DNA from: Methylophilus sp. 42
GTDB lineage: Bacteria; Pseudomonadota; Gammaproteobacteria; Burkholderiales; Methylophilaceae
Assembly: GCF_000384155.1 (NCBI RefSeq)
Contig: NZ_KB913031.1
Span: forward strand, 496,001-560,000
DNA: 64,000 nt
Direction of reading: 5' to 3'
In this document: piece by piece, positions 1-64,000 of the stretch
How positions within the stretch are numbered: the stretch's first letter is position 1
Layout: every line of letters begins with the position of its first letter
The notes under the pieces: generated by a model
The model's database searches: none
Told to the model about the DNA's origin: nothing
Seen by the model: the letters and a program-made list of their open reading frames with translations, nothing else
Position numbers and translations under genes: made by a program

Positions 1-207
1 GTGCGCAATGTGCGGATCATCCATCGCTCGCTGGATACCATCGGCGACCTCTTTGCTGACCAGGTCGCGCAGTGCTGAATAAGGCGCTGCCAGAATGGCT
101 TCAGGCGTTTTGAAACTAAGCAGTAACTGGCAGTAAGTGACGCTGCCCAGCCCGTTTACCAGGCTGAGCGCAATCCAGGGGGCGGTGTGTTCAGTTGTGA
201 TCGTCAC
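1..207 (-). CDS. dprA: DNA processing protein DprA, N-terminal part (cut by window edge)
   Basis: Sixty-nine codons are present, starting at a GTG (205-207, reading left); an in-frame stop lies just upstream and no ATG is available. The peptide contains the N-terminal helical segment ALSLVNGLGSVTYCQLL and an ASPYSAL-like stretch (AAPYSALRDL), typical of the DprA/Smf N-terminus. DprA loads RecA on incoming single-stranded DNA during transformation. The gene starts 15 nt after the LysM gene stop, so the two are probably co-transcribed; LysM-dprA divergent from def-fmt is a common betaproteobacterial order. The Rossmann DNA-binding domain lies outside the window, so the call rests on the N-terminus and context. 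Confidence 0.75.
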   Translation of the reverse strand, partial: MTITTEHTAPWIALSLVNGLGSVTYCQLLLSFKTPEAILAAPYSALRDLVSKEVADGIQRAMDDPHIAH

Positions 208-222
208 TGTAGCGCTTGTGTA

Positions 223-1257
223 TCATGGGGTGCTGACCACATCTTCGGCATGAATCGGTTGAGAGGCTTGCATCACCAAGGCATAAGACAGTTTTGGGAA
301 GGTTTTGAACACCATGACCAGGCCGACCGGCTCATCAGGCAGCTGGATAGTCACAGGTTTTTTCGGATCTGATTCCGGGTCCACCATGCTGGCGCCTTTA
401 CGTAGCACGGATAGCACATGACCGCGCTCTACGCCTTGCTCTTCACCGCGGTTAAGCACGACGACGCGGCCATAACCGGTTTCGTTAATACCTTCACTCA
501 CGCGCGCAATCTGGCCTTGAATCGGCATGTCTGGTGCATGGGGAATATAGGCCGGATTGAGTTCATCTTCCATCGCAATCAGTTTGTCTTTGACGGCAAT
601 TTCCTCTTTGGCCTGAGTCACCGTTAACGTAGCTGGCTGGCCTGAACGCAGTAATTTTGCTTCGCCCAGATAGTGTGCCTCATTGCCGAGGATTTCACCA
701 TTTTCAGGATTCTTGACCGGCTCCCCCTCGCGGTAAATCGCCCACACCGATCTGGCCGATTCCGGTAAGCCCTGCACATAAATATGGGTGCCAGGACTCA
801 GGATTTCACGCTCTTCCTGCGCAGCAATAATTCGCGGCGCGGCTTTCAGCTCCTCTGGCGAGATCAGCATGGGTTTGGTCAGGAATGGCAGGATGGTGTT
901 CGGCTGGATCGCTGGAATCGCATCGCCTTTAATGGGGGTGACGATGACACCGGGTTCCAGTGTCACTGATTCACGTACCAGTTTTAACACCGGTTTGCCG
1001 CTGCTGGTGTCGAGTACAATCACGTCGCCGGGGTAAATCCAGTGCGGGTTTTTGATGTGTTCACGGTTAAGTTGCCAGATTTGTGGCCATTGCCAGGGGT
1101 TCTTGAGGAACTTGGCTGAAATGTCCCACAGGGTGTCGCCTTTGGCCACGACATGGCGATCGGGATGTTGCGGGCGCAAAGGAATTTCTTCAGCACGCAC
1201 CAACAAGCTGCTACAAGCCAGCGCAAGCAAGGTTATAATTTGAACAATTTTGGTCAT
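223..1257 (-). CDS. secreted LysM-domain protein
   Basis: A 344-residue protein starting at the ATG at 1255-1257, which places a clear signal peptide (MTKIVQIITLLALACSS..., cleavage likely after VRA) at the N-terminus; a longer in-frame reading to 1398 has no signal sequence at its start and is less likely. Residues about 35-82 are a LysM domain (VVAKGDTLWDIS, then WPQIWQLN and IYPGDVIVL), which binds peptidoglycan glycan chains. The remainder is rich in beta-type segments and is unassigned. The product should be periplasmic and wall-associated. It precedes dprA in the same direction and is divergent from def. Homologues in betaproteobacteria sit at the same spot, but their exact role is not known to me. 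Confidence 0.85.
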   Translation of the reverse strand: MTKIVQIITLLALACSSLLVRAEEIPLRPQHPDRHVVAKGDTLWDISAKFLKNPWQWPQIWQLNREHIKNPHWIYPGDVIVLDTSSGKPVLKLVRESVTLEPGVIVTPIKGDAIPAIQPNTILPFLTKPMLISPEELKAAPRIIAAQEEREILSPGTHIYVQGLPESARSVWAIYREGEPVKNPENGEILGNEAHYLGEAKLLRSGQPATLTVTQAKEEIAVKDKLIAMEDELNPAYIPHAPDMPIQGQIARVSEGINETGYGRVVVLNRGEEQGVERGHVLSVLRKGASMVDPESDPKKPVTIQLPDEPVGLVMVFKTFPKLSYALVMQASQPIHAEDVVSTP

Positions 1258-1425
1258 GTGGCGTCTCTGTAATATGCAGCACAAAAGGATGGGCAGCACC
1301 AACGGTGCGCAGCATCTGCGCAATGTCGACCAATCTAGCATGGGTTTAAAGTTCTTATCAAGGTGAAAAAGCGGGCGTTTTACCCCGTTTTTCCACAAAC
1401 TATTGAATGGAAAGATTTGTAGAGC

Positions 1426-1941
1426 ATGGCACTACTTCCGATTTTGCAATATCCTGACCCGCGCTTGCACACCGTGGCCAAGCCGGTGCAAGTGTTTGAT
1501 GCCGCGTTGCAGCAACTGGTAAGCGATATGGCCGAGACGATGTATGATGCGCCCGGCATAGGTTTGGCTGCGACACAGGTTGATCAACACATTCAATTGA
1601 TTGTGATTGATTTAAGCAAAGACAAAGATGATTTGCTGGTGCTGATTAATCCGAAAATCATTGCCCAGTCTGGCAGCCAGGATTATGAAGAAGGCTGCTT
1701 GTCTGTGCCCGGCGTGTATGAGAATGTCACACGCGCCGAGTTCATCACGGTAGAAGCACAGGATGTGCAAGGCAAGACATACCGCTTGGATGCCGATGGC
1801 CTGCTCAGTGTCTGTATCCAGCATGAGATGGATCACCTCAAGGGCAAGGTGTTTGTGGAGTATCTGTCAACACTCAAACGTAACCGCATCCGCAGCAAAA
1901 TGGTCAAGCACGCGCGCGAAATCGAACGTAATAGTTATTAA
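1426..1941 (+). CDS. def: peptide deformylase
   Basis: A 171-residue enzyme that removes the N-formyl group from nascent proteins. All three family motifs are present: GIGLAATQ (motif 1), EGCLSVP with metal ligand Cys91 (motif 2) and QHEMDHL with ligands His133 and His137 and catalytic Glu134 (motif 3). Length is normal for the bacterial type. It is followed 12 nt later by fmt, the enzyme that adds the formyl group to initiator tRNA, so the pair forms the usual formylation/deformylation operon. Confidence 0.97.
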
Positions 1942-1953
1942 TTAGGGATTTGC

Positions 1954-2874
1954 ATGCGAATTATTTACGCCGGAACCCCGGAGTTTGCCGTGCCTGCTTT
2001 GCAGGGGTTAATGGATGCCGGTCATGATATCGTCATGGTGCTCACACAACCAGACCGTCCAGCCGGGCGGGGCATGCAATTGAAAGCTAGCCCGGTCAAA
2101 CAGCTGGCCTTGCAACATGGCTTGCGCGTGTTTCAACCAGAGAGTCTGAAGCCTGCTGACGTGCAGGCGGAGGTTGCGGCGGTCAATGCCGATGTCATGA
2201 TTGTGGCTGCTTATGGTCTGATTATTCCCACTGCGGTACTGAATATCCCTCAACGTGGCTGTTACAACATCCATGGCTCACTGCTGCCACGCTGGCGCGG
2301 CGCGGCGCCTATCCATAGAGCCATTCTGGCTGGCGATGCCGAGACTGGCGTGACGATTATGGAGGTAGTGCCCAAGCTGGATGCTGGCAATATGATTAGC
2401 AAGTGGGCCGTCGCTATTACCGAGACGGATACGACCCAAAGCCTGCATGATGCCATCAGCCGCGAAGGTGCACGTTTGATGGTTGAAGCCATGCATACAC
2501 TGCAAAGCACTGGTCAATTAGCCGCTGAAGTGCAGGATGAATCCCTGGTGACATATGCCCACAAGCTGGAGAAATCCGAATCAGCCATCGACTGGAATCA
2601 GCCTGCCCAACAGCTCTCACGACAGGTACGGGCGTTTAACCCGTTCCCGGTCGCCACGGCCAAGTTTAACGAACAAGTCTGCAAACTGTGGTTTGCTCAA
2701 GTGGCAGCCGGCAACGGCCAGCCAGGCGTAGTGCTGGAAACACAGCCATTGCGCTTGGCTTGTGGTGATGGCGCATTAGAGATCCATGAGTTGCAAATGC
2801 CGGGTGGCAAGCGACAAACGGCGCAGCAGTTTGTGCAGGGGCAGCATGTGCAGGTCGGTGACCGGTTTTTCTAA
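1954..2874 (+). CDS. fmt: methionyl-tRNA formyltransferase
   Basis: A 306-residue protein that transfers a formyl group from 10-formyltetrahydrofolate to Met-tRNA(fMet). The N-terminal hydrolase/transferase fold begins IIYAGTPEFAVPAL and carries the signature SLLPRWRGAAPIHRAI with the upstream NIHGSLLP element; the C-terminal tRNA-binding domain follows at about residues 205-306 (RQVRAFNPFP). The start ATG lies 12 nt after def and the pair is presumably one transcript. Folate-linked one-carbon supply connects it to C1 metabolism, but the gene is universal in bacteria. Confidence 0.97.
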   Translation: MRIIYAGTPEFAVPALQGLMDAGHDIVMVLTQPDRPAGRGMQLKASPVKQLALQHGLRVFQPESLKPADVQAEVAAVNADVMIVAAYGLIIPTAVLNIPQRGCYNIHGSLLPRWRGAAPIHRAILAGDAETGVTIMEVVPKLDAGNMISKWAVAITETDTTQSLHDAISREGARLMVEAMHTLQSTGQLAAEVQDESLVTYAHKLEKSESAIDWNQPAQQLSRQVRAFNPFPVATAKFNEQVCKLWFAQVAAGNGQPGVVLETQPLRLACGDGALEIHELQMPGGKRQTAQQFVQGQHVQVGDRFF

Positions 2875-2875
2875 G

Positions 2876-2891
2876 CGGTGTTTTAACACCG
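2876..2891. repeat. 16-bp interrupted palindrome between fmt and htpX
   Basis: CGGTGTT-TT-AACACCG has 7-bp perfect arms and begins 2 nt after the fmt stop codon. No T-run follows, so it is not a standard terminator. It could be an RNA-stabilising hairpin or a regulator site for htpX. Confidence 0.45.
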
Positions 2892-2959
2892 GGCATTGAA
2901 AAACGCCTGTTATCCCCGCATATTAGGGGAGTGGTATTAAATGTATTCAAGGAGTAAGT

Positions 2960-3832
2960 ATGTTAGGTAACTGGACCAAAACCTTTGTGCTGATGGCGGC
3001 CATTACGGCCCTGTTTGTAGCCGTGGGCGGGGCTTTGGGTGGTCAGGGCGGGATGCTGCTGGCTTTATTGCTGGCCGGTGGCATGAACTTTTATGCCTAT
3101 TGGTTCAGTGACCAGGCCGTGCTGAAAATGTACGGTGCGGTGGAGATCAATGCTGACAATAATTTTGGCAATGGCCAATTCCGCAATTATTTCAATATGG
3201 TGAAAGAACTGGCGGAACGTGCTGAGTTGCCTATGCCGCGCGTGTTTGTGATTAATGAAAGCCAGCCTAACGCCTTTGCCACCGGTCGTAATCCGGAAAA
3301 TGCAGCGGTGGCAGCGACCACTGGCATTATGCAGATTTTAAGTGAGCGCGAGTTGCGCGGTGTGATGGCGCATGAGCTGGCGCACGTGAAAAACCGTGAT
3401 ACCTTGATTTCGACCATTTCAGCCACAGTGGCCGGGGCAATTTCATCGATTGCGCAATTTGGCCTGATGTTTGGTGGCGGCCATCGTGAGGGCGAAGACC
3501 GGCCTAATCCGCTGATCGGTATTTTGATCATGGTATTGGCACCATTGGCAGCCTCGCTGATTCAAATGGCGATTTCACGCTCACGTGAATACGAAGCGGA
3601 TCGCATGGGGGCGGATATCAGCCGTGATCCGAAAGCCCTGGCAGCTGCGCTGGAAAAAATCCATAACTATGCGCACCAGATCCCGAATATGACAGCTGAG
3701 CAGCATCCTGAAACCGGGCAGATGATGATTATCAACCCGTTATCCGGTGCAGATCTGGCTGGTTTGTTTAGTACCCACCCACAAACGGAAGAGCGTATCC
3801 GCCGTCTGCTGGCATTGGCGAACCAGTATTAG
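2960..3832 (+). CDS. htpX: membrane zinc metalloprotease HtpX
   Basis: A 290-residue M48-family protease of the inner membrane that degrades misfolded membrane proteins. Two transmembrane segments occupy about residues 8-55, the zinc motif HELAHVKN lies near residue 138, a second hydrophobic pair follows ([17 protein letters not shown] and [18 protein letters not shown]), and the third zinc ligand is in [12 protein letters not shown] good ribosome-binding site (AAGGAG) precedes the ATG. It follows fmt but with an 85-nt gap holding a palindrome, so it may have its own promoter. A terminator follows immediately. Confidence 0.96.
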
Positions 3833-3850
3833 CTGCTGATGTTTTTACTT

Positions 3851-3880
3851 AAAAAAGGCTTTCTGATGAAAGCCTTTTTA
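3851..3880 (+). terminator. rho-independent terminator after htpX
   Basis: Stem AAAAGGCTTTC / GAAAGCCTTTT with a TGAT loop and trailing T-run, 19 nt past the htpX stop. Confidence 0.9.
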
Positions 3881-3950
3881 TTGCGCGTGTTTTTCACTGT
3901 GCAATCGGGGCGCATCAAGTAGAATAGCTTTTTTTGCCCAGAGATTATCG

Positions 3951-5240
3951 TTGCAAGTTGCTCAGCTCATTGCCGCATATGCGGTGGCCGAAGTGTTGGC
4001 CGGACATAACCTGACTGTTTCCATGCCCAAGGCATTGCGTAAGGTCAAATTGGCGACGCCGCAACAACAGGCCGCTGCGCAGGATTACAGTTATCTGACG
4101 TTGCGTTTCTATGCAGAATCTGCAGCGTATCTCAAAGCACTGACGCCCAAACCAGTGACGGATGAGCGTGTTAACGCGTTGTTGCTGGTGGCATTGTCAC
4201 AGCTATTACATAGTACAGATGATGACTTTACCGTGGTCAACCAGGCGGTAGAGGCGGCCGGTAAAACCGGGCAGCGTTGGGCCAAAGGTCTGGTCAATGC
4301 TGTGCTGCGTAATTTTTTGCGCCAGCGTGCTGATTTGCAATCTCACATTGCCAGGCGTGAAGAGGTGCAATTTAACTATCCGCAATGGTGGATAGATACC
4401 CTGAAACAGCAATATCCGCAGGATTGGCAAACGATACTCGACGTCGGTAATAGCCATCCACCCATGACTTTGCGTGTGAATGTGCGCAAGACCGACCCTG
4501 CGACTTATATGCAGTTGTTGCAAACAGCGGGGATAGCCTCTCACCATTTGGGTGGCACCGCTATTCAGCTACAGCAGCCCTTGCCGGTGAGCAAGCTGCC
4601 GTTTTTTGAAGAGGGTTGGGTCAGTGTGCAGGATGCAGGTGCGCAATGGGCCGCGCCTTTGCTGGATTTGCAACCTGGCATGCGCGTACTGGATGCCTGT
4701 AGTGCGCCCGGTGGCAAGACTTGCCACGTGCTGGAAACGAGTGACGTTGAGTTATTGTCACTGGATGTCGAAGCTGAACGTTTACGTCGCGTGCACGAGA
4801 ACTTGCAGCGATTGGGCTTGCAAGCCAAGGTGGTGACAGGCGATGCTGCTCAGTCAGGCTGGTTTGATGGCCAGTTGTTTGACCGTATTCTGGCGGATGT
4901 GCCTTGTAGTGCCTCTGGCATTGTGCGCCGCCATGTCGATATGAAGTGGTTGCGCCGACCTCAGGACCTGGCAACATTTGCCCGTACGCAACAGGAAATT
5001 TTATCGAATTTGTGGCAAATGCTGGCAAAAGGCGGTAAATTGCTCTATGTGACGTGCTCGATATTCCAACAAGAAAACGAAATGCAAATTCAGCAATTTT
5101 TAACCACACACACCGATGCGACAAGGTTGCCGGTCGCCTTTGATGTGTCGACATTACCTTGTCAGCACCAGGTTGGTGGTCAGTTATTGCCCACCGCTGA
5201 GCATGACGGATTGTTTTATGCACTCCTGCAAAAACATTAG
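3951..5240 (+). CDS. rsmB: 16S rRNA (cytosine-967-C5)-methyltransferase
   Basis: A 429-residue enzyme of the Sun/RsmB family. Residues 1-130 form the NusB-like RNA-binding domain; the methyltransferase domain has the SAM-binding motif LDACSAPGGKTCH, motif IV DVPCSASGIVRR with a conserved Cys, and the catalytic Cys of motif VI in VTCSIFQQEN. The start is a TTG; the first residues (QVAQLIAAYAVAEVL) already match the domain, and no upstream ATG is available. The 3' end overlaps the next gene by 23 nt, indicating translational coupling with the DUF4390 gene and ntrYX, a known betaproteobacterial arrangement. Confidence 0.95.
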   Translation: MQVAQLIAAYAVAEVLAGHNLTVSMPKALRKVKLATPQQQAAAQDYSYLTLRFYAESAAYLKALTPKPVTDERVNALLLVALSQLLHSTDDDFTVVNQAVEAAGKTGQRWAKGLVNAVLRNFLRQRADLQSHIARREEVQFNYPQWWIDTLKQQYPQDWQTILDVGNSHPPMTLRVNVRKTDPATYMQLLQTAGIASHHLGGTAIQLQQPLPVSKLPFFEEGWVSVQDAGAQWAAPLLDLQPGMRVLDACSAPGGKTCHVLETSDVELLSLDVEAERLRRVHENLQRLGLQAKVVTGDAAQSGWFDGQLFDRILADVPCSASGIVRRHVDMKWLRRPQDLATFARTQQEILSNLWQMLAKGGKLLYVTCSIFQQENEMQIQQFLTTHTDATRLPVAFDVSTLPCQHQVGGQLLPTAEHDGLFYALLQKH

Positions 5241-5793
5241 TCGCTGGTTATGGATCGCGCTGTTGCTGAGCCTGACCGCCTGGGTGGCGGTCGCTGGTGG
5301 CAATCACGCGCATATCCGTAGTGCAGAGCTGGTGTTGCGGGATGAAGTGTGGACACTGGATGCGGACATTGATATCCAGTTTGGCCGTGCGCTAGAAGAA
5401 GCGCTGAGTAAAGGCGTCGCACTGACTTTTTTATATGAGTTCCAGATTATCAAACCCCTCAAATACTGGTTTGATGACGAAGTAGTCACTGAGCGCCGCT
5501 CCGTGACGCTGAATTATCATGCGCTCACCAAACAATACCTGCTCAACTATCCGCAACAGCAAAAAGTGTTTGATAGCCTGGGTGAGGCCAGGCGTGAGCT
5601 GGGCCTGATCCATGACTGGCGCCTCGTGCCGCATGCCACGCTTGAAAAGAATCAGCCCTACCAGGCCGCGCTCAAGATGCACCTGGATACCAGCAAACTG
5701 CCTAAAGCATTGCAACTGGATGCCCTGGGCGAAAGTGACTGGGAGCTGGTAACCCCCACGTTTAGCTGGTGGGTGAAGGAAACACTGCGCTAA
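5218..5793 (+). CDS. DUF4390 secreted protein of unknown function
   Basis: A 191-residue protein of the DUF4390 family. The ATG at 5218, inside the end of rsmB, gives an N-terminal signal peptide/anchor ([19 protein letters not shown]); a longer reading from 5116 lies wholly in rsmB coding and lacks a signal at its start. The mature part is mixed alpha/beta with a FEFQIIK-like core ([14 protein letters not shown]) and ends in WWVKETLR. It sits between rsmB and ntrY, and only 4 nt separate it from ntrY. This placement is conserved in betaproteobacteria, which suggests a role in the envelope signal read by NtrY, but no activity is known. Confidence 0.85.
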
Positions 5794-5797
5794 CGTT

Positions 5798-7960
5798 ATG
5801 CGTTATGTCCTGATTTTGTCGATTGCGCTGGCAGCAGCCCTGCTTTATCTGCTGTCGCTGGCCAGTGCCAATACCGCTATCAGCGGTGATTACTACCTGG
5901 TGTTACTCTATATCAATGCCGGCCTGGCCTTGTTGCTGCTGGGTGTGATTGCTTACCAGCTACGCCATCTTTACCGCACTACCAAAACCAAACAGGTCGG
6001 CAGCAAACTCAACTTCAGGTTGTTGGTCACTTTTGCGCTCATGGCGCTCATCCCCGGCATGATCGTCTACCTGGTATCGGTAAACTTTCTTTCACGTTCG
6101 ATTGAGTCCTGGTTTAACGTTAAGGTGGAGTCTGCACTGGATGGCGGCCTGAATTTGGGCCAGCGGGCACTGGATATCATGTTGGGGGATGTGAAAGAGA
6201 AAGCGCAAAGCATGGCGGTGTCTCTATCGTTGCAGCCCGCGCGCTCCCATTACAGCCAGATCAATGATTTGCGGGAGAAAGCAGGCATCCAGGATGCCGC
6301 TTTACTCAGTGCACAAGGTGCCATTCTGGCCGTGAGCAGTTCTGATCCCAGCAGCTTCTTGCCTGAGCTGCCTTCGGTGCCGCAGTTACGCCAGGCCCGG
6401 AGTGGCGTCTACGGAAAAATCGAGCCCATCCCCGGCAAAGGCCTGTATATGCGGGTGCTGACGCCGGTGGAGCCCTTGGGCATTACTGGCGAACTGCGCA
6501 TTTTGCAATTGATGCAACCTGTTCCCAAAGCACTCTCGAACACTGCAGAGTCAGTGCAGGACGTCTATCGCGAGTACCAAACCCTGTCTTATAGCCGTCA
6601 GTCTTTGAAAGATATTTTCATGCTGACGTTGACCATGATTCTGCTGTTGTCCATGCTAGGTGCGTTAACGATTGCCTTTGCGTTGAGCCGACGCATGGCG
6701 CAACCGCTCACCGTACTGGCCGAGGGGACGCGCCTGATTGCCAGCGGTGATTACTCACAACAACTGCCTTCGTTTGGTAAAGACGAACTCAGTGTGCTAG
6801 TGAAGTCGTTTAACAGTATGACGCGGCAGTTGCAGGAGGCGAAAAATGCCTCCGAGCAAAGCCGCCAGCACGTAGAGTCCGCTCGCGCCTATCTGGAGGC
6901 GATTCTGTCGCATTTGAGCTCAGGCGTGATGACCATTAATGAGCGGGCAGAACTGCGCGTGTATAACCTGGCGGCAACCAATATCCTGGGTATTTCACTG
7001 GTTGGGTTTAAAAACAAGATTTTTACCGAAGTGGCTGCTGAAAACAGCTATCTTAGCCCGTTCACCGAGTTGGTAATGCAGCACTATGAGGATACCTTGC
7101 AGTTTGACCATCATGAGCGGCACCTGACCAGCCAGATTGACATTGAAGGTGTGCATGGTACGCAGATCCTCATGTTGCGCGTGACCCGGTTGCCAGAAGG
7201 AGCCGGGCACGGCCTGGTGGTGGTGTTTGATGATGTGACCGCCATGGCGCAAGCGCAACGTGATGCGGCCTGGGCTGAAGTGGCCAGGCGGTTGGCGCAC
7301 GAGATCAAAAACCCGCTGACACCGATACAACTCTCGGCCGAGCGTTTGCAGCTTAAATTGCAAGACAAACTGGATAGCAAAGATGCAGAAATGCTGTTTA
7401 AGTCGACCGATACCATCGTCAACCAGGTGCAGGCCATGAAGAACATGGTCAACGAGTTTAGTGAGTACGCCAGAACGCCGGCAGTGCAGTTGGTTAAACT
7501 GGATTTAAATGCTTTAATTCGTGATGTCAGCCGCCTGTATAACGCTTCGGCAGTCAAGTTGGTATTGACGTTGCATGAGCAACTGCCAGAGATACATGCC
7601 GATGCGACCATGATGCGGCAAATTTTGCATAACCTGCTGCAAAATGCACAGGATGCCCTGACTCAAGTGAGTGAACCGCACATTGTTATCTTGACCGATT
7701 ATGATGGCGAGCGTATAAAATTAACCGTGACCGATAACGGCAGTGGTTTTCCGACCGATGTGATGGCCAGGGTGTTCGAGCCCTATGTCACCACCAAGTC
7801 CCACGGGACAGGATTAGGATTAGCCATTGTGAAAAAAATGATAGAAGAGCAGCGTGGACAGATTCGCATAGACAATCTGCCACAAGGGGGCGCCAGCGTC
7901 ACCATCAGCTTGCCGGTAGATAAACAACAACAGCGTCGGCGCGTTGAGCGCATCGTGTAA
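5798..7960 (+). CDS. ntrY: NtrY-type membrane sensor histidine kinase
   Basis: A 720-residue kinase. Two N-terminal hydrophobic segments (residues about 1-55) and a third near 75-95 precede an extracytoplasmic region; another transmembrane segment (about 275-298, [15 protein letters not shown]) leads into a HAMP domain, a PAS domain (about 350-480), a HisKA domain with phospho-acceptor His501 in [13 protein letters not shown], and a HATPase domain with DNGSGF and [12 protein letters not shown]. Ligands are unknown; the family is linked to nitrogen and redox control. It is followed by its partner ntrX 9 nt downstream. All kinase motifs look intact, in contrast to the degenerate NtrX. Confidence 0.93.
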
Positions 7961-7969
7961 GGAAGTACC

Positions 7970-9232
7970 ATGGCTTCACGTAATATTTTGGTGGTCGATG
8001 ACGAAATAGGCATCAGGGAGTTGTTGAGCGACATCTTGCGAGATGAAGGGCATATCGTGCGCTTGGCAGAGAACGCACAGATTGCGAGGGACGAACGTCT
8101 CAAGCTACGCCCGGATCTGGTCTTGCTGGACATCTGGATGCCAGATTGCGACGGTATTAGCCTGCTTAAGGAATGGGCCAATGCCGGATTGCTGACCATG
8201 CCGGTCATTATGATGTCCGGCCATGGCACCATTGATACGGCCGTTGAGGCGACGCGCCTCGGGGCATTTGATTTTCTTGAAAAACCCATCGCGTTGCAAA
8301 AGCTGCTCAAAACCGTGGGCGCAGCCATTAAACACACCGAGCATCTCGCGCACACTGAAATTAACCTGTCCAGCTTTGGCAAAAGCGCGGTGATTCAGGA
8401 GCTCAAGCAGCGTCTTGAGCAACTGGCACGGCATAAAAATACCTTGTTCCTGATTGGTAAAAAAGGCGGTAGTGTGCCTTTATGTGCCAAGTTCCTGCGC
8501 CCGCACAACACGCCGTGGGTAGCGCTCACCGAGTATGAGAAGTTAGTCACTGCGCCGATGGAAATCCTGGAGCAGGCACGCGAAGGTGTGGTGTTTGTCG
8601 ATGAAGTCACCAGGCTGGGCAAAACTGAACAAAAAGGCCTGAGCTTACTGATTAACAAGTCTGAGAAATATGGCGTACGCGTGATTTGTGCCAGTGAGCA
8701 TGGCTTGCCGCAACTGATTGAAAAAGCCATGCTGGAGCAGTCTTTATTGCAAACCCTGGCCGGTGCTGCGGTAAAAGTGCCATGTCTGGATGAACATAAG
8801 GAAGATATCCCTGACCTGGTGAGTGCCATGGCGACCTTGATGATGGAAGCCAGCAAGATTGACTATAAATCGTTTGATGTCGCGGCCCTGAATGCCTTGC
8901 GCAATGCTGACTGGCCGGGTGACCTGGATGAGCTTGAGTCTGTGGTGCAGAACCTGTTGATGACCAGCCTGGCCGATACCATCACACAAACCGATGTGCA
9001 GCGTGTGCTGGCCAATTTTCAGGGTCAGGCTACCGAGTCCGCCGAGCAGCATATGCCGCTCAATCTTGATCAGCCCTTGCGTGAAGCACGTGATGAGTTC
9101 GAGCGTTTTTACTTTCAGTACCACATGCGTCTGGTGAAAAATAATATGAGCCGTTTATCTGAAATATCCGGCCTGGAGCGTACACATTTATATCGTAAAC
9201 TCAAGCAGCTGGGGATTAAGATCAAAGGCTAG
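7970..9232 (+). CDS. ntrX: NtrX-like response regulator with degenerate AAA+ domain
   Basis: A 420-residue regulator. The receiver domain has the acidic pair Asp10-Asp11, phospho-acceptor Asp54 (LLDIWMPD), and Lys in LEKPI. The central domain occupies the place of the sigma-54 AAA+ ATPase, but Walker A is reduced to LIGKKGGS (residues 161-168, no GxxxxGK[ST]) and no GAFTGA loop is visible; a Walker-B-like GVVFVDEV remains. A Fis-type helix-turn-helix (MSRLSEISGLERTHLYRKL) ends the protein. It probably binds DNA and responds to NtrY but cannot be a classical sigma-54 activator. The domain is also shorter than the roughly 240 residues usual for this family. Confidence 0.9.
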   Translation: MASRNILVVDDEIGIRELLSDILRDEGHIVRLAENAQIARDERLKLRPDLVLLDIWMPDCDGISLLKEWANAGLLTMPVIMMSGHGTIDTAVEATRLGAFDFLEKPIALQKLLKTVGAAIKHTEHLAHTEINLSSFGKSAVIQELKQRLEQLARHKNTLFLIGKKGGSVPLCAKFLRPHNTPWVALTEYEKLVTAPMEILEQAREGVVFVDEVTRLGKTEQKGLSLLINKSEKYGVRVICASEHGLPQLIEKAMLEQSLLQTLAGAAVKVPCLDEHKEDIPDLVSAMATLMMEASKIDYKSFDVAALNALRNADWPGDLDELESVVQNLLMTSLADTITQTDVQRVLANFQGQATESAEQHMPLNLDQPLREARDEFERFYFQYHMRLVKNNMSRLSEISGLERTHLYRKLKQLGIKIKG

Positions 9233-9250
9233 CCTGATTTGCAAGCAAAC

Positions 9251-9281
9251 AAAAAGCCGGTGCAATTGCCCGGCTTTTTTG
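9251..9281. terminator. bidirectional terminator between ntrX and doxX
   Basis: AAAAGCCGG / CCGGCTTTT arms around TGCAATTGC, with A-run on one side and T-run on the other; it can serve the two convergent genes. Confidence 0.85.
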
Positions 9282-9297
9282 CTATCTATGTGGCAGA

Positions 9298-9678
9298 TTA
9301 TTTGTTACGGTTATCCAGGCTGTAAGCCGTTTCAGGGTAAATGCTCAGCAGCCACATGCCACCGGCAATGCCCATGTAGGCGAAGAATGCGTCCAGTGAA
9401 GCCTGGGCCAGAATCACGGCCATGAACGCGGCCAGCACGCCCAGTACACGCGCTGACAAACGGGTCTTAAAGCCGATGATCAATAACAGGCCAAACACAA
9501 ATTGAATTAGGATCAGCAAGGGAGCAAACACCGCTGGCAACCCAAACTGGCCCAGGGTCATCTGATATTGCAGGTAGCCATCAGGCGTATTCAGAATAGC
9601 CATCAACTTTAAAATCACCACCCCAAAAAATACCAGCCCCAGCAAAATTCTGGCCGCTGCGGTTTGAAAACGACACAT
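9298..9678 (-). CDS. DoxX family membrane protein
   Basis: A 126-residue protein with four predicted membrane helices (about 8-26, 48-70, 76-96 and 100-116) and the DoxX-like beginning AARILLGLVFFGVVILKL. DoxX/YphA proteins are small inner-membrane proteins, some tied to quinone or redox chemistry; the substrate here is unknown. It stands alone, convergent with ntrX and divergent from the GNAT gene. Confidence 0.8.
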   Translation of the reverse strand: MCRFQTAAARILLGLVFFGVVILKLMAILNTPDGYLQYQMTLGQFGLPAVFAPLLILIQFVFGLLLIIGFKTRLSARVLGVLAAFMAVILAQASLDAFFAYMGIAGGMWLLSIYPETAYSLDNRNK

Positions 9679-9779
9679 AGCTTTTCCTCAAATCCTGTTT
9701 TTAATAAAGGACGTATGATGCCTGCGGCTAACTACAATTGCAATACAGGTACAATTGCGATATTTGATCCGGAGTGGCG

Positions 9780-10220
9780 ATGGCCGTGCAACGTATTCAG
9801 CTCAGTATCCATCGACTGGATATGCATCATCCCTTGTGGGCGCAATGCCGACATATCCGGCAGATGGTATTCATCGATGAGCAACACGTGCCGGTGGACT
9901 TGGAATGGGATGCCGCTGATGCAACTGCGATTCATTTGCTGGCATGCCAGGGTGATCAATCCTTGGCATGTGCCAGAGTCTTGCCTGACGGGCATATTGG
10001 CCGCATGGCCGTGCTCGCAGCGTGGCGTGGAAAAGGTGTAGGGGAGGCCTTGTTGCTGCAGGCCATACAGGTTTGCCAGCAGTTGGAAGTCAGTCATGCG
10101 CGGCTGTCGGCGCAAATGCATGCCGTTGGTTTTTATCAGCAAGTGGGCTTTGAGGTATGCAGTGAGCCTTACAGTGATGCCGATATATTGCATATAGATA
10201 TGCAACTTGAACTGGTATAA
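9780..10220 (+). CDS. GNAT family N-acetyltransferase
   Basis: A 146-residue protein. ATG 9780 is preceded at a 5-nt spacing by GGAG (9771-9774), so it is preferred to the GTG six bases upstream. The acetyl-CoA pyrophosphate loop is visible in RMAVLAAWRGKGVGEALL, and the C-terminal HAVGFYQQVGFEVCSEPY segment is the family's usual end; the start (QCRHIRQMVFIDEQHVP) resembles the ElaA/YjcF-like group. Substrate unknown. The stop codon lies inside the predicted -10 box of the downstream fae homologue. Confidence 0.85.
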   Translation: MAVQRIQLSIHRLDMHHPLWAQCRHIRQMVFIDEQHVPVDLEWDAADATAIHLLACQGDQSLACARVLPDGHIGRMAVLAAWRGKGVGEALLLQAIQVCQQLEVSHARLSAQMHAVGFYQQVGFEVCSEPYSDADILHIDMQLELV

Positions 10221-10221
10221 T
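10213..10221 (+). promoter_or_regulatory. extended -10 promoter for the fae homologue
   Basis: TGG-TATAAT matches an extended -10 (TGnTATAAT). No good -35 hexamer is seen at 16-18 nt, as is common for extended -10 promoters. Predicted leader about 40 nt, ending in an AAAGGA ribosome-binding site. Confidence 0.55.
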
Positions 10222-10267
10222 TACGGCTTAAGTTTTTCTCCAACTTGCAGACATAAAAGGAATTCTC

Positions 10268-10810
10268 ATGTCAAAAATCGTATTTAAAGCCGGTGAAGCG
10301 ACCGTGTTTTCTGAAGGCAAAGACGTTACCGCCGCCATGCCGGAAATCTTGATCGGTTCTGTCGATGGCCCAGTGGGCGCTGCATTTGCCAACATGATGG
10401 CGCAGACCAAAGGTCACACTGCCATGTTCGCTGTGCGTGATATCAACCAGATGGTGCGTCCAGCGACCATGATGGTGCCAAAAGTAACTTTGAAAGACGC
10501 ATTGAACATTGAGTTGTTCGGTGGTGTGGTGCAAGCTGGTGTAGCTGATGGCATTACGGATGCCGTGATCGAGGGTATTATCCCTAAAGAGCTGGTGAAT
10601 GATCTGTGCATCGTGGCATTGCTGTGGGTGGATCCAGGCTGTGCCAAAGAAGCGAACCTGGACAAGGCTGACCTCTACAAAAACAACTACGAAGCGATCA
10701 AGCTGGCATTGAAACGTGCTTTGAACGACGAGCCTAGCATTGATGAACTGATTGCTAACCGTCATAAAATCAGACACTGTATGTGGGAAGACAGCTGGGA
10801 TCAAAAGTAA
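10268..10810 (+). CDS. formaldehyde-activating enzyme (Fae) homologue, lacking the catalytic His
   Basis: A 180-residue protein of the Fae family, whose canonical members condense formaldehyde with tetrahydromethanopterin. Shared features: FKAGEA start, EILIG, the VPKVTLKDAL block, AVIEGIIPKE and KNNYEAIKLALKRALNDEP. In canonical Fae a His near residue 17 acts as acid/base; here residues 17-30 (GKDVTAAMPEILIG) contain no His, with Met24 aligned by eye to that place. The HGFTSLLAV-type segment reads KGHTAMFAV. It is therefore probably one of the divergent Fae2/Fae3-type homologues of methylotrophs, perhaps a formaldehyde-binding or sensing protein. Strong ribosome-binding site; own promoter and terminator. 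Confidence 0.88.
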   Translation: MSKIVFKAGEATVFSEGKDVTAAMPEILIGSVDGPVGAAFANMMAQTKGHTAMFAVRDINQMVRPATMMVPKVTLKDALNIELFGGVVQAGVADGITDAVIEGIIPKELVNDLCIVALLWVDPGCAKEANLDKADLYKNNYEAIKLALKRALNDEPSIDELIANRHKIRHCMWEDSWDQK

Positions 10811-10828
10811 TCCTGTTTTTTTCTGCCT

Positions 10829-10854
10829 AACCCCGCAATTGCGGGGTTTTTGTT
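10829..10854 (+). terminator. terminator after the fae homologue
   Basis: CCCCGC-AATT-GCGGGG followed by TTTTTGTT, about 20 nt past the stop. Confidence 0.9.
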
Positions 10855-10870
10855 ATGTGGACTTAAAACA

Positions 10871-11278
10871 ATGAAGCATTTAATTAAACGGTATCTGGCG
10901 GTGGTATATGAAGCACTATTGCTGTTGGCGTTAGCGCTGGCACTGACAGCCGCCTATGTCATGTTGCTGGGAGACGCCAGTCATGGCTGGAAAAGGCTGG
11001 GCTTACAGGCCTTGCTGTGGTTGGTGATGGGGGCTTATTTTGTGCGTTGCTGGGTGGTAACCGGACAAACTCTGGCCAGTCAGACTTGGAGGTTAAAGGT
11101 GGTTGATCAGCACGGGCAGTTGCTCGATGTGCAGCAAGCGGTGATGCGTTATGTGTTGGCCGGCGTGTTGCTATTACCTGCCGGGTTGACCTTGTGGTGG
11201 GCATTGCTGGACCGCGAACAACAGTTTTTGCATGACCGTCTGTTAGGCTCTCGCATTATGGTATTGCCGCCGGTTTAG
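10871..11278 (+). CDS. RDD family membrane protein
   Basis: A 135-residue protein starting at ATG 10871 (MKHLIKRYLAVVYEAL); an earlier in-frame start at 10850 would overlap the fae terminator. Three hydrophobic helices are visible (about 10-32, 44-62 and 93-112). The Arg/Asp pattern of RDD proteins is seen in the first helix lead and in DREQQFLHDRLLGSRIM near the C-terminus. Function is unknown; some RDD proteins are ion antiporters. Convergent with lptG, 9 nt away. Confidence 0.8.
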   Translation: MKHLIKRYLAVVYEALLLLALALALTAAYVMLLGDASHGWKRLGLQALLWLVMGAYFVRCWVVTGQTLASQTWRLKVVDQHGQLLDVQQAVMRYVLAGVLLLPAGLTLWWALLDREQQFLHDRLLGSRIMVLPPV

Positions 11279-11287
11279 GCCTTGGTA

Positions 11288-12382
11288 TTATCGTCGCTCA
11301 ACGTAGTAAAGCATGCCGAGCCCAGCCGCTAAAAAGAGGAGCGTGGGACTGATGGCGCTGACCAGTGGTGACCAGTCGTTGAGCACGCCAAGATGCACAA
11401 ACACGCGGTTCATGATTTGATAGACCACCCCCAGGAATATGCCGGCAAAGATTTTGGCGCTGATGCCACCAGCCCGCTGCTGCAAAAAGCCAAATGGCAG
11501 TGCCAGCACGACCATGACCAGGCAGGCCAATGGATATACCAGTTTGGACCAGAGTGCGACCTGGTAGCGGGTGCTACGTTGCCCGTTTTGATGCAGGTAT
11601 TGGATAAAGCTGTACAGGTTCCAGGCCGACATTTTCTCTGGCAGCACGAGCAGTACATTGAGTAACTCTGGCCGGATCAGCGACTCCCATTTCGTCTGCT
11701 TGAAAAACTGCGAGGTGACGGAATTGTTTTGTGCCGACTTGCTGGTGTGCATTTTGGTTTGTGTCACATTCGACAGCACCCAGTGATCATCTTCAAAGTA
11801 GCCTTTGTCGGCGTGGCTAATATTACGCAAGCGGAATTGTGCGTCAAAATCATAAATACGAATATCCACCAGGCTGGTGTCAGGCATGACAGTGGCAACA
11901 TTGACAAAACTGCTGCCATCCTTAATCCATAAACCGGACTGGAAGTCCTGCGCCACCACCGAGTCTGTGGCCTGGATACGGATGCGTTGTGCCATTTTTT
12001 CGCTGATTGGCGCGATGATTTCACCAATCAAAAAAGTGATGAGTGCAAATACCAGCCCAATGCTTAAGAGCATTTTGGCAATCATTTGCAAAGAAATGCC
12101 ACTGGTACGCATCACGATCAGTTCTGAACTCGAGGCCATGGCACCCAGGGTATAGACTATCCCTAAGAGCACAGCCACGGGCGCGACTTCATAAATGTGC
12201 CCTGGGATGCTCAGGCCGACATAAATCAACATGCTGTTAATGCCGTAGTGACCACGTCCAAGGCTATCCAGCTCTTGCAGCAGGTCAAAGAAAGAGAACA
12301 TGGCGAGCAAACCCAGCAACACCAGCATGATGTTGAAGCTGATTTCTTTCCAGAAGTAACGATTGAGGATAGTCAGCGTCAT
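11288..12382 (-). CDS. lptG: LPS export ABC transporter permease LptG
   Basis: A 364-residue inner-membrane permease of the LptB2FG complex that extracts lipopolysaccharide and passes it to LptC-LptA. Six membrane helices are expected: three at the N-terminus, a periplasmic jellyroll domain (about 135-270), then three more. Typical blocks are SIPGHIYEVAPVAVLLG and GAMASSSELIVMRTSGIS, matching LptG. Its start overlaps the lptF stop by 4 nt (ATGA), so the two are translationally coupled. Confidence 0.95.
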   Translation of the reverse strand: MTLTILNRYFWKEISFNIMLVLLGLLAMFSFFDLLQELDSLGRGHYGINSMLIYVGLSIPGHIYEVAPVAVLLGIVYTLGAMASSSELIVMRTSGISLQMIAKMLLSIGLVFALITFLIGEIIAPISEKMAQRIRIQATDSVVAQDFQSGLWIKDGSSFVNVATVMPDTSLVDIRIYDFDAQFRLRNISHADKGYFEDDHWVLSNVTQTKMHTSKSAQNNSVTSQFFKQTKWESLIRPELLNVLLVLPEKMSAWNLYSFIQYLHQNGQRSTRYQVALWSKLVYPLACLVMVVLALPFGFLQQRAGGISAKIFAGIFLGVVYQIMNRVFVHLGVLNDWSPLVSAISPTLLFLAAGLGMLYYVERR

Positions 12383-13488
12383 GTTTTTATGCGCTTGGCC
12401 CGGCGTCTAAACCAGTCAGGAATCAATGGCTTGAGATATTTGCGGCGGTGGTAGAGATACCAGCCGAGCAGGGCGAATATAAGGTGGACTGGCCATAGTC
12501 CCACCAGAATTGATATCTTGCCCTGGGTAATCCAGGCCTGGAAGATACTCAGCATATTGTTGTAGATAATGAATATCAGGATGGCAAACATGATATTTAG
12601 CGAGCGCCCGGCGCGCGGGTCAACAAAACTGAGTGGGATTGCCAGCAATACCATGACAATGGTTGAAATCGGGATAGCCAGCCGCCAGTGCAATTCAGCA
12701 TGATCTGCGGCCGTGGCACCAAAGATCAATGATTGTGTTGTTCTGGTCTGTGCGGTACTGGATGCGGGCGCTGCTTCCTTGATTTCCACACGGATGTCGT
12801 AGCGCTCAAATTCGGTGGTCATCACCTCTAGAGTATTGGGCGTGATTTCATAACGCCTGCCGTGTTCCATGCGCAAAAAATTATCACCATTGGGGGCTTT
12901 ATAGCGGTTGCCACTGTTGGCTGTGATAATGCCGGTCTTGCCATTTTGTTTGGATTGCACAAATATGTTTTTGACCTCATAGCCCAGCTTATCGAAGCTT
13001 TCGATAAAGTAGATACGCTCGCCATTATTCGATTCTTTGAAGGTGCCCGGACTGATAGAGGACAGCTCATCACGTTTTTTTAGCTGAGCGCGATAATTGT
13101 CGGCTTTTTCATTCGCCCAAGGCATGATGATCAGGCTGAACAAGCTGATGATCAGCACAATCGGTGTAATGAAACGCAAGATCGGCAGTACCCATTGGCG
13201 CAAACTCAGCCCGGCGTTCATCCAGATCACCATCTCTGAATCACGATGCCAGCGGGTCAGGGTAAGTAGCACTGCCAGAAAAATGGCGAGAGACAACATC
13301 ATGGGCATGAACTGCACCAGGCTAAAGGTCAGGATAGTACCAATGGCATCATTGGGCAAAATGCCTTTAGATACTTGGCGCACGATGTTACCGGCGCGTT
13401 GCGCCACGACAATGCCCAGGATAATCAGGAAAATGGCAGACGCTGAGGACATCAGCTCTGCAGACAATGCACGTTTGAATATTTTCAA
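12379..13488 (-). CDS. lptF: LPS export ABC transporter permease LptF
   Basis: A 369-residue partner of LptG. Starts with TTG (13486-13488) giving MKIFKRALSAELMSS, the expected LptF beginning; no closer ATG preserves it. Features are helices near 15-35, 55-80 and 100-122, a periplasmic domain with SPGTFKESNNGERIYFIE, and the C-terminal block LAIPLSFVDPRAGRSLNIM. The lptFG pair is divergent from pepA, the same arrangement as in E. coli and many Proteobacteria. Confidence 0.95.
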   Translation of the reverse strand: MKIFKRALSAELMSSASAIFLIILGIVVAQRAGNIVRQVSKGILPNDAIGTILTFSLVQFMPMMLSLAIFLAVLLTLTRWHRDSEMVIWMNAGLSLRQWVLPILRFITPIVLIISLFSLIIMPWANEKADNYRAQLKKRDELSSISPGTFKESNNGERIYFIESFDKLGYEVKNIFVQSKQNGKTGIITANSGNRYKAPNGDNFLRMEHGRRYEITPNTLEVMTTEFERYDIRVEIKEAAPASSTAQTRTTQSLIFGATAADHAELHWRLAIPISTIVMVLLAIPLSFVDPRAGRSLNIMFAILIFIIYNNMLSIFQAWITQGKISILVGLWPVHLIFALLGWYLYHRRKYLKPLIPDWFRRRAKRIKT

Positions 13489-13576
13489 TTTAAATGCACC
13501 GCTTTGAAATCAGCATAAAACACTAGATAATACAACCATCACTCAGGCAAATTGCATGGAATCACAAAGGATAAAG

Positions 13577-15058
13577 ATGGAATTTAGCATAAAAAGCGCT
13601 GCCCCGGAAAAATTGCGTACGGATTGTTTGCTGGTCGGCATTTATGAAGGCCGGAAACTGACGGATTTGGCTAAAGCGCTGGATACGATGAGCGAAAAAG
13701 CCATTTCGGCTGCGCTGAAATCTGGCGATATGGAAGGTAAAACCGGTAGCACCCTGTTGTTACGCCAGCTTTCTGGTGTGGAGGCGCCGAGAGTCATGCT
13801 GGTTGGTTTAGGTAAGGCGGACGATGCGAGCCTGAAAGGCTTACGTAACAGCTTCCGTGCAGCAGTGAAAGCATTGCCTGCTGGCGTGGAGTGTGTGGCG
13901 ACAGACTTTGCCAGCCTGAGTATCAAAAAAATAACCGTGCAGCAAAAGGCTTCCGCCTTGGCCGAGGTTGTGTTGGATGCCACTTATAAAGTAAATGCGG
14001 TGAAAGAGAAGTCTGTTGAGCCGCATCCGCTTAAACAAGTGATCGTACTGGCGGAAAAAGCTGATCAGGCGTCCGTCGAAGCCGGTGTCAGCCAGGGGCA
14101 TAGTTTGGGACAAGGCGTGGCATTGGCCAAAGACCTGGGCAATTTGCCGCCGAATATCTGCACACCGAGCTATCTGGGCAAGCAGGCTGAGAAACTGGCC
14201 AAAGAATATGGCTTTAAGATAGAAGTACTGGATCAGGCTGCGATTGAAAAGCTCAATATGGGTTCTTTCCTGGGCGTGACCCGAGGCAGCGAAGAGCCGC
14301 CACGCTTTATTGTGTTGCAGCATCTGCATGGCAAGAAATCGCAAAAACCAGTAGTGCTGGTAGGCAAAGGCATTACGTTTGATACCGGTGGCATTTCACT
14401 GAAGCCGGGTGCTGACATGGATGAAATGAAGTATGACATGTGCGGTGCCGCTTCTGTGCTGGGTGTATTTAAAGCCTTGGGTGAGTTGAAGTTGCCACTG
14501 AATGTGGTGGGCTTGATTCCGACTTGTGAAAACATGCCGAGTGGCCGCGCGACTAAGCCAGGCGATGTGTTGACCAGTATGTCTGGCCAGACCATTGAAG
14601 TGCTGAATACCGATGCAGAAGGCCGTTTGATTTTGTGTGACGCGCTGACTTACGCCGAGCGTTTTGAGCCAGCGGCAGTGATTGATATTGCCACCTTGAC
14701 TGGCGCCTGCGTCATTGCGTTAGGGCATCATGTTAGCGGCCTGTTTGCCAATAATGACGCCTTAGCCAAAGCCTTGCTGGCTGCTGGCGAGCAAGCAAAT
14801 GACCGCGCCTGGCAAATGCCATTGTGGGACGATTACCAAGGTCAGCTGGACAGCAATTTTGCCGATATCGCCAACATTGGTGGTCGTGCTGGGGGTAGTA
14901 TTACTGCCGCTTGCTTCTTGTCACGCTTTGCCAAGAAATATGACTGGGCGCACCTGGATATCGCAGGCACTGCCTGGAAATCTGGCAAGGAAAAAGGGGG
15001 CACGGGCCGTCCAGTGCCATTGCTAGTGACTTATTTGCTGGAACAAGCCGCCAAATAA
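13577..15058 (+). CDS. pepA: leucyl aminopeptidase PepA
   Basis: A 493-residue M17 aminopeptidase. ATG 13577 is preferred over the in-frame ATG 13556 because MEFSIKSAAPEKLRTDCLLVG matches known PepA N-termini (shown here only as a start) and AAAGGA lies just upstream. The catalytic domain has GKGITFDTGGISLKPG and the signature NTDAEGRL with metal-binding Asp and Glu. PepA works in cytosolic peptide turnover and in some species binds DNA as an accessory factor for Xer recombination. holC follows after 7 nt. Confidence 0.96.
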   Translation: MEFSIKSAAPEKLRTDCLLVGIYEGRKLTDLAKALDTMSEKAISAALKSGDMEGKTGSTLLLRQLSGVEAPRVMLVGLGKADDASLKGLRNSFRAAVKALPAGVECVATDFASLSIKKITVQQKASALAEVVLDATYKVNAVKEKSVEPHPLKQVIVLAEKADQASVEAGVSQGHSLGQGVALAKDLGNLPPNICTPSYLGKQAEKLAKEYGFKIEVLDQAAIEKLNMGSFLGVTRGSEEPPRFIVLQHLHGKKSQKPVVLVGKGITFDTGGISLKPGADMDEMKYDMCGAASVLGVFKALGELKLPLNVVGLIPTCENMPSGRATKPGDVLTSMSGQTIEVLNTDAEGRLILCDALTYAERFEPAAVIDIATLTGACVIALGHHVSGLFANNDALAKALLAAGEQANDRAWQMPLWDDYQGQLDSNFADIANIGGRAGGSITAACFLSRFAKKYDWAHLDIAGTAWKSGKEKGGTGRPVPLLVTYLLEQAAK

Positions 15059-15065
15059 GCGCGTC

Positions 15066-15488
15066 ATGACCAAAATCCGTTTTTACACTGATGTCACTGA
15101 CCCGCCAGCGTTGATACAGCATCTGGTGAGTCAGGCATTGTCACGGCAGCGTCGTGTGACCATTTATGTGCCAGACCGTGAACAGGCACAAAGGCTGGGT
15201 GATCAACTGTGGCAGCAAGGAGCGGACAGCTTTTTGCCAAATGCATTGGCTGATGCCGAGAATGCCGCGCTGACGCCGGTGCAATTGGCCTGGCAGCCGG
15301 AGCAGATTCGTCAGGATGATTTACTGTTCAATTGCCAGGCAGATCTGCCTAAATTTTTCAGTCGTTTTCGGCATGTGTTCGAGTTGATCAGTAGCGAAGA
15401 GGCTGACAAGATTGCCGGGCGGCAACGTTGGGCATTTTATCGTGACCGTGGTTACGAGATTCAGCACATGAATAAGCAAACGCAATAA
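15066..15488 (+). CDS. holC: DNA polymerase III chi subunit
   Basis: A 140-residue protein with the HolC pattern: FYTDVTDPPALIQHLVSQAL, VTIYVPDREQAQRLGDQLW and a RFRHVFELISSEEADKIAGRQRW-type C-terminal half ending WAFYRDRGYEIQH. Chi links the clamp loader (through psi) to single-stranded DNA-binding protein. In many Proteobacteria pepA-holC is followed by valS; here it is followed by a coiled-coil protein instead. Confidence 0.92.
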   Translation: MTKIRFYTDVTDPPALIQHLVSQALSRQRRVTIYVPDREQAQRLGDQLWQQGADSFLPNALADAENAALTPVQLAWQPEQIRQDDLLFNCQADLPKFFSRFRHVFELISSEEADKIAGRQRWAFYRDRGYEIQHMNKQTQ

Positions 15489-15510
15489 CAAGCCTTGCAA
15501 AGGGGATGGT

Positions 15511-16461
15511 GTGGATATTTCAGAAATTCCGGTATTAACCAAAGTCGTTCAGAAAACGGCGGCACCGGCTATCGAGATGGATGAATTGGTTGCGCAGCTT
15601 AAACAGGCGTTGTTGCCGGAAATCACTCAACTGGTGACGGCACAACTGGCCGAGAAGAGCCCTGATACCTTTGCCGCCGGGCAGCAGTCTCTTGCCGATT
15701 ATGCTAACACACTGCAACAAGAGGTGCTGGCGAAGGCACAGTCGCAGGTCGGTGATAGCATTCAGGCGATAGAGCAGGCCTTCCGTGAGGCGATGGGGAA
15801 TGTCAGCAAGCAGCAGTTGCAGGCATTTGAAGAGCAAGTGACGCGATTGACTGAAACGCAGCAAACGCAGATACAGTCGAGTGAGCAATCGTTTCAGGCC
15901 ACACTGGAAAGCAATCTCCAACAACAATTGCAAGCGGTCGAGGAAAAGCTGTCGCAGTTAGGGCAAACCCAGCAGCAATTACTGGCGGCCACCGAACAAA
16001 CCGTGCGTGACACGGTGGATAAAGCCAGTCAGCAATGGCTGGGTGAGACGCTGTCCCCGCTGGTAGATGCGCAGCAGGCGCAAATGGAGAGCCGCCTGCA
16101 ATCCTTGCGTGAACAACTCGAACAGGGCCTGGTCGAGCATTTGCAACAATTGCAAGAAACGAATAAACAAACCTTGTCTGATAGCCAGGCATCGGCTGCC
16201 GCCACGCTGGTCGCAGACTACAAGCAGTCGCTGCAAGAGGCATTTACCGAGTTGAATGCAGCCCAAATGGCTGAGTTTAAACAGGGTATGCAAGCTGAGC
16301 TTGCTGCATCAGAGCCAGTTTTGCAGGAGAAAGTAGCTGCACTGGTCGCAACGGCGGTGGCGACACAACTGCAGGAAATGGAGGCTGAAATGAACAAACG
16401 CCTCAAGTCACGTATTCTGGAAGTATTACAGGGCATCAAGTTTGTGATGCCCACGATTTAA
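15511..16461 (+). CDS. Gln-rich coiled-coil protein of unknown function
   Basis: A 316-residue protein starting with GTG after AAAGGGGA. About residues 65-295 are an uninterrupted heptad-rich, Gln/Glu/Ala-rich coiled coil without Cys or recognizable catalytic motif; the N-terminus (MDISEIPVLTKVV) and the C-terminal tail LKSRILEVLQGIKFVMPTI are the only non-repetitive parts. No signal peptide or membrane helix. Its place directly after holC (22 nt) suggests co-transcription with pepA-holC. Its stop codon is 1 nt from the convergent xthA stop. I do not recognize the family; a structural or DNA/nucleoid-associated role is possible but unproven. Confidence 0.75.
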   Translation: MDISEIPVLTKVVQKTAAPAIEMDELVAQLKQALLPEITQLVTAQLAEKSPDTFAAGQQSLADYANTLQQEVLAKAQSQVGDSIQAIEQAFREAMGNVSKQQLQAFEEQVTRLTETQQTQIQSSEQSFQATLESNLQQQLQAVEEKLSQLGQTQQQLLAATEQTVRDTVDKASQQWLGETLSPLVDAQQAQMESRLQSLREQLEQGLVEHLQQLQETNKQTLSDSQASAAATLVADYKQSLQEAFTELNAAQMAEFKQGMQAELAASEPVLQEKVAALVATAVATQLQEMEAEMNKRLKSRILEVLQGIKFVMPTI

Positions 16462-16462
16462 C

Positions 16463-17233
16463 TTATGCGTTGGTCAGTGTCAACATGACCGGTGTATGAT
16501 CGCTGGGGCGCTCCAGTTTACGCGGTGCCTTGTCTATCACACAGCTCTGGCACAGGGCTTGTAAGGCATCACTGACCAGAATATGGTCTATGCGCATGCC
16601 CATGTTGCGGCGGAAGGCGGCCATCCGGTAATCCCACCAGCTAAATTGCCCGGCTTCGTCGTTAAACAGGCGAAAGCTATCGTGTAATCCCAGCGCTAAT
16701 AACTGCTGAAACGCGTCCCGTTCGGGCTGGCTCACCAGCACTTGCCCTTCCCAGGCAACCGGGTCATGGCAATCTCTATCATCCGGTGCAATATTGTAAT
16801 CCCCCAACAAAGCGAGTTTTTCGTGTTGCTTTAACTCGTCCGTGACCCAGTTCTGCAAGGCGGCCAGCCAGTTGAGCTTGTATTGATATTTATCTGAATC
16901 TAGCGCCTGGCCATTGACCACATACGCGCAAATCACACGCACACCTTGTATCGTGGCAGCAATAATGCGCTTTTGCTCATCGGCAAAATTTGGCAGGTCA
17001 AGGTGCACATCGTTGAGTGGATGCGGGCTGATAATCGCCACGCCATTGTAGGTTTTCTGACCATTATGGACCGCATTAAACCCGGCTTCTTGCAAGGCGG
17101 CATAAGGAAACTTGCTGTCCTCCTGCTTGGTTTCCTGCAGGCACAATACGTCCGGCTGATTGGCGGCCAGCCAGTCCAGCACATGTGGCAAGCGTACAGT
17201 CAGCGAGTTGACGTTCCAGGTAGCCAGTTTCAA
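16463..17233 (-). CDS. xthA: exodeoxyribonuclease III
   Basis: A 256-residue AP endonuclease/3'-5' exonuclease for base-excision repair. TTG at 17231-17233 gives MKLATWNVNSLTVRL, the expected family N-terminus, with GGAG 7 nt upstream; the 30-residue upstream extension is basic and not conserved-looking. Motifs: LQETKQED (catalytic Glu), NGVAIISPH, LLGDYNIAPDDRD (Asp/Asn) and SDHTPVMLTL (Asp-His) at the C-terminus. Confidence 0.93.
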   Translation of the reverse strand: MKLATWNVNSLTVRLPHVLDWLAANQPDVLCLQETKQEDSKFPYAALQEAGFNAVHNGQKTYNGVAIISPHPLNDVHLDLPNFADEQKRIIAATIQGVRVICAYVVNGQALDSDKYQYKLNWLAALQNWVTDELKQHEKLALLGDYNIAPDDRDCHDPVAWEGQVLVSQPERDAFQQLLALGLHDSFRLFNDEAGQFSWWDYRMAAFRRNMGMRIDHILVSDALQALCQSCVIDKAPRKLERPSDHTPVMLTLTNA

Positions 17234-17450
17234 CAAAGTTCTCCACAAATGATTTGGCGAAAGGCGCTGTATGCGCCTGAGGGTCACACGCATTTTACAC
17301 GACTCTTTTAACCATGCCGTCAATCACCACACCGTGGCTGATGACTATGTTGATTGCGTGATCTGCTATATATCAGACAAATGGCGTATTTTTCAATCAC
17401 GCGCTCCCCGTTACAGTGACGCTTGCATGGTTTGATATCGGGAGCAAAAA

Positions 17451-18644
17451 ATGAACAGCAGCAAAGGGAGTCGCGCAGGTTTCTCCAGAAGTGAGTGGTG
17501 GCTGGTTGTGGCGATTGTGCTAGTGGCGATAGGCTTGCGGCCGGGAATTGTTTCCATGGGGCCTGCCTTGCCTGCCATCATAGAAGCATTTCAATTGAGT
17601 CACGCCGTGGCCTCGATGATGACGGCGATTCCTGATCTATTAATGGGGGCGTTGGCTTTACCTACACCGTGGCTGGTGCGCCGGTTTGGCGTCAATAAAG
17701 TGTTAATGGTGGCTTTGAGTGTGCTGAGTATTTCAATGTTAGTGCGCGCTTACTCTTGTGGCAGTGTCTTGCTATTGAGTACCACGGTCGGGGTGGGTGC
17801 TGGTATTGCTGTGGCAGGCGCTATGTTTGCAGGCATAGCTAAAGCCAGCTTTGCCAATCGAGCAGCGTTAATCATGGGCATTTATGCTACTGCTTTGTCA
17901 TTGGGCAGTACCTTGTCGGCCGGGCTGACTGGCTGGATATTGCAGTTTGCAGGCTGGCGCCTGGCAACCGGGGTTTGGGCGGCATTTGCTGCCATTGCCA
18001 TCGTTGCCTGGTGGCTTGTGATCCGTAAATCACTCACAACGCGGCAGGTAAGTGAGCCATTAGCTATGGAGGCCGTCGCCCCCCGCTTGCCTTTGCGCAC
18101 CCCTGTTGCCTGGATGATAGCGTTGTTTTTTGCCTGCGTTAATTTCCTGTTTTACTCCATCCTCACCTGGACGGCAGCTATGTACCAGGAGACTGGCATG
18201 CCTGCCGCAGAGGCAGGGGCGGTGCTGGCCAGCTTCACCTTCTGCTTCATGCTGGCTAGCCCGGTGGTTGGCATGTATAGCCGCCAACTTGACAGGCGTG
18301 GCTGGCTTACAGGCTGCGCCCTGTTGTCTACAGTTGGCTTGGCAGGCATGGCGACGCCTGGGGCATCACCTTGGCTATGGGTGCCGGTCACCGCATTTGG
18401 CCTGGGTGGTGCATTTACACTGGCGATGACTTTGCCTCTGGATCATACCCATACACCAGATGCGGCTAATCGCTGGAATGCCTTTGTGTTGACCATCGGC
18501 TATCTCATCGCCGCTACCGGGCCATTTATTATGGGCCTGATGCACGATAGAAGTGGGCACTTTGTTGGCGGTTATCAATTGCTGGTTGCTGTTTCTGTGC
18601 TGATGTTGCTATTGGCTACCCGGTTGAAGCCGCCGCGTCATTAA
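17451..18644 (+). CDS. MFS transporter, CynX/NimT type
   Basis: A 397-residue, 12-helix major facilitator. The start AIGLRPGIVSMGPALPAI is the hallmark of the CynX (cyanate) / NimT (2-nitroimidazole) group, and LVRRFGVNKVLMVAL is the loop 2-3 motif. Substrate cannot be read from sequence; no cyanase or nitrile genes are adjacent. The gene stands alone with 217 nt upstream and no clear terminator. Confidence 0.85.
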   Translation: MNSSKGSRAGFSRSEWWLVVAIVLVAIGLRPGIVSMGPALPAIIEAFQLSHAVASMMTAIPDLLMGALALPTPWLVRRFGVNKVLMVALSVLSISMLVRAYSCGSVLLLSTTVGVGAGIAVAGAMFAGIAKASFANRAALIMGIYATALSLGSTLSAGLTGWILQFAGWRLATGVWAAFAAIAIVAWWLVIRKSLTTRQVSEPLAMEAVAPRLPLRTPVAWMIALFFACVNFLFYSILTWTAAMYQETGMPAAEAGAVLASFTFCFMLASPVVGMYSRQLDRRGWLTGCALLSTVGLAGMATPGASPWLWVPVTAFGLGGAFTLAMTLPLDHTHTPDAANRWNAFVLTIGYLIAATGPFIMGLMHDRSGHFVGGYQLLVAVSVLMLLLATRLKPPRH

Positions 18645-18702
18645 ACGGTTTTGGGATGTCGCGGGTTGCGCGCCTGCGGCCATCGCATTGGGGATCATGC
18701 AT

Positions 18703-18755
18703 CCAATTACATTGATACCAGTATAAATGGCTGTCTGTTTGTTTGATGTAATTGG
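18703..18755. repeat. 10-bp inverted repeat upstream of the GGDEF-EAL gene
   Basis: CCAATTACAT (18703-18712) and ATGTAATTGG (18746-18755) are perfect inverted arms 33 nt apart. GTATAAAT occurs twice nearby (18721-18728 and 18767-18774), each a possible -10 core. The set may be an operator-promoter region for the downstream gene. Confidence 0.4.
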
Positions 18756-18840
18756 CAGCATATACGGTATAAATTAGGCTGGATTTTTATGATGAGCCTA
18801 ACGCCTCAACCCCAATTGCAGTGATGTGTTGACGATACCA

Positions 18841-21800
18841 ATGAAGCGCGATTCAATCTTATGTTTACTCAGATGGCTGGTCACATGCGTTGCCCTTGCC
18901 TGCGCGCTGGTATCCGTCGCTGCTGAGAATATTACATTACAACTCAAATGGCGCCACCAGTTCCAGTTTGCAGGCTACTACGCTGCCCAGCAGCAAGGCT
19001 ATTATCGTGACGAAGGGTTAAACGTCAAATTCATTGAAGGCAGCAAAGACCTGCCGCCCTTGCAGCAAGTGTTATCCGGGCAAGCCGATTACAGCATAGG
19101 TGATGCCGAGATCCTGGTGTCACGTATTTCCGGCAAACCGGTGGTCGCATTGGCAGCGATCTTTCAACATTCCCCTGGAGTATTGCTCAGCCTGAAGGAA
19201 AGCAATATTCAAACCCCTGAAGACCTGATTGGCAAGCGTATCATGATGTCGACCGACGGGCAGGGGGTCTATCAGTTCAAAGCCATGTTGTTAAAGCAGC
19301 ATCTGGATATCAAGCAGATGACGATCGTGCCGCATAGCTGGCGCCTGCAGGATTTGATTGAGGGTAAGGTGGATGTGGTGTCTGCTTATGCCATGGACGA
19401 GCCCGGGCAATTGCAGCAAATGGGATATACGCCCAGCATCATCAGCAACCAGCCATATGGCGTTGATTTTTACGGCGATGTGTTATTTACCAGTGAGCGT
19501 GAATTAGCCAAGCATCCCGAGCGCGTAGAGGCTTTTTTGCGGGCGACCAAAAAGGGCTGGCTGTATGCATTGAGCCACCAGGAGGAAGTGGCTGACCTGA
19601 TTGCCGATATGCCAGGCGTGGCCAAGCGCGGCGTCACTAAACAAACGCTGCTGCAGGAAGCCAGTTCGATGGTGCCATACGTGCTCACTGATGTGGTGCC
19701 GTGGGGGCATATGAATGAAGAGCGCTGGTATGCCATCGCGCAAACACTGGCAGAGCTGGACTTGGTGCCCAAGCACTATAACCTGAACGGTTTTATCTAC
19801 CAGGGCGATATGCTGGTGAAACGGCCTTATATCACTTGGCTGGTGCGCGGTGTTTCAATCCTGTTGCTCATCTTGGGGGCTACCTTCCTGTGGAACTTGC
19901 AGATCAGGCGACAGGTGGTTCTGCGTACCCAGGCACTGCAAAATGAAATTGATCGCCGTACCCAGGCCGAGTACCTGCTCAAGGTGGCTGGTAGTGTGGC
20001 GAAAATCGGTGGTTGGGTGATAGACCTTAAAACCAACCTGATTCATTGGTCAGACGAAGTGGCAATTTTGCATGAAATGCCGCCAGGCTATTCGCCGACG
20101 GTAGAGGAGGGTGTGAGCATGTTTGTGCCTGAATATCAGGCATTGATGTGTAGCGCGATTCGGCAATGTATCGATGAAGGCGTGCCTTATGACCTGGAGA
20201 TGGAAAAGATCACTGCCAATGGTCGTCGCTTCTGGGTACGCGCCATGGGGCGGCCGGTCCGCGATAGCGAGGGCAAAGTTGTCAAACTACAAGGCTCATT
20301 GCAAGACATCACTGCGCACAAACAACTCGCGGCCATCAAACAGGGGCAGGACAGAATTCAGGCCATGATGCTGGCCGATGTGGCGTTGCCAGACATTTTG
20401 CACGCCGCTGTATTGTTAATCGAACAGCACTTCCCGGATGTCAGTTGTGCGATGTTGCTACTGGACAAAGAAGGCCAGCATTTGCGCCACGCCGCCTCTG
20501 CCAGGCTGCCTGCCGCTTATGCAAAAGCCATTGATGGCATAGCGCTGGAGGCTTGTGGGGTTGCCGCGCTCACAGAAGGTCGCGTAATTGCCGAAGACAT
20601 CAGCACACACCCGTTATGGCAGCAATGCTGCGAACTGGCGATTACCCATGGGTTGCGCGCCTGCTGGACCATGCCTATTTTGTCGCGCAGCCGCCGTGTG
20701 CTGGGCGTGTTGGCCATGTATCGCCAGCAGCGACATAGCCCACCAGTGGCTGAGCTGGACTTTATCGACAGCTACGCTCAAATCCTCGGGCTGGCGATTG
20801 AACGTGAGCAGTCAGACGAACAGCTACATTTATTGCGAAATGGTGTCTCCAGGCTCAATGACATTGTGATGATTACCGAATCGCCGCTGCATGCGCCCAT
20901 GCAGCAAAAAATCGTTTTTTTAAATGAGGCATTTATCCGCATTACCGGCCGCTCAGTGGATTTGCTAAGCGGCATTTCCCCCTTTGAGTTGTTTCAGGAG
21001 GCGACGCCAGGGCGTGAACTGGAGCGGATCAAAGACGCCTTTCAGCACATGCGCCCGGTCAAAACCGAGGTGGTGACCGTGAATCAGGACGGTGTCGGTA
21101 TTTCACTTGAAATGGATGCGCTGCCGTTACTGGATAAAGGAGGGCTGGTCACGCATTGGGTGGCGGTGCTCAGGGATATTACCGAGCGCAAACAGGCCGA
21201 TGCGCAAATCCGCCAGCTGGCTTATTACGACACCATGACCGGCTTGCCCAACCGCATGCTGTTACAGGAAAAACTGGCTTCGCATGTGCGTAAAGCCATG
21301 CGCAAGGAAACGGGCGGCGCTTTGTTGTTTATCGATATCGACAACTTTAAAACGCTCAATGATACGCACGGCCATGATGTGGGTGATGCCTTGCTGGTCG
21401 AAGTGGCCAAGCGCATCAGGCAGTCGGTACGACGCCTGGATACGGTGAGTCGCCTGGGCGGAGATGAATTTGTAGTTGTACTGGATAGTTTGCATCATGA
21501 TGCCTTGCAGGCAGAGAAGCAGGCCAGGCGTGTGTGCGAAAAGATTGTGGCCGCCTTTAAAAAACCGTTTAACCTCAAGCATTATCAACATTACACCACG
21601 CCCAGTATCGGTGTGGTGCTGTTTGACCCGGAACACATGAGCCAAACGGACGAATTGCTGCGTCGTGCAGACATGGCCATGTATAAAGCCAAAGAAGCCG
21701 GACGCAATGGCTATCAGTTTTTTGATACCCAAATGGAAACCGAGTTGCGTCAACGCGCCGCGCTGGAGGCCGATTTGCACACAGCGATTGAGAAGCAGGA

Positions 21801-22557
21801 ATTCATTCTGCATTTTCAGCCGCAATACAATCAGAAACACGATATCGTCGGTGCTGAAGCGCTGGTGCGCTGGGAACACCCTGACCACGGTGTCATTATG
21901 CCCGGGCAATTTATCAGCCTGGCAGAAAATACCGGCCAGATTGTAGAGCTAGGCCGCTGGGTGTTGCAGGAAGCCTGTGGCATGTTGCAGCGTTGGGCCG
22001 GCCATCCACAATTACGTCACCTGGTGCTGTCGGTCAATGTCAGCCCCAAGCAATATTTGCAGCCAGACTTTGTGACAGAGGTGCAGCATATGCTCACTGA
22101 AACAGGCATAGACCCCGGCAATCTCAAACTGGAGCTGACAGAAAGCATGCTGGTGGATAATGTCGAGGACATCATTGCTAAAATGGCTGCCCTCAAGCAA
22201 ATCGGTGTCTGCTTCTCTCTGGATGATTTTGGCACGGGGTATTCTTCGCTGTCTTACCTGAAACGCTTGCCGTTTGACCAATTGAAAATTGACCAGTCCT
22301 TTGTGCGCGATATGCTCAACGGCCACGACCATGAAAGCATCGTTAATGCCATCATTTCGCTGGCGCAAAGCCTCAAATTGGAGATACTGGCCGAAGGCGT
22401 CGAAACCGAAGCACAACTCAATGTGCTTAAGGACCTGGGTTGTGAAATTTTCCAGGGCTATTATTTCACCAGGCCTTTGGCATTGGATGCGTTTGAAGCC
22501 TGGGTTGTCCAGCCGCCACTGTCTGCCAAGCATCAAGCTGTTTTACAGGCGAGTTAA
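18841..22557 (+). CDS. periplasmic-binding-domain/PAS/GAF/GGDEF/EAL signalling protein
   Basis: A 1238-residue membrane protein that should make and/or break cyclic di-GMP in response to a periplasmic ligand. Order: signal sequence (about 8-27), NMT1/THI5-type solute-binding domain (30-300, LKWRHQFQFAGYYAAQQQGYY), transmembrane helix (about 333-353), PAS (380-495), GAF (509-656), second PAS (664-783), GGDEF (789-960) with intact SRLGGDEFVVVL near 872, and EAL (975-1220) with EALVRWEHP near 1006, LTESMLVDN, DDFGTGYSSLSYL and EGVETEAQL. Both output domains look catalytically complete. Start: ATG 18841 gives a signal peptide; GTG 18826 is possible. Monocistronic. Confidence 0.92.
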   Translation: MKRDSILCLLRWLVTCVALACALVSVAAENITLQLKWRHQFQFAGYYAAQQQGYYRDEGLNVKFIEGSKDLPPLQQVLSGQADYSIGDAEILVSRISGKPVVALAAIFQHSPGVLLSLKESNIQTPEDLIGKRIMMSTDGQGVYQFKAMLLKQHLDIKQMTIVPHSWRLQDLIEGKVDVVSAYAMDEPGQLQQMGYTPSIISNQPYGVDFYGDVLFTSERELAKHPERVEAFLRATKKGWLYALSHQEEVADLIADMPGVAKRGVTKQTLLQEASSMVPYVLTDVVPWGHMNEERWYAIAQTLAELDLVPKHYNLNGFIYQGDMLVKRPYITWLVRGVSILLLILGATFLWNLQIRRQVVLRTQALQNEIDRRTQAEYLLKVAGSVAKIGGWVIDLKTNLIHWSDEVAILHEMPPGYSPTVEEGVSMFVPEYQALMCSAIRQCIDEGVPYDLEMEKITANGRRFWVRAMGRPVRDSEGKVVKLQGSLQDITAHKQLAAIKQGQDRIQAMMLADVALPDILHAAVLLIEQHFPDVSCAMLLLDKEGQHLRHAASARLPAAYAKAIDGIALEACGVAALTEGRVIAEDISTHPLWQQCCELAITHGLRACWTMPILSRSRRVLGVLAMYRQQRHSPPVAELDFIDSYAQILGLAIEREQSDEQLHLLRNGVSRLNDIVMITESPLHAPMQQKIVFLNEAFIRITGRSVDLLSGISPFELFQEATPGRELERIKDAFQHMRPVKTEVVTVNQDGVGISLEMDALPLLDKGGLVTHWVAVLRDITERKQADAQIRQLAYYDTMTGLPNRMLLQEKLASHVRKAMRKETGGALLFIDIDNFKTLNDTHGHDVGDALLVEVAKRIRQSVRRLDTVSRLGGDEFVVVLDSLHHDALQAEKQARRVCEKIVAAFKKPFNLKHYQHYTTPSIGVVLFDPEHMSQTDELLRRADMAMYKAKEAGRNGYQFFDTQMETELRQRAALEADLHTAIEKQEFILHFQPQYNQKHDIVGAEALVRWEHPDHGVIMPGQFISLAENTGQIVELGRWVLQEACGMLQRWAGHPQLRHLVLSVNVSPKQYLQPDFVTEVQHMLTETGIDPGNLKLELTESMLVDNVEDIIAKMAALKQIGVCFSLDDFGTGYSSLSYLKRLPFDQLKIDQSFVRDMLNGHDHESIVNAIISLAQSLKLEILAEGVETEAQLNVLKDLGCEIFQGYYFTRPLALDAFEAWVVQPPLSAKHQAVLQAS

Positions 22558-22570
22558 ACTTGGCGCGATC

Positions 22571-23023
22571 TCAGCTCGGCTGGTATAAAACAAACACCCC
22601 CTGAAACGTTGACGTGATTCTGGATTCGCACACAATGTGCGCATTGATGATCAGTTTTGCTCGCCCGCGCTGGTGATAATGCTCTAGAAATAACGGCCAG
22701 TCCTCCACCGATTGCAAAGTGGCAACACACTCGAAATCGCTATGTACTGGCAGCAAGAACTTGATTTCCTGCTGCTTGATCACCAGGCTGCCCGTCAGTC
22801 CGGCTTGCTGTATTTTGTGTTGCAGCAATGACCAGGCGGTCGTAATCGAAATGGCGGCAATGCTGCCACCAAATACAATATCCAGGTGATTTTTATTTAA
22901 TGTATACGAACCACGCACGGTGAGTGTGTTCTCGGCTATGTTTGTGATCTTGATACCGAGGTTTCTGGTTTGCGGGATCAGTTCAAACAGTTTATTTTCA
23001 AAAGTCTCTTCCAGTGTGGCCAT
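22571..23023 (-). CDS. hotdog-fold thioesterase-like protein (YiiD C-terminal type)
   Basis: A 150-residue protein starting at ATG 23021-23023 behind GAAGGA; an upstream in-frame start at 23041 lacks this spacing. The segment NHLDIVFGGSIAAISITTAWSLL with the basic-rich end resembles the YiiD C-terminal/thioesterase hotdog domain, in which the central helix follows a conserved Asn-His. Substrate unknown; it may act on an acyl-CoA. It is convergent with the GGDEF-EAL gene and 13 nt from it. Confidence 0.7.
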   Translation of the reverse strand: MATLEETFENKLFELIPQTRNLGIKITNIAENTLTVRGSYTLNKNHLDIVFGGSIAAISITTAWSLLQHKIQQAGLTGSLVIKQQEIKFLLPVHSDFECVATLQSVEDWPLFLEHYHQRGRAKLIINAHIVCESRITSTFQGVFVLYQPS

Positions 23024-23070
23024 TGATCTTCCTTCGGGCATATCGGGTTAAACAGGCAGGTGCCGAAAAG

Positions 23071-23102
23071 CAAAAAACCTCAAGCGGGGCTTGAGGTTTT
23101 TA
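23071..23102 (-). terminator. terminator of sodB
   Basis: AAAACCTCAAGC / GCTTGAGGTTTT with a GGG-type loop; on the minus strand it ends in a T-run, about 40 nt after the sodB stop. Confidence 0.88.
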
Positions 23103-23141
23103 CAGGTGAACGATTGTTGATGGCTCAACAATGCATCCTGC

Positions 23142-23726
23142 TTAAGCAGCAAAATTCTTTGCTGCAAATTCCCAGTTCACCAGGTGATTGAGGAATGTTT
23201 CGACAAATTTTGGACGCGCATTGCGGTGGTCGATGTAGTAAGCGTGTTCCCATACGTCGATGGTCAGCAGTGCTGTGTCGCCAGTGGTCAGCGGGGTGCC
23301 AGCAGCACCCATGTTGACGATGTCAACAGAGCCGTCCGCTTTTTTCACCAACCATGTCCAGCCAGAGCCAAAGTTACCAACGGCTGAAGTCTGGAAGGCT
23401 TTCTTGAACTCTTCATATGAACCCCATTTGGCGTTAATGGCAGTCGCCAATGCACCGCTTGGTTCACCGCCACCGTTTGGAGACAGGCAGTTCCAGAAGA
23501 ATGTGTGGTTCCAGACTTGGGCAGAGTTGTTGTAGATGCCAGCAGAAGATTTTTTAATGATGTCTTCCAAAGCGGCGTTTTCAAACTCAGTGCCTTTGAT
23601 CAGGTTGTTGAGGTTGGTCACATATGCTTGGTGGTGCTTGCTGTAGTGGTAGTCAAAGGTTTCTTCTGACATGTGTGGGGCCAATGCATTTTTTGCAAAT
23701 GGCAATGCTGGTAAGGCGTGTTCCAT
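23142..23726 (-). CDS. sodB: superoxide dismutase, Fe type
   Basis: A 194-residue cytosolic enzyme. Metal ligands are His27 (YHYSKHH), His74 (QVWNHTFFW), Asp157 and His161 (DVWEHAYY). Gln70 before the second His and the FGSGWTWLV block mark the iron form rather than the manganese form. Strong GGAAC-type upstream site. It has its own terminator and an upstream region with palindromes (23785-23805). Confidence 0.96.
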
Positions 23727-23784
23727 GGATGTTCCTTTTTTAGGTTTGTTGAAATGTAAGCCTGCTTTTGTAAGCTAAGACGAT

Positions 23785-23805
23785 GTGACATTAGAGTCAC
23801 GTGAC
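23785..23805. promoter_or_regulatory. overlapping GTGAC/GTCAC palindromes upstream of sodB
   Basis: GTGAC-ATTAGA-GTCAC (23785-23800) overlaps the perfect palindrome GTCACGTGAC (23796-23805), giving three half-sites in 21 bp, 59-79 bp before the sodB ATG. This looks like an operator; the regulator is unknown. The spacing is not that of a CRP site. Confidence 0.45.
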
Positions 23806-23834
23806 TGGCAAAGGTTTACCAATTTAGTAGGGTT

Positions 23835-23854
23835 ATTTTGCCATATTTTGCCAT
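23835..23854. repeat. tandem 10-mer between sodB and xerC
   Basis: ATTTTGCCAT occurs twice head-to-tail without a gap. It could be a direct-repeat operator or a replication slip. Confidence 0.5.
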
Positions 23855-23895
23855 CTTGCAAAACCTTGGCTGTGTGATCATTCGGTAGAAAACCG

Positions 23896-24777
23896 CTATT
23901 TTTTGCGCGCACGCGGGTGGGCGGCGTCATAAATTTTACTCAAATGTTGAAAGTCGAGGTGGGTGTAAACTTGTGTGGTGCTGATGTTGGCATGCCCCAG
24001 CATTTCTTGCACGGCACGCAAATCGCCACTGCTTTGCAAAACGTGACTGGCAAAACTGTGGCGCAACATGTGCGGGTGCACATGGTTATGCAGCCCTTGT
24101 TTAGTGACCCAGTGATTGATGCGGATTTGCACGGTGCGTGCGTGAATGCGGCGACCTTGCTGACTGACGAATACGGCCATTTCTGTCGGTCGTTTGGTGA
24201 GCCAAAGCGGCCGGATCGCTAGCCACGCTTTGAGCGCTGTGACGGCTTTGCTGCCTAAAGGCACCATGCGGGTTTTGTTGCCTTTACCTGTGACTGTGAT
24301 CAGGCCTTCTGGCAAGTCCAGCCTGTCTAAGTTCAGGTCAACCAATTCGCTCAGGCGCAGGCCTGAGGAATAAAATAGCTCCAGCATGGCACGGTCACGC
24401 ACGGTAATCGCTTCGTCGCCTTCAATATCGACCAGCTTGATGGTTTGCTCTATGGATAGCGCATGCGGTAAAGTTTTAGGTGCTTTGGGCGCACGCAAAC
24501 CGATGACAGGGTTGGCCGGAAAATGTTTGTGTAATACCAAATAGCGATAAAAACCACGCCAACTGGACAAGATGCGGGCGATGCTGCGGCCATGCATGCC
24601 TTGGCTATTGAGGCTGGCTATTTGGCGACGAATGTCTTGTGGGGTGAGAGTCTGAAGATTGTCTGCGTGTTGGGTTAACAGTCGCTCAATATCGCGCTGA
24701 TAGTTGTTGCGCGTATGCTCGCTGAGTCCTCGCTCAAAGTGCAGAAAGTCGAGGTAGTCGTCCAGTAACTCATGCAT
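23896..24777 (-). CDS. xerC: tyrosine recombinase XerC
   Basis: A 293-residue recombinase that with XerD resolves chromosome dimers at dif. ATG 24775-24777 has a good GAGGTAG site upstream; the GTG two codons earlier is less likely. N-terminal SAM-like DNA-binding domain (1-90), then the catalytic domain with Arg in SSGLRLSELVDL, Lys in the VTGKGNKTRMVPL hairpin, HMLRHSFASHVL (His-xx-Arg), LGHANIS (His) and Tyr in TTQVYTHL. Last gene of dapF-DUF484-xerC, an order shared with E. coli. Confidence 0.95.
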   Translation of the reverse strand: MHELLDDYLDFLHFERGLSEHTRNNYQRDIERLLTQHADNLQTLTPQDIRRQIASLNSQGMHGRSIARILSSWRGFYRYLVLHKHFPANPVIGLRAPKAPKTLPHALSIEQTIKLVDIEGDEAITVRDRAMLELFYSSGLRLSELVDLNLDRLDLPEGLITVTGKGNKTRMVPLGSKAVTALKAWLAIRPLWLTKRPTEMAVFVSQQGRRIHARTVQIRINHWVTKQGLHNHVHPHMLRHSFASHVLQSSGDLRAVQEMLGHANISTTQVYTHLDFQHLSKIYDAAHPRARKK

Positions 24778-24858
24778 GGACACTACCTCTAGTGAGCGGG
24801 TCTACGCTGACAATTGCCGCAAGAAGATACCTCTTGGCGGAAACCTCAGCGGGGGCTT

Positions 24859-25512
24859 TCATATAATATATCTGGCCAGAGATGCGCTGACCAGCTCGCC
24901 GATCCGGTTGAGGAATAAGGTGCCCATGCCGGCATAAAAGCGGCTGCGTTGTTCGCTGGGGATTGCCATCAGGCCAAAAGTGACTTCCTGATAGCGCATG
25001 GGAATTACTGCCAGTGAGGCTGGTGATTCTGTAAACCAGCCGGCGATATCCATGGTTGGCAAGGTACCACAATAGGGTTGGCTCAAGTCTTTGGCCCAGT
25101 TTTTCAGCGAGTCTTCTGCATCTATAAACAAATCATCTGCGGCATGGCTTTCGTTGACCCATAGTTTGAGCTGTGCATTGGGCAATTGAAAGTGTGAGGC
25201 AAGAAACGCGACCAGGTGAGTATGTAATGCGGCAACATCTTTGGCAAACAATAAGCCCAGGGACAGCTCATGCACTTTGTTTGCGGTGGCCTCATTTTCC
25301 TCGGCGGTGAGAATCAGCTCGGTAAAACGTGATTCCAGCACGCGAATTTTATCGCGCTGGGCGATTTGCTGACGCTCAGCCAGTGAGATTGTACCTTTGC
25401 CATGTGGGCTAGGCAAAAACAGCTCCGCCAGCAAGTGCGCATGACTTTCAAAAAAGTCTGGATGCGCCTTGAGGTAATGCTTGATATCGTTTTCGTTAAT
25501 ACTGTCTTCCAT
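24859..25512 (-). CDS. DUF484 family protein
   Basis: A 217-residue cytosolic protein of the DUF484/YigA family: N-terminal segment IKHYLKAHPDFFESHAHLL, a helical linker (about 45-90), then a GAF-like domain with AVIPMRYQEVTFGLMAIPS and a C-terminal RIGELVSASL. Function unknown. It lies between dapF and xerC as in E. coli, with 18 nt to the dapF stop and 81 nt to the xerC start. Confidence 0.88.
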   Translation of the reverse strand: MEDSINENDIKHYLKAHPDFFESHAHLLAELFLPSPHGKGTISLAERQQIAQRDKIRVLESRFTELILTAEENEATANKVHELSLGLLFAKDVAALHTHLVAFLASHFQLPNAQLKLWVNESHAADDLFIDAEDSLKNWAKDLSQPYCGTLPTMDIAGWFTESPASLAVIPMRYQEVTFGLMAIPSEQRSRFYAGMGTLFLNRIGELVSASLARYII

Positions 25513-25530
25513 GCTGCTATTCTGGTCTCT

Positions 25531-26361
25531 CTAAATCTCTATTTCGCCGTCAAAGACAATCTCTGCCGGTCCTGTCATCATGACCGGTGCGCCATCGCCC
25601 GCCCATTGAATCGTTAAAATGCCGCCACGGGTATGTACTTTTACCGGGCTTTGCAAGGTGCCGAGCTGAATGCCGCTAACCGCCGCCGCACAGGCACCGG
25701 TGCCACAGGCCAGCGTTTCGCCGCTGCCACGCTCATAGACGCGCAGGTTGATTTCGTGGGCGTTAAGCACCTGCATAAACCCGGCATTTACGCGTTGCGG
25801 AAAGCGCGGGTGCGATTCTATTTGCGGGCCCAGACTGGCGACTTCGGCGGTGTGCACGTTTTCGACCAGCATGACGGCGTGTGGGTTGCCCATGGAGACT
25901 GCACTGATGGTCACGGTATCGTGTGCCAGTGGCAGTTCGTAAGTGCTCGCTTGTGCATCCGCCTCGAACGGAACCTGTGCCGGGATGAAGCGTGGCGCGC
26001 CCATATTGACCGTCACTTGGCCATCGTCTTGCAGCATCAGCGTAATCACGCCACTGGCGGTTTCCACCTTGATCTCTCGCTTGTGGGTCAGGCCTTTTTC
26101 GACCACGAAGCGCACAAAACAACGGGCACCATTGCCACATTGTTCCACTTCGCCGCCATCGGCGTTAAAAATGCGGTAACGGAAATCTACCCCAGCCGTG
26201 TCGGTTGATTCGACCATGAGTAACTGGTCGCAACCGACGCCGAAAAAGCGGTTGGCGATGTGCTGGATTTGGCCATGCGAGAGATGCACAGGAGTCTGCG
26301 TGGCATCAATCACAACAAAATCATTGCCAGCGCCCTGCATTTTGGTAAATCGTAATTTCAT
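25531..26361 (-). CDS. dapF: diaminopimelate epimerase
   Basis: A 276-residue enzyme that converts LL- to meso-diaminopimelate for lysine and peptidoglycan synthesis. Both halves of the pseudo-symmetric fold carry a catalytic Cys: [10 protein letters not shown] and ACGTGACAAA. The N-terminus [19 protein letters not shown] is typical. First gene of the leftward dapF-DUF484-xerC operon, divergent from metK. Confidence 0.97.
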
Positions 26362-26406
26362 AGCTCAAGATGATACTCCATCATGCCGTTGAAGACATCC
26401 TCAGGG

Positions 26407-26451
26407 CGAAGATTTATTCCTTGCCAGAAATAAACTCAGGTAAAATCTTCG
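26407..26451. repeat. 9-bp inverted repeat in the dapF-metK intergenic region
   Basis: CGAAGATTT (26407-26415) pairs with AAATCTTCG (26443-26451) across 27 nt; the spacer holds a possible internal TTTATT/AATAAA stem that competes with it. It may be a leader hairpin of metK or an operator shared by the divergent genes. It does not match any SAM or SAH riboswitch that I can recognize. Confidence 0.35.
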
Positions 26452-26526
26452 TTCCCAATTTGGGTGCTGGCTTCAGCCTTTAGTCAGTGCCGTTTATTAA
26501 CTCCATTACTTTTCAAGGCGTCAAAC

Positions 26527-27690
26527 ATGAGTGAATATCTTTTTACTTCGGAATCGGTTTCCGAAGGCCATCCCGACAAGTTAGCTGATCAGGTGTCTGA
26601 CAGTATTCTTGATGCCATTCTGGCCCAAGACCCGACAGCCCGCGTCGCTGCTGAAACCCTGGCGAACACTGGGCTGGTTGTATTGGCCGGTGAAATTACG
26701 ACAACGGCCAATGTCGACTATATTAAAGTGGCGCGTGATGCGATTAAGCGCATTGGCTACGACAACACCGATTACGGCATCGACTACAAAGGTTGTGCCG
26801 TGTTGGTCGCTTACGATAAACAATCGCCAGACATTGCCCAGGGTGTAGATAACGCCAATGATGATCCGCTGGATCAGGGCGCTGGTGACCAGGGCCTGAT
26901 GTTTGGCTATGCCGTGAATGAAACACCACAATTGATGCCATTGCCGATCTGGCTCAGCCATCGCGTGATGGAGCGTCAATCACAATTGCGTAAAGATGGC
27001 CGTTTGCCATGGTTGCGCCCGGATGCCAAGTCGCAAGTGACCATTCAGTATGTGGATGGTAAACCGTTCAAGATTGATACCGTGCTGGTTTCTACGCAAC
27101 ATGCGCCAGAGATGTCTCTGGAGGCCATTCGCGAAGCGGTGATTGAAGAAATCATCAAGCCAACCTTGCCTGCCGAGTTGATTAAGGGCGAGATTAAGTA
27201 CCTGGTGAACCCGACTGGTCGCTTTGTCATCGGGGGGCCGCAAGGCGATTGCGGCCTGACTGGGCGCAAGATTATTGTGGATACCTACGGTGGCGCAGCG
27301 CCACACGGTGGTGGTGCATTCTCAGGCAAGGATCCTTCCAAGGTCGACCGTTCGGCGGCATATGCGGGCCGTTACGTGGCGAAAAATATTGTTGCGGCCG
27401 GTTTGGCTGACAAATGCCTGGTGCAGGTCAGCTACGCGATTGGCGTGGCTCAGCCAACGTCTATCATGGTTGAAACCTATGGCACAGGCAAAATTTCAGA
27501 TGAGCGCCTGACCCAACTGGTGCGTGAACATTTTGATTTGCGTCCAAAAGGCATTGTTAAAATGCTGGATCTGCTGCGCCCGATTTACACCAAAACTGCG
27601 GCCTATGGCCACTTTGGCCGTGATGAGCCAGAGTTCAGTTGGGAAGCCACGGATAAAGCGGCTGCATTGCGTGCCGCTGCGGGGCTGTGA
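26527..27690 (+). CDS. metK: S-adenosylmethionine synthetase
   Basis: A 387-residue enzyme making SAM from methionine and ATP. ATG 26527 gives [22 protein letters not shown]-type N-terminus; an upstream in-frame reading to 26464 lacks a ribosome site. Signatures: [12 protein letters not shown] (ATP-binding hexapeptide region) and [16 protein letters not shown] (P-loop-like motif) plus ACHPDK-equivalent Lys/His at the start. Supplies SAM to the RsmB, TrmB and MidA-type methyltransferases in this window. Own terminator. Confidence 0.97.
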
Positions 27691-27736
27691 TGACGCGTCA
27701 AACATGATTTAATATTCGTATAAATGTAATTTTGAA

Positions 27737-27760
27737 GAGGGCTTTTAGCCCTCTTTTTTT
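27737..27760 (+). terminator. terminator after metK
   Basis: GAGGGC-TTTTA-GCCCTC followed by eight T. Confidence 0.92.
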
Positions 27761-27821
27761 TCATTTTTTTTCCGATAATCAATTATAAGATGTAAACATT
27801 ATGTAGGGTCATCAGGGCAAT

Positions 27822-29051
27822 ATGTTAAAAACAATAGCGATCAAAGAAGTGCGTTTGGGGATGTATATCCAAGAGCTGAAAGGCCCGTGGATGGACCATC
27901 CGTTTTGGCGTAGCAAATTTGTGCTGAATGATCCTGTTGATTTGCAAAAGTTAAGAGCAAGCCATTTGCAGCAGGTGGTGATTGATATCAGCCAGGGATT
28001 GGATGTGCTGCCCGAGCCTGATGTTGTTGAGCGCCAGCTCACGGATAAAGAAATGGCGATGCTGAAGCTGGATGGGCCCGTTGTGGCCGAGAATACCAGT
28101 GCCGAAAAGTTAAAGTCGACCACACTGGAAGCTGAGCGTGAGCAGGCCGCCAAGATTATTGCTTCTTCGCGTCGAGCGATTGAGTCCATGTTTAAAGATT
28201 TGCGCATGGGCAAGGCCATCGAGGCCGAAGCCGTGATGCCGCTGGTGGAAGAAATCTCGGCCTCAGTCACGCGCAATGTGCATGCGCTGATTAGCCTGGT
28301 GCGTTTAAAAACAGTCGATGATTACACCTATATGCATTCGGTGGCTGTCTGTGCACTGATGACTGCGCTCGGTAAAGAGCTTAAATTGTCCGAAACCGAA
28401 GTGAAGCAAGCCGGGTTGGCTGGCTTGATGCACGATATGGGCAAAGCCGGGATTCCGTTGCAGATTTTGAATAAACCGGGCTCGCTCACCGATAACGAAT
28501 TTGATGTCATTCGCCAACATCCCCAGTTAGGGCATGACATGCTGGTAAAAGCCAATATATCCGATGCTGTGACGCTGGACGTGTGTTTGCATCACCATGA
28601 AAAAATGGATGGCTCTGGCTATCCTGAGCATTTAAGTGGTGATCAGATGACGATTTTTGCCAAGATGGGGGCGATCTGTGATGTTTATGACGCAGTGACT
28701 TCGACCCGCGCCTATAAACCGGCCTGGGAGCCGGGCATGGCCCTTAAACGCATGGCGAGCTGGAGTGGTCACTTTGACACCGAAGTGTTTAAAGCCTTTG
28801 TCAAAAGTCTGGGTATTTATCCGATCGGTACCGTGGTCATGTTGAAGTCTGGTCGTTTGGCCGTGGTGGTCAAGCAAACGCCCGATAGCTTGCTCAAGCC
28901 GGTCGTCAAAGCATTCTTCTCAACGAAGTCGAAAATACATATCCCGGTAATAGAGCTTGATTTGTCAAAAGGCATGGATGAGATTATCGGCAACGACTCT
29001 GCCACCACCTGGGGCGTGGGCAACATTGATCATTTATGGACCAACCATTGA
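27822..29051 (+). CDS. HD-GYP domain cyclic di-GMP phosphodiesterase
   Basis: A 409-residue protein. Residues 1-125 form a DUF3391-type N-terminal domain (IKEVRLGMYIQELKGPW), followed by the HD-GYP domain with metal ligands in LMHDMGKAGIPL, HHHEKMDGSGYP and the GYP motif in GSGYPEHLSG, so it should hydrolyse c-di-GMP to GMP. No membrane helices. Monocistronic, convergent with topA through a shared terminator. Together with the EAL/GGDEF protein 5 kb away it points to c-di-GMP signalling. Confidence 0.92.
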   Translation: MLKTIAIKEVRLGMYIQELKGPWMDHPFWRSKFVLNDPVDLQKLRASHLQQVVIDISQGLDVLPEPDVVERQLTDKEMAMLKLDGPVVAENTSAEKLKSTTLEAEREQAAKIIASSRRAIESMFKDLRMGKAIEAEAVMPLVEEISASVTRNVHALISLVRLKTVDDYTYMHSVAVCALMTALGKELKLSETEVKQAGLAGLMHDMGKAGIPLQILNKPGSLTDNEFDVIRQHPQLGHDMLVKANISDAVTLDVCLHHHEKMDGSGYPEHLSGDQMTIFAKMGAICDVYDAVTSTRAYKPAWEPGMALKRMASWSGHFDTEVFKAFVKSLGIYPIGTVVMLKSGRLAVVVKQTPDSLLKPVVKAFFSTKSKIHIPVIELDLSKGMDEIIGNDSATTWGVGNIDHLWTNH

Positions 29052-29081
29052 GTGCGGGATTAGGTACATGCTTGGTGACGT

Positions 29082-29109
29082 AAAAAAAGGAGCCGATGGC
29101 TCCTTTTTT
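29082..29109. terminator. bidirectional terminator between HD-GYP gene and topA
   Basis: AAAAAAGGAGCC-GAT-GGCTCCTTTTTT, symmetrical, between convergent genes. Confidence 0.93.
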
Positions 29110-29121
29110 AGTCTGCGTCGT

Positions 29122-31749
29122 TTATTCTTCTGCCGGTTTTTTAGTCCGCTTGCTGGTGGCCGCTTTGGTGGTGCTGGCTTTCTTAGTGGCGGTTTTCTTC
29201 ACTGTGGTTTTTGTAGTAGCTGTTTTTGCCGCAGCCGTTTTGGGCGCTGCGGCTTTCTTCGCCGCTGGTTTTTTAGCTGCTGGTTTTTTGCCGGTTTTGC
29301 CCCCGTTTTTGGCGGCTTTTTCTACCAGCAATTCCAGGGCCTGTTCTACCGTGAGCTCTTCTGGTGTGACGCTCTTAGGCAGCGTGGCGCGGATACCGTT
29401 GTGTTGCACATAAGGGCCAAAGCGACCAGAAAACACCTCAATACGACCTTCACCTGATGGGTGTTCACCCAGGTCTGCCAGTGGCGTCGGCCCATTCGCG
29501 GCGGCCAGCAGTTTCACGGCACCTTCGAGGTCTATGCTAAACACACTCTCGGTTTTGGGGATCGATTTAAACTTGCTATCGTGGTTCACATACGGCCCAA
29601 AGCGGCCAATATTGGCGACAATTTTTTTACCTGTTTCTGGATGTTGGCCCAGGTCGCGTGGCAAACTCAGCAACATATGTGCGGTGTCGATATTGACCTG
29701 GCTCAGCGGAATTTCTTTGGGGATGCTGACGCGTTTAGGTTTTTTCTTGTCGCCTTCTACCGGCTGACCCACTTGTAAATAAGGGCCATACGGGCCATTC
29801 ATCAGGTAAATGTCTTTTTGCGTATCGACATCCTGCCCGATCACCACTGGCTCGCTGGCCATATTGGCTTCGCCATCCAGATTGCGTTTGTAATCGCACT
29901 TGGGTGTGGCGTTATAGCCGGTACAGCCAATAAAGCTACCGTAGCGGCTGAGCTGTTTCTGTAACTGACGGCCACATTTAGGGCACATCTCATCGATCAG
30001 TTCGTTACCTGGGCGCTCCACATCAGCTTTGACCTGAATCTGCTGGTTAAAGCCCTGCCAGAACTTGTCCATGACGGGCACCCAGTCCAGGTTACCTTCG
30101 GCAATTTCGTCCAGCTCATTTTCCAGCTTGGCGGTAAAGTCGTAGTCGACATACTGGGTGAAATGCTCGGTGAGGAATTTATTCACCACGCGGCCTACAT
30201 CCGTCGGCGTAAAACGTTTTTTATCCAGCACCACATATTCGCGGTCTTGCAGCGTTGAGATAATGCTGGCGTAAGTCGAAGGGCGGCCAATGCCATACTC
30301 TTCGAGTGCTTTGACCAGGCTGGCTTCTGAATAGCGCGGTGGCGGCTCGGTAAAATGTTGTTCGCCGAAAATTCTCTCAACAGTCAACACCTCGCCAGTT
30401 TCCAGATGCGGCAACTTGGCTTCAGCATCTTCGTCCTCTTTATCATCGTCCTTGCCTTCCATATAGACGGCAATAAAGCCAGGGAAGACCAGCGTTTGGC
30501 CCGTGGCGCGGAAGAGGTTGGCATCTGTGCCGACCGCCAAATCCACGCTCACAGCATCATATTTGGCCTGTGTCATTTGGCAGGCCAGGGTACGCTTCCA
30601 GATCATTTCATACAATTTGAACTGTTCGTCGTTCAAGTATTGGCGCACGCTGGCAGGGGTACGTGTAATATCGGTCGGGCGAATCGCCTCGTGCGCCTCT
30701 TGCGCATTCTTGGCTTTGGTTTTGTACATGATAGGTGACTTGGGCAGGTAGTCTGCGTCAAAGTGCTTTTTCACGTAATCGCGGATTTGCATCACGGCTT
30801 CGGCTGCCAGGCTGAATGAGTCGGTACGCATATAGGTAATCAAACCGACCGTGCCGCTACCAACGTCCATGCCCTCGTATAATTGCTGCGCGACGCGCAT
30901 GGCGCGGCTGGTAGTAAAGCCCAGCTTGCGCACGGCTTCCTGTTGCAGGGTAGACGTGGTGAACGGTGCGGCCGGGCTGCGGCTGCGTTGTTTTTTCTCC
31001 ACCCGCGTGACCGTGGTTTTGCCAGCCGAGGCCAGCAATAACTTGCCCACAATGTCCGCTTGCTGATCATGGTTGGTGACGGTGAATTGTTCTACTTTCT
31101 GGCCATTGAGTTGTACCAGTCTGGCATCAAAGCCATGGGCATGCTTGAGCGCGCCCATATGGATGCTCCAGTATTCCTGGCTGGTAAAGGCTTCAATTTC
31201 CAGCTCGCGTTCTACAATCAGGCGCAGTGCCGGGCTTTGTACGCGGCCCGCGGACAAACCACGACGGATTTTCTTCCACAGCAACGGTGATAAGTTAAAG
31301 CCGACCAGGTAGTCCAGCGCGCGCCGCGCTTGCTGCGCGTTGACCAGATCCATGGAAATATCACGCGGATGGTCAATGGCGTGTTTCACCGCGGTTTGCG
31401 TAATTTCATTGAACTCTACGCGTTTTACCAGCTTGTTTTTGATCAGCTTTTTTTCTGCCAGAATCTCGGCAATATGCCACGAGATGGCTTCACCTTCGCG
31501 GTCCGGGTCGGTTGCCAGATAAATGCTGTCGGCATTTTTTACGGCTTTGGCAATGGCATCGACGTGTTTGCTGTTGCGGTCGATGATGTCGTACTTCATG
31601 GCGAACTGCTGCGTCGGGTCCACGGCGCCATTTTTAGGGATCAGGTCGCGCACATGCCCGTAAGAAGCCAGGACCTCAAAATCACCGCCCAAATATTTTT
31701 TGAGGGTTTTGGCCTTGGAGGGAGATTCAACGATCAGCAGTTTTGACAT
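29122..31749 (-). CDS. topA: DNA topoisomerase I
   Basis: An 875-residue type IA topoisomerase that relaxes negative supercoils. Order: Toprim domain (LLIVESPSKAKTLKKYLG... and YLATDPDREGEAISWHI), the catalytic domain with Tyr306 in GLITYMRTDS, a single C4 zinc ribbon (CPKCG ... IGCTGY ... PKCDY), topoisomerase C-terminal repeats (FGPYVNHDSKFKSIP, SGRFGPYVQHNG) and a ~58-residue Lys/Ala/Thr-rich basic tail (KKPAAKKPAAKKAAA...) that should bind DNA. The tail sets it apart from the E. coli enzyme, which has three zinc domains. Confidence 0.97.
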   Translation of the reverse strand: MSKLLIVESPSKAKTLKKYLGGDFEVLASYGHVRDLIPKNGAVDPTQQFAMKYDIIDRNSKHVDAIAKAVKNADSIYLATDPDREGEAISWHIAEILAEKKLIKNKLVKRVEFNEITQTAVKHAIDHPRDISMDLVNAQQARRALDYLVGFNLSPLLWKKIRRGLSAGRVQSPALRLIVERELEIEAFTSQEYWSIHMGALKHAHGFDARLVQLNGQKVEQFTVTNHDQQADIVGKLLLASAGKTTVTRVEKKQRSRSPAAPFTTSTLQQEAVRKLGFTTSRAMRVAQQLYEGMDVGSGTVGLITYMRTDSFSLAAEAVMQIRDYVKKHFDADYLPKSPIMYKTKAKNAQEAHEAIRPTDITRTPASVRQYLNDEQFKLYEMIWKRTLACQMTQAKYDAVSVDLAVGTDANLFRATGQTLVFPGFIAVYMEGKDDDKEDEDAEAKLPHLETGEVLTVERIFGEQHFTEPPPRYSEASLVKALEEYGIGRPSTYASIISTLQDREYVVLDKKRFTPTDVGRVVNKFLTEHFTQYVDYDFTAKLENELDEIAEGNLDWVPVMDKFWQGFNQQIQVKADVERPGNELIDEMCPKCGRQLQKQLSRYGSFIGCTGYNATPKCDYKRNLDGEANMASEPVVIGQDVDTQKDIYLMNGPYGPYLQVGQPVEGDKKKPKRVSIPKEIPLSQVNIDTAHMLLSLPRDLGQHPETGKKIVANIGRFGPYVNHDSKFKSIPKTESVFSIDLEGAVKLLAAANGPTPLADLGEHPSGEGRIEVFSGRFGPYVQHNGIRATLPKSVTPEELTVEQALELLVEKAAKNGGKTGKKPAAKKPAAKKAAAPKTAAAKTATTKTTVKKTATKKASTTKAATSKRTKKPAEE

Positions 31750-31814
31750 TGAGCAGTCTGTGTAAGAGTTGGCTAGATAATAGCAAGCGTTTTAACTACT
31801 AGACAATATATCGG

Positions 31815-31846
31815 TGCGGAAAGTCATCAATTAAGGTCTTTCCGCA
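31815..31846 (-). terminator. hairpin downstream of ttcA (no T-run)
   Basis: TGCGGAAAG / CTTTCCGCA with a 14-nt loop, 14 nt past the ttcA stop. It lacks a T-run, so it may be a weak terminator or an mRNA-stabilising hairpin. Confidence 0.4.
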
Positions 31847-31859
31847 TCAAAACGTTGTG

Positions 31860-32801
31860 TTATTCCTCAGTGGTGACTGTCATCGGGAATGGTTTGCGTG
31901 CAAACTCGATGCGTTTGTCATCCTGAGTGGCAATCGACAATGCCATGTCGTTGCTGGCAAATTTTTCGTGGTCAAACATCGGGTCTTCGTCTTCTTCCTT
32001 GGCCTGGCTCAGATGCTTGAAGTCATACAAGTCAAAGTCAGCCAGGTGTGAAGGCTCGACATTGCCAATCGCACGGAAGATGTTATTGATGCGCCCCGGT
32101 TGTTCGCGTTCCCAGTTATTGAGCATATCCTTGATTTTCTGGCGTTGCAGGTTTTCCTGGCTGCCACACAAATCACACGGAATAATCGGGAACTGCATGC
32201 CGCGCGCATAGCTGGCAATGTCTTTTTCGGCACAATAAGCCAATGGGCGGATCACCATAAACTCACCGCGGTTGGTGGCCAGTTTAGGTGGCATGGCCTT
32301 CATTTTGGCGCCGTAGAACATATTGAGGAACAAGGTTTGCACGATGTCGTCGCGGTGGTGGCCCAGGGCAATTTTATTGGCACCCAATTGCTGTGCGGTC
32401 GTATAAATAATGCCGCGGCGCAGGCGTGAGCACAGGCTGCAGGTGGTTTTGCCTTCGGGGATTTTTTCTTTCACAATGGAGTAAGTATCCGCTTCTACAA
32501 TGCGGTACTCCACGCCCAGTTTTTCCAGGTAGGCAGGCAAGATGTCTGCCGGGAAGCCTGGTTGTTTCTGGTCCAGGTTCATCGCAATCAATTTGAAGTT
32601 GATCGGTGCGCGCTCCTGCAAGGCCAGCAAAATCATTAACATGGCGTGGCTATCCTTGCCGCCGCTCATGCACACCAGCACGGTGTCACCTTCTTCAATC
32701 ATGTTGTAATCGCCAATAGCTTTCCCAGTCGCGCTAATCAACTGATTGCGCAGTTTGAGGAAGTTTTGGCTAACGTCGTCTGGATAATGTTTGGTCTTCA
32801 T
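31860..32801 (-). CDS. ttcA: tRNA 2-thiocytidine-32 synthetase
   Basis: A 313-residue ATP-PPase that thiolates C32 in certain tRNAs. PP-loop motif SGGKDS, the two CxxC pairs [10 protein letters not shown] and CDLCGSQEN that hold its iron-sulfur cluster, and [15 protein letters not shown] are all present. Begins at ATG 32799-32801, only 8 nt after TATAAT (32815-32810), suggesting a nearly leaderless mRNA. An acidic tail follows the core (residues about 260-313). Confidence 0.96.
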
Positions 32802-32809
32802 AGGCGCGC

Positions 32810-32815
32810 ATTATA
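32810..32815 (-). promoter_or_regulatory. TATAAT -10 box 8 nt before ttcA
   Basis: Perfect consensus on the minus strand; the expected start site is 1-2 nt before the ATG. No convincing -35 was found by eye. Confidence 0.5.
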
Positions 32816-32865
32816 GCGGAAAGCGAGGCAAAGTCACGCTAAGTCTTTGATTATTCTGGTTGATT

Positions 32866-33195
32866 TTATTCGGATAAAGAAACATCAGCATCGCAAGCTG
32901 TTCCTGCCGCGATCCAGCGCTTGAATAAACGGCTGGCCGATGCATTCATGTTTTCTGGCAGCCACCATAAAAAGCGCGCCGGTTCACTGACCATGCCACA
33001 TAAATAACGCTGGGTCTGGTCACTCCAAATCAGCGCCCGGCATGGTGCCTCATGTGGCCACAGCAATGCCAGGCTGACCGGGCAGGGCTCGGCGGCACAA
33101 CAGACGCCACAGCCGTTACACGCTGCACCCAAAGCGGGTTTGTGCGGAGCCTGCGCGTGTATGGTGATGGTTTGTGACTGGGCTTTCTTGGCCAC
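32866..33195 (-). CDS. YkgJ-type cysteine cluster protein
   Basis: A 109-residue protein starting GTG at 33193-33195, 1 nt overlapping the stop of the upstream reductase gene (TAGTG). Six or more Cys are clustered: ACNGCGVCCAAEPCP, then C in PCRAL and YLCGM, the UPF0153/YkgJ pattern, suggesting zinc or iron-sulfur binding. Function unknown. Coupled to the pteridine reductase. Confidence 0.8.
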   Translation of the reverse strand: MAKKAQSQTITIHAQAPHKPALGAACNGCGVCCAAEPCPVSLALLWPHEAPCRALIWSDQTQRYLCGMVSEPARFLWWLPENMNASASRLFKRWIAAGTACDADVSLSE

Positions 33196-33947
33196 TATAA
33201 ACTCAAATTGCGTCCGCCATCGACTGCCAGCACGTGGCCGGTAATAAATGGCGCATCATAAATCAAGAATTTGACTGCTTTGGCAATGTCGGATGGTTCG
33301 CCTGTGCGTTTGAGCAAGGTTTGGTTAATGACTTGCTGGCGGTAGACCTCATCAAATTCCTGGTTATCATCTGGCCATAACACCGGGCCTGGGGCAACGG
33401 CGTTTACCCTGACCTCGGGGCCGAGCTCCTGCGCCAGCGATTTGGTCAGGCTGACCAGCCCAGCCTTGGCCGCACTGTAAACAATATAGTGCTTTTTCGG
33501 GCGCTCAATATGCATGTCGGTAATATTGACGATGCAGCCCTGACTGGCACGCAAAGCATCCGCCGCCGCCTGGCTTAAAAACAGCGGTGCTTTCAGGTTA
33601 CTGCCCATCAGCTCTTCCCATTGTGCGGTATCTATCTGGCCGAGTTTGGTCGGGTAATAACTGGAAGCATTGTTGATTAGCGCATCAAGTCGGCCAAAGC
33701 GTTGCAAGGCAGAGGTGATCAGTTGCGATAATGCGGGCATATCGAGCAAATTTGCTTGTGCGATTACCACGCTGTCAGGCCGCGCCTGATTGAGCTCTGT
33801 TTGCAAGGCAAGCGCTTCGTCTGCACTGGTGTGGTAATGCAACAGAATATTGGCGCCTTGACGGTGTAGCTCGCGGGTGATGGCGGCGCCGACACGTTTG
33901 GCACCACCAGTAATCAGCACGACTTTAGAAGCGGAAGGGGAATTCAC
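33195..33947 (-). CDS. pteridine reductase (FolM/PTR1-like short-chain dehydrogenase)
   Basis: A 250-residue NADPH-dependent reductase. The cofactor motif is TGGAKRVG, the Arg-containing version typical of pteridine reductases, rather than TGxxxGxG; the catalytic Tyr-Lys is in YSAAKAG and the Asn-Ala-Ser block in INNASSYYPT. It probably reduces dihydropterins or dihydrofolate and so could serve folate or pterin cofactor supply. It is followed by the cysteine-cluster gene and is divergent from the MidA-type gene. Confidence 0.86.
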   Translation of the reverse strand: MNSPSASKVVLITGGAKRVGAAITRELHRQGANILLHYHTSADEALALQTELNQARPDSVVIAQANLLDMPALSQLITSALQRFGRLDALINNASSYYPTKLGQIDTAQWEELMGSNLKAPLFLSQAAADALRASQGCIVNITDMHIERPKKHYIVYSAAKAGLVSLTKSLAQELGPEVRVNAVAPGPVLWPDDNQEFDEVYRQQVINQTLLKRTGEPSDIAKAVKFLIYDAPFITGHVLAVDGGRNLSL

Positions 33948-33977
33948 GTTGGTCTCTTTATTCTGGACTGGTCACAT

Positions 33978-33983
33978 TATAAT
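33978..33983 (+). promoter_or_regulatory. TATAAT -10 box 6 nt before the MidA-type gene
   Basis: Perfect consensus; the expected transcription start coincides with the ATG at 33990, so the mRNA may be leaderless. No good -35. Confidence 0.5.
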
Positions 33984-33989
33984 GGCTGA

Positions 33990-35159
33990 ATGACTGCTCA
34001 ACCGAATTCTTCTCGATTACCGGCACTGGATGCCGCGGCGCAACAACACAGCGACACACTACTTGCATACATTCAGCAGCGGGTGCAGCAGCAAGGTGGC
34101 TGGATTTCATTTGCCGACTATATGCAGATGGCACTTTATACGCCCCACCTAGGCTATTACAGCGGCGATGCCAATAAGTTCGGGCTTGGTGGCGATTTTG
34201 TCACTGCACCGGAAATTTCCCCCTTATTTGCACAGGCCTTGGCCAACCAGGTCGCGCAGGTGCTACAGACGACTGCGGGCAATGTGCTGGAACTAGGGGC
34301 TGGTACGGGTAAATTGGCGGCAGGCTTACTGCTGCGGCTGGCAGAGCTGGAACAGCTGCCGCAGCATTATTTTATTCTTGAGGTAAGCGCTAACTTGCGA
34401 CAGCGGCAGCAAGAATACCTGCAAAGTGTATTGCCAGCAGCCTTATATTCTCGCCTGCAGTGGCTGGATGCGTTACCAGAGGCCTTGACCGGCGTTGTGG
34501 TTGGTAATGAGGTCTTAGATGCCATTCCTGTGCATGTGGTTGAATGGCGAGCCGGGCAGTGGCTGGAGCGTGGTGTTGGGTTTGATCAGCAATTAGTGTG
34601 GCAAACACAACTGCTGCAAGACCTGTCACTGGTGGCGGCAATTGATGCGCACCACTTACCTGACGGGTATATCACCGAAGTGTGCCCGGCCGCGCAAGGT
34701 TTGATTGCCAGTCTTGCCACCATGTTGGTGCGTGGCCTGGTATTGATGCCTGACTACGGGTTTGCTGCAAGTGAGTACTACCATCCGCAACGTGCGCAGG
34801 GGACATTGATGTGTCATTACCAGCATTATGCGCATGATAATCCATTGATCTATCCTGGCCTGCAGGATATCACTGCCCATGTGGATTTCACTGCGATGGC
34901 AGAAGCCGCGGTGGTGCATGGGCTGGATTGTGCGGGATATACCAACCAGGCGCAGTTCTTAATCAACTGTGGTATTTTGCAGTTGCTGCAACAGGTGCCA
35001 CCGGAAGAAAGTGCGCGCTATTTGCCTATGGTGGCGGCAGTGCAAAAACTGCTATCTCCGGCGGAGATGGGGGAGTTGTTTAAAGTCTTGGCGCTGAGTA
35101 AAGGACTGGCATTGCCGTTGATGGGATTTTTGCAGGGGGATAAGCGGCATCAGTTGTAA
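33990..35159 (+). CDS. MidA-family class I SAM-dependent methyltransferase
   Basis: A 389-residue protein of the DUF185/MidA (NDUFAF7) family. Conserved start block MALYTPHLGYYSGDANKFGLGGDFVTAPEISPLF, then the SAM motif VLELGAGTGKLA (only short parts quoted), VGNEVLDAIPVHVVE and LMPDYGFAASEYYHPQR. The mitochondrial relative methylates an Arg in respiratory complex I; the bacterial target is not established. The start has TATAAT 6 nt upstream and lies divergent to the pteridine reductase. Confidence 0.9.
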   Translation: MTAQPNSSRLPALDAAAQQHSDTLLAYIQQRVQQQGGWISFADYMQMALYTPHLGYYSGDANKFGLGGDFVTAPEISPLFAQALANQVAQVLQTTAGNVLELGAGTGKLAAGLLLRLAELEQLPQHYFILEVSANLRQRQQEYLQSVLPAALYSRLQWLDALPEALTGVVVGNEVLDAIPVHVVEWRAGQWLERGVGFDQQLVWQTQLLQDLSLVAAIDAHHLPDGYITEVCPAAQGLIASLATMLVRGLVLMPDYGFAASEYYHPQRAQGTLMCHYQHYAHDNPLIYPGLQDITAHVDFTAMAEAAVVHGLDCAGYTNQAQFLINCGILQLLQQVPPEESARYLPMVAAVQKLLSPAEMGELFKVLALSKGLALPLMGFLQGDKRHQL

Positions 35160-35219
35160 TGGTTGTTTTTTTGATTTGGTGTAGAAGGTAATTCTTTAGG
35201 TCTTTGATGTGACGTTGTG

Positions 35220-35768
35220 TTTCGCTTTTACAGCGAGTTACTTTTCTTTGCTTGCACAAAGAACAAGTAACCAAAAGAAAGTGCACCCCAACTTCCGCTT
35301 GTATCCTGCGCTACTCGGATTGCCGGGCGTCCATCGAAACTCGCCCTGACAAGCCACACAAGACGTGGCTTGTTGCGGAGCTCAGACAGCCGATGGCCGA
35401 AGACTCCCGTCAACCCTGCGTTGCTCGGCGCGGCAGATGGGGACCCCGAACACCTAATGAACGCCACCATTAGTGCTTTTAACAAACCAATCTGTTTTTG
35501 AAACCGTTCAAATTGTTACGCTGTGAGTTTGGCGAGATAAATCCCATTCCATCACGCTGAGTAGCGGAGACAAAGTAAGAGTAGAGGGAGCGACTGTTCG
35601 AATCCCGCAGCAGCTCACGTTTTGTGTGAGCTGCCAGGTTGAGTTTCGTGACCGCTTATTTTGTTGAGCAACGCAAGGGAGCCTTTAGGCCGTGATGGCT
35701 GGGTGCCCTCCTCTTTGGTTACTTTCTGAGGGGCAAGCATCAGAAAGTGACTCGCCGAGAGGCGAAAA
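35220..35768. repeat. noncoding element with hairpin-forming terminal inverted repeats
   Basis: This 549-bp stretch in the 35160-35830 gap has no supportable gene. Its left end (from about 35220) and the reverse complement of its right end (to about 35768) align over roughly 70 bp: TTTCGC, GCGAG, GTNACTTT, GCTTGC, GTAACCAAA and GCACCC recur in the same order. Each end also folds on itself: GTTACTTTTCTTTG...CAAAGAACAAGTAAC (35237-35271) and GTTACTTTCTGA...TCAGAAAGTGAC (35718-35751). Two interior hairpins with 9-bp stems and 7-nt loops lie at 35349-35373 and 35612-35636, and a smaller one at 35454-35473. From memory, GTTACTTTTCTTTG/CAAAG..GTAAC ends occur widely in Proteobacteria. A non-autonomous mobile element is the best guess. 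Confidence 0.7.
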
Positions 35769-35817
35769 GGGTACTTCAAATTAATACGCTATGTACGGTA
35801 AATAAAAGCACTTAAAG

Positions 35818-35823
35818 TATAAT
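35818..35823 (+). promoter_or_regulatory. TATAAT -10 box 7 nt before trmB
   Basis: Perfect consensus that overlaps an upstream in-frame ATG (35822), so the coding start must be ATG 35831; the expected start site is at or next to that ATG. Confidence 0.55.
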
Positions 35824-35830
35824 GCGCCCC

Positions 35831-36541
35831 ATGACCGAAATCGACCCAACCCCAGAATCTTCCGAAGTGCCTTACCAGCGTCGCATCCGTAGTTTTGTCT
35901 TACGCCAGGGGCGTTTGACCAAAGGCCAGGAGCGGGCCTTGCAGACGGCTTGGCCGACATTCGGGATTGAATATACCGATCAAGCGCTGGATGTGAGTCA
36001 GGCTTTTGGCCGCACTGAGAGCAAGAAAATTCTCGAAATCGGTTTTGGGATGGGCGATGCTACGGCAAAGATTGCACAAACCTTGCCCGACTGTGATTTC
36101 CTGGCAGTAGAGGTGCATACGCCTGGTGTCGGTAGTCTGCTCAAGTTGATGCAAGAAGGTGATATCAGCAATATCCGTATTATTCAGCATGATGCTGTTG
36201 AGGTGCTGCAGAATATGCTGGCGGACGCCTCGCTGGATGGTGTGCATATTTTCTTCCCGGATCCGTGGCACAAGAAGCGTCACCATAAGCGCCGCTTGAT
36301 TCAAGCGGAGTTTGTGCAGTTGTTATGCTCCAAATTGAAAGCGGGCGCTTACATTCATGTGGCGACTGATTGGCAGGAGTATGCCGAGTGGGTGTTGGAA
36401 GTGTTGCAAGGTGAAGCACAACTGCAAAATACGGCCGTAGATTATGCTGAAAAACCGTCTTACCGCCCGTTAACCAAGTTCGAGAATCGCGGTCTGAAGT
36501 TAGGCCACGGCGTGTGGGATCTGGTGTTTAAGCGGGATTAA
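35831..36541 (+). CDS. trmB: tRNA (guanine-46-N7)-methyltransferase
   Basis: A 236-residue enzyme from ATG 35831 (239 if started at 35822). Family pattern: [23 protein letters not shown]-binding [21 protein letters not shown], and [17 protein letters not shown] followed by [13 protein letters not shown]. It adds m7G46 to tRNAs. The predicted promoter gives a leaderless mRNA. Ended by a shared terminator with engB. Confidence 0.96.
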
Positions 36542-36558
36542 TGGCTGATGCGTAGAAT

Positions 36559-36588
36559 AAAAAAAGCAGACTGATGTCTGCTTTTTTT
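36559..36588. terminator. bidirectional terminator between trmB and engB
   Basis: AAAAAGCAGAC-TGAT-GTCTGCTTTTT with T-run; it overlaps the engB stop codon. Confidence 0.92.
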
Positions 36589-37222
36589 ATTCGCTGGCAG
36601 CTGGTTCATCCTGCGCGTCGGCATCGTTGCCGAAAAACCATTCGCCAAGTACTTTTTCTGCCTCATCGACACCTTGCTTCTTCAGGCTGGAGAAGAGTTG
36701 CACGGTGATTTTTTCGCCCCAGCCTTCTTGCAATTCTTTGCGCACTTTGCCGATCAGGATGCTGGATTCGCTGCGTGATAACTTGTCACTCTTGGTCAGC
36801 AGGACATGCACCGGTTTGCCGGAAGGGCAAAACCAGTCCAGCATTTGCCTGTCTAGCGGTGTAAGCGGATGGCGGCTATCCATCACCAATACCAGTCCGG
36901 CCAGGCTTTGGCGTTCACTGAGGTAGCGTGACAATACATTTTGCCAATGCATGCGCATGGCCTCGGGCACTTTGGCATAGCCGTAACCAGGTAAATCGAC
37001 CAGGTGTTTGTCGTCGCCCAGCGTAAAGAAGTTAATCAGTTGCGTGCGGCCGGGTTGCTTACTGACAAAGGCCAGCCGGTTATGGTTGGCCAGGGTGTTT
37101 AATGCGCTGGATTTGCCCGCATTGGAGCGTCCGGCAAAAGCGACTTCGATGCCACTGGCAGGCGGAAGGTCACGCAGATGATGTGCCGACAGGTGAAAGC
37201 GGGCGTTTTGAAAAACTGGCAT
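36587..37222 (-). CDS. engB: ribosome-biogenesis GTPase EngB (YihA/YsxC)
   Basis: A 211-residue GTPase needed for large-subunit assembly. ATG 37220-37222 ([14 protein letters not shown]) is preferred to a TTG 7 codons upstream. Motifs: GRSNAGKSS (P-loop), PGRTQ (G2), [10 protein letters not shown] (G3), TKSDKLS (G4). Divergent from the cytochrome c4 gene, a common betaproteobacterial order (engB, cytochrome c4, resB, ccsA). Confidence 0.96.
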
Positions 37223-37330
37223 GATGGAGTTGAGTTGCCTCAAGGTTTTATGGACTATTCAGCTGTGCATGCTATCACGAACAAGGTTTGTTTGATAAAA
37301 TGGCGCAGAATAAAAATGTTGGGGCATAGA

Positions 37331-37963
37331 ATGATGTTAAAGAGTTTTAAAGCAGGATTGTTTGTGCTGTTAGCCATGGGCGTGCAGCCAGTATTTGCTG
37401 AGGAAGCTGCTTCAGCAGAAGCCGCGCCAGTGGTGAATGGGCCAGAAAAAATTGTGCAAAACGTGTGTGCGGCCTGTCATGGTGCCGACGGTAACAGCGT
37501 GATTACCACCAATCCGAAATTGGCGGGCCAGCATCCAGAATATTTGCTCAAGCAGTTGAGCAACTTTAAAGATGGCACGCGTGCTAACCCGGTGATGGCC
37601 GGTATGGCAGGGGCGTTGAGCCAGGAAGACATGGAAGGCCTGGCGAAATATTTCTCCAGCCAAAGCATTAAGTTGGCTAAATCAAAAAGCAATGGCAAGG
37701 GTTCTTTAGGCGAGAAAATCTACCGCGGTGGTATTGCGGCGACCCAAGTGCCTGCCTGTGCGGCCTGTCATGGTGCGACGGGTGCTGGTTTGCCAAAACA
37801 GTTTCCACGCTTGGCAGGGCAACACACAGACTACACTTTGCAACAGCTGAGAACTTTCCGTACCGGTGAGCGCGCGAATGCGCCAATGATGATGACCATC
37901 GCGGCAAAAATGAGTGATGCCGAGATGCAAGCAGTTGCAGATTACATTCAAGGTCTGCGCTAG
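37331..37963 (+). CDS. diheme cytochrome c4
   Basis: A 210-residue periplasmic cytochrome: signal peptide (MMLKSFKAGLFVLLAMGVQ, cleaved after VFA), then two homologous c-type domains each with CAACH (VCAACHGADG and CAACHGATG) and later Met ligands. ATG 37331 has GGGG at good spacing; earlier in-frame starts overlap engB. Cytochrome c4 carries electrons from bc1 to terminal oxidases. Its heme is attached by the System II machinery encoded next (resB-ccsA). Confidence 0.94.
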   Translation: MMLKSFKAGLFVLLAMGVQPVFAEEAASAEAAPVVNGPEKIVQNVCAACHGADGNSVITTNPKLAGQHPEYLLKQLSNFKDGTRANPVMAGMAGALSQEDMEGLAKYFSSQSIKLAKSKSNGKGSLGEKIYRGGIAATQVPACAACHGATGAGLPKQFPRLAGQHTDYTLQQLRTFRTGERANAPMMMTIAAKMSDAEMQAVADYIQGLR

Positions 37964-37976
37964 TCGTTGCTGATTG

Positions 37977-38004
37977 AAAAAAGGTGGCTGCGGCCACCTT
38001 TTTT
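37977..38004 (+). terminator. terminator after cytochrome c4
   Basis: AAAAAAGGTGGC-TGCG-GCCACCTTTTTT, directly after the stop. Confidence 0.93.
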
Positions 38005-38033
38005 ACTGTAGGGCTATTTTTACTGTAGGGCTA
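38000..38033. repeat. exact tandem duplication of 17 bp
   Basis: TTTTTACTGTAGGGCTA occurs twice head-to-tail, starting in the T-run of the terminator. Confidence 0.8.
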
Positions 38034-38134
38034 TGCAACCTTTTACGGTGGATGTCGTCCACAACTGCGCGTCTTGCGTTGTATGGCGATCATCTCGTGC
38101 CCAACCTTAACTAGTCAATTTTAAAGAGATCGTT

Positions 38135-40102
38135 TTGAAAGCTCCCATTTCCTTATCGCAGCGTGTGTATGAGCTATTGAGCTCAATGCGCTTTGCTGTG
38201 AGCCTGTTGACGCTGTTGGGTGTGGCCTCGATTATTGGTACCGTGCTCAAGCAAAACGAGCCTTATACCAATTACATCGTCAAATTTGGCCAGTTCTGGT
38301 TTGAATTGTTTGAAATGCTGGGTTTGCTGGATGTCTATCATGCGGCCTGGTTTTTACTCATTCTGCTATTTCTAGTGGTATCGACCACCTTGTGTGTCAT
38401 CCGTAATGCACCACTGATGGTCAAAGAGTGGCAAGTATATAAAGAGCACGCCACTGAAAAATCGCTGCGTTTGTTTGGTCATCAGGCCAGTTTGGCGACA
38501 ACGCAGCCAACTGCGGCATTACAAACGCAATTAAGTGAGTTTTTAAGCATAGAGCGTTATCGCTTTAAAACACGCCAGCAAGATAATGGCGATATATTGA
38601 TTGCTGCCAAGTTAGGCACGCACCAGCGCCTGGGCTATATTTTTACCCATGCGGCGATTGTCGTGATCTGTTTTGGCGGTTTGCTGGATGGTAATTTGCC
38701 ATTCAAGATACAAGAGCTGCTCGGCTGGAAGAAAATCGAAACGCGTGATATTTCTTCGCGCAAAGTGCCGGCAGAAAGCCGTTTGGGCGTCAATAACCTG
38801 TCATTCCGGGCCAATATGACGCTGCCGGAAGGCGAGCATGACAATGTGGCGTTTGTGCGTGTGCGTGACGGCTACCTGGTGCAAGACCTGCCATTTACTG
38901 TGGCGCTGAAAGATTTCCGCATTGAGCATTATGCGACCGGCATGCCGAAGTCGTTTGAGAGCGATATCGTCATCACCGATCCTGAGTTGAGTAAACCTAT
39001 CGAAACCACGATACGCGTCAATCATCCTTATACTTATAAAGGCATCGCCATTTATCAGTCTGACTTCCAGGATGGTGGCTCGGAGCTCAAATTCAAATTA
39101 TGGGATTTGGCCGCCAGCAACCAGGACGGGTTTGATGTTGATGGGGTGGTGTCGCAAAAAGGCTCATTAGGCGACGGCGCACAAAAAATGACGGTGGAGT
39201 TTAACGAGTTCCGCCAGTTTAATATTTTGAACTTGTCGGCAGATGGTAAAGGCAAACCACATAATGTTGGCCCCAATACCACCTTGAAGTTGCGTAATGC
39301 CAGCGGCCAGGCACGCGAGTACATGAGTTATATGCAGCCATTGCAACTGGATGGCCGGGCTTATTTTGTCTCTGGTATGCGCGAGACGGTACAGGATGAA
39401 TTCAAGTACCTGCGCATTCCGGCGGATGCTGAATTGGAGATCAGCGGCTTTATGCACTTGCGTCAGACGCTGCGTAACGAGCAGGCGATACGTGAGATTG
39501 CTAGCCAGGTGGCTAAGCAGATGCCGGGTGACAATGCCGCATTAAAGGCGCAGTTTGAGCAAAGCCTGCAACATTTGCTGGTGACGTTCAAGCAAGGCGG
39601 GTACAGTGAGTTGTCGCGTATTATTGAAAGCGCAGTGCCGAAAGACCAGCGTGAGCAGGCAGCACAAACGTATTTGAAACTACTCAACCGGGCTGCATTG
39701 CAAGGCTATCAAATGAGTCGTGCCCAGCGCCAGTTGCCACCGGCACCTGAAACCCAGGAGACGGTGATGTTTATACAGGATAGCTTGAATGCCATGAATG
39801 ACTTGTTCTTTTATGGCACGCCCTATTATTTCCAGCTCAAGAATTACACACTTAAACAGGCCAGCGGCTTTCAGTTAACGCGCTCTCCTGGTCAAAACTG
39901 GGTGTATTCTGGTTCGGTGATGCTGGTGCTGGGTATTTTTTCCATGTTCTATATTAAGGAACGTCGTCTATGGTTATTGATCAAACCTGCACAGCAAGAG
40001 GTATTGCTGGCAATGTCGTCTAACCGTAAAAATATGGATCTGGACCAGGATTTTGCACGTGTGCAACAGCAATTGACTGCGCTGCTGCAAGCGGCTGCCT
40101 GA
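38135..40102 (+). CDS. resB: ResB-family System II cytochrome c maturation protein
   Basis: A 655-residue membrane protein that with CcsA moves heme and presents reduced apocytochrome at the periplasmic face. Starts with TTG (MKAPISLSQRVYELLSSMRF), membrane helices near 22-42, 63-90 and 170-188, a large periplasmic domain, and a C-terminal helix (WVYSGSVMLVLGIFSMFYI) before a cytoplasmic tail with RRLWLLI. Start chosen as no ATG precedes the first helix. ccsA follows after 21 nt. Confidence 0.94.
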   Translation: MKAPISLSQRVYELLSSMRFAVSLLTLLGVASIIGTVLKQNEPYTNYIVKFGQFWFELFEMLGLLDVYHAAWFLLILLFLVVSTTLCVIRNAPLMVKEWQVYKEHATEKSLRLFGHQASLATTQPTAALQTQLSEFLSIERYRFKTRQQDNGDILIAAKLGTHQRLGYIFTHAAIVVICFGGLLDGNLPFKIQELLGWKKIETRDISSRKVPAESRLGVNNLSFRANMTLPEGEHDNVAFVRVRDGYLVQDLPFTVALKDFRIEHYATGMPKSFESDIVITDPELSKPIETTIRVNHPYTYKGIAIYQSDFQDGGSELKFKLWDLAASNQDGFDVDGVVSQKGSLGDGAQKMTVEFNEFRQFNILNLSADGKGKPHNVGPNTTLKLRNASGQAREYMSYMQPLQLDGRAYFVSGMRETVQDEFKYLRIPADAELEISGFMHLRQTLRNEQAIREIASQVAKQMPGDNAALKAQFEQSLQHLLVTFKQGGYSELSRIIESAVPKDQREQAAQTYLKLLNRAALQGYQMSRAQRQLPPAPETQETVMFIQDSLNAMNDLFFYGTPYYFQLKNYTLKQASGFQLTRSPGQNWVYSGSVMLVLGIFSMFYIKERRLWLLIKPAQQEVLLAMSSNRKNMDLDQDFARVQQQLTALLQAAA

Positions 40103-40123
40103 CGGAATGAAGAGGGGAATGCG

Positions 40124-41266
40124 ATGAGTACATCATTATTAGTAAAGCCAACATCGTTTTGGCAATCATTAAGTAAGTTCGATTGGGTTTACGCCGTGCT
40201 GCTGCTGGCGGGTGGCATTTTCTCTTACCAGCGGTATGCCGGCTTTATGGATGTGTATGAAGTCAGCTTTTTGTTTGGCGCGGTGGCCTTGTTCAGTTAC
40301 CTGGGCTGGCGCTGGTCGGCGATTGCGCGGCTGGTACTGGGGGTTGCGGTATTGAGTTTAGTCGGGGTCTATAGCTATCAGGGCGACCTGGCGAATGGTA
40401 GCCAGCAATTCCTGCTCAAATTCCTGCTTGCCAGCCAGTCTGCTGTCATGTGGATGAACGTGTTGTTTGTACTGGCCATGCTGACCTACTGGCTGGCATT
40501 GTTCCAGAGGTCGGCGTTTACGGCAAAAGTCGCTTCCGCACTTACCTGGGCAGCGACCTTGTTTGGTTTCGTTGGCCTGATGGTGCGCTGGTATGAGTCT
40601 TACCTGATTGCGCCGGATGTTGGCCATATCCCGATCAGTAATTTGTATGAAGTATTTATCCTGTTTTGCCTGATCACCTCTTTGCTGTATTTGCATTACG
40701 AAAAACTGTTCAATACGCGCCAGTTGGGCGGATTTGTGCTGGTGGTGATTAACGCTGCGGTGGGTTTTATCCTCTGGTATACCTTTGACCGCCATGCTAA
40801 CGAGATTCAACCCTTGGTGCCTGCTTTGCAAAGTTACTGGATGAAGATACACGTGCCGGCTAACTTTATTGGTTACGGCGCATTCTCGCTAGCGGCCATG
40901 GTGGCCGGTGCTTATCTGCTGGTAAAGCATGGTGTGCTGGCCAGCCGCCTGCCAGCATTGCATGTGCTGGATGATTTGATGTACAAGGCAATTGCCGTTG
41001 GTTTCGCTTTCTTTACCATTGCCACCATTCTGGGTGCGATGTGGGCAGCTGAAGCCTGGGGTGGTTACTGGTCCTGGGATCCGAAAGAAACCTGGGCGCT
41101 GATTGTCTGGCTGAATTACGCCGCCTGGCTGCACTTGCGCTTAATGAAGGGCTTGCGTGGCACCGTGTTGGCCTGGTGGGCGCTGGTCGGTTTGCTGGTG
41201 ACAACCTTTGCCTTCCTTGGTGTGAATATGTTCCTCAGCGGCCTGCATTCCTACGGCACGCTTTAA
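40124..41266 (+). CDS. ccsA: cytochrome c heme lyase CcsA (System II)
   Basis: A 380-residue, eight-helix membrane protein. The WWD heme-handling motif is WGGYWSWDPKETW near residue 313, with conserved histidines nearby (KIHVPANFIGYGAF and WLHLRLMKGLRG). Forms the CcsBA complex with the ResB product and matures cytochrome c4 and c1. Good GAGGGGA ribosome-binding site; terminator follows. Confidence 0.95.
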   Translation: MSTSLLVKPTSFWQSLSKFDWVYAVLLLAGGIFSYQRYAGFMDVYEVSFLFGAVALFSYLGWRWSAIARLVLGVAVLSLVGVYSYQGDLANGSQQFLLKFLLASQSAVMWMNVLFVLAMLTYWLALFQRSAFTAKVASALTWAATLFGFVGLMVRWYESYLIAPDVGHIPISNLYEVFILFCLITSLLYLHYEKLFNTRQLGGFVLVVINAAVGFILWYTFDRHANEIQPLVPALQSYWMKIHVPANFIGYGAFSLAAMVAGAYLLVKHGVLASRLPALHVLDDLMYKAIAVGFAFFTIATILGAMWAAEAWGGYWSWDPKETWALIVWLNYAAWLHLRLMKGLRGTVLAWWALVGLLVTTFAFLGVNMFLSGLHSYGTL

Positions 41267-41288
41267 CTGTTAAGTGCTGCTTTATCCG

Positions 41289-41329
41289 CGGGCAGATGCG
41301 TATGTATCTGCCCGTTTTCTTTTATTTTT
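41289..41329 (+). terminator. terminator after ccsA
   Basis: CGGGCAGAT / ATCTGCCCG with an 8-nt loop, followed by TTTTCTTTTATTTTT. Confidence 0.9.
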
Positions 41330-41347
41330 CCTGAATTCTCCCATTAT

Positions 41348-41383
41348 CCAATATTAACAATAATTAATTAATGTTAATATTGG
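41348..41383. promoter_or_regulatory. perfect 12-bp inverted repeat upstream of the prepilin gene
   Basis: CCAATATTAACA and TGTTAATATTGG are separated by 12 A/T bases. It lies 77-112 nt before the prepilin ATG in a very AT-rich patch, and has no T-run of terminator type. A bound regulator or a cruciform is possible. Confidence 0.5.
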
Positions 41384-41459
41384 CTGGTCGGCATCGAATG
41401 GATGCTGATGCCGGCAAGGTAATACTTCTTACAATGATTCGGTATCAGGAGGATTCAAA

Positions 41460-42098
41460 ATGAAAAAGCAATTAGGATTTAGCTTGATTGAATTGGCCAT
41501 TGTGCTGGTGATTGCAGGGTTGTTACTCGCGGGTGTCATGCGAGGGCAGGAATTGATTGCCAATGCCAAGGTGAAAAGTCTGGCCAGTGATTTCAGAAAC
41601 ATACCCACTTACTTTTATGGATATCAGGACAGGTTCCGTACCTTGCCCGGTGATGATCATGCGGCAGATACCCATGTCACTGGTACGAATGCAAGTACCA
41701 ATGGGCAAGTGCAGAACGGCTTGATTCAAGGCAACTGGAATTCAAGCACCAACACGGATGAATCATTTTTGCTATGGCAGCACTTACGATTGGCGGGATT
41801 GGCCACTGGCACGACGGATACCGCCAGTACGCAATATGCCCCCCGCAATAGTGAAGGCGGGCAGCTGGGGGTGACCAGCGTTGCCGATTTGGCGGCCGTC
41901 ACTAACGGTACCTTTAATACTGCGCACGCCATGTGTTCTGATGCCATTCTTGGGCGATACGCGCTACAACTGGATACCATGATGGATGATGGCGTGGGTA
42001 ATAGCGGCGTGATGCGCATCGTGGTGAATGGCACGCCAGGTACGGGTGTGGCCGCGCCGGCTGCCGGTACGGCTTATTTAGTCTGCATGAGTTTTTAG
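41460..42098 (+). CDS. prepilin-like protein with type IV N-methylation site
   Basis: A 212-residue protein with the leader MKKQLG cut before FSLIELAIVLVIAGLLLAGV, the classical class III signal (Glu5). The globular part (about 30-212) has two Cys, in AMCSDAI and YLVCMSF, near the C-terminus and resembles the pilin disulfide loop. No other pilus genes are near, so it is either a minor pilin of a pilus encoded elsewhere or an orphan. Strong CAGGAGG ribosome site; own terminator. Confidence 0.9.
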   Translation: MKKQLGFSLIELAIVLVIAGLLLAGVMRGQELIANAKVKSLASDFRNIPTYFYGYQDRFRTLPGDDHAADTHVTGTNASTNGQVQNGLIQGNWNSSTNTDESFLLWQHLRLAGLATGTTDTASTQYAPRNSEGGQLGVTSVADLAAVTNGTFNTAHAMCSDAILGRYALQLDTMMDDGVGNSGVMRIVVNGTPGTGVAAPAAGTAYLVCMSF

Positions 42099-42124
42099 TG
42101 TAGAATACAACATAAATTTGTAAC

Positions 42125-42155
42125 AAAAGGCCTGGATTTTCAGGCTTTTTGTTTT
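42125..42155 (+). terminator. terminator after prepilin
   Basis: AAAGGCCTG-GATTTT-CAGGCTTTTT stem followed by T-run (one G-U pair). Confidence 0.85.
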
Positions 42156-42227
42156 ATGTCGGATACATTCAACGTTTGAGACACATTCTGTTTTAGAATG
42201 GTAGCCGTTTTACACCACCCACTTCCT

Positions 42228-43031
42228 ATGGCAAACGCAATTGTAGAAATCCAAGACCTGTCCTTCGGGTATAAAGGCCGATTGTTGCATAAAGGCATCA
42301 ATATGACCTTTCCTAAAGGCAAGGTGGTTGCCATTATGGGCGGTAGCGGCAGTGGCAAGACCACTTTGCTGCGCCTGATTGGCGGTCAACTCAAGCCAAC
42401 CAAAGGCCAGGTGCAGGTTGGCGGTGAGATTGTGCACCAACAAAACCGTGAGGGCATTTACCGCTTACGCCGCAAAATGGGCATGCTGTTTCAACACGGT
42501 GCCTTGTTCACGGATTTATCCGTGTTTGAAAATGTGGCTTTCCCGATGCGCGAGCATACCAATTTACCTGAAAGCATGATTCGCGATCTGGTGTTGCTCA
42601 AGTTGAACGCGGTCGGTTTGCGTGGTGCACATGCCTTGATGCCAACTGAGCTTTCTGGCGGCATGGCACGGCGTGTTGCGCTGGCCCGCGCGATTGCGCT
42701 TGATCCCAGCATTATTATGTATGACGAACCGTTTGCCGGTTTAGACCCGATTTCGATGGCGGTGATTTGTGATTTGATCCGCAGCCTGAATGATGCTTTG
42801 GGTGCTACTTCAATTATCGTGACGCACGATGTGGAAGAAACTTTCCAGTTTGCTGATTATGTTTATTTTGTTGCAGATGGTGTGGTTGCTGCTGAAGGCA
42901 CGCCAGACGATCTGCGCAATTCCGAGTTACCGTTTGTGCACCAGTTTGTGCATGGTGAAAAAGATGGCCCGGTGCCATTCCATTATGCGGCGCCTGAATA
43001 TCACGCCAGTTTGTTGAGAGGTGCGCGTTAA
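42228..43031 (+). CDS. mlaF: phospholipid transport ATP-binding protein MlaF
   Basis: A 267-residue ABC ATPase of the Mla outer-membrane lipid-asymmetry system. ATG 42228 gives MANAIVEIQDLSFGYKG; a GTG 30 nt upstream is less likely. Walker A GGSGSGKTT, signature LSGGMARRVALAR, Walker B IIMYDEPFAGLDP and H-loop VTHD are intact. First gene of mlaFEDCB; overlaps mlaE by one base (TAATG). Confidence 0.95.
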   Translation: MANAIVEIQDLSFGYKGRLLHKGINMTFPKGKVVAIMGGSGSGKTTLLRLIGGQLKPTKGQVQVGGEIVHQQNREGIYRLRRKMGMLFQHGALFTDLSVFENVAFPMREHTNLPESMIRDLVLLKLNAVGLRGAHALMPTELSGGMARRVALARAIALDPSIIMYDEPFAGLDPISMAVICDLIRSLNDALGATSIIVTHDVEETFQFADYVYFVADGVVAAEGTPDDLRNSELPFVHQFVHGEKDGPVPFHYAAPEYHASLLRGAR

Positions 43032-43825
43032 TGGTATTGCATAAATTGAAGCGCCTGTTCAGTAAGCTGGGCGCAGGCTGTATCAATAAAATCTGGCGGC
43101 TGGGTGCTGGCGGCCGTTTGTTCTGGCTGACCCTGATTTCTTCCGGTGAAAGCTTTCGCCGCTTTAGATTGACCATCCGTGAGGTGTATTTCACCGGCGT
43201 ATTGTCGCTAATTATTATCCTTGTTTCGGCCTTTTTTGTTGGCATGGTACTGGCATTGCAGGGTTACCATACTTTGCAAAAGTATGGTTCTTCAGAAGCC
43301 ATTGGTGTGCTGGTCGCCTTGGCACTGGTGCGCGAGCTCGGTCCGGTAGTGACTGCGCTGTTGTTCGCTGGCCGTGCGGGCACTGCGATTACCGCAGAGA
43401 TTGGTTTGATGAAGGCGACCGAGCAATTGTCTGCCATGGAGATGATGGCGGTGAGCCCGATTGCGCGCGTGATTGCGCCACGTTTCTGGGCTGGCGTGAT
43501 TGCCATGCCGGTGCTGGCAACTTTATTTTCCATGGTCGGTATTTTGGGTGGCTACCTGGTGGCTGTGCCATTAATCGGTGTCGATGCAGGCGCATTCTGG
43601 TCGCAAATGCAGGCCAACGTCGATTGGGAATTCGATATTTTGAATGGCGTATTCAAAAGTGTGGTGTTTGGGGTGGCATGTACCATGATTGCCTTGTTTG
43701 AAGGCTATGACGCACCGCCAACAGCGGAAGGTGTGAGCCGTGCAACGACCAGAACAGTCGTGACTTCATCACTGGCCGTGTTGGGGCTGGATTTTATCTT
43801 AACGTCGTTCATGATTGCTGTTTAG
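43031..43825 (+). CDS. mlaE: phospholipid transport permease MlaE
   Basis: A 264-residue inner-membrane permease with about five to six helices. Family block VRELGPVVTALLFAGRAGTAITAEIG and the conserved EQLSAMEMMAV are present, as is the C-terminal TRTVVTSSLAVLGLDFILTSF. Works with MlaF, MlaD and MlaB. Confidence 0.95.
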   Translation: MVLHKLKRLFSKLGAGCINKIWRLGAGGRLFWLTLISSGESFRRFRLTIREVYFTGVLSLIIILVSAFFVGMVLALQGYHTLQKYGSSEAIGVLVALALVRELGPVVTALLFAGRAGTAITAEIGLMKATEQLSAMEMMAVSPIARVIAPRFWAGVIAMPVLATLFSMVGILGGYLVAVPLIGVDAGAFWSQMQANVDWEFDILNGVFKSVVFGVACTMIALFEGYDAPPTAEGVSRATTRTVVTSSLAVLGLDFILTSFMIAV

Positions 43826-43861
43826 CAATTGGAACGCACGGTGACTCGCGGGGAATAAACA

Positions 43862-44407
43862 ATGGAAAGAACAACAATTGATTTGTGGGTAGGCATTTTT
43901 GTTGCGCTCGGTTTTGCAGCGTTACTTGGCCTGGCAATGAAAGTAGGCAATCTGACGACCAGCAGTATCGGCCAAACTTATCTGGTGACAGCGAACTTTG
44001 AGAATATTGGTGGTCTCAAACCACGCGCACCCGTGAAAAGTGCTGGCGTAGTGGTTGGTCGCGTGAGTGAAATTGTGTTTGACCCTAAAACTTATGAAGC
44101 TGTCGTGAGTCTGAACATCGACACGCGCTACAACTTTCCTAAAGATACGTTTGCCAATATCTATACAGCCGGTTTGCTGGGTGAGCAATATATTGGTCTG
44201 GAAGCCGGTGGTGACGAGGTTAGCCTGAAAAACGGTGACAAGATTTCTCAAACACAGGATGCCGTGGTGTTGGAAAAACTGATTAGCCAGTTTCTTTACA
44301 GCAAGGCAACCGAAAGCGATGACAAACCGAGTACAACAGCATCTACATCAACCGAATCGACAGGTGATGCGTTAGATGCAAGTCCATTGGACAAAATTGG
44401 TAAGTAA
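43862..44407 (+). CDS. mlaD: MCE-domain protein MlaD
   Basis: A 181-residue protein with one N-terminal membrane helix (about 7-26) and an MCE domain (about 38-118, NFENIGGLKPRAPVKSAGVVVGRV). It forms the hexameric periplasmic ring of the Mla complex that passes phospholipid to MlaC. The C-terminal ~50 residues are Ser/Thr-rich. Confidence 0.93.
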   Translation: MERTTIDLWVGIFVALGFAALLGLAMKVGNLTTSSIGQTYLVTANFENIGGLKPRAPVKSAGVVVGRVSEIVFDPKTYEAVVSLNIDTRYNFPKDTFANIYTAGLLGEQYIGLEAGGDEVSLKNGDKISQTQDAVVLEKLISQFLYSKATESDDKPSTTASTSTESTGDALDASPLDKIGK

Positions 44408-44433
44408 CTTAATCAATTGGTAAAGGGAACACA

Positions 44434-45036
44434 ATGAAAAAGTGGTGGATGGCAGTTGCCATGTGGCTGGTAAGCGGTGTGGCAATGGCTGGCATAACGC
44501 CGGATCAATTGGTGAAAAAGACGGCGGATGATGTGATTGAAGTCATTAGAAATGACAAAGACATCCAGGCCGGTAACCAGCAAAAGATTTTTGCCTTGGC
44601 AGAAGAAAAAATCCTGCCTAACTTTGACTTTGAAAAAGTGTCTCGCCTGGTGCTGGGTAAAAACTGGACCAATGCGACCCCTGAGCAAAAAACCGCTTTC
44701 CAGGCAGAGTTCAAGACTTTGTTGTTGCGTACATACGCTACCGCTTTGTCCAAGTATAAAAATCAAACCATTGAATACAAGCCTTTCCGTATGGAAGCCG
44801 GTGCTGACACGGCAACGGTGAAAACCGCGATCCAGCAATCTGGTGGCGATCCAATTAGTGTGGATTACAGCCTGGGTAAAAAAGCAGATGACTGGAAGGT
44901 ATTTGATATCGTGATTGAAGGTGTGAGCCTGGTTACCAATTACCGTAGCCAGTTTGCACAGGAAATCCGCCAGAATGGTCTGGACAGTTTGACGAAAAAG
45001 CTGGCCGACAAAAACAAGGCGGCAAGCGGTAAGTAA
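44434..45036 (+). CDS. mlaC: periplasmic phospholipid carrier MlaC
   Basis: A 200-residue protein with signal peptide (MKKWWMAVAMWLVSGVAMA) and the Tol-Tol/MlaC fold: LVKKTADDVIEVIR, KILPNFDFEKVSRLVLGKNW and DIVIEGVSLVTNYRSQF. Carries phospholipid between the MlaA-OmpC side and MlaFEDB. Confidence 0.94.
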   Translation: MKKWWMAVAMWLVSGVAMAGITPDQLVKKTADDVIEVIRNDKDIQAGNQQKIFALAEEKILPNFDFEKVSRLVLGKNWTNATPEQKTAFQAEFKTLLLRTYATALSKYKNQTIEYKPFRMEAGADTATVKTAIQQSGGDPISVDYSLGKKADDWKVFDIVIEGVSLVTNYRSQFAQEIRQNGLDSLTKKLADKNKAASGK

Positions 45037-45073
45037 TTACCTAGATTGCATTCAGGCATCTTTGGAGAATTTT

Positions 45074-45367
45074 GTGGCTCAAATTACGCAACAGGAAAAC
45101 ACTTTGCAGTTCAGTGGTAACTTGCTGATTACGAATGTCAGCGAAACCCTGAATCATTTGCAAACCTTGCATCTTGAGTCACCATTAACCCTGGATTTTA
45201 CAAAGGTAGATGAGGTCGATACGGTCGCCGTCAGCCTGATTCTGGAAATTCAGCGGCAGCTTAATCATCAGCATACCGAACCTGGGGCAATGTCAGTGAT
45301 TGGGGTACCGGAAAATCTGCGAAGTTTGATGCAACTTTACGGTGTCGACGGATTCTTGTTGAGTTAG
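45074..45367 (+). CDS. mlaB: STAS-domain protein MlaB
   Basis: A 97-residue STAS protein that binds MlaF. GTG 45074 has GGAG 7 nt before it; an upstream TTG (45062) would include the ribosome site in the coding. Core: LTLDFTKVDEVDTVAVSLILEI. Last gene of the Mla operon. Confidence 0.88.
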   Translation: MAQITQQENTLQFSGNLLITNVSETLNHLQTLHLESPLTLDFTKVDEVDTVAVSLILEIQRQLNHQHTEPGAMSVIGVPENLRSLMQLYGVDGFLLS

Positions 45368-45385
45368 TTGAAAATCCAGTCTAAC

Positions 45386-45420
45386 AGCCCCAGCTCTGAC
45401 GAGGTGGGGTTTCGTTTTTT
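45386..45420 (+). terminator. imperfect terminator between mlaB and the ABC exporter
   Basis: CCCCAGCTC-TGAC-GAGGTGGGG pairs at 8 of 9 positions and is followed by TTTCGTTTTTT. It may attenuate read-through into the next operon. Confidence 0.5.
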
Positions 45421-45442
45421 GTGGGATAGCGAAAGGTCATAC

Positions 45443-46357
45443 GTGGCTGCAGCCATAGAAATTTCAGGCATTACCAAGCGCTTTGGCGAGTTCGAAGCGC
45501 TACGAGGGGTCGATTTGCGCATTGAGCAAGGCGAGTTTTTTGCTTTGCTGGGCCCGAATGGCGCGGGCAAGTCGACTTTGATTAACCTGCTGGCGGGTTT
45601 GTTGCAGCCTACTAGTGGCAGTATCCGCATCATGGGCCATGATGTGCAAACTGACTATCAGCGTGCGCGTAGCGCCTTGGGTGTGGTGCCGCAAGAACTG
45701 GTGTTTGACCCGTTTTTTAATGTGCGCGAAATGTTGCGCTTCCAGGCCGGCTATTTTGGCCATGGCCCTGAAAATGACGCCTGGGTCGACGAAGTGATTG
45801 AAGGCCTTGGCCTGACGGATAAAGCACATACCAATATGCGTAAATTGTCTGGTGGCATGAAACGCCGGGCGTTGATCGCACAAGCTTTGGCACATAAGCC
45901 GCCAGTGATTGTGCTTGATGAGCCCACGGCCGGCGTGGATGTCGAGTTGCGGCAAATGCTGTGGGCGTTTATTCAAAAGCTCAATCAGCAAGGGCATACC
46001 ATTATTTTGACCACGCATTATCTGGAAGAGGCCGAAGCCTTGTGTGAGCGCGTGGCCATGATGAAGCATGGCAAGATTGTCGCGCTGGATACCACGCGTG
46101 CATTGCTGAAGAGTCATGCCGCCAAACAGCTTTCTTTGCGCCTGACTGGCCCGTTGCCAACGCAACTGCAATCTTTGCTCAAGCAACAGAATGGGGATGA
46201 AGTGGTACTGGCATTATCCGAGTTGTCACAGGTTGAAATGGTCTTAAGCGTCTTGCGTGAAGCCAATGTGGCCATTCAGGATATGCAATTGCAGGAGGCG
46301 GATTTGGAAGACGTGTTCTTGAATCTGGTCGGTAACCAGAAAGGGGCATCAGCATGA
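45443..46357 (+). CDS. ABC transporter ATP-binding protein (YadG-like)
   Basis: A 304-residue ATPase. GTG 45443 (MAAAIEISGITKRFGEF) with GAAAGG upstream is preferred to a TTG 25 codons earlier that would overlap the terminator. Walker A GPNGAGKST, signature LSGGMKRRALIAQAL, Walker B VIVLDEPTAGVD and H-loop LTTHYLEEAE. Pairs with the permease that overlaps its end by 4 nt. Substrate unknown; in E. coli the YadGH pair is likewise unassigned. Confidence 0.92.
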   Translation: MAAAIEISGITKRFGEFEALRGVDLRIEQGEFFALLGPNGAGKSTLINLLAGLLQPTSGSIRIMGHDVQTDYQRARSALGVVPQELVFDPFFNVREMLRFQAGYFGHGPENDAWVDEVIEGLGLTDKAHTNMRKLSGGMKRRALIAQALAHKPPVIVLDEPTAGVDVELRQMLWAFIQKLNQQGHTIILTTHYLEEAEALCERVAMMKHGKIVALDTTRALLKSHAAKQLSLRLTGPLPTQLQSLLKQQNGDEVVLALSELSQVEMVLSVLREANVAIQDMQLQEADLEDVFLNLVGNQKGASA

Positions 46358-47160
46358 AATGGCTAAATCCTTTCTTCTGGCTGGATGACAAAGTCAGCCC
46401 GCGCTGGCGTGGTGTTTATACGCTGTTTAAAAAAGAGCTGTTACGCTTTTGGCGTGTGGCGTTCCAAACCGTCGCTTCGCCCATCCTGACCGCATTGTTA
46501 TACCTGCTGATTTTTTCGCATGTGCTGGAGTCGCACGTCAAAGTCTACGACCAGGTGAGCTATACCGCTTTTCTGGTGCCAGGCCTGATGATGATGTCAT
46601 TGTTGCAAAATGCCTTTGCCAACAGTTCATCCAGCCTGATCCAGTCCAAGGTGATGGGTAATATTGTCTTTTTACTGCTGACGCCGATTAATACACTTGA
46701 ATTCTTTGCTGCATTCCTGGCGGCGTCGATGATCCGTGGTTTGCTGGTTGGTTTGAGCATTTATCTGGTGGCCTTGTGCTTTGTCAGCGTGCCCACCGTG
46801 TATCCGGGCTGGATTATCGCGTTTGCCTTACTGGGTAGTGCCTTGCTTGGTACGTTTGGCATTATCGCCGGCATCTGGGCGGACAAGTTTGACCAGATGG
46901 CGGCTTTCCAGAACTTTGTCATTATGCCGCTGACCTTTTTGTCCGGCGTGTTTTACTCGATTCACTCCTTGCCGCCGTTCTGGCAAGCTGTGTCGCAATT
47001 GAATCCGTTTTTCTACATGATCGATGGCTTCCGTTACGGCTTCTTTGGTCATGGCGATGTCTCTCCCTGGCTCAGTCTCGCGGTTGTTGGCAGCTTCTTG
47101 CTGGCATTGGCGTGGCTATGCCTAAAGATGTTAAAATCCGGTTATAAATTACGCAGTTAG
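46354..47160 (+). CDS. ABC-2 type transporter permease (YadH-like)
   Basis: A 268-residue, six-helix ABC-2 permease. Family blocks: TALLYLLIFSHVLESHV, LVPGLMMMSLLQNAFANSSSSL and FLSGVFYSIHSLPPFWQAVSQLNPFFYMIDGFRYGFFG. Begins with ATGA overlap to the ATPase. This ABC pair follows mla genes and precedes bolA in betaproteobacteria generally. Confidence 0.92.
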   Translation: MKWLNPFFWLDDKVSPRWRGVYTLFKKELLRFWRVAFQTVASPILTALLYLLIFSHVLESHVKVYDQVSYTAFLVPGLMMMSLLQNAFANSSSSLIQSKVMGNIVFLLLTPINTLEFFAAFLAASMIRGLLVGLSIYLVALCFVSVPTVYPGWIIAFALLGSALLGTFGIIAGIWADKFDQMAAFQNFVIMPLTFLSGVFYSIHSLPPFWQAVSQLNPFFYMIDGFRYGFFGHGDVSPWLSLAVVGSFLLALAWLCLKMLKSGYKLRS

Positions 47161-47225
47161 CGGATAAGTGCAGGAAACAGCTTCCTGCCTCGTCCCGCTG
47201 TATTTTGTTGAATAAGTGAGGTTTT

Positions 47226-47471
47226 GTGTTAACAGCAGCGCAACTTGAAGCATACATCCGCAGCGGACTGGAATGCGATTACCTGAAAGTGAATGGCGAT
47301 GACGGCACCCATTTTGATGCGGTGATCGTCAGCCCGGCATTTGAAGGCAAGCGCATGGTCCAGCAGCATCAATTGGTCTACGCCGCATTGGGTGACCGCA
47401 TGCGTGTCGAGATTCACGCGCTGTCTATGCAAACCTATACCCCGACGCAATGGCAGCAACAGCAAGCCTAG
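47226..47471 (+). CDS. BolA/IbaG family protein
   Basis: An 81-residue BolA-like protein (GTG start). HFDAVIVSPAFEGKRMVQQHQLVYAALGDRM followed by IHALSMQTYTP is the family pattern (short parts quoted). Such proteins bind [2Fe-2S] clusters with monothiol glutaredoxins, and grxD follows directly. Confidence 0.92.
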   Translation: MLTAAQLEAYIRSGLECDYLKVNGDDGTHFDAVIVSPAFEGKRMVQQHQLVYAALGDRMRVEIHALSMQTYTPTQWQQQQA

Positions 47472-47501
47472 CGTTTTAATAAATATTTGGAGTCAGTCAA
47501 C

Positions 47502-49078
<1,577 letters not shown>

Positions 49079-49080
49079 TC

Positions 49081-49722
49081 ATGATTACTATTGCACTCAG
49101 CAAAGGGCGCATTTTTGAGGAAACCACGCCGCTGTTAGCAGCCGCTGGCATACAGGCGCTGGAAGATCCCGAATCTTCGCGCAAGCTGATTTTGCCAACC
49201 AATCGCGCAGATGTGCGTCTGATTATTGTACGTGCAACCGATGTACCGACTTATGTGCAATATGGGGCAGCGGATTTGGGCATCGCTGGCAAGGATGTGC
49301 TGGATGAACATGGCGGCGAAGGTTTGTACCAGCCGCTGGACCTCAATATCGCGCGTTGCAAAATGATGGTGGCGGTGCGTGAGGATTTCGATTACGAAGC
49401 CAGTATCCGCCAGGGCGCGCGCCTGAAAGTGGTTACCAAATATGTCAAAACGGCACGCGAGCATTTTGCCGCCAAAGGCATGCATGTGGATTTAATTAAG
49501 CTGTATGGTTCCATGGAACTGGGCCCGTTGGTGGGTTTGGCGGATGCGATTGTCGACCTGGTCAGCACGGGCGGCACCTTGCGTGCCAACAAGCTGAAAG
49601 CGGTGGAAGAGGTCGGTGCGATCAGCTCGCGCCTGGTCGTCAATCAGGCTTCTTACAAGGTCAATCGTCCGTTGTTGCAACCGATTATTGACAGTTTTGC
49701 CGGTGCTATTCAAAAAAATTAG
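49081..49722 (+). CDS. hisG: ATP phosphoribosyltransferase, short form
   Basis: A 213-residue catalytic subunit without the C-terminal regulatory domain, hence dependent on HisZ (not in this window). Motifs: [34 protein letters not shown] and [14 protein letters not shown]. First enzyme of histidine synthesis; follows murA by 2 nt. Confidence 0.95.
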
Positions 49723-49755
49723 CCGCTATTCGAAAAGATTAACTGACAGAGATCT

Positions 49756-51051
49756 ATGAAGATTAAACGTTTAAATACGCAGGACGCAGGTTTTGATGCT
49801 GAATTAAAAGCGCTGTTAGCTTTTGAAACCGCGCAGGATGACAATATCGACCAGGTGGTTGCCAACATCCTCAAGGATGTGAAAGCACGTGGCGATGCAG
49901 CGGTACTCGAATACACCAATCGTTTTGATAAAACCAACGCCACCAGTCTGGCGGCGTTGGAAATCCCGCAAGCGGAATTGCATGCAGCCTTAAATGGCTT
50001 GCCAGCAGTGCAACGTGAGGCTTTGCAGGCGGCCGCTGACCGCGTGCGCAGCTACCACGAAAAACAAGTCATGCAGTCCTGGCAGTACACTGAAGCCGAC
50101 GGTACTTTGCTGGGTCAGCAAGTGACCGCGCTGGACCGCGTTGGCCTCTATGTGCCAGGGGGGAAAGCGGCTTATCCTTCGTCGGTACTCATGAATGCGA
50201 TTCCTGCCAAAGTGGCTGGCGTGCAAGAATTGGTGATGGTGGTGCCTACGCCAAATGGTGAGAAAAATCCGCTGGTGCTGGCTGCGGCGGCAGTGTGTGG
50301 TGTCGATCGTGTGTTCTGTGTCGGTGGTGCGCAAGCGGTAGGCGCCTTGGCTTACGGCACGCAGACCGTGCCGCAAGTGGATAAAATTGTCGGACCAGGC
50401 AATGCTTATGTGGCCGCAGCCAAGCGCCGGGTGTTTGGCGTGGTTGGCATTGATATGGTGGCTGGCCCGTCAGAAATTCTGGTCATCAGTGATGGCCAGA
50501 GCAATCCAGACTGGACAGCAATGGACTTGTTCAGCCAGGCCGAGCATGATGAATTGGCGCAAGCGATTTTGCTGTCACCAAGTGCTGAGTTTCTTGACCA
50601 GGTGCAGGCGAGTATTGAGCGCCAGGTTGGCGAAATGCCACGTCAGGATATTATCCGCACTTCATTACAAAACCGCGGCGCCTTGATTCAGGTGAAAGAT
50701 TTGGCCGAAGCGGCTGAGATTTGTAACTTCATTGCCCCTGAACACCTGGAGTTGTCTATGGATGATGCCTTGGCATTCAGCAAACACATCAAACACGCCG
50801 GGGCGATTTTTATGGGTCGAGATACCTGTGAAGCGCTGGGCGATTATTGTGCCGGGCCCAACCATGTATTGCCAACCTCACGTACCGCGCGTTTCAGTTC
50901 GCCATTGGGGGTGTATGACTTCCAGAAGCGTTCCAGCCTGATTATGGTGTCATCCGCCGGGGCGCAAACACTGGGCAAGATTGCCGCCACTCTCGCGTAT
51001 GGCGAAGGGTTGCAGGCGCACGCCCGTAGTGCTGAATATCGCTTGAAATAA
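49756..51051 (+). CDS. hisD: histidinol dehydrogenase
   Basis: A 431-residue Zn/NAD enzyme for the last two steps of histidine synthesis. Blocks: [47 protein letters not shown] and the Zn/catalytic [10 protein letters not shown] and FIAPEHLEL. Confidence 0.96.
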
Positions 51052-51075
51052 CTGGTTGAATTTAAGAGTAATGTC

Positions 51076-52140
51076 ATGAGTCAATATTGGAGTAAGCTGG
51101 TACACAGTCTGACCCCTTATGTGCCGGGTGAGCAGCCAAAACTGCAAAACCTGGTCAAGCTGAATACCAATGAGAACCCTTATGGGCCTAGCCCAAAAGT
51201 GATTGCAGCGCTGCAGGCGGAGGCAGCTGACAGTTTGCGTTTGTACCCGGATCCGGATTCCAGCCGCCTGAAAGCAGCGATTGCCGAATATCATGGTTTG
51301 CAAGCCAATCAGGTGTTTGTGGGTAATGGCTCGGACGAAGTACTGGCGCATGTGTTTCAGGCCTTGCTCAAGCACGATCAGCCACTGCTTTACCCGGATA
51401 TCACTTATAGTTTCTATCCGGTTTATTGCGGTCTTTACGGCATTGACTTTGAAACAGTGCCATTGAACGCACGGTTTGAGATTGCGATTGACGATTACTT
51501 GCGCCCCAACGGCGGCATTATCTTCCCTAACCCCAATGCGCCGACCGGAATCCCAGTGGCGCTGAGCGAGATTGAACATTTATTAAAAGCCAATACGCAA
51601 TCCGTAGTCGTGATTGATGAAGCCTATGTTGACTTCGGAACCGAGTCAGCCGTTTCTTTGGTGAATCAATATTCCAATGTACTGGTCACGCATACTTATT
51701 CAAAATCGCGTTCTCTGGCGGGCTTACGGGTGGGTTATGCCGTAGGGCATGCGGCGTTGATTGAGGCTTTGATTCGTGTAAAAGACAGTTTCAACTCCTA
51801 TCCGATAGACCGCTTTGCGGAAGCGGGCGCCATTGCCGCCTTGCAAGACGAAGCCTATTTTCAGCAAACCCGCCAGCAAGTGATCGCTGCGCGTGATCAA
51901 CTGGTGCTGGATTTGCAAGGCTTGGGGTTCGAAGTGTTGCCATCTGGCGCCAACTTTATTTTTGCGCGCCATCCAAAATACGCGGGAGAGCAATTGGCCG
52001 CGAGCTTACGTGAACAGGCGGTGATTGTGCGCCACTTTAAAAAACCGGCACGTATCACTGACTTTTTGCGCATTACCATAGGCAACACATCTCAAAATCA
52101 GGCCTTGATGCAGGCATTGCAATCTATCGTGCAGGCTTGA
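51076..52140 (+). CDS. hisC: histidinol-phosphate aminotransferase
   Basis: A 354-residue PLP enzyme. [13 protein letters not shown] start, [18 protein letters not shown] and the PLP-binding Lys in [18 protein letters not shown]. Last gene before hps. Confidence 0.95.
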
Positions 52141-52228
52141 TGTCGTTAAAATCAAAGTATCTGCCGTAATCTGCCTGCTAATGGGCTGCAAATGGTTGTA
52201 TCGTGACTTAAAAAAAATCGTCGCAATA

Positions 52229-52258
52229 TTGTCATTTTTTTGAAAATACGGTTATGAT
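52229..52258 (+). promoter_or_regulatory. sigma-70 promoter of hps
   Basis: TTGTCA (52229-52234), 18-nt spacer, TATGAT (52253-52258). Predicted start about 52265 gives a ~93-nt leader ending in CGGAGGAAG. Confidence 0.65.
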
Positions 52259-52357
52259 GCACGCTATTGTACATAATGTGCAGTGAGGGTTGCGTTTGCA
52301 TAATTGCTGCGCATTGATTCATTGGATTTAAAATAGAGCAAACTCGGAGGAAGAAAA

Positions 52358-53239
52358 ATGGCACAAACCCAGATGGCATTGGACTCATTGGATTTCGACG
52401 CAACGATCGCTTTGGCAGCTAAAGTTGCTCCACACGTTGATATTCTGGAAATTGGTACCCCTTGTATCAAACACAACGGTATCGAATTGTTGAAAGCATT
52501 GCGTTCAAAATTCCCTAATAACAAAATTCTGGTTGACCTGAAAACCATGGATGCTGGCTTTTACGAAGCTGAGCCATTCTACAAAGCTGGTGCTGATATT
52601 TGTACCGTTTTGGGTACTGCAGATATCGGTACGATCAAAGGCGTAATCGACGCTGCCAACAAGTATGGCAAAGAAGCGCAAATCGACCTGATCAACGTTA
52701 AAGATAAAAAAGCCCGTACGCTGGAAGTGGTTAAATTGGGTGCACACATTATTGGTGTTCACACTGGTTTGGACCAACAAGCGGCTGGTCAAACACCATT
52801 TGCTGACCTGGGTCTGGTATCCGGTCTGAAAACAGGTGCTAAAGTGTCTGTTGCTGGCGGTGTTAAAGCTGCAACCACTAAACAAGTAGTTGATGCTGGT
52901 GCTGATATCGTAGTTGCCGGTGCGGCTATCTACGGTGCTGCTGACCCAGCAGCCGCTGCAACTGAAATCACCAAGATCGCTCACGGTGCTGGTACTGCCA
53001 CTAAAGGCGGTAACAAATTGCTGCCATGGATCATTGCTGCAGTTGCTGCTGTATTGGTATTCTCTTTGTTGGGCAAAAAATCTGAAGAAGCTGCTCCTGC
53101 TGCTGAAGCACCAGCTGCTGAAGAAGTTGCTCCAGCTGACGCTGCACCTGCTGCTGAAGCCCCGGCTGCCGAAGAAGCTGCTCCAGCTGACGCGGCGCCT
53201 GCTGCAGAAGCTGCACCAGCCACTGAAGAAGCTAAATAA
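52358..53239 (+). CDS. hps: 3-hexulose-6-phosphate synthase with membrane anchor and repeat tail
   Basis: A 293-residue protein. Residues 1-210 are hexulose-6-phosphate synthase, which joins formaldehyde and ribulose 5-phosphate in the ribulose monophosphate cycle: EIGTPCIKHNG, ILVDLKTMDAGFYEAEPFYKAGAD and VHTGLDQQA are the family blocks. Unusually, residues about 224-242 form a hydrophobic helix (WIIAAVAAVLVFSLLGKK) followed by ~50 residues of Ala/Pro/Glu repeats (EEVAPADAAPAAEAPAA and EEAAPADAAPAAEAAPA). Ordinary Hps is about 210 residues and soluble. Strong GGAGGAAG site. Own promoter and terminator, between hisC and hisB. Confidence 0.95.
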   Translation: MAQTQMALDSLDFDATIALAAKVAPHVDILEIGTPCIKHNGIELLKALRSKFPNNKILVDLKTMDAGFYEAEPFYKAGADICTVLGTADIGTIKGVIDAANKYGKEAQIDLINVKDKKARTLEVVKLGAHIIGVHTGLDQQAAGQTPFADLGLVSGLKTGAKVSVAGGVKAATTKQVVDAGADIVVAGAAIYGAADPAAAATEITKIAHGAGTATKGGNKLLPWIIAAVAAVLVFSLLGKKSEEAAPAAEAPAAEEVAPADAAPAAEAPAAEEAAPADAAPAAEAAPATEEAK

Positions 53240-53274
53240 TCGACTGCTATCCTTACGGATCGCTTTCTGATTTG

Positions 53275-53304
53275 AAAAAGCAGCCCATCTGGGCTGCTTT
53301 TTTG
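53275..53304 (+). terminator. terminator after hps
   Basis: AAAAGCAGCCC-ATCT-GGGCTGCTTTT followed by T-run. Confidence 0.93.
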
Positions 53305-53321
53305 TTTTTCATGACAGCTTT

Positions 53322-53351
53322 TTGCCAGTGTGGCAGGACTTGCTGTAAAAT
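53322..53351 (+). promoter_or_regulatory. promoter of the hisB-onward block
   Basis: TTGCCA (53322-53327), 18-nt spacer, TAAAAT (53346-53351), about 40 nt before the hisB ATG and just after the hps terminator. Confidence 0.5.
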
Positions 53352-53397
53352 GAACGCAATATTTGCAAACTCTCTGTGATCACCTTTCCTCTCTTAT

Positions 53398-53988
53398 ATG
53401 TCACGTCAAGCTGAAGTCACGCGTAATACGCTAGAAACACAAATTACCGTCTCGATTAACCTCGATGGCACCGGCCAATCAGACTTGCACAGCGGTTTGG
53501 GCTTTTTAGACCACATGCTGGATCAAATTGCCCGTCACGGCATGATTGATTTAAAGATTCATGCCAACGGTGACTTGCATATCGATGCACATCACACGGT
53601 TGAAGACATTGGCATCACGCTCGGTCAGGCGTTTACCAAAGCATTGGGTGATAAAAAAGGCTTGACCCGTTACGGTCATAGTTATGTGCCACTGGACGAG
53701 GCCTTGAGCCGTGTGGCGCTGGATCTGTCTGGCCGCCCGGGTTTGGCGTTTGATTGCACCTTCACGCGCGCCATGATCGGCGAGTTTGATGTGGACCTGA
53801 TTCATGAATTCTTCCAGGGCTTTGTCAATCATGCACTGGTGACACTGCATATTGATAACCTCAAGGGTCATAATGCCCATCATCAGGCAGAGACCATATT
53901 CAAAGCCTTTGGTCGTGCGCTGCGTATCGCCGCGACCCCAGATCCACGTATGGCAGGATTGATGCCATCTACCAAGGGTGCGTTATAA
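53398..53988 (+). CDS. hisB: imidazoleglycerol-phosphate dehydratase
   Basis: A 196-residue stand-alone dehydratase (no phosphatase domain). [31 protein letters not shown] and [17 protein letters not shown] provide the Mn-binding His residues. First gene of hisBHAFIE. Confidence 0.96.
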
Positions 53989-54004
53989 CGCCTGATTGCT
54001 AACC

Positions 54005-54649
54005 ATGAGTCGCTTGCAAGTTGCCATTGTTGATTATGGCATGGGTAATTTAAGATCGGTGGCCAACGCTTTTAAAGCGGTGGCCCCTTCCATTTCTGTC
54101 GCCGTCACCAGCGATCCTGAGCAGATTGCACAGGCGGAGCGCGTGGTGTTTCCTGGACAAGGTGCGATGCCGGATTGTATCCGTGAGCTCGATGCACGCC
54201 ATTTACGCCAGGCGGTGATCGATGCGACACAACAAAAACCGTTTTTAGGTATTTGCATCGGTTTACAGATGCTGTTTGAGCATTCGGAAGAGGGTGATGT
54301 GCCTGGTTTGGGTGTCTACCGCGGTGAAGTGAAGCGCTTTCCTGCAGACAAAATGCATGATGAGCAAGGTGCTAAACTGAAAGTGCCGCATATGGGCTGG
54401 AGTCAGGTGCATCAAACACAGGCCCATGCTCTGTGGTCCGAGATCCCGGATCAGGCGCGCTTTTATTATGTGCATAGTTATTATGTCGCACCAGAAGAGG
54501 CTACGTTAACCGCTGCCACGACAGCTTATCCGTTCGATTATACGGGCGCGATTGCGCGTGATAATGTGTTTGCCGTACAGTTTCACCCGGAAAAGAGCGC
54601 CAATGCAGGCTTGCAACTTTTGCGTAATTTTGTAAACTGGAAACCCTAA
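54005..54649 (+). CDS. hisH: imidazole glycerol phosphate synthase glutaminase subunit
   Basis: A 214-residue class I glutamine amidotransferase. Catalytic Cys in [11 protein letters not shown] and His-Glu in [16 protein letters not shown] start. ATG 54005 preferred over the TTG three codons earlier. Supplies ammonia to HisF. Confidence 0.95.
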
Positions 54650-54702
54650 ACGGATTTTCAGTCGTTTTAGTCACTACTCGTTATTTATCTATTGAAAACA
54701 AC

Positions 54703-55446
54703 ATGTTAATTATTCCAGCAATTGATTTGAAAGATGGCCACTGCGTCCGTTTGAAGCAGGGCCTGATGGAAGAGTCCACAGTATTTTCCGAAGACCCGGG
54801 CGCTATGGCACGGCATTGGGTAGATAAAGGCGGTAAACGTTTGCACCTGGTAGATTTGAACGGTGCGTTTGCCGGAAAACCCGTCAACGAAGATGCGATC
54901 AAGTCTATTGTCGCCGCTGTGGGTGGGGATATCCCTATCCAGTTGGGTGGTGGCATTCGTGACCTCGACACTATTGAGCGTTACCTGGATGACGGTATCG
55001 GTTATGTCATCATCGGCACGGCTGCGGTTAAAAATCCAGGTTTCTTGCACGAAGCCTGCTACGCCTTCCCTGGCCAGATTATGGTCGGCCTGGATGCCAA
55101 GGATGGCAAAGTCGCTGTCGATGGCTGGTCCAAATTGACTGGTCACGACGTGATTGACCTGGCGAAAAAGTTTGAAGACTACGGCGTGGAAAGCATTGTC
55201 TATACAGACATTGGCCGCGATGGCATGCTGACGGGCGTCAATATTGAAGCTACAGTTGCGCTGGCGCAGGCATTAACCATTCCTGTCATCGCCAGTGGCG
55301 GTGTCACCAATCTGGATGACGTGCGCAAACTGTGTGCGGTGCAGGATGAGGGCATTATCGGTACGATCACTGGCCGAGCCATTTATGAAGGCACGCTCGA
55401 CTTCGCGGCAGCACAACAGTTGGCTGATCAGCTGAGCGGTCAATAA
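54703..55446 (+). CDS. hisA: phosphoribosylformimino-5-aminoimidazole carboxamide ribotide isomerase
   Basis: A 247-residue (beta/alpha)8 isomerase with [25 protein letters not shown] and [11 protein letters not shown] phosphate-binding loops. Overlaps hisF by one base. Confidence 0.96.
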
Positions 55447-56210
55447 TGGGCTGTGCCAAACGCATTATTCCTTGCCTGGATGTCACTGATGGCCGTGTGG
55501 TCAAAGGGGTGAATTTCCTGGAGTTGCGCGATGCCGGTGATCCGGTCGAAATCGCGCAACGCTACAACGATCAAGGCGCTGATGAGCTGACTTTTCTGGA
55601 TATTACTGCCAGCTCTGATAACCGCGACCTGATTTTGCACATTATAGAACGTGTCGCCGAACAGATATTTATCCCACTCACCGTTGGTGGTGGCGTGCGT
55701 AAGGTGGAGGATGTGCGCCGCTTGCTTAATGCCGGTGCAGATAAGGTCAGTATCAATACAACGGCGGTGCTCAATCCACAAGTGGTTGAAGATGCGGCCA
55801 GCCGCTTTGGTTCGCAATGTATCGTGGTGGCGATTGATGCCAAAAAAGTAGATAACCAGCCGTTTGAGTGGGAAGTGTTCACGCATGGTGGCCGCAACCC
55901 CACTGGCTTGGATGCCGTAAAGTGGGCGCAAAAAATGGTCAGCCTGGGCGCGGGTGAATTGCTGGTGACCAGCATGGATCGCGATGGCACTAAAATTGGC
56001 TTCAATAACCCGCTCAACAAGGCGATTAGTGATGCCGTCGATGTCCCATTGATTGCCTCTGGCGGCGTTGGTAATTTGCAGCACCTGGTGGATGGCGTGA
56101 CGATGGGTGGCGCCGATGCGGTGTTGGCAGCAAGTATTTTTCACTATGGTGAATTCACAGTACAACAGGCCAAAGACTATATGCGTGAACACGGACTGGA
56201 AGTGCGATGA
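55446..56210 (+). CDS. hisF: imidazole glycerol phosphate synthase cyclase subunit
   Basis: A 254-residue barrel: [41 protein letters not shown] and ASGGVGNL. Catalytic Asp residues at the first strand and TSMDRDG. Overlaps hisI by 4 nt. Confidence 0.97.
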
Positions 56211-56590
56211 GCTGGCTGGATCAAGTCGCCTGGACGGCTGACGGCCTGGTGCCTGTGATTGCCCAGGAAAAAGATACAGGCAAAATTCTGATGTTTGCCT
56301 GGATGAATCGCGAAGCTTTACAGCTGACGCGCGATACCGGGCATGCGGTGTATTTCTCCCGTTCGCGCAATAAATTGTGGCATAAGGGTGAAGAGTCCGG
56401 CCATACGCAAATCGTGCATGATATCCGCCTTGATTGCGACGACGACGTCGTCTTGATTACTGTCGAACAACTGGGCGGGATTGCTTGTCATACTGGTCGA
56501 CACAATTGCTTTTTTCAGCAGTTGCAAGATGATGCCTGGGTCACGGTAGAGCCGGTGATCAAAGATCCGAAAGCGATTTACCATGAGTGA
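56207..56590 (+). CDS. hisI: phosphoribosyl-AMP cyclohydrolase
   Basis: A 127-residue separate HisI (not fused to HisE). Metal-binding [11 protein letters not shown] and the Cys-bearing [30 protein letters not shown]. Overlaps hisE by 8 nt. Confidence 0.96.
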
Positions 56591-56900
56591 TGTCTTAAAC
56601 CGACTGTCTGAATTGATGGAGCAGCGTAAAACGGCCGACCCATCTTCTTCTTACGTTGCTAAACTCTATGCCAAAGGCATGGACAGCATCCTGAAAAAAA
56701 TAGGCGAAGAAGCGACTGAAACCGTGATTGCGGCCAAGGGCGGTAAAGCTGAAGAAATTATTTATGAAACTGCCGATTTGTGGTTTCATACCTTGGTGAT
56801 GTTGAGTCATGCCGGACTCAGTGCGCAGGACGTGCTCGATGAGCTGGCGCGCCGTGAAGGCTTATCTGGCATTGCAGAGAAAGCGAGCAGAACAGAATGA
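56583..56900 (+). CDS. hisE: phosphoribosyl-ATP pyrophosphohydrolase
   Basis: A 105-residue MazG-like enzyme; [21 protein letters not shown] and [17 protein letters not shown] carry the Glu/Asp metal sites. Overlaps hinT by 4 nt. Confidence 0.95.
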
Positions 56901-57226
56901 GTGCAGATTGTATTTTTTGCAAAATCGCTGCTGGCAATATTCGATCTAAAACAATTTATGAGGACGAAGATGTCATTGTGTTCCACGATATTCGTCCCTT
57001 GGCAAAAACGCATTTCCTGATTGTGCCCAAAGCACACATCGAAACACTGAAAGACTGTACAGCCGAGCATCAGGCGTTGTTGGGCAAGATGATGTTGTTA
57101 GCGGCCAAACTGGCGGCTGAACAAGGCCTGGTTGGTTATAAAACGGTGATGAATGTGGGTCGTGAAGGCGGTCAGGAAGTGTTTCATATTCATCTGCACG
57201 TGTTTGGCGGCGGCGCAGTTGCTTAG
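56897..57226 (+). CDS. hinT: HIT-family nucleotide-binding protein HinT
   Basis: A 109-residue purine-nucleoside phosphoramidase with [11 protein letters not shown] start and the HIT triad in [12 protein letters not shown]. Co-transcribed with hisE and tatA. Confidence 0.94.
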
Positions 57227-57255
57227 TACCACCAGACAAGATAAAGGAGATTACC

Positions 57256-57438
57256 ATGGGTTCATTTAGTTTGTGGCATTGGCTGATTGTATTGCTGATT
57301 GTGGTGTTGGTATTTGGCACCAAGAAGCTGCGTAATATTGGCGGTGATGTCGGCGGTGCGGTGAATGAATTTAAAAAAGCCGTCAATGAAGGCAAGGCGG
57401 AGTCCAAGCCTGAAGAGTTGTCTGACAAAAACAAATAA
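57256..57438 (+). CDS. tatA: Sec-independent translocase TatA
   Basis: A 60-residue protein: one N-terminal helix ([16 protein letters not shown]), [17 protein letters not shown] amphipathic helix and acidic/Lys tail. Builds the Tat pore. Confidence 0.95.
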
Positions 57439-57451
57439 GTGCTGACGCATT

Positions 57452-58012
57452 GTGTTTGATATTTCATTCTCAGAATTGCTGGTCATTGCTTTGGTTGCCC
57501 TGGTAGTTATCGGGCCGGAGAAGTTGCCAAAAGTCGCCCGCACTGCGGGCGCTTTTTTTGGTCGTTTGCAGCGCTTTGTCACGCAAGTGAAGGACGAAGT
57601 GAATCGCGAAACGCGTTTTGCTGAACTGCAAACGCTGCAGCAAGAAGTGCAGTCCGGCTTGCGGCAAGGCTATGATGAGATTGAGCAAAGCATTCTGCCG
57701 CCGGTGATGGCGGAAGCGGCAGCGAATAAAACGCCGGTGAGCGAAGCAGTTGAGGCGACCGTGGTGGATGTCGATGTTGTCACGGTCAAAAAACCACGCA
57801 AGCCGCGTCAGCGTAAGCCTGTTGCGAATGCTGAGGAAACAATTACCGAAGTCGCTCAACCAGCGGCAGAGCATAAATTGCTGGATGCCGATCCGCAGGC
57901 GGAGTTGTTTGCTGTCGCTGCGGAAGATCAGAAGAAACCGCGCCGTCCGCGCAATGCCGCCAAGAAAAATGACGATACAGCGCCAGTGTCTGAACACAAA
58001 CCGCTTGCTTAA
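57452..58012 (+). CDS. tatB: Sec-independent translocase TatB
   Basis: A 186-residue protein, [31 protein letters not shown] start (Pro in the hinge), amphipathic helix to about 75, then a long Lys/Pro/Ala-rich tail ([12 protein letters not shown]). Begins with GTG, 13 nt after tatA. Confidence 0.93.
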
Positions 58013-58036
58013 GCCGTTCCGGATTTCCCTTCTATC

Positions 58037-58774
58037 ATGACGCCGACCGAAAGTTTTATCTCCCACCTGATCGAATTGCGCCATCGTTTGTTGCGAGCGA
58101 TTGTAGGATGGCTGGTGGTGTTTGCTGCCTTGTTCCCTTTTGCCGATCGACTGTATAGCTTGCTGGCCGCACCGTTGCTGGCCAAATTGCCACAAGGCGC
58201 ACAAATGATCGCGACCGCAGTCACCACGCCGTTTTTTGTGCCGATGAAAGTTACCATGCTGACGGCATTCCTGATCGCGTTGCCATGGATGATTTATCAA
58301 TGCTGGGCTTTTGTTGCGCCTGGTTTATATGCACATGAAAAACGATTGATCCGCCCCTTGTTGGCATCGGCAGTGGCTTTGTTTTTTATCGGTATGGCCT
58401 TTGCCTATTTTGTGGTGTTTCCTGTTGTGTTTAGCTTTTTAGTGGGTAGTGCACCGGCTGGTGTGACGGTGATGACGGACATTGCCGAATATCTTGATTT
58501 TGTGATTGGCCTGTTCCTGGCCTTTGGGTTTGCGTTTGAGGTGCCGATTGCTGTAGTGTTGATGGCGCTCATGGGCTGGGTCACGCTGGCACAACTCAAA
58601 GAATCACGCTCTTATGTCATCGTGGGTGCTTTTGTACTGGGGGCGATTTTCACGCCGCCAGATATCGTTTCCCAGTGTATGTTGGCCATCCCGTTGTGGT
58701 TGCTCTATGAAATTGGTCTGCTGGTAGTGCGCTGGCTACCGCAACCAGCCGCCAGCGACTCTGCTATCAACTAA
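58037..58774 (+). CDS. tatC: Sec-independent translocase TatC
   Basis: A 245-residue six-helix protein: FISHLIELRHRLLRAIVGW start with the signal-binding Glu, WQFVAPGLY-like WAFVAPGLYAHEKR, and EVPIAVVLMALMG. Recognises twin-arginine signals, e.g. of the Rieske protein encoded downstream. Its stop is 1 nt from the convergent protease stop. Confidence 0.95.
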   Translation: MTPTESFISHLIELRHRLLRAIVGWLVVFAALFPFADRLYSLLAAPLLAKLPQGAQMIATAVTTPFFVPMKVTMLTAFLIALPWMIYQCWAFVAPGLYAHEKRLIRPLLASAVALFFIGMAFAYFVVFPVVFSFLVGSAPAGVTVMTDIAEYLDFVIGLFLAFGFAFEVPIAVVLMALMGWVTLAQLKESRSYVIVGAFVLGAIFTPPDIVSQCMLAIPLWLLYEIGLLVVRWLPQPAASDSAIN

Positions 58775-58775
58775 G

Positions 58776-59930
58776 CTATTGCGGGATTTTACTCGGTAGT
58801 GGGCGCTTACCTACGACCAATGCAATATTCACTTTCTTGCCGGCGCGTATGATGGATAAGGTGGCTTTTTCGCGTGGCTTGAGCATGGCAATAATATTCA
58901 GCATGGACTGACTGTCTGCCACAGGCTTATCATCAATACCCACCAGAATATCGCCAGGACGCAATCCGGCACGATCAGCCGGGCTATCCAGCAACACGCC
59001 TGCAATCAGTGAGCCGTTAGCCGTTTTCAGGTTAAATGACTCTGCCAGCTCAGGGGTGATGTCTTGGGCTTCAATCCCGATCCAGCCACGTGTGACCGTG
59101 CCGCTGGAGCTGATTTGTTCCATGACCTGTTTGGCAATACTGACCGGAATGGCAAAGCCGATGCCCATGCTGCCGCCGTTGCGCGAATAAATCGCACTGT
59201 TGATGCCAATCAGGCTGCCGTTGACGTCTATGAGCGCGCCGCCAGAGTTGCCCGGGTTAATCGAGGCGTCCGTCTGGATAAAGTTTTCAAAGGTATTAAT
59301 ACCCAAATGGTTGCGGCCCAGTGCGCTGATAATGCCTTGGGTCACGGTCTGGCCGACGCCGAACGGGTTGCCAATGGCCAGCACGACATCGCCGACTTTC
59401 ATTTGGTCGCTATTGCTAAAGGTAATCGCTGGCAGATTTTTGCGGTCAATTTTTAGCACCGCCAGGTCTGTGTCCGGGTCGGTGCCAACCACGGTAGCGG
59501 ACGATTTGCTGCCATCACTTAGGGCTACTTCAATCTGGTCGGCCGAGCTGATGACGTGGTTGTTGGTCAGGATCAGGCCGTCAGCGCTGACAATCACGCC
59601 GCTACCCAGGCTGTTTTCTGGCTGCTCGTCCTCTTCTTCCATTTCGTCACCGAAAAAGTGACGGAACAGCGGGTCATTTTTTAAGGCATGGTGAGGATCC
59701 TGGCTAATACGCGCGGTGGTGAATATATTGACCACCGAGGGCATGGCTTTACTGACCGCTGTACGGTAGCCGTTTTTTGCAATGGCAGCGGTAGTGTTGC
59801 TGGCGGCTTGTTTGGTGACTGCTGGTTGGCTGGGTTGTGTTAATACGCCGGGATAAAATAACTTCAAGACAAACAAAATGCCCAGACAAACGGTGACGGC
59901 TTGTGAGAAGATAGACCAGAGATGTCGCAT
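58776..59930 (-). CDS. trypsin-like serine protease of the DegS/DegQ family
   Basis: A 384-residue protein with an N-terminal membrane helix (about 9-27), the protease domain with His in TNNHVIS, Asp in TDLAVLKI and Ser in GNSGGALID, and a single PDZ domain (GWIGIEAQDITPEL, ADRAGLRPGDILVGID). One PDZ and no cleaved signal is like DegS, which starts the sigma-E response. ATG 59930 is preferred to one 10 codons earlier. Confidence 0.92.
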   Translation of the reverse strand: MRHLWSIFSQAVTVCLGILFVLKLFYPGVLTQPSQPAVTKQAASNTTAAIAKNGYRTAVSKAMPSVVNIFTTARISQDPHHALKNDPLFRHFFGDEMEEEDEQPENSLGSGVIVSADGLILTNNHVISSADQIEVALSDGSKSSATVVGTDPDTDLAVLKIDRKNLPAITFSNSDQMKVGDVVLAIGNPFGVGQTVTQGIISALGRNHLGINTFENFIQTDASINPGNSGGALIDVNGSLIGINSAIYSRNGGSMGIGFAIPVSIAKQVMEQISSSGTVTRGWIGIEAQDITPELAESFNLKTANGSLIAGVLLDSPADRAGLRPGDILVGIDDKPVADSQSMLNIIAMLKPREKATLSIIRAGKKVNIALVVGKRPLPSKIPQ

Positions 59931-59986
59931 AATTGCAAAAGTAAGTGAATGTCTTAACAAATGCCTAGTATATATGAGAGTCAGAG

Positions 59987-60733
59987 ATGGAATTGAATCT
60001 TCTTGTCACTGAGTTAGCCAATTTTTTACAAGTTGGCAAATTTCAAGATTATTGCCCAAATGGTTTACAGGTAGAAGGTCGACCGCAAGTCAGGCGTATT
60101 GTCAGTGGCGTGACGGCTAGCCAGGCCTTGATTGAGGCGGCGATTGCGGCAGATGCCGATGCGATTCTGGTACACCATGGATACTTTTGGCGTGGTGAGG
60201 CTGCGGAGGTGACAGGCCTGAAGCGTCAGCGCTTAAAACGCCTGCTGACACATGATCTGAGTCTGTTGGCCTATCATTTGCCGCTGGATGCGCATGCTGA
60301 GGTAGGTAATAACGTGCAACTGGGCAAGGTGTTCGAGTGGTCAATCACACGTTATCTTGATGATAAAAACATGTTGCCAGTGGCTGAGTTGCCACAAGCC
60401 ATGACGCTCGTGCAGCTGGGTGAGTATGTGAGCACTTGCCTGGGGCGACAGGCGCAGTTGCTGGGCGATCCGCAAAAACAGGTGCGAACAGTGGCCTGGT
60501 GTACGGGGGCGGCGCAATCCTATATCCAGCAGGTGGTGAATGCCGGCGTGGACGTGTTTATCAGTGGTGAGGTCTCGGAGCAAACCTGGCACACCGTGTG
60601 CGAAACTGATACGGCTTACATTAGTGCTGGCCATCACGCCACTGAGCGCTATGGCGTGCAGGCCCTGGGGCAATGGATCGCCGAAAAGTATGGCATTGAG
60701 CACATTTATGTTGAGCTGGATAACCCGGTTTAG
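59987..60733 (+). CDS. Nif3-like dinuclear metal-centre protein (YbgI/DUF34)
   Basis: A 248-residue protein with the paired metal-binding blocks VHHGYFWRGE, LPLDAHAEVGNN and TGAAQSYI, ISAGHHATERYGVQAL. The YbgI fold is linked to hydrolysis of GTP-type or cyclic substrates but function is uncertain. Divergent from the protease and upstream of the petABC promoter. Confidence 0.92.
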   Translation: MELNLLVTELANFLQVGKFQDYCPNGLQVEGRPQVRRIVSGVTASQALIEAAIAADADAILVHHGYFWRGEAAEVTGLKRQRLKRLLTHDLSLLAYHLPLDAHAEVGNNVQLGKVFEWSITRYLDDKNMLPVAELPQAMTLVQLGEYVSTCLGRQAQLLGDPQKQVRTVAWCTGAAQSYIQQVVNAGVDVFISGEVSEQTWHTVCETDTAYISAGHHATERYGVQALGQWIAEKYGIEHIYVELDNPV

Positions 60734-60747
60734 TTGATTAATATCAA
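60734..60747. promoter_or_regulatory. perfect FNR/ANR-type box upstream of petABC
   Basis: TTGAT-TAAT-ATCAA matches the FNR/ANR half-sites with a 4-bp spacer. Its centre (60740.5) lies at about -60.5 from the predicted start at 60801, the class I activation position. It begins right after the stop of the Nif3-like gene. Confidence 0.65.
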
Positions 60748-60765
60748 TGACTTATTGAATTAAAT

Positions 60766-60794
60766 TTGGCTTGTTTCTGCGAAAAATGTATAAT
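60766..60794 (+). promoter_or_regulatory. sigma-70 promoter of petABC
   Basis: TTGGCT (60766-60771), 17-nt spacer, TATAAT (60789-60794). Predicted start 60801; a ~49-nt leader ends in AGGAAG before the petA ATG. Confidence 0.75.
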
Positions 60795-60849
60795 CGCGAC
60801 TCAAGTTTTGATCACACTGTTGCCCCAAAAGGGTAGATTAAGGAAGCCA

Positions 60850-61470
60850 ATGTCAGAAAACAAAATTGACAACAACTGTTTGTCGTTTTGCCAGCCATCT
60901 GAGGTGGATTTGCAAAAACGCGACTTCTTGGTGAAAGCCACGGCGGCTACAGGCGCTGTGGGTGTTGCTGCTGTTGCGGTGCCGTTTGTCGGCAGCATGT
61001 TGCCGAGTGAGCGCGCCAAAGCGGCCGGTGCACCTGTGGAGGTGGATATCAGCAAGCTGAAGCCAGGTGAGAAAATGACGGCCGAGTGGCGCGGTCAGCC
61101 AGTATGGATTGTGCGCCGTACACCAGAAATGCTGGCCAAACTGGTTAAGCATGACGATCAGTTGTCTGATCCTAACCTGGAAGTACCACAACAGCCTGAA
61201 TACTGTAAAAACAAAGATCGTTCAATTAAGCCTGAATACGCTGTGATGTTGGGTACATGCACGCATTTGGGTTGCTCGCCAAACGATAACTTTGTAGAGA
61301 CGGCGGAGTGGCCAGGTGGTTTTGTCTGTCCATGTCACGGCTCTAAATTCGACTTGTCCGGTCGTGTGTTCAAAGGTTCACCAGCACCCAAAAATCTGTT
61401 GATCCCACCACACCAGTACCTGACAGACACCACATTGCTGATTGGTGAAGATAAAAAGGCGGAGGCTTAA
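60850..61470 (+). CDS. petA: ubiquinol-cytochrome c reductase Rieske subunit
   Basis: A 206-residue protein from ATG 60850 (an in-frame start at 60766 is inside the -35). A Tat-type anchor follows [23 protein letters not shown]. The [2Fe-2S] ligands are in CTHLGC and [13 protein letters not shown]. Anchored in the membrane after Tat export (tatABC are 3 kb upstream). First of petABC. Confidence 0.97.
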
Positions 61471-61475
61471 ATATC

Positions 61476-62762
61476 ATGGCAAATAATAATAAAACGATTG
61501 CCGCTGGCGTGCTGGATTGGGTAGATGCCCGTTTCCCGCTGACCAGTACTATCAAGGGACATCTGACCGAGTATTACGCGCCAAAAAATTTCAACTTCTG
61601 GTATTTTTTTGGTTCTTTGGCTTTATTGGTGCTGGTACTGCAAATCGTTACCGGTATCTTTTTGACCATGAACTACAAGCCGGATGCTGAATTGGCATTT
61701 GCTTCAGTGGAATACATCATGCGCGATGTGTTCGGTGGCAACATTATTCGCTATATGCACTCTACCGGCGCTTCCATGTTCTTTGTGGTGGTTTACCTGC
61801 ACATGTTCCGTGGCATTATTTACGGCTCATACAGAACGCCACGTGAACTGATCTGGTTGTTTGGTGTGGGTATTTTCCTGGTGTTGATGGGTGAGGCGTT
61901 CTTCGGCTACCTGCTGCCATGGGGTCAAATGTCCTACTGGGGTGCGCAGGTGATTGTGAACCTGTTCTCTACCGTGCCATTCATCGGTCCTGACTTGTCC
62001 GAGTGGTTGCGTGGTGACTATCTGGTGTCTGATGCAACCTTGAACCGCTTCTTTGCTTTCCACGTGATTGCCTTGCCGTTAGTGCTGTTGGGCCTGGTCG
62101 CTGTGCATATCGTCGCTTTGCACGAGGTTGGCTCTAATAACCCTGATGGCGTTGAAATCAAAAAGCATAAAGATAAGGCAACCGGTATTCCACTGGATGG
62201 CATTCCTTTCCATCCTTACTACTCGGTAAAAGACCTGGTAGGTGTGGTCGCGTTCCTGATGGTGTTCTTTGCCATCGTGTTCTTTATGCCGGAGATGGGT
62301 GGTTACTTCCTTGAAGCCAACAACTTTGTGCCGGCTGATCCGCTGAAAACGCCGGCACACATTGCACCGGTATGGTACTTCACGCCTTATTACTCCATCT
62401 TGCGCGCCGTGCCGCCAATCGGTATTTCGCAATTCCCCGGAGTAGTGGCGATGGGCTTGTCAGTTGTTGCATTTGCCTTCCTGCCCTGGTTGGACAGAAG
62501 CCCGGTGAAGTCGATTCGCTACCGTGGCAAATTGTACAAGCGCTGGTTGACCGCCTTTGTTATCAGCTTTGTCATTCTGGGCTATCTGGGTACGGTTCCG
62601 GGCGATGTCTGGGGTCAGTTCGGGCCATGGCTGGGGGGCGCAGACCGTGCGACTGTGGTTGCCCGCATTTGTATGGCGATTTACTTTGCATATTTTGTAT
62701 TAATGCCTTGGTACACCAAAAAAGATCAAACCAAGCCTGTGCCAGAAAGGGTGACATACTAA
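61476..62762 (+). CDS. petB: cytochrome b of the bc1 complex
   Basis: A 428-residue full-length cytochrome b, eight helices. HSTGASMFFVVVYLHMFRG gives two heme His residues, GYLLPWGQMSYWGAQVI and the Qo motif FFMPEMGGYFLEANNFVPADPLKTPAHIAPVWYF (short parts quoted) with PVWY-type PEWY variant. The motif reads PVWY, where most mitochondria have PEWY. Overlaps petC by one base. Confidence 0.95.
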   Translation: MANNNKTIAAGVLDWVDARFPLTSTIKGHLTEYYAPKNFNFWYFFGSLALLVLVLQIVTGIFLTMNYKPDAELAFASVEYIMRDVFGGNIIRYMHSTGASMFFVVVYLHMFRGIIYGSYRTPRELIWLFGVGIFLVLMGEAFFGYLLPWGQMSYWGAQVIVNLFSTVPFIGPDLSEWLRGDYLVSDATLNRFFAFHVIALPLVLLGLVAVHIVALHEVGSNNPDGVEIKKHKDKATGIPLDGIPFHPYYSVKDLVGVVAFLMVFFAIVFFMPEMGGYFLEANNFVPADPLKTPAHIAPVWYFTPYYSILRAVPPIGISQFPGVVAMGLSVVAFAFLPWLDRSPVKSIRYRGKLYKRWLTAFVISFVILGYLGTVPGDVWGQFGPWLGGADRATVVARICMAIYFAYFVLMPWYTKKDQTKPVPERVTY

Positions 62763-63472
62763 TGATGAAGAAAATGTTTTTGCAGGCTTTTGCTAGCCTG
62801 ACACTGCTGGTTTCTGGCGTGGCATTGGCCAATGAAGTGCACATTGATGTCAAGGCACCAATCAAGATGACGGATAAAGCGTCATTGCAGCGCGGCGCCA
62901 AGATTTTTGTCAATTACTGCTTGAATTGCCATAGTGCCAATTACATGCGCTACAACCGTTTGCAGGATATCGGCCTCACCGACAAACAGATCAAGGAAAA
63001 CTTGCTGTTTGCCGGTGAAAAGGTTGGTGAGACCATGCGCGTCAGCATGAATCCTAAAGATGCCAAGAAATGGTTCGGTGCTGCACCGCCTGACTTGAGC
63101 GTTGAAGTGCGCGCGAGAGGCGCGGACTGGGTGTATGCCTATCTGCGTAGCTTCTACAAGGATGACACACGTCCAACCGGCTGGAATAACCAGGTGTTTG
63201 ACAAAGTGGCAATGCCGCACGTGTTGTATGAGTTGCAGGGTGTGCAAGTGCTGGATCATGAAACACACACGCTGAAGCTGGAAAAAGCAGGCAAGCTGAG
63301 TCCTGAGGAGTACGACCAGTTTGCGGGTGATTTGACCAACTTCCTGGCATTTATGGCTGAGCCAGCCAAACAATCCCGCTACTGGATTGGCGTGCTGGTG
63401 TTGCTGTTCCTGTCTGTATTGTTCGTCTTGGTGAAGAAAATCAAAACCGAATACTGGAAAGATATTCGCTAA
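62762..63472 (+). CDS. petC: cytochrome c1 of the bc1 complex
   Basis: A 236-residue protein with signal peptide (MMKKMFLQAFASLTLLVSGVALA), heme site CLNCH, Met ligand region, and a C-terminal membrane anchor (WIGVLVLLFLSVLFVLVKK). TAATG start shared with the petB stop. Heme is attached by the ResB/CcsA system. Confidence 0.95.
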   Translation: MMKKMFLQAFASLTLLVSGVALANEVHIDVKAPIKMTDKASLQRGAKIFVNYCLNCHSANYMRYNRLQDIGLTDKQIKENLLFAGEKVGETMRVSMNPKDAKKWFGAAPPDLSVEVRARGADWVYAYLRSFYKDDTRPTGWNNQVFDKVAMPHVLYELQGVQVLDHETHTLKLEKAGKLSPEEYDQFAGDLTNFLAFMAEPAKQSRYWIGVLVLLFLSVLFVLVKKIKTEYWKDIR

Positions 63473-63487
63473 TTGCAAACCAAGTCC

Positions 63488-63521
63488 GACACCAAGGCGT
63501 GAGGCCTTGGTGTCTTTTTTT
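63488..63521 (+). terminator. terminator after petC
   Basis: GACACCAAGGC-GTGAG-GCCTTGGTGTC, 11-bp stem and T-run. Confidence 0.95.
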
Positions 63522-63537
63522 ATAGGGAAAATAAATT

Positions 63538-64000
63538 ATGATGAGATTGTATTCGGGTACTGTCGATCCTTACAGTCACCGTTGCCGTATCGTATTGTTC
63601 GAAAAAGGCATGGATTTTGAAGTCATTGATGTTGACCTGACCAACAAAACCGAAGATTTGGCCATTTTGAATCCATATGGCGAAGTGCCGGTGTTGGTTG
63701 AGCGCGACCTCGTGTTGTCGGAAGCCAATATCATCAATGAGTATATTGATGAGCGCTTTCCACATCCGCAGTTAATGCCTGCGGATCCTGTGATGCGTGC
63801 GCGTGCGCGACTGTTCCTGTACAACTTTGAAAAAGACTTGTTCAGCCATATCAAGGATATTGAATCCAGTAATGAAGAGACGGCAGACAAGGCACGTAAA
63901 GTGGTGCGTGATAACCTGACGCAATTGGTGCCAATTTTTGGCAAGCAAAGTTACCTGATGGGGGATGAGTACTCCATGCTTGACGTTGCCATCACGCCAT
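63538..64000 (+). CDS. sspA: stringent starvation protein A (cut by window edge)
   Basis: The first 154 codons are present. MMRLYSGTVDPYSHRCRIVLFEKG and FEVIDVDLTNKTEDLAILNP are the GST-like N-domain of SspA, followed by the helical C-domain beginning MRARARLFLYNFEKDLF. SspA binds RNA polymerase in stationary phase. petABC-sspA(B) is a common betaproteobacterial order. The C-terminus is outside the window. Confidence 0.9.
   Translation, partial: MMRLYSGTVDPYSHRCRIVLFEKGMDFEVIDVDLTNKTEDLAILNPYGEVPVLVERDLVLSEANIINEYIDERFPHPQLMPADPVMRARARLFLYNFEKDLFSHIKDIESSNEETADKARKVVRDNLTQLVPIFGKQSYLMGDEYSMLDVAITP

Follow-up and report, generated by a model that had tools for sequence, protein, structure and literature searches.

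A second 3-hexulose-6-phosphate synthase of Methylophilaceae, encoded among histidine genes, carries a putative membrane-docking tail

Methanol oxidation by PQQ enzymes takes place in the periplasm, and formaldehyde must then cross the inner membrane. To our knowledge, how toxic formaldehyde is handled as it enters the cytoplasm of RuMP methylotrophs with a periplasmic methanol dehydrogenase is not settled. In the window analysed here, a 64,000 nucleotide stretch of the genome of Methylophilus sp. 42, an open reading frame with an ATG start (52358-53239, forward strand) encodes a 3-hexulose-6-phosphate synthase (Hps) of 293 amino acids, and is placed between two histidine genes. The same genome encodes a second Hps of 210 residues, which has no tail and is located in a tal-hps-hpi operon; the two proteins are 82% identical over their first 205 residues. 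The locus raises two questions: what the additional C-terminal stretch of the histidine-linked Hps does, and why a second Hps is kept at this place. The genes that mark the locus, with their frequency in the corresponding stretches of relatives, are:

51076..52140, + strand: hisC, the upstream neighbour (found in 118 of 122 his-locus stretches)
53398..53988, + strand: hisB, the downstream neighbour (found in 117 of 122 his-locus stretches)

The N-terminal part of the protein is a complete Hps. The TIGR03128 RuMP_HxlA profile covers residues 5-207 with 247.1 bits (cut-off 200), and Pfam PF00215 gives a match too. A Foldseek search with an AlphaFold2 model (mean pLDDT 74.9) gave as best matches 3f4w (E 4.1e-20) and 3ajx (E 1.9e-19), both titled 3-hexulose-6-phosphate synthase, with a TM-score by target of 0.89 each. 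The residues that we take by position to be catalytic, from work on KGPDC and Hps (D9, E31, D60, K62, D65 and H135), are all present and are invariant across a 14-row alignment. After residue 205, the top 19-residue Kyte-Doolittle window is 221-239 (mean 2.47; the top window of residues 1-205 reaches 1.52), a hydrophobic span of about 19 residues as expected for a single-pass membrane protein. AlphaFold2 modelled a helix at 221-238, with pLDDT below 50 for residues 239-293. The gene can thus be divided as follows:

52358..52981, + strand: Hps catalytic domain, residues 1-208, a (beta/alpha)8 barrel of the OMPdecase/HUMPS family (TIGR03128, Foldseek)
52982..53017, + strand: Gly/Ala/Thr-rich linker of 12 residues, 209-220, with a basic KGGNK end (pLDDT below 50 at 212-220; K220 invariant in the 14-row alignment)
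53018..53074, + strand: predicted membrane helix, residues 221-239 (hydropathy 2.47; AlphaFold2 helix 221-238; pN/pS 0 to 0.39 in five sets)
53075..53236, + strand: Ala/Pro/Glu-rich disordered tail of 54 residues, with a 17-residue repeat in 2.4 copies, predicted to be periplasmic (pLDDT, repeat, net charge)

The last 54 residues (240-293) comprise 27 Ala, 11 Glu and 8 Pro. The motif AAPAAEA begins at residues 245, 262 and 279, a period of 17 residues, and the underlying DNA is a tandem repeat of period 51 with 2.4 copies and 88% matches. An earlier note on this DNA had described a complete Hps joined to a hydrophobic helix and an Ala/Pro/Glu (A/P/E) tail, and profiles, hydropathy and AlphaFold2 confirmed this architecture. 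The helix was found at 221-239 and not at the 224-242 first given, and the repeat stood, its number changing from two units of 17-18 residues to 2.4 copies of 17. By the strict definition, the helix of a tail-anchored protein lies no further than about 30 residues from the C-terminus, and with 54 residues beyond its helix this Hps falls outside that class. Matches to GltJ, SrfA and YidC (E 0.25-0.66) were weak and were set aside as low-complexity. Elsewhere in the same genome, a 108 amino acid open reading frame (L003, 1480-1806, reverse strand), presumably lipoprotein-like to judge from an LTAC motif, has at its end an A/P/E repeat closely resembling that of the Hps tail (68% over query residues 225-290).

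We searched 187 genomes of the family for Hps, and obtained a match in 178. The counts given here refer to 184 Hps copies from 137 genomes, with the same protein never counted twice per genome and with 38 loci (L033-L070) and the second views L181-L190 left out; these copies were taken from among the matches listed or picked by us, and are a non-random set in which close relatives are not independent. A copy was assigned to the his locus by a neighbouring his gene, and to the RuMP operon by a neighbouring hpi. The his locus accounts for 122 copies, with both hisC and hisB seen in 113. All 120 complete his-locus copies have a membrane-type tail, 71 of them in the form of the same helix with a long tail, and 49 in the form of a short, unrelated ending (type GGLFGWLKKLFS; short-tail sequence type SGGLFGWLKKLFS). 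In the remaining two the contig comes to an end, inside the helix for L129 and past it for L322. In contrast, none of the 59 copies with an hpi neighbour, from 54 genomes, has a tail.

In each of the 71 helix-type copies, the hydropathy of the helix segment exceeds that of any window in the copy's own catalytic domain. The A/P/E stretch that follows ranges from 26 to 109 residues (median 50, in 58 distinct tails), and its sequence drifts too. Since 71 his-locus copies, the present one included, share this architecture, a frameshift, a sequencing artefact or an accidental fusion could be ruled out. The tailed Hps is a widespread second Hps of Methylophilaceae and not an oddity of one genome. 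Among named records, the helix type is found in Methylophilus sp. QUAN (L033), the nearest to the present protein at 99% identity, and in Methylotenera MAGs, and the short type in Methylobacillus flagellatus L1B (L047). The ten small-genome relatives that were read (g2, g15) each have a single untailed Hps, which indicates that RuMP growth does not in general depend on docking.

The tail was found to follow the locus and not the barrel. Barrel identity between the two loci, both of which were read in 38 genomes, is 82-96%, except for one divergent pair at 64%. On a tree of catalytic domains (128 family and 12 outgroup rows, with one open copy and 18 identical rows dropped, later-read copies absent, and the bootstrap not fully settled), the tail types form no clades. 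The labels call for 7 changes for the helix, 16 for the short ending and 10 for no tail, and well-supported branches force at least 5, 12 and 7 of these changes, respectively. Changes this numerous indicate that tails track the locus and not the lineage of the barrel. In genome G034, a divergent barrel at the his locus has a short tail nonetheless. The his locus of genome G046 (L188, 8082-9882, reverse strand) holds two tandem hps genes with no mismatch in their first 629 nucleotides, one ending in the helix and A/P/E tail and the other in the short peptide. This tandem is compatible with gene conversion, with recent duplication or with transfer, and in every such case the barrel would have been exchanged or copied and a tail kept. 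It is the pattern by locus (120 of 120 against 0 of 59) that carries the argument.

To place the tail in a wider context, Hps was sought in a class-wide sample of 369 genomes, and scored above the cut-off in 6, the present genome included. Families f170 (61 genomes), which we take to be methanotrophs, and f5 (39 genomes) were followed from this sample. Neither tail was present in any of 73 full-length rows from the fetched loci of f170, f5 and one f138 genome (77 rows less 4 fragment rows of L224, each row matching at 1e-30, with at least 5 being second views of one gene). These rows end at about 211-215 residues or run on into a hexuloisomerase. The absence from these 73 rows rules out the tail as a general feature of Hps, and as far as sampled it appears to be an invention of Methylophilaceae.

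The solved Hps chains 3ajx (207 residues) and 3f4w (211 residues) share the full catalytic domain and fold of the 293 amino acid protein, but are too short for such a tail. A bifunctional Hps-Phi fusion (NF041755; solved as 9lj9) has a C-terminal addition at the same place, although there the addition is a hexuloisomerase and here it is a membrane segment. A remnant of such a fusion was rejected, as NF041755 scored 296 bits against the 500 needed and its match ends at residue 215, at position 217 of 391 in the profile. A particulate Hps, said to sediment with membranes, was reportedly described from Methylococcus capsulatus in the 1970s (Ferenci et al. 1974, cited in PMC8879981). This resembles the membrane association proposed here; however, no f170 copy that was read has either tail, and membrane binding of a methanotroph Hps would thus have another cause.

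We then asked how far the anchor is conserved. In a clade of 15 relatives (L001, L004-L017; one well-supported clade on the barrel tree, 100/99, identical rows collapsed), the 20-codon anchor gave pS 0.41 and pN 0. Counted by codon, 21 of 23 anchor codons vary silently and none changes its residue, with 148 silent and 7 changed codons of 205 in the barrel. These genes were located by the anchor peptide and picked as sharing it, so the zero for the anchor is partly built in. Across whole genera, with the test restricted to copies having a fixed barrel start peptide, pN/pS of the anchor was 0.23 in g1 (21 copies), 0.04 in g7 (5), 0.39 in g18 (17) and 0.19 in g19 (14). The barrel gave 0.04-0.06 across genera (g1 0.06, g18 0.06, g19 0.04). 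By these ratios the anchor is under purifying selection, but in three of the four genera (g1, g18 and g19) the barrel is constrained more tightly. Weaker constraint would be expected of a generic hydrophobic span, in which hydropathy counts for more than the exact residues, but also of a less critical part.

The charge around the helix was then considered. Of 58 distinct tails, 57 have the more positive net charge on the N side of the helix, and in one the two sides are equal. With only Lys and Arg counted, the N side leads in 33 tails, the sides tie in 20 and the C side leads in 5, so that the N-in topology rests partly on the acidic tail. The charge pattern favours a barrel in the cytoplasm and an A/P/E tail in the periplasm.

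The short ending of the sister lineages follows a Gly-rich linker and is uniform in make-up, being aromatic and hydrophobic with a single basic residue or two. AlphaFold2 modelled it as a helix at 217-224 with low confidence, pLDDT being below 50 at 213-223. Its hydrophobic moment is 0.39-0.62 in 15 distinct endings, a value equalled or exceeded by 4-15% of shuffles of the same letters. By this measure its amphipathic character is modest, and the uniform make-up would be the better argument for membrane binding. This ending cannot span the membrane, and its barrel would stay cytoplasmic too. MinD and FtsA have C-terminal membrane-targeting helices, and by description the short tail is like them in being C-terminal, hydrophobic-basic and preceded by a flexible linker; it differs in sitting on a metabolic enzyme.

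Good support for the membrane tether put forward in the earlier note comes from the conserved helix, the charge pattern, purifying selection and the fact that sister lineages have, at the same locus and in place of this anchor, an unrelated C-terminal peptide that apparently binds membranes. We consider it very likely, as predicted from these features of the sequence, that the his-locus Hps is at the inner membrane with its N-terminus in. The suggestion that the A/P/E stretch is itself a docking tail found no support, given its length range, its drift in sequence and its absence from the 49 complete his-locus copies with the short ending.

The setting of the gene was examined for signals of its expression. 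Two candidates were identified:

52229..52258, + strand: possible promoter of its own, TTGTCA-18-TATGAT, in the hisC-hps gap (10 of 12 matches; 3 sites in the region, 2.0 expected by chance)
53273..53304, + strand: possible intrinsic terminator between hps and hisB (14-pair stem and T run; 2 sites in the region, 1.6 expected by chance)

Both scans gave about as many sites as shuffled sequence, and so the argument for a promoter comes from the conserved block: the TATGAT lies inside an invariant run in 18 upstream regions of the genus. The effective number of codons of the his-locus hps is 32.8 for the whole gene and 33.8 for the barrel alone. Six his genes have values of 42.6-52.5, and three genes of the RuMP operon have values of 33.4-38.1. 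A codon bias far above that of the his genes, and like that of the RuMP-operon genes, suggests a strongly expressed carbon gene lodged in the his operon. The his-locus Hps is probably an abundant protein, expressed from a promoter of its own.

Two HPS genes, hps1 and hps2, have been described at conserved places in Methylophilaceae: the histidine cluster houses one of them, and the other is linked to the genes for HPI and transaldolase (PMC4109929). These correspond to the loci of the tailed and untailed pair here, and the terms 'transmembrane', 'C-terminal', 'tail' and 'fusion' are absent at word starts from the main text of that paper. The Hps enzyme and its two loci in this family are thus already known. 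A membrane-bound, particulate, transmembrane or tailed Hps was also sought in the open-licence literature, and the part covered contains no description of these tails; on that basis the membrane tails, their two designs and their distribution by locus are apparently new.

What would a docked Hps do? We propose that the catalytic type of the his-locus enzyme is unchanged and that its C-terminus would dock it on the inner face of the cytoplasmic membrane. In the Methylophilus lineage one membrane helix would serve as the dock, leaving the barrel on the cytoplasmic side and the disordered A/P/E tail on the periplasmic side, and in sister lineages a short C-terminal hydrophobic-basic peptide would take this part. 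Formaldehyde arriving from periplasmic PQQ methanol or methylamine dehydrogenases would be joined to ribulose-5-phosphate by the docked Hps, and the soluble Hps of the RuMP operon would handle the remainder. As a whole, an isoform docked on the inner membrane face and probably trapping incoming periplasmic formaldehyde is the reading that we favour, and we regard it as reasonably likely. The trapping step taken on its own is a hypothesis that we would hold to be evenly balanced. Proximity to a periplasmic methanol dehydrogenase would fit the predicted topology and also the gene content, since the genome has PQQ alcohol dehydrogenase genes, four above the family cut-off and one below.

That two unrelated anchor designs occur at one locus suggests that the place of formaldehyde capture matters to the cell. 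More tentatively, and at somewhat less than an even chance, free-living Methylophilaceae may have two sites of entry into the RuMP pathway: one Hps in solution, and a dedicated one docked on the membrane to catch formaldehyde on its way across the inner membrane. The docking device would have been swapped between two unrelated designs at one locus, and barrels homogenised or replaced with a tail retained. Selection would in that case act on the position of formaldehyde fixation in its own right. A docked Hps would explain why two hps genes are kept in many of these genomes, and as a natural case it would open the question of formaldehyde entry to a test by deletion of a single tail. Synthetic methylotrophs could also take it over as a ready-made module; placing Hps near the formaldehyde source is an engineering aim there, and fusions have been described (PMC8879981).

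Membrane docking might also serve another end, such as contact with an enzyme of the membrane, either a source of formaldehyde or a supplier of ribulose-5-phosphate, or the separation of dissimilatory from assimilatory use of hexulose phosphate. The data support the location and not the partner, and HPS and HPI are described as serving both assimilation and cyclic formaldehyde oxidation, with the copies not assigned to roles (PMC4109929). However, no candidate membrane partner stands out around the gene in the window, its closest neighbours being his genes; this point is a weak one, as relatives were mostly scored for his, tal and hpi only. We regard docking for such a reason as a serious but unlikely alternative to trapping.

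It is improbable that the tail is instead a module for assembly or stability, acting through self-association, clustering or condensates. The A/P/E part is indeed of low complexity and built of repeats, and self-packing of the hydrophobic segment is conceivable, but 19 residues at a hydropathy of 2.47 with basic flanks are typical of a membrane span, and the aromatic-basic end that takes their place in 49 of the 120 complete copies seems to share with them only an affinity for membranes. Least probable is that the tail has no role and was left over, neutrally, from a read-through or a fusion. The drift of the A/P/E part in sequence and length and the similar stretch on the lipoprotein-like reading frame would allow this, but purifying selection on the anchor, the restriction of tails to one of two loci, the occurrence of two different tails there, and outgroup copies that end without such a tail all argue against it.

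Some copies depart from the common arrangements. Locus L224 (genome G322) has two hps-like places in which matches are split over different frames, reflecting either decay or sequence errors. Two copies counted at the his locus, L128 (G154, helix type) and L146 (G101, short type), have tal upstream and hisB downstream, which suggests either recombination between the two hps loci or misassembly. Three further copies with a short tail (L097-L099) have neither a his gene nor hpi as a neighbour and belong to a divergent Hps branch. In L181, L182 and L183 (genomes G177, G052 and G051), a divergent Hps, 61-67% identical, has the short membrane-type tail with no his, tal or hpi gene beside it, and the same three genomes have an untailed divergent Hps in the RuMP operon as well.
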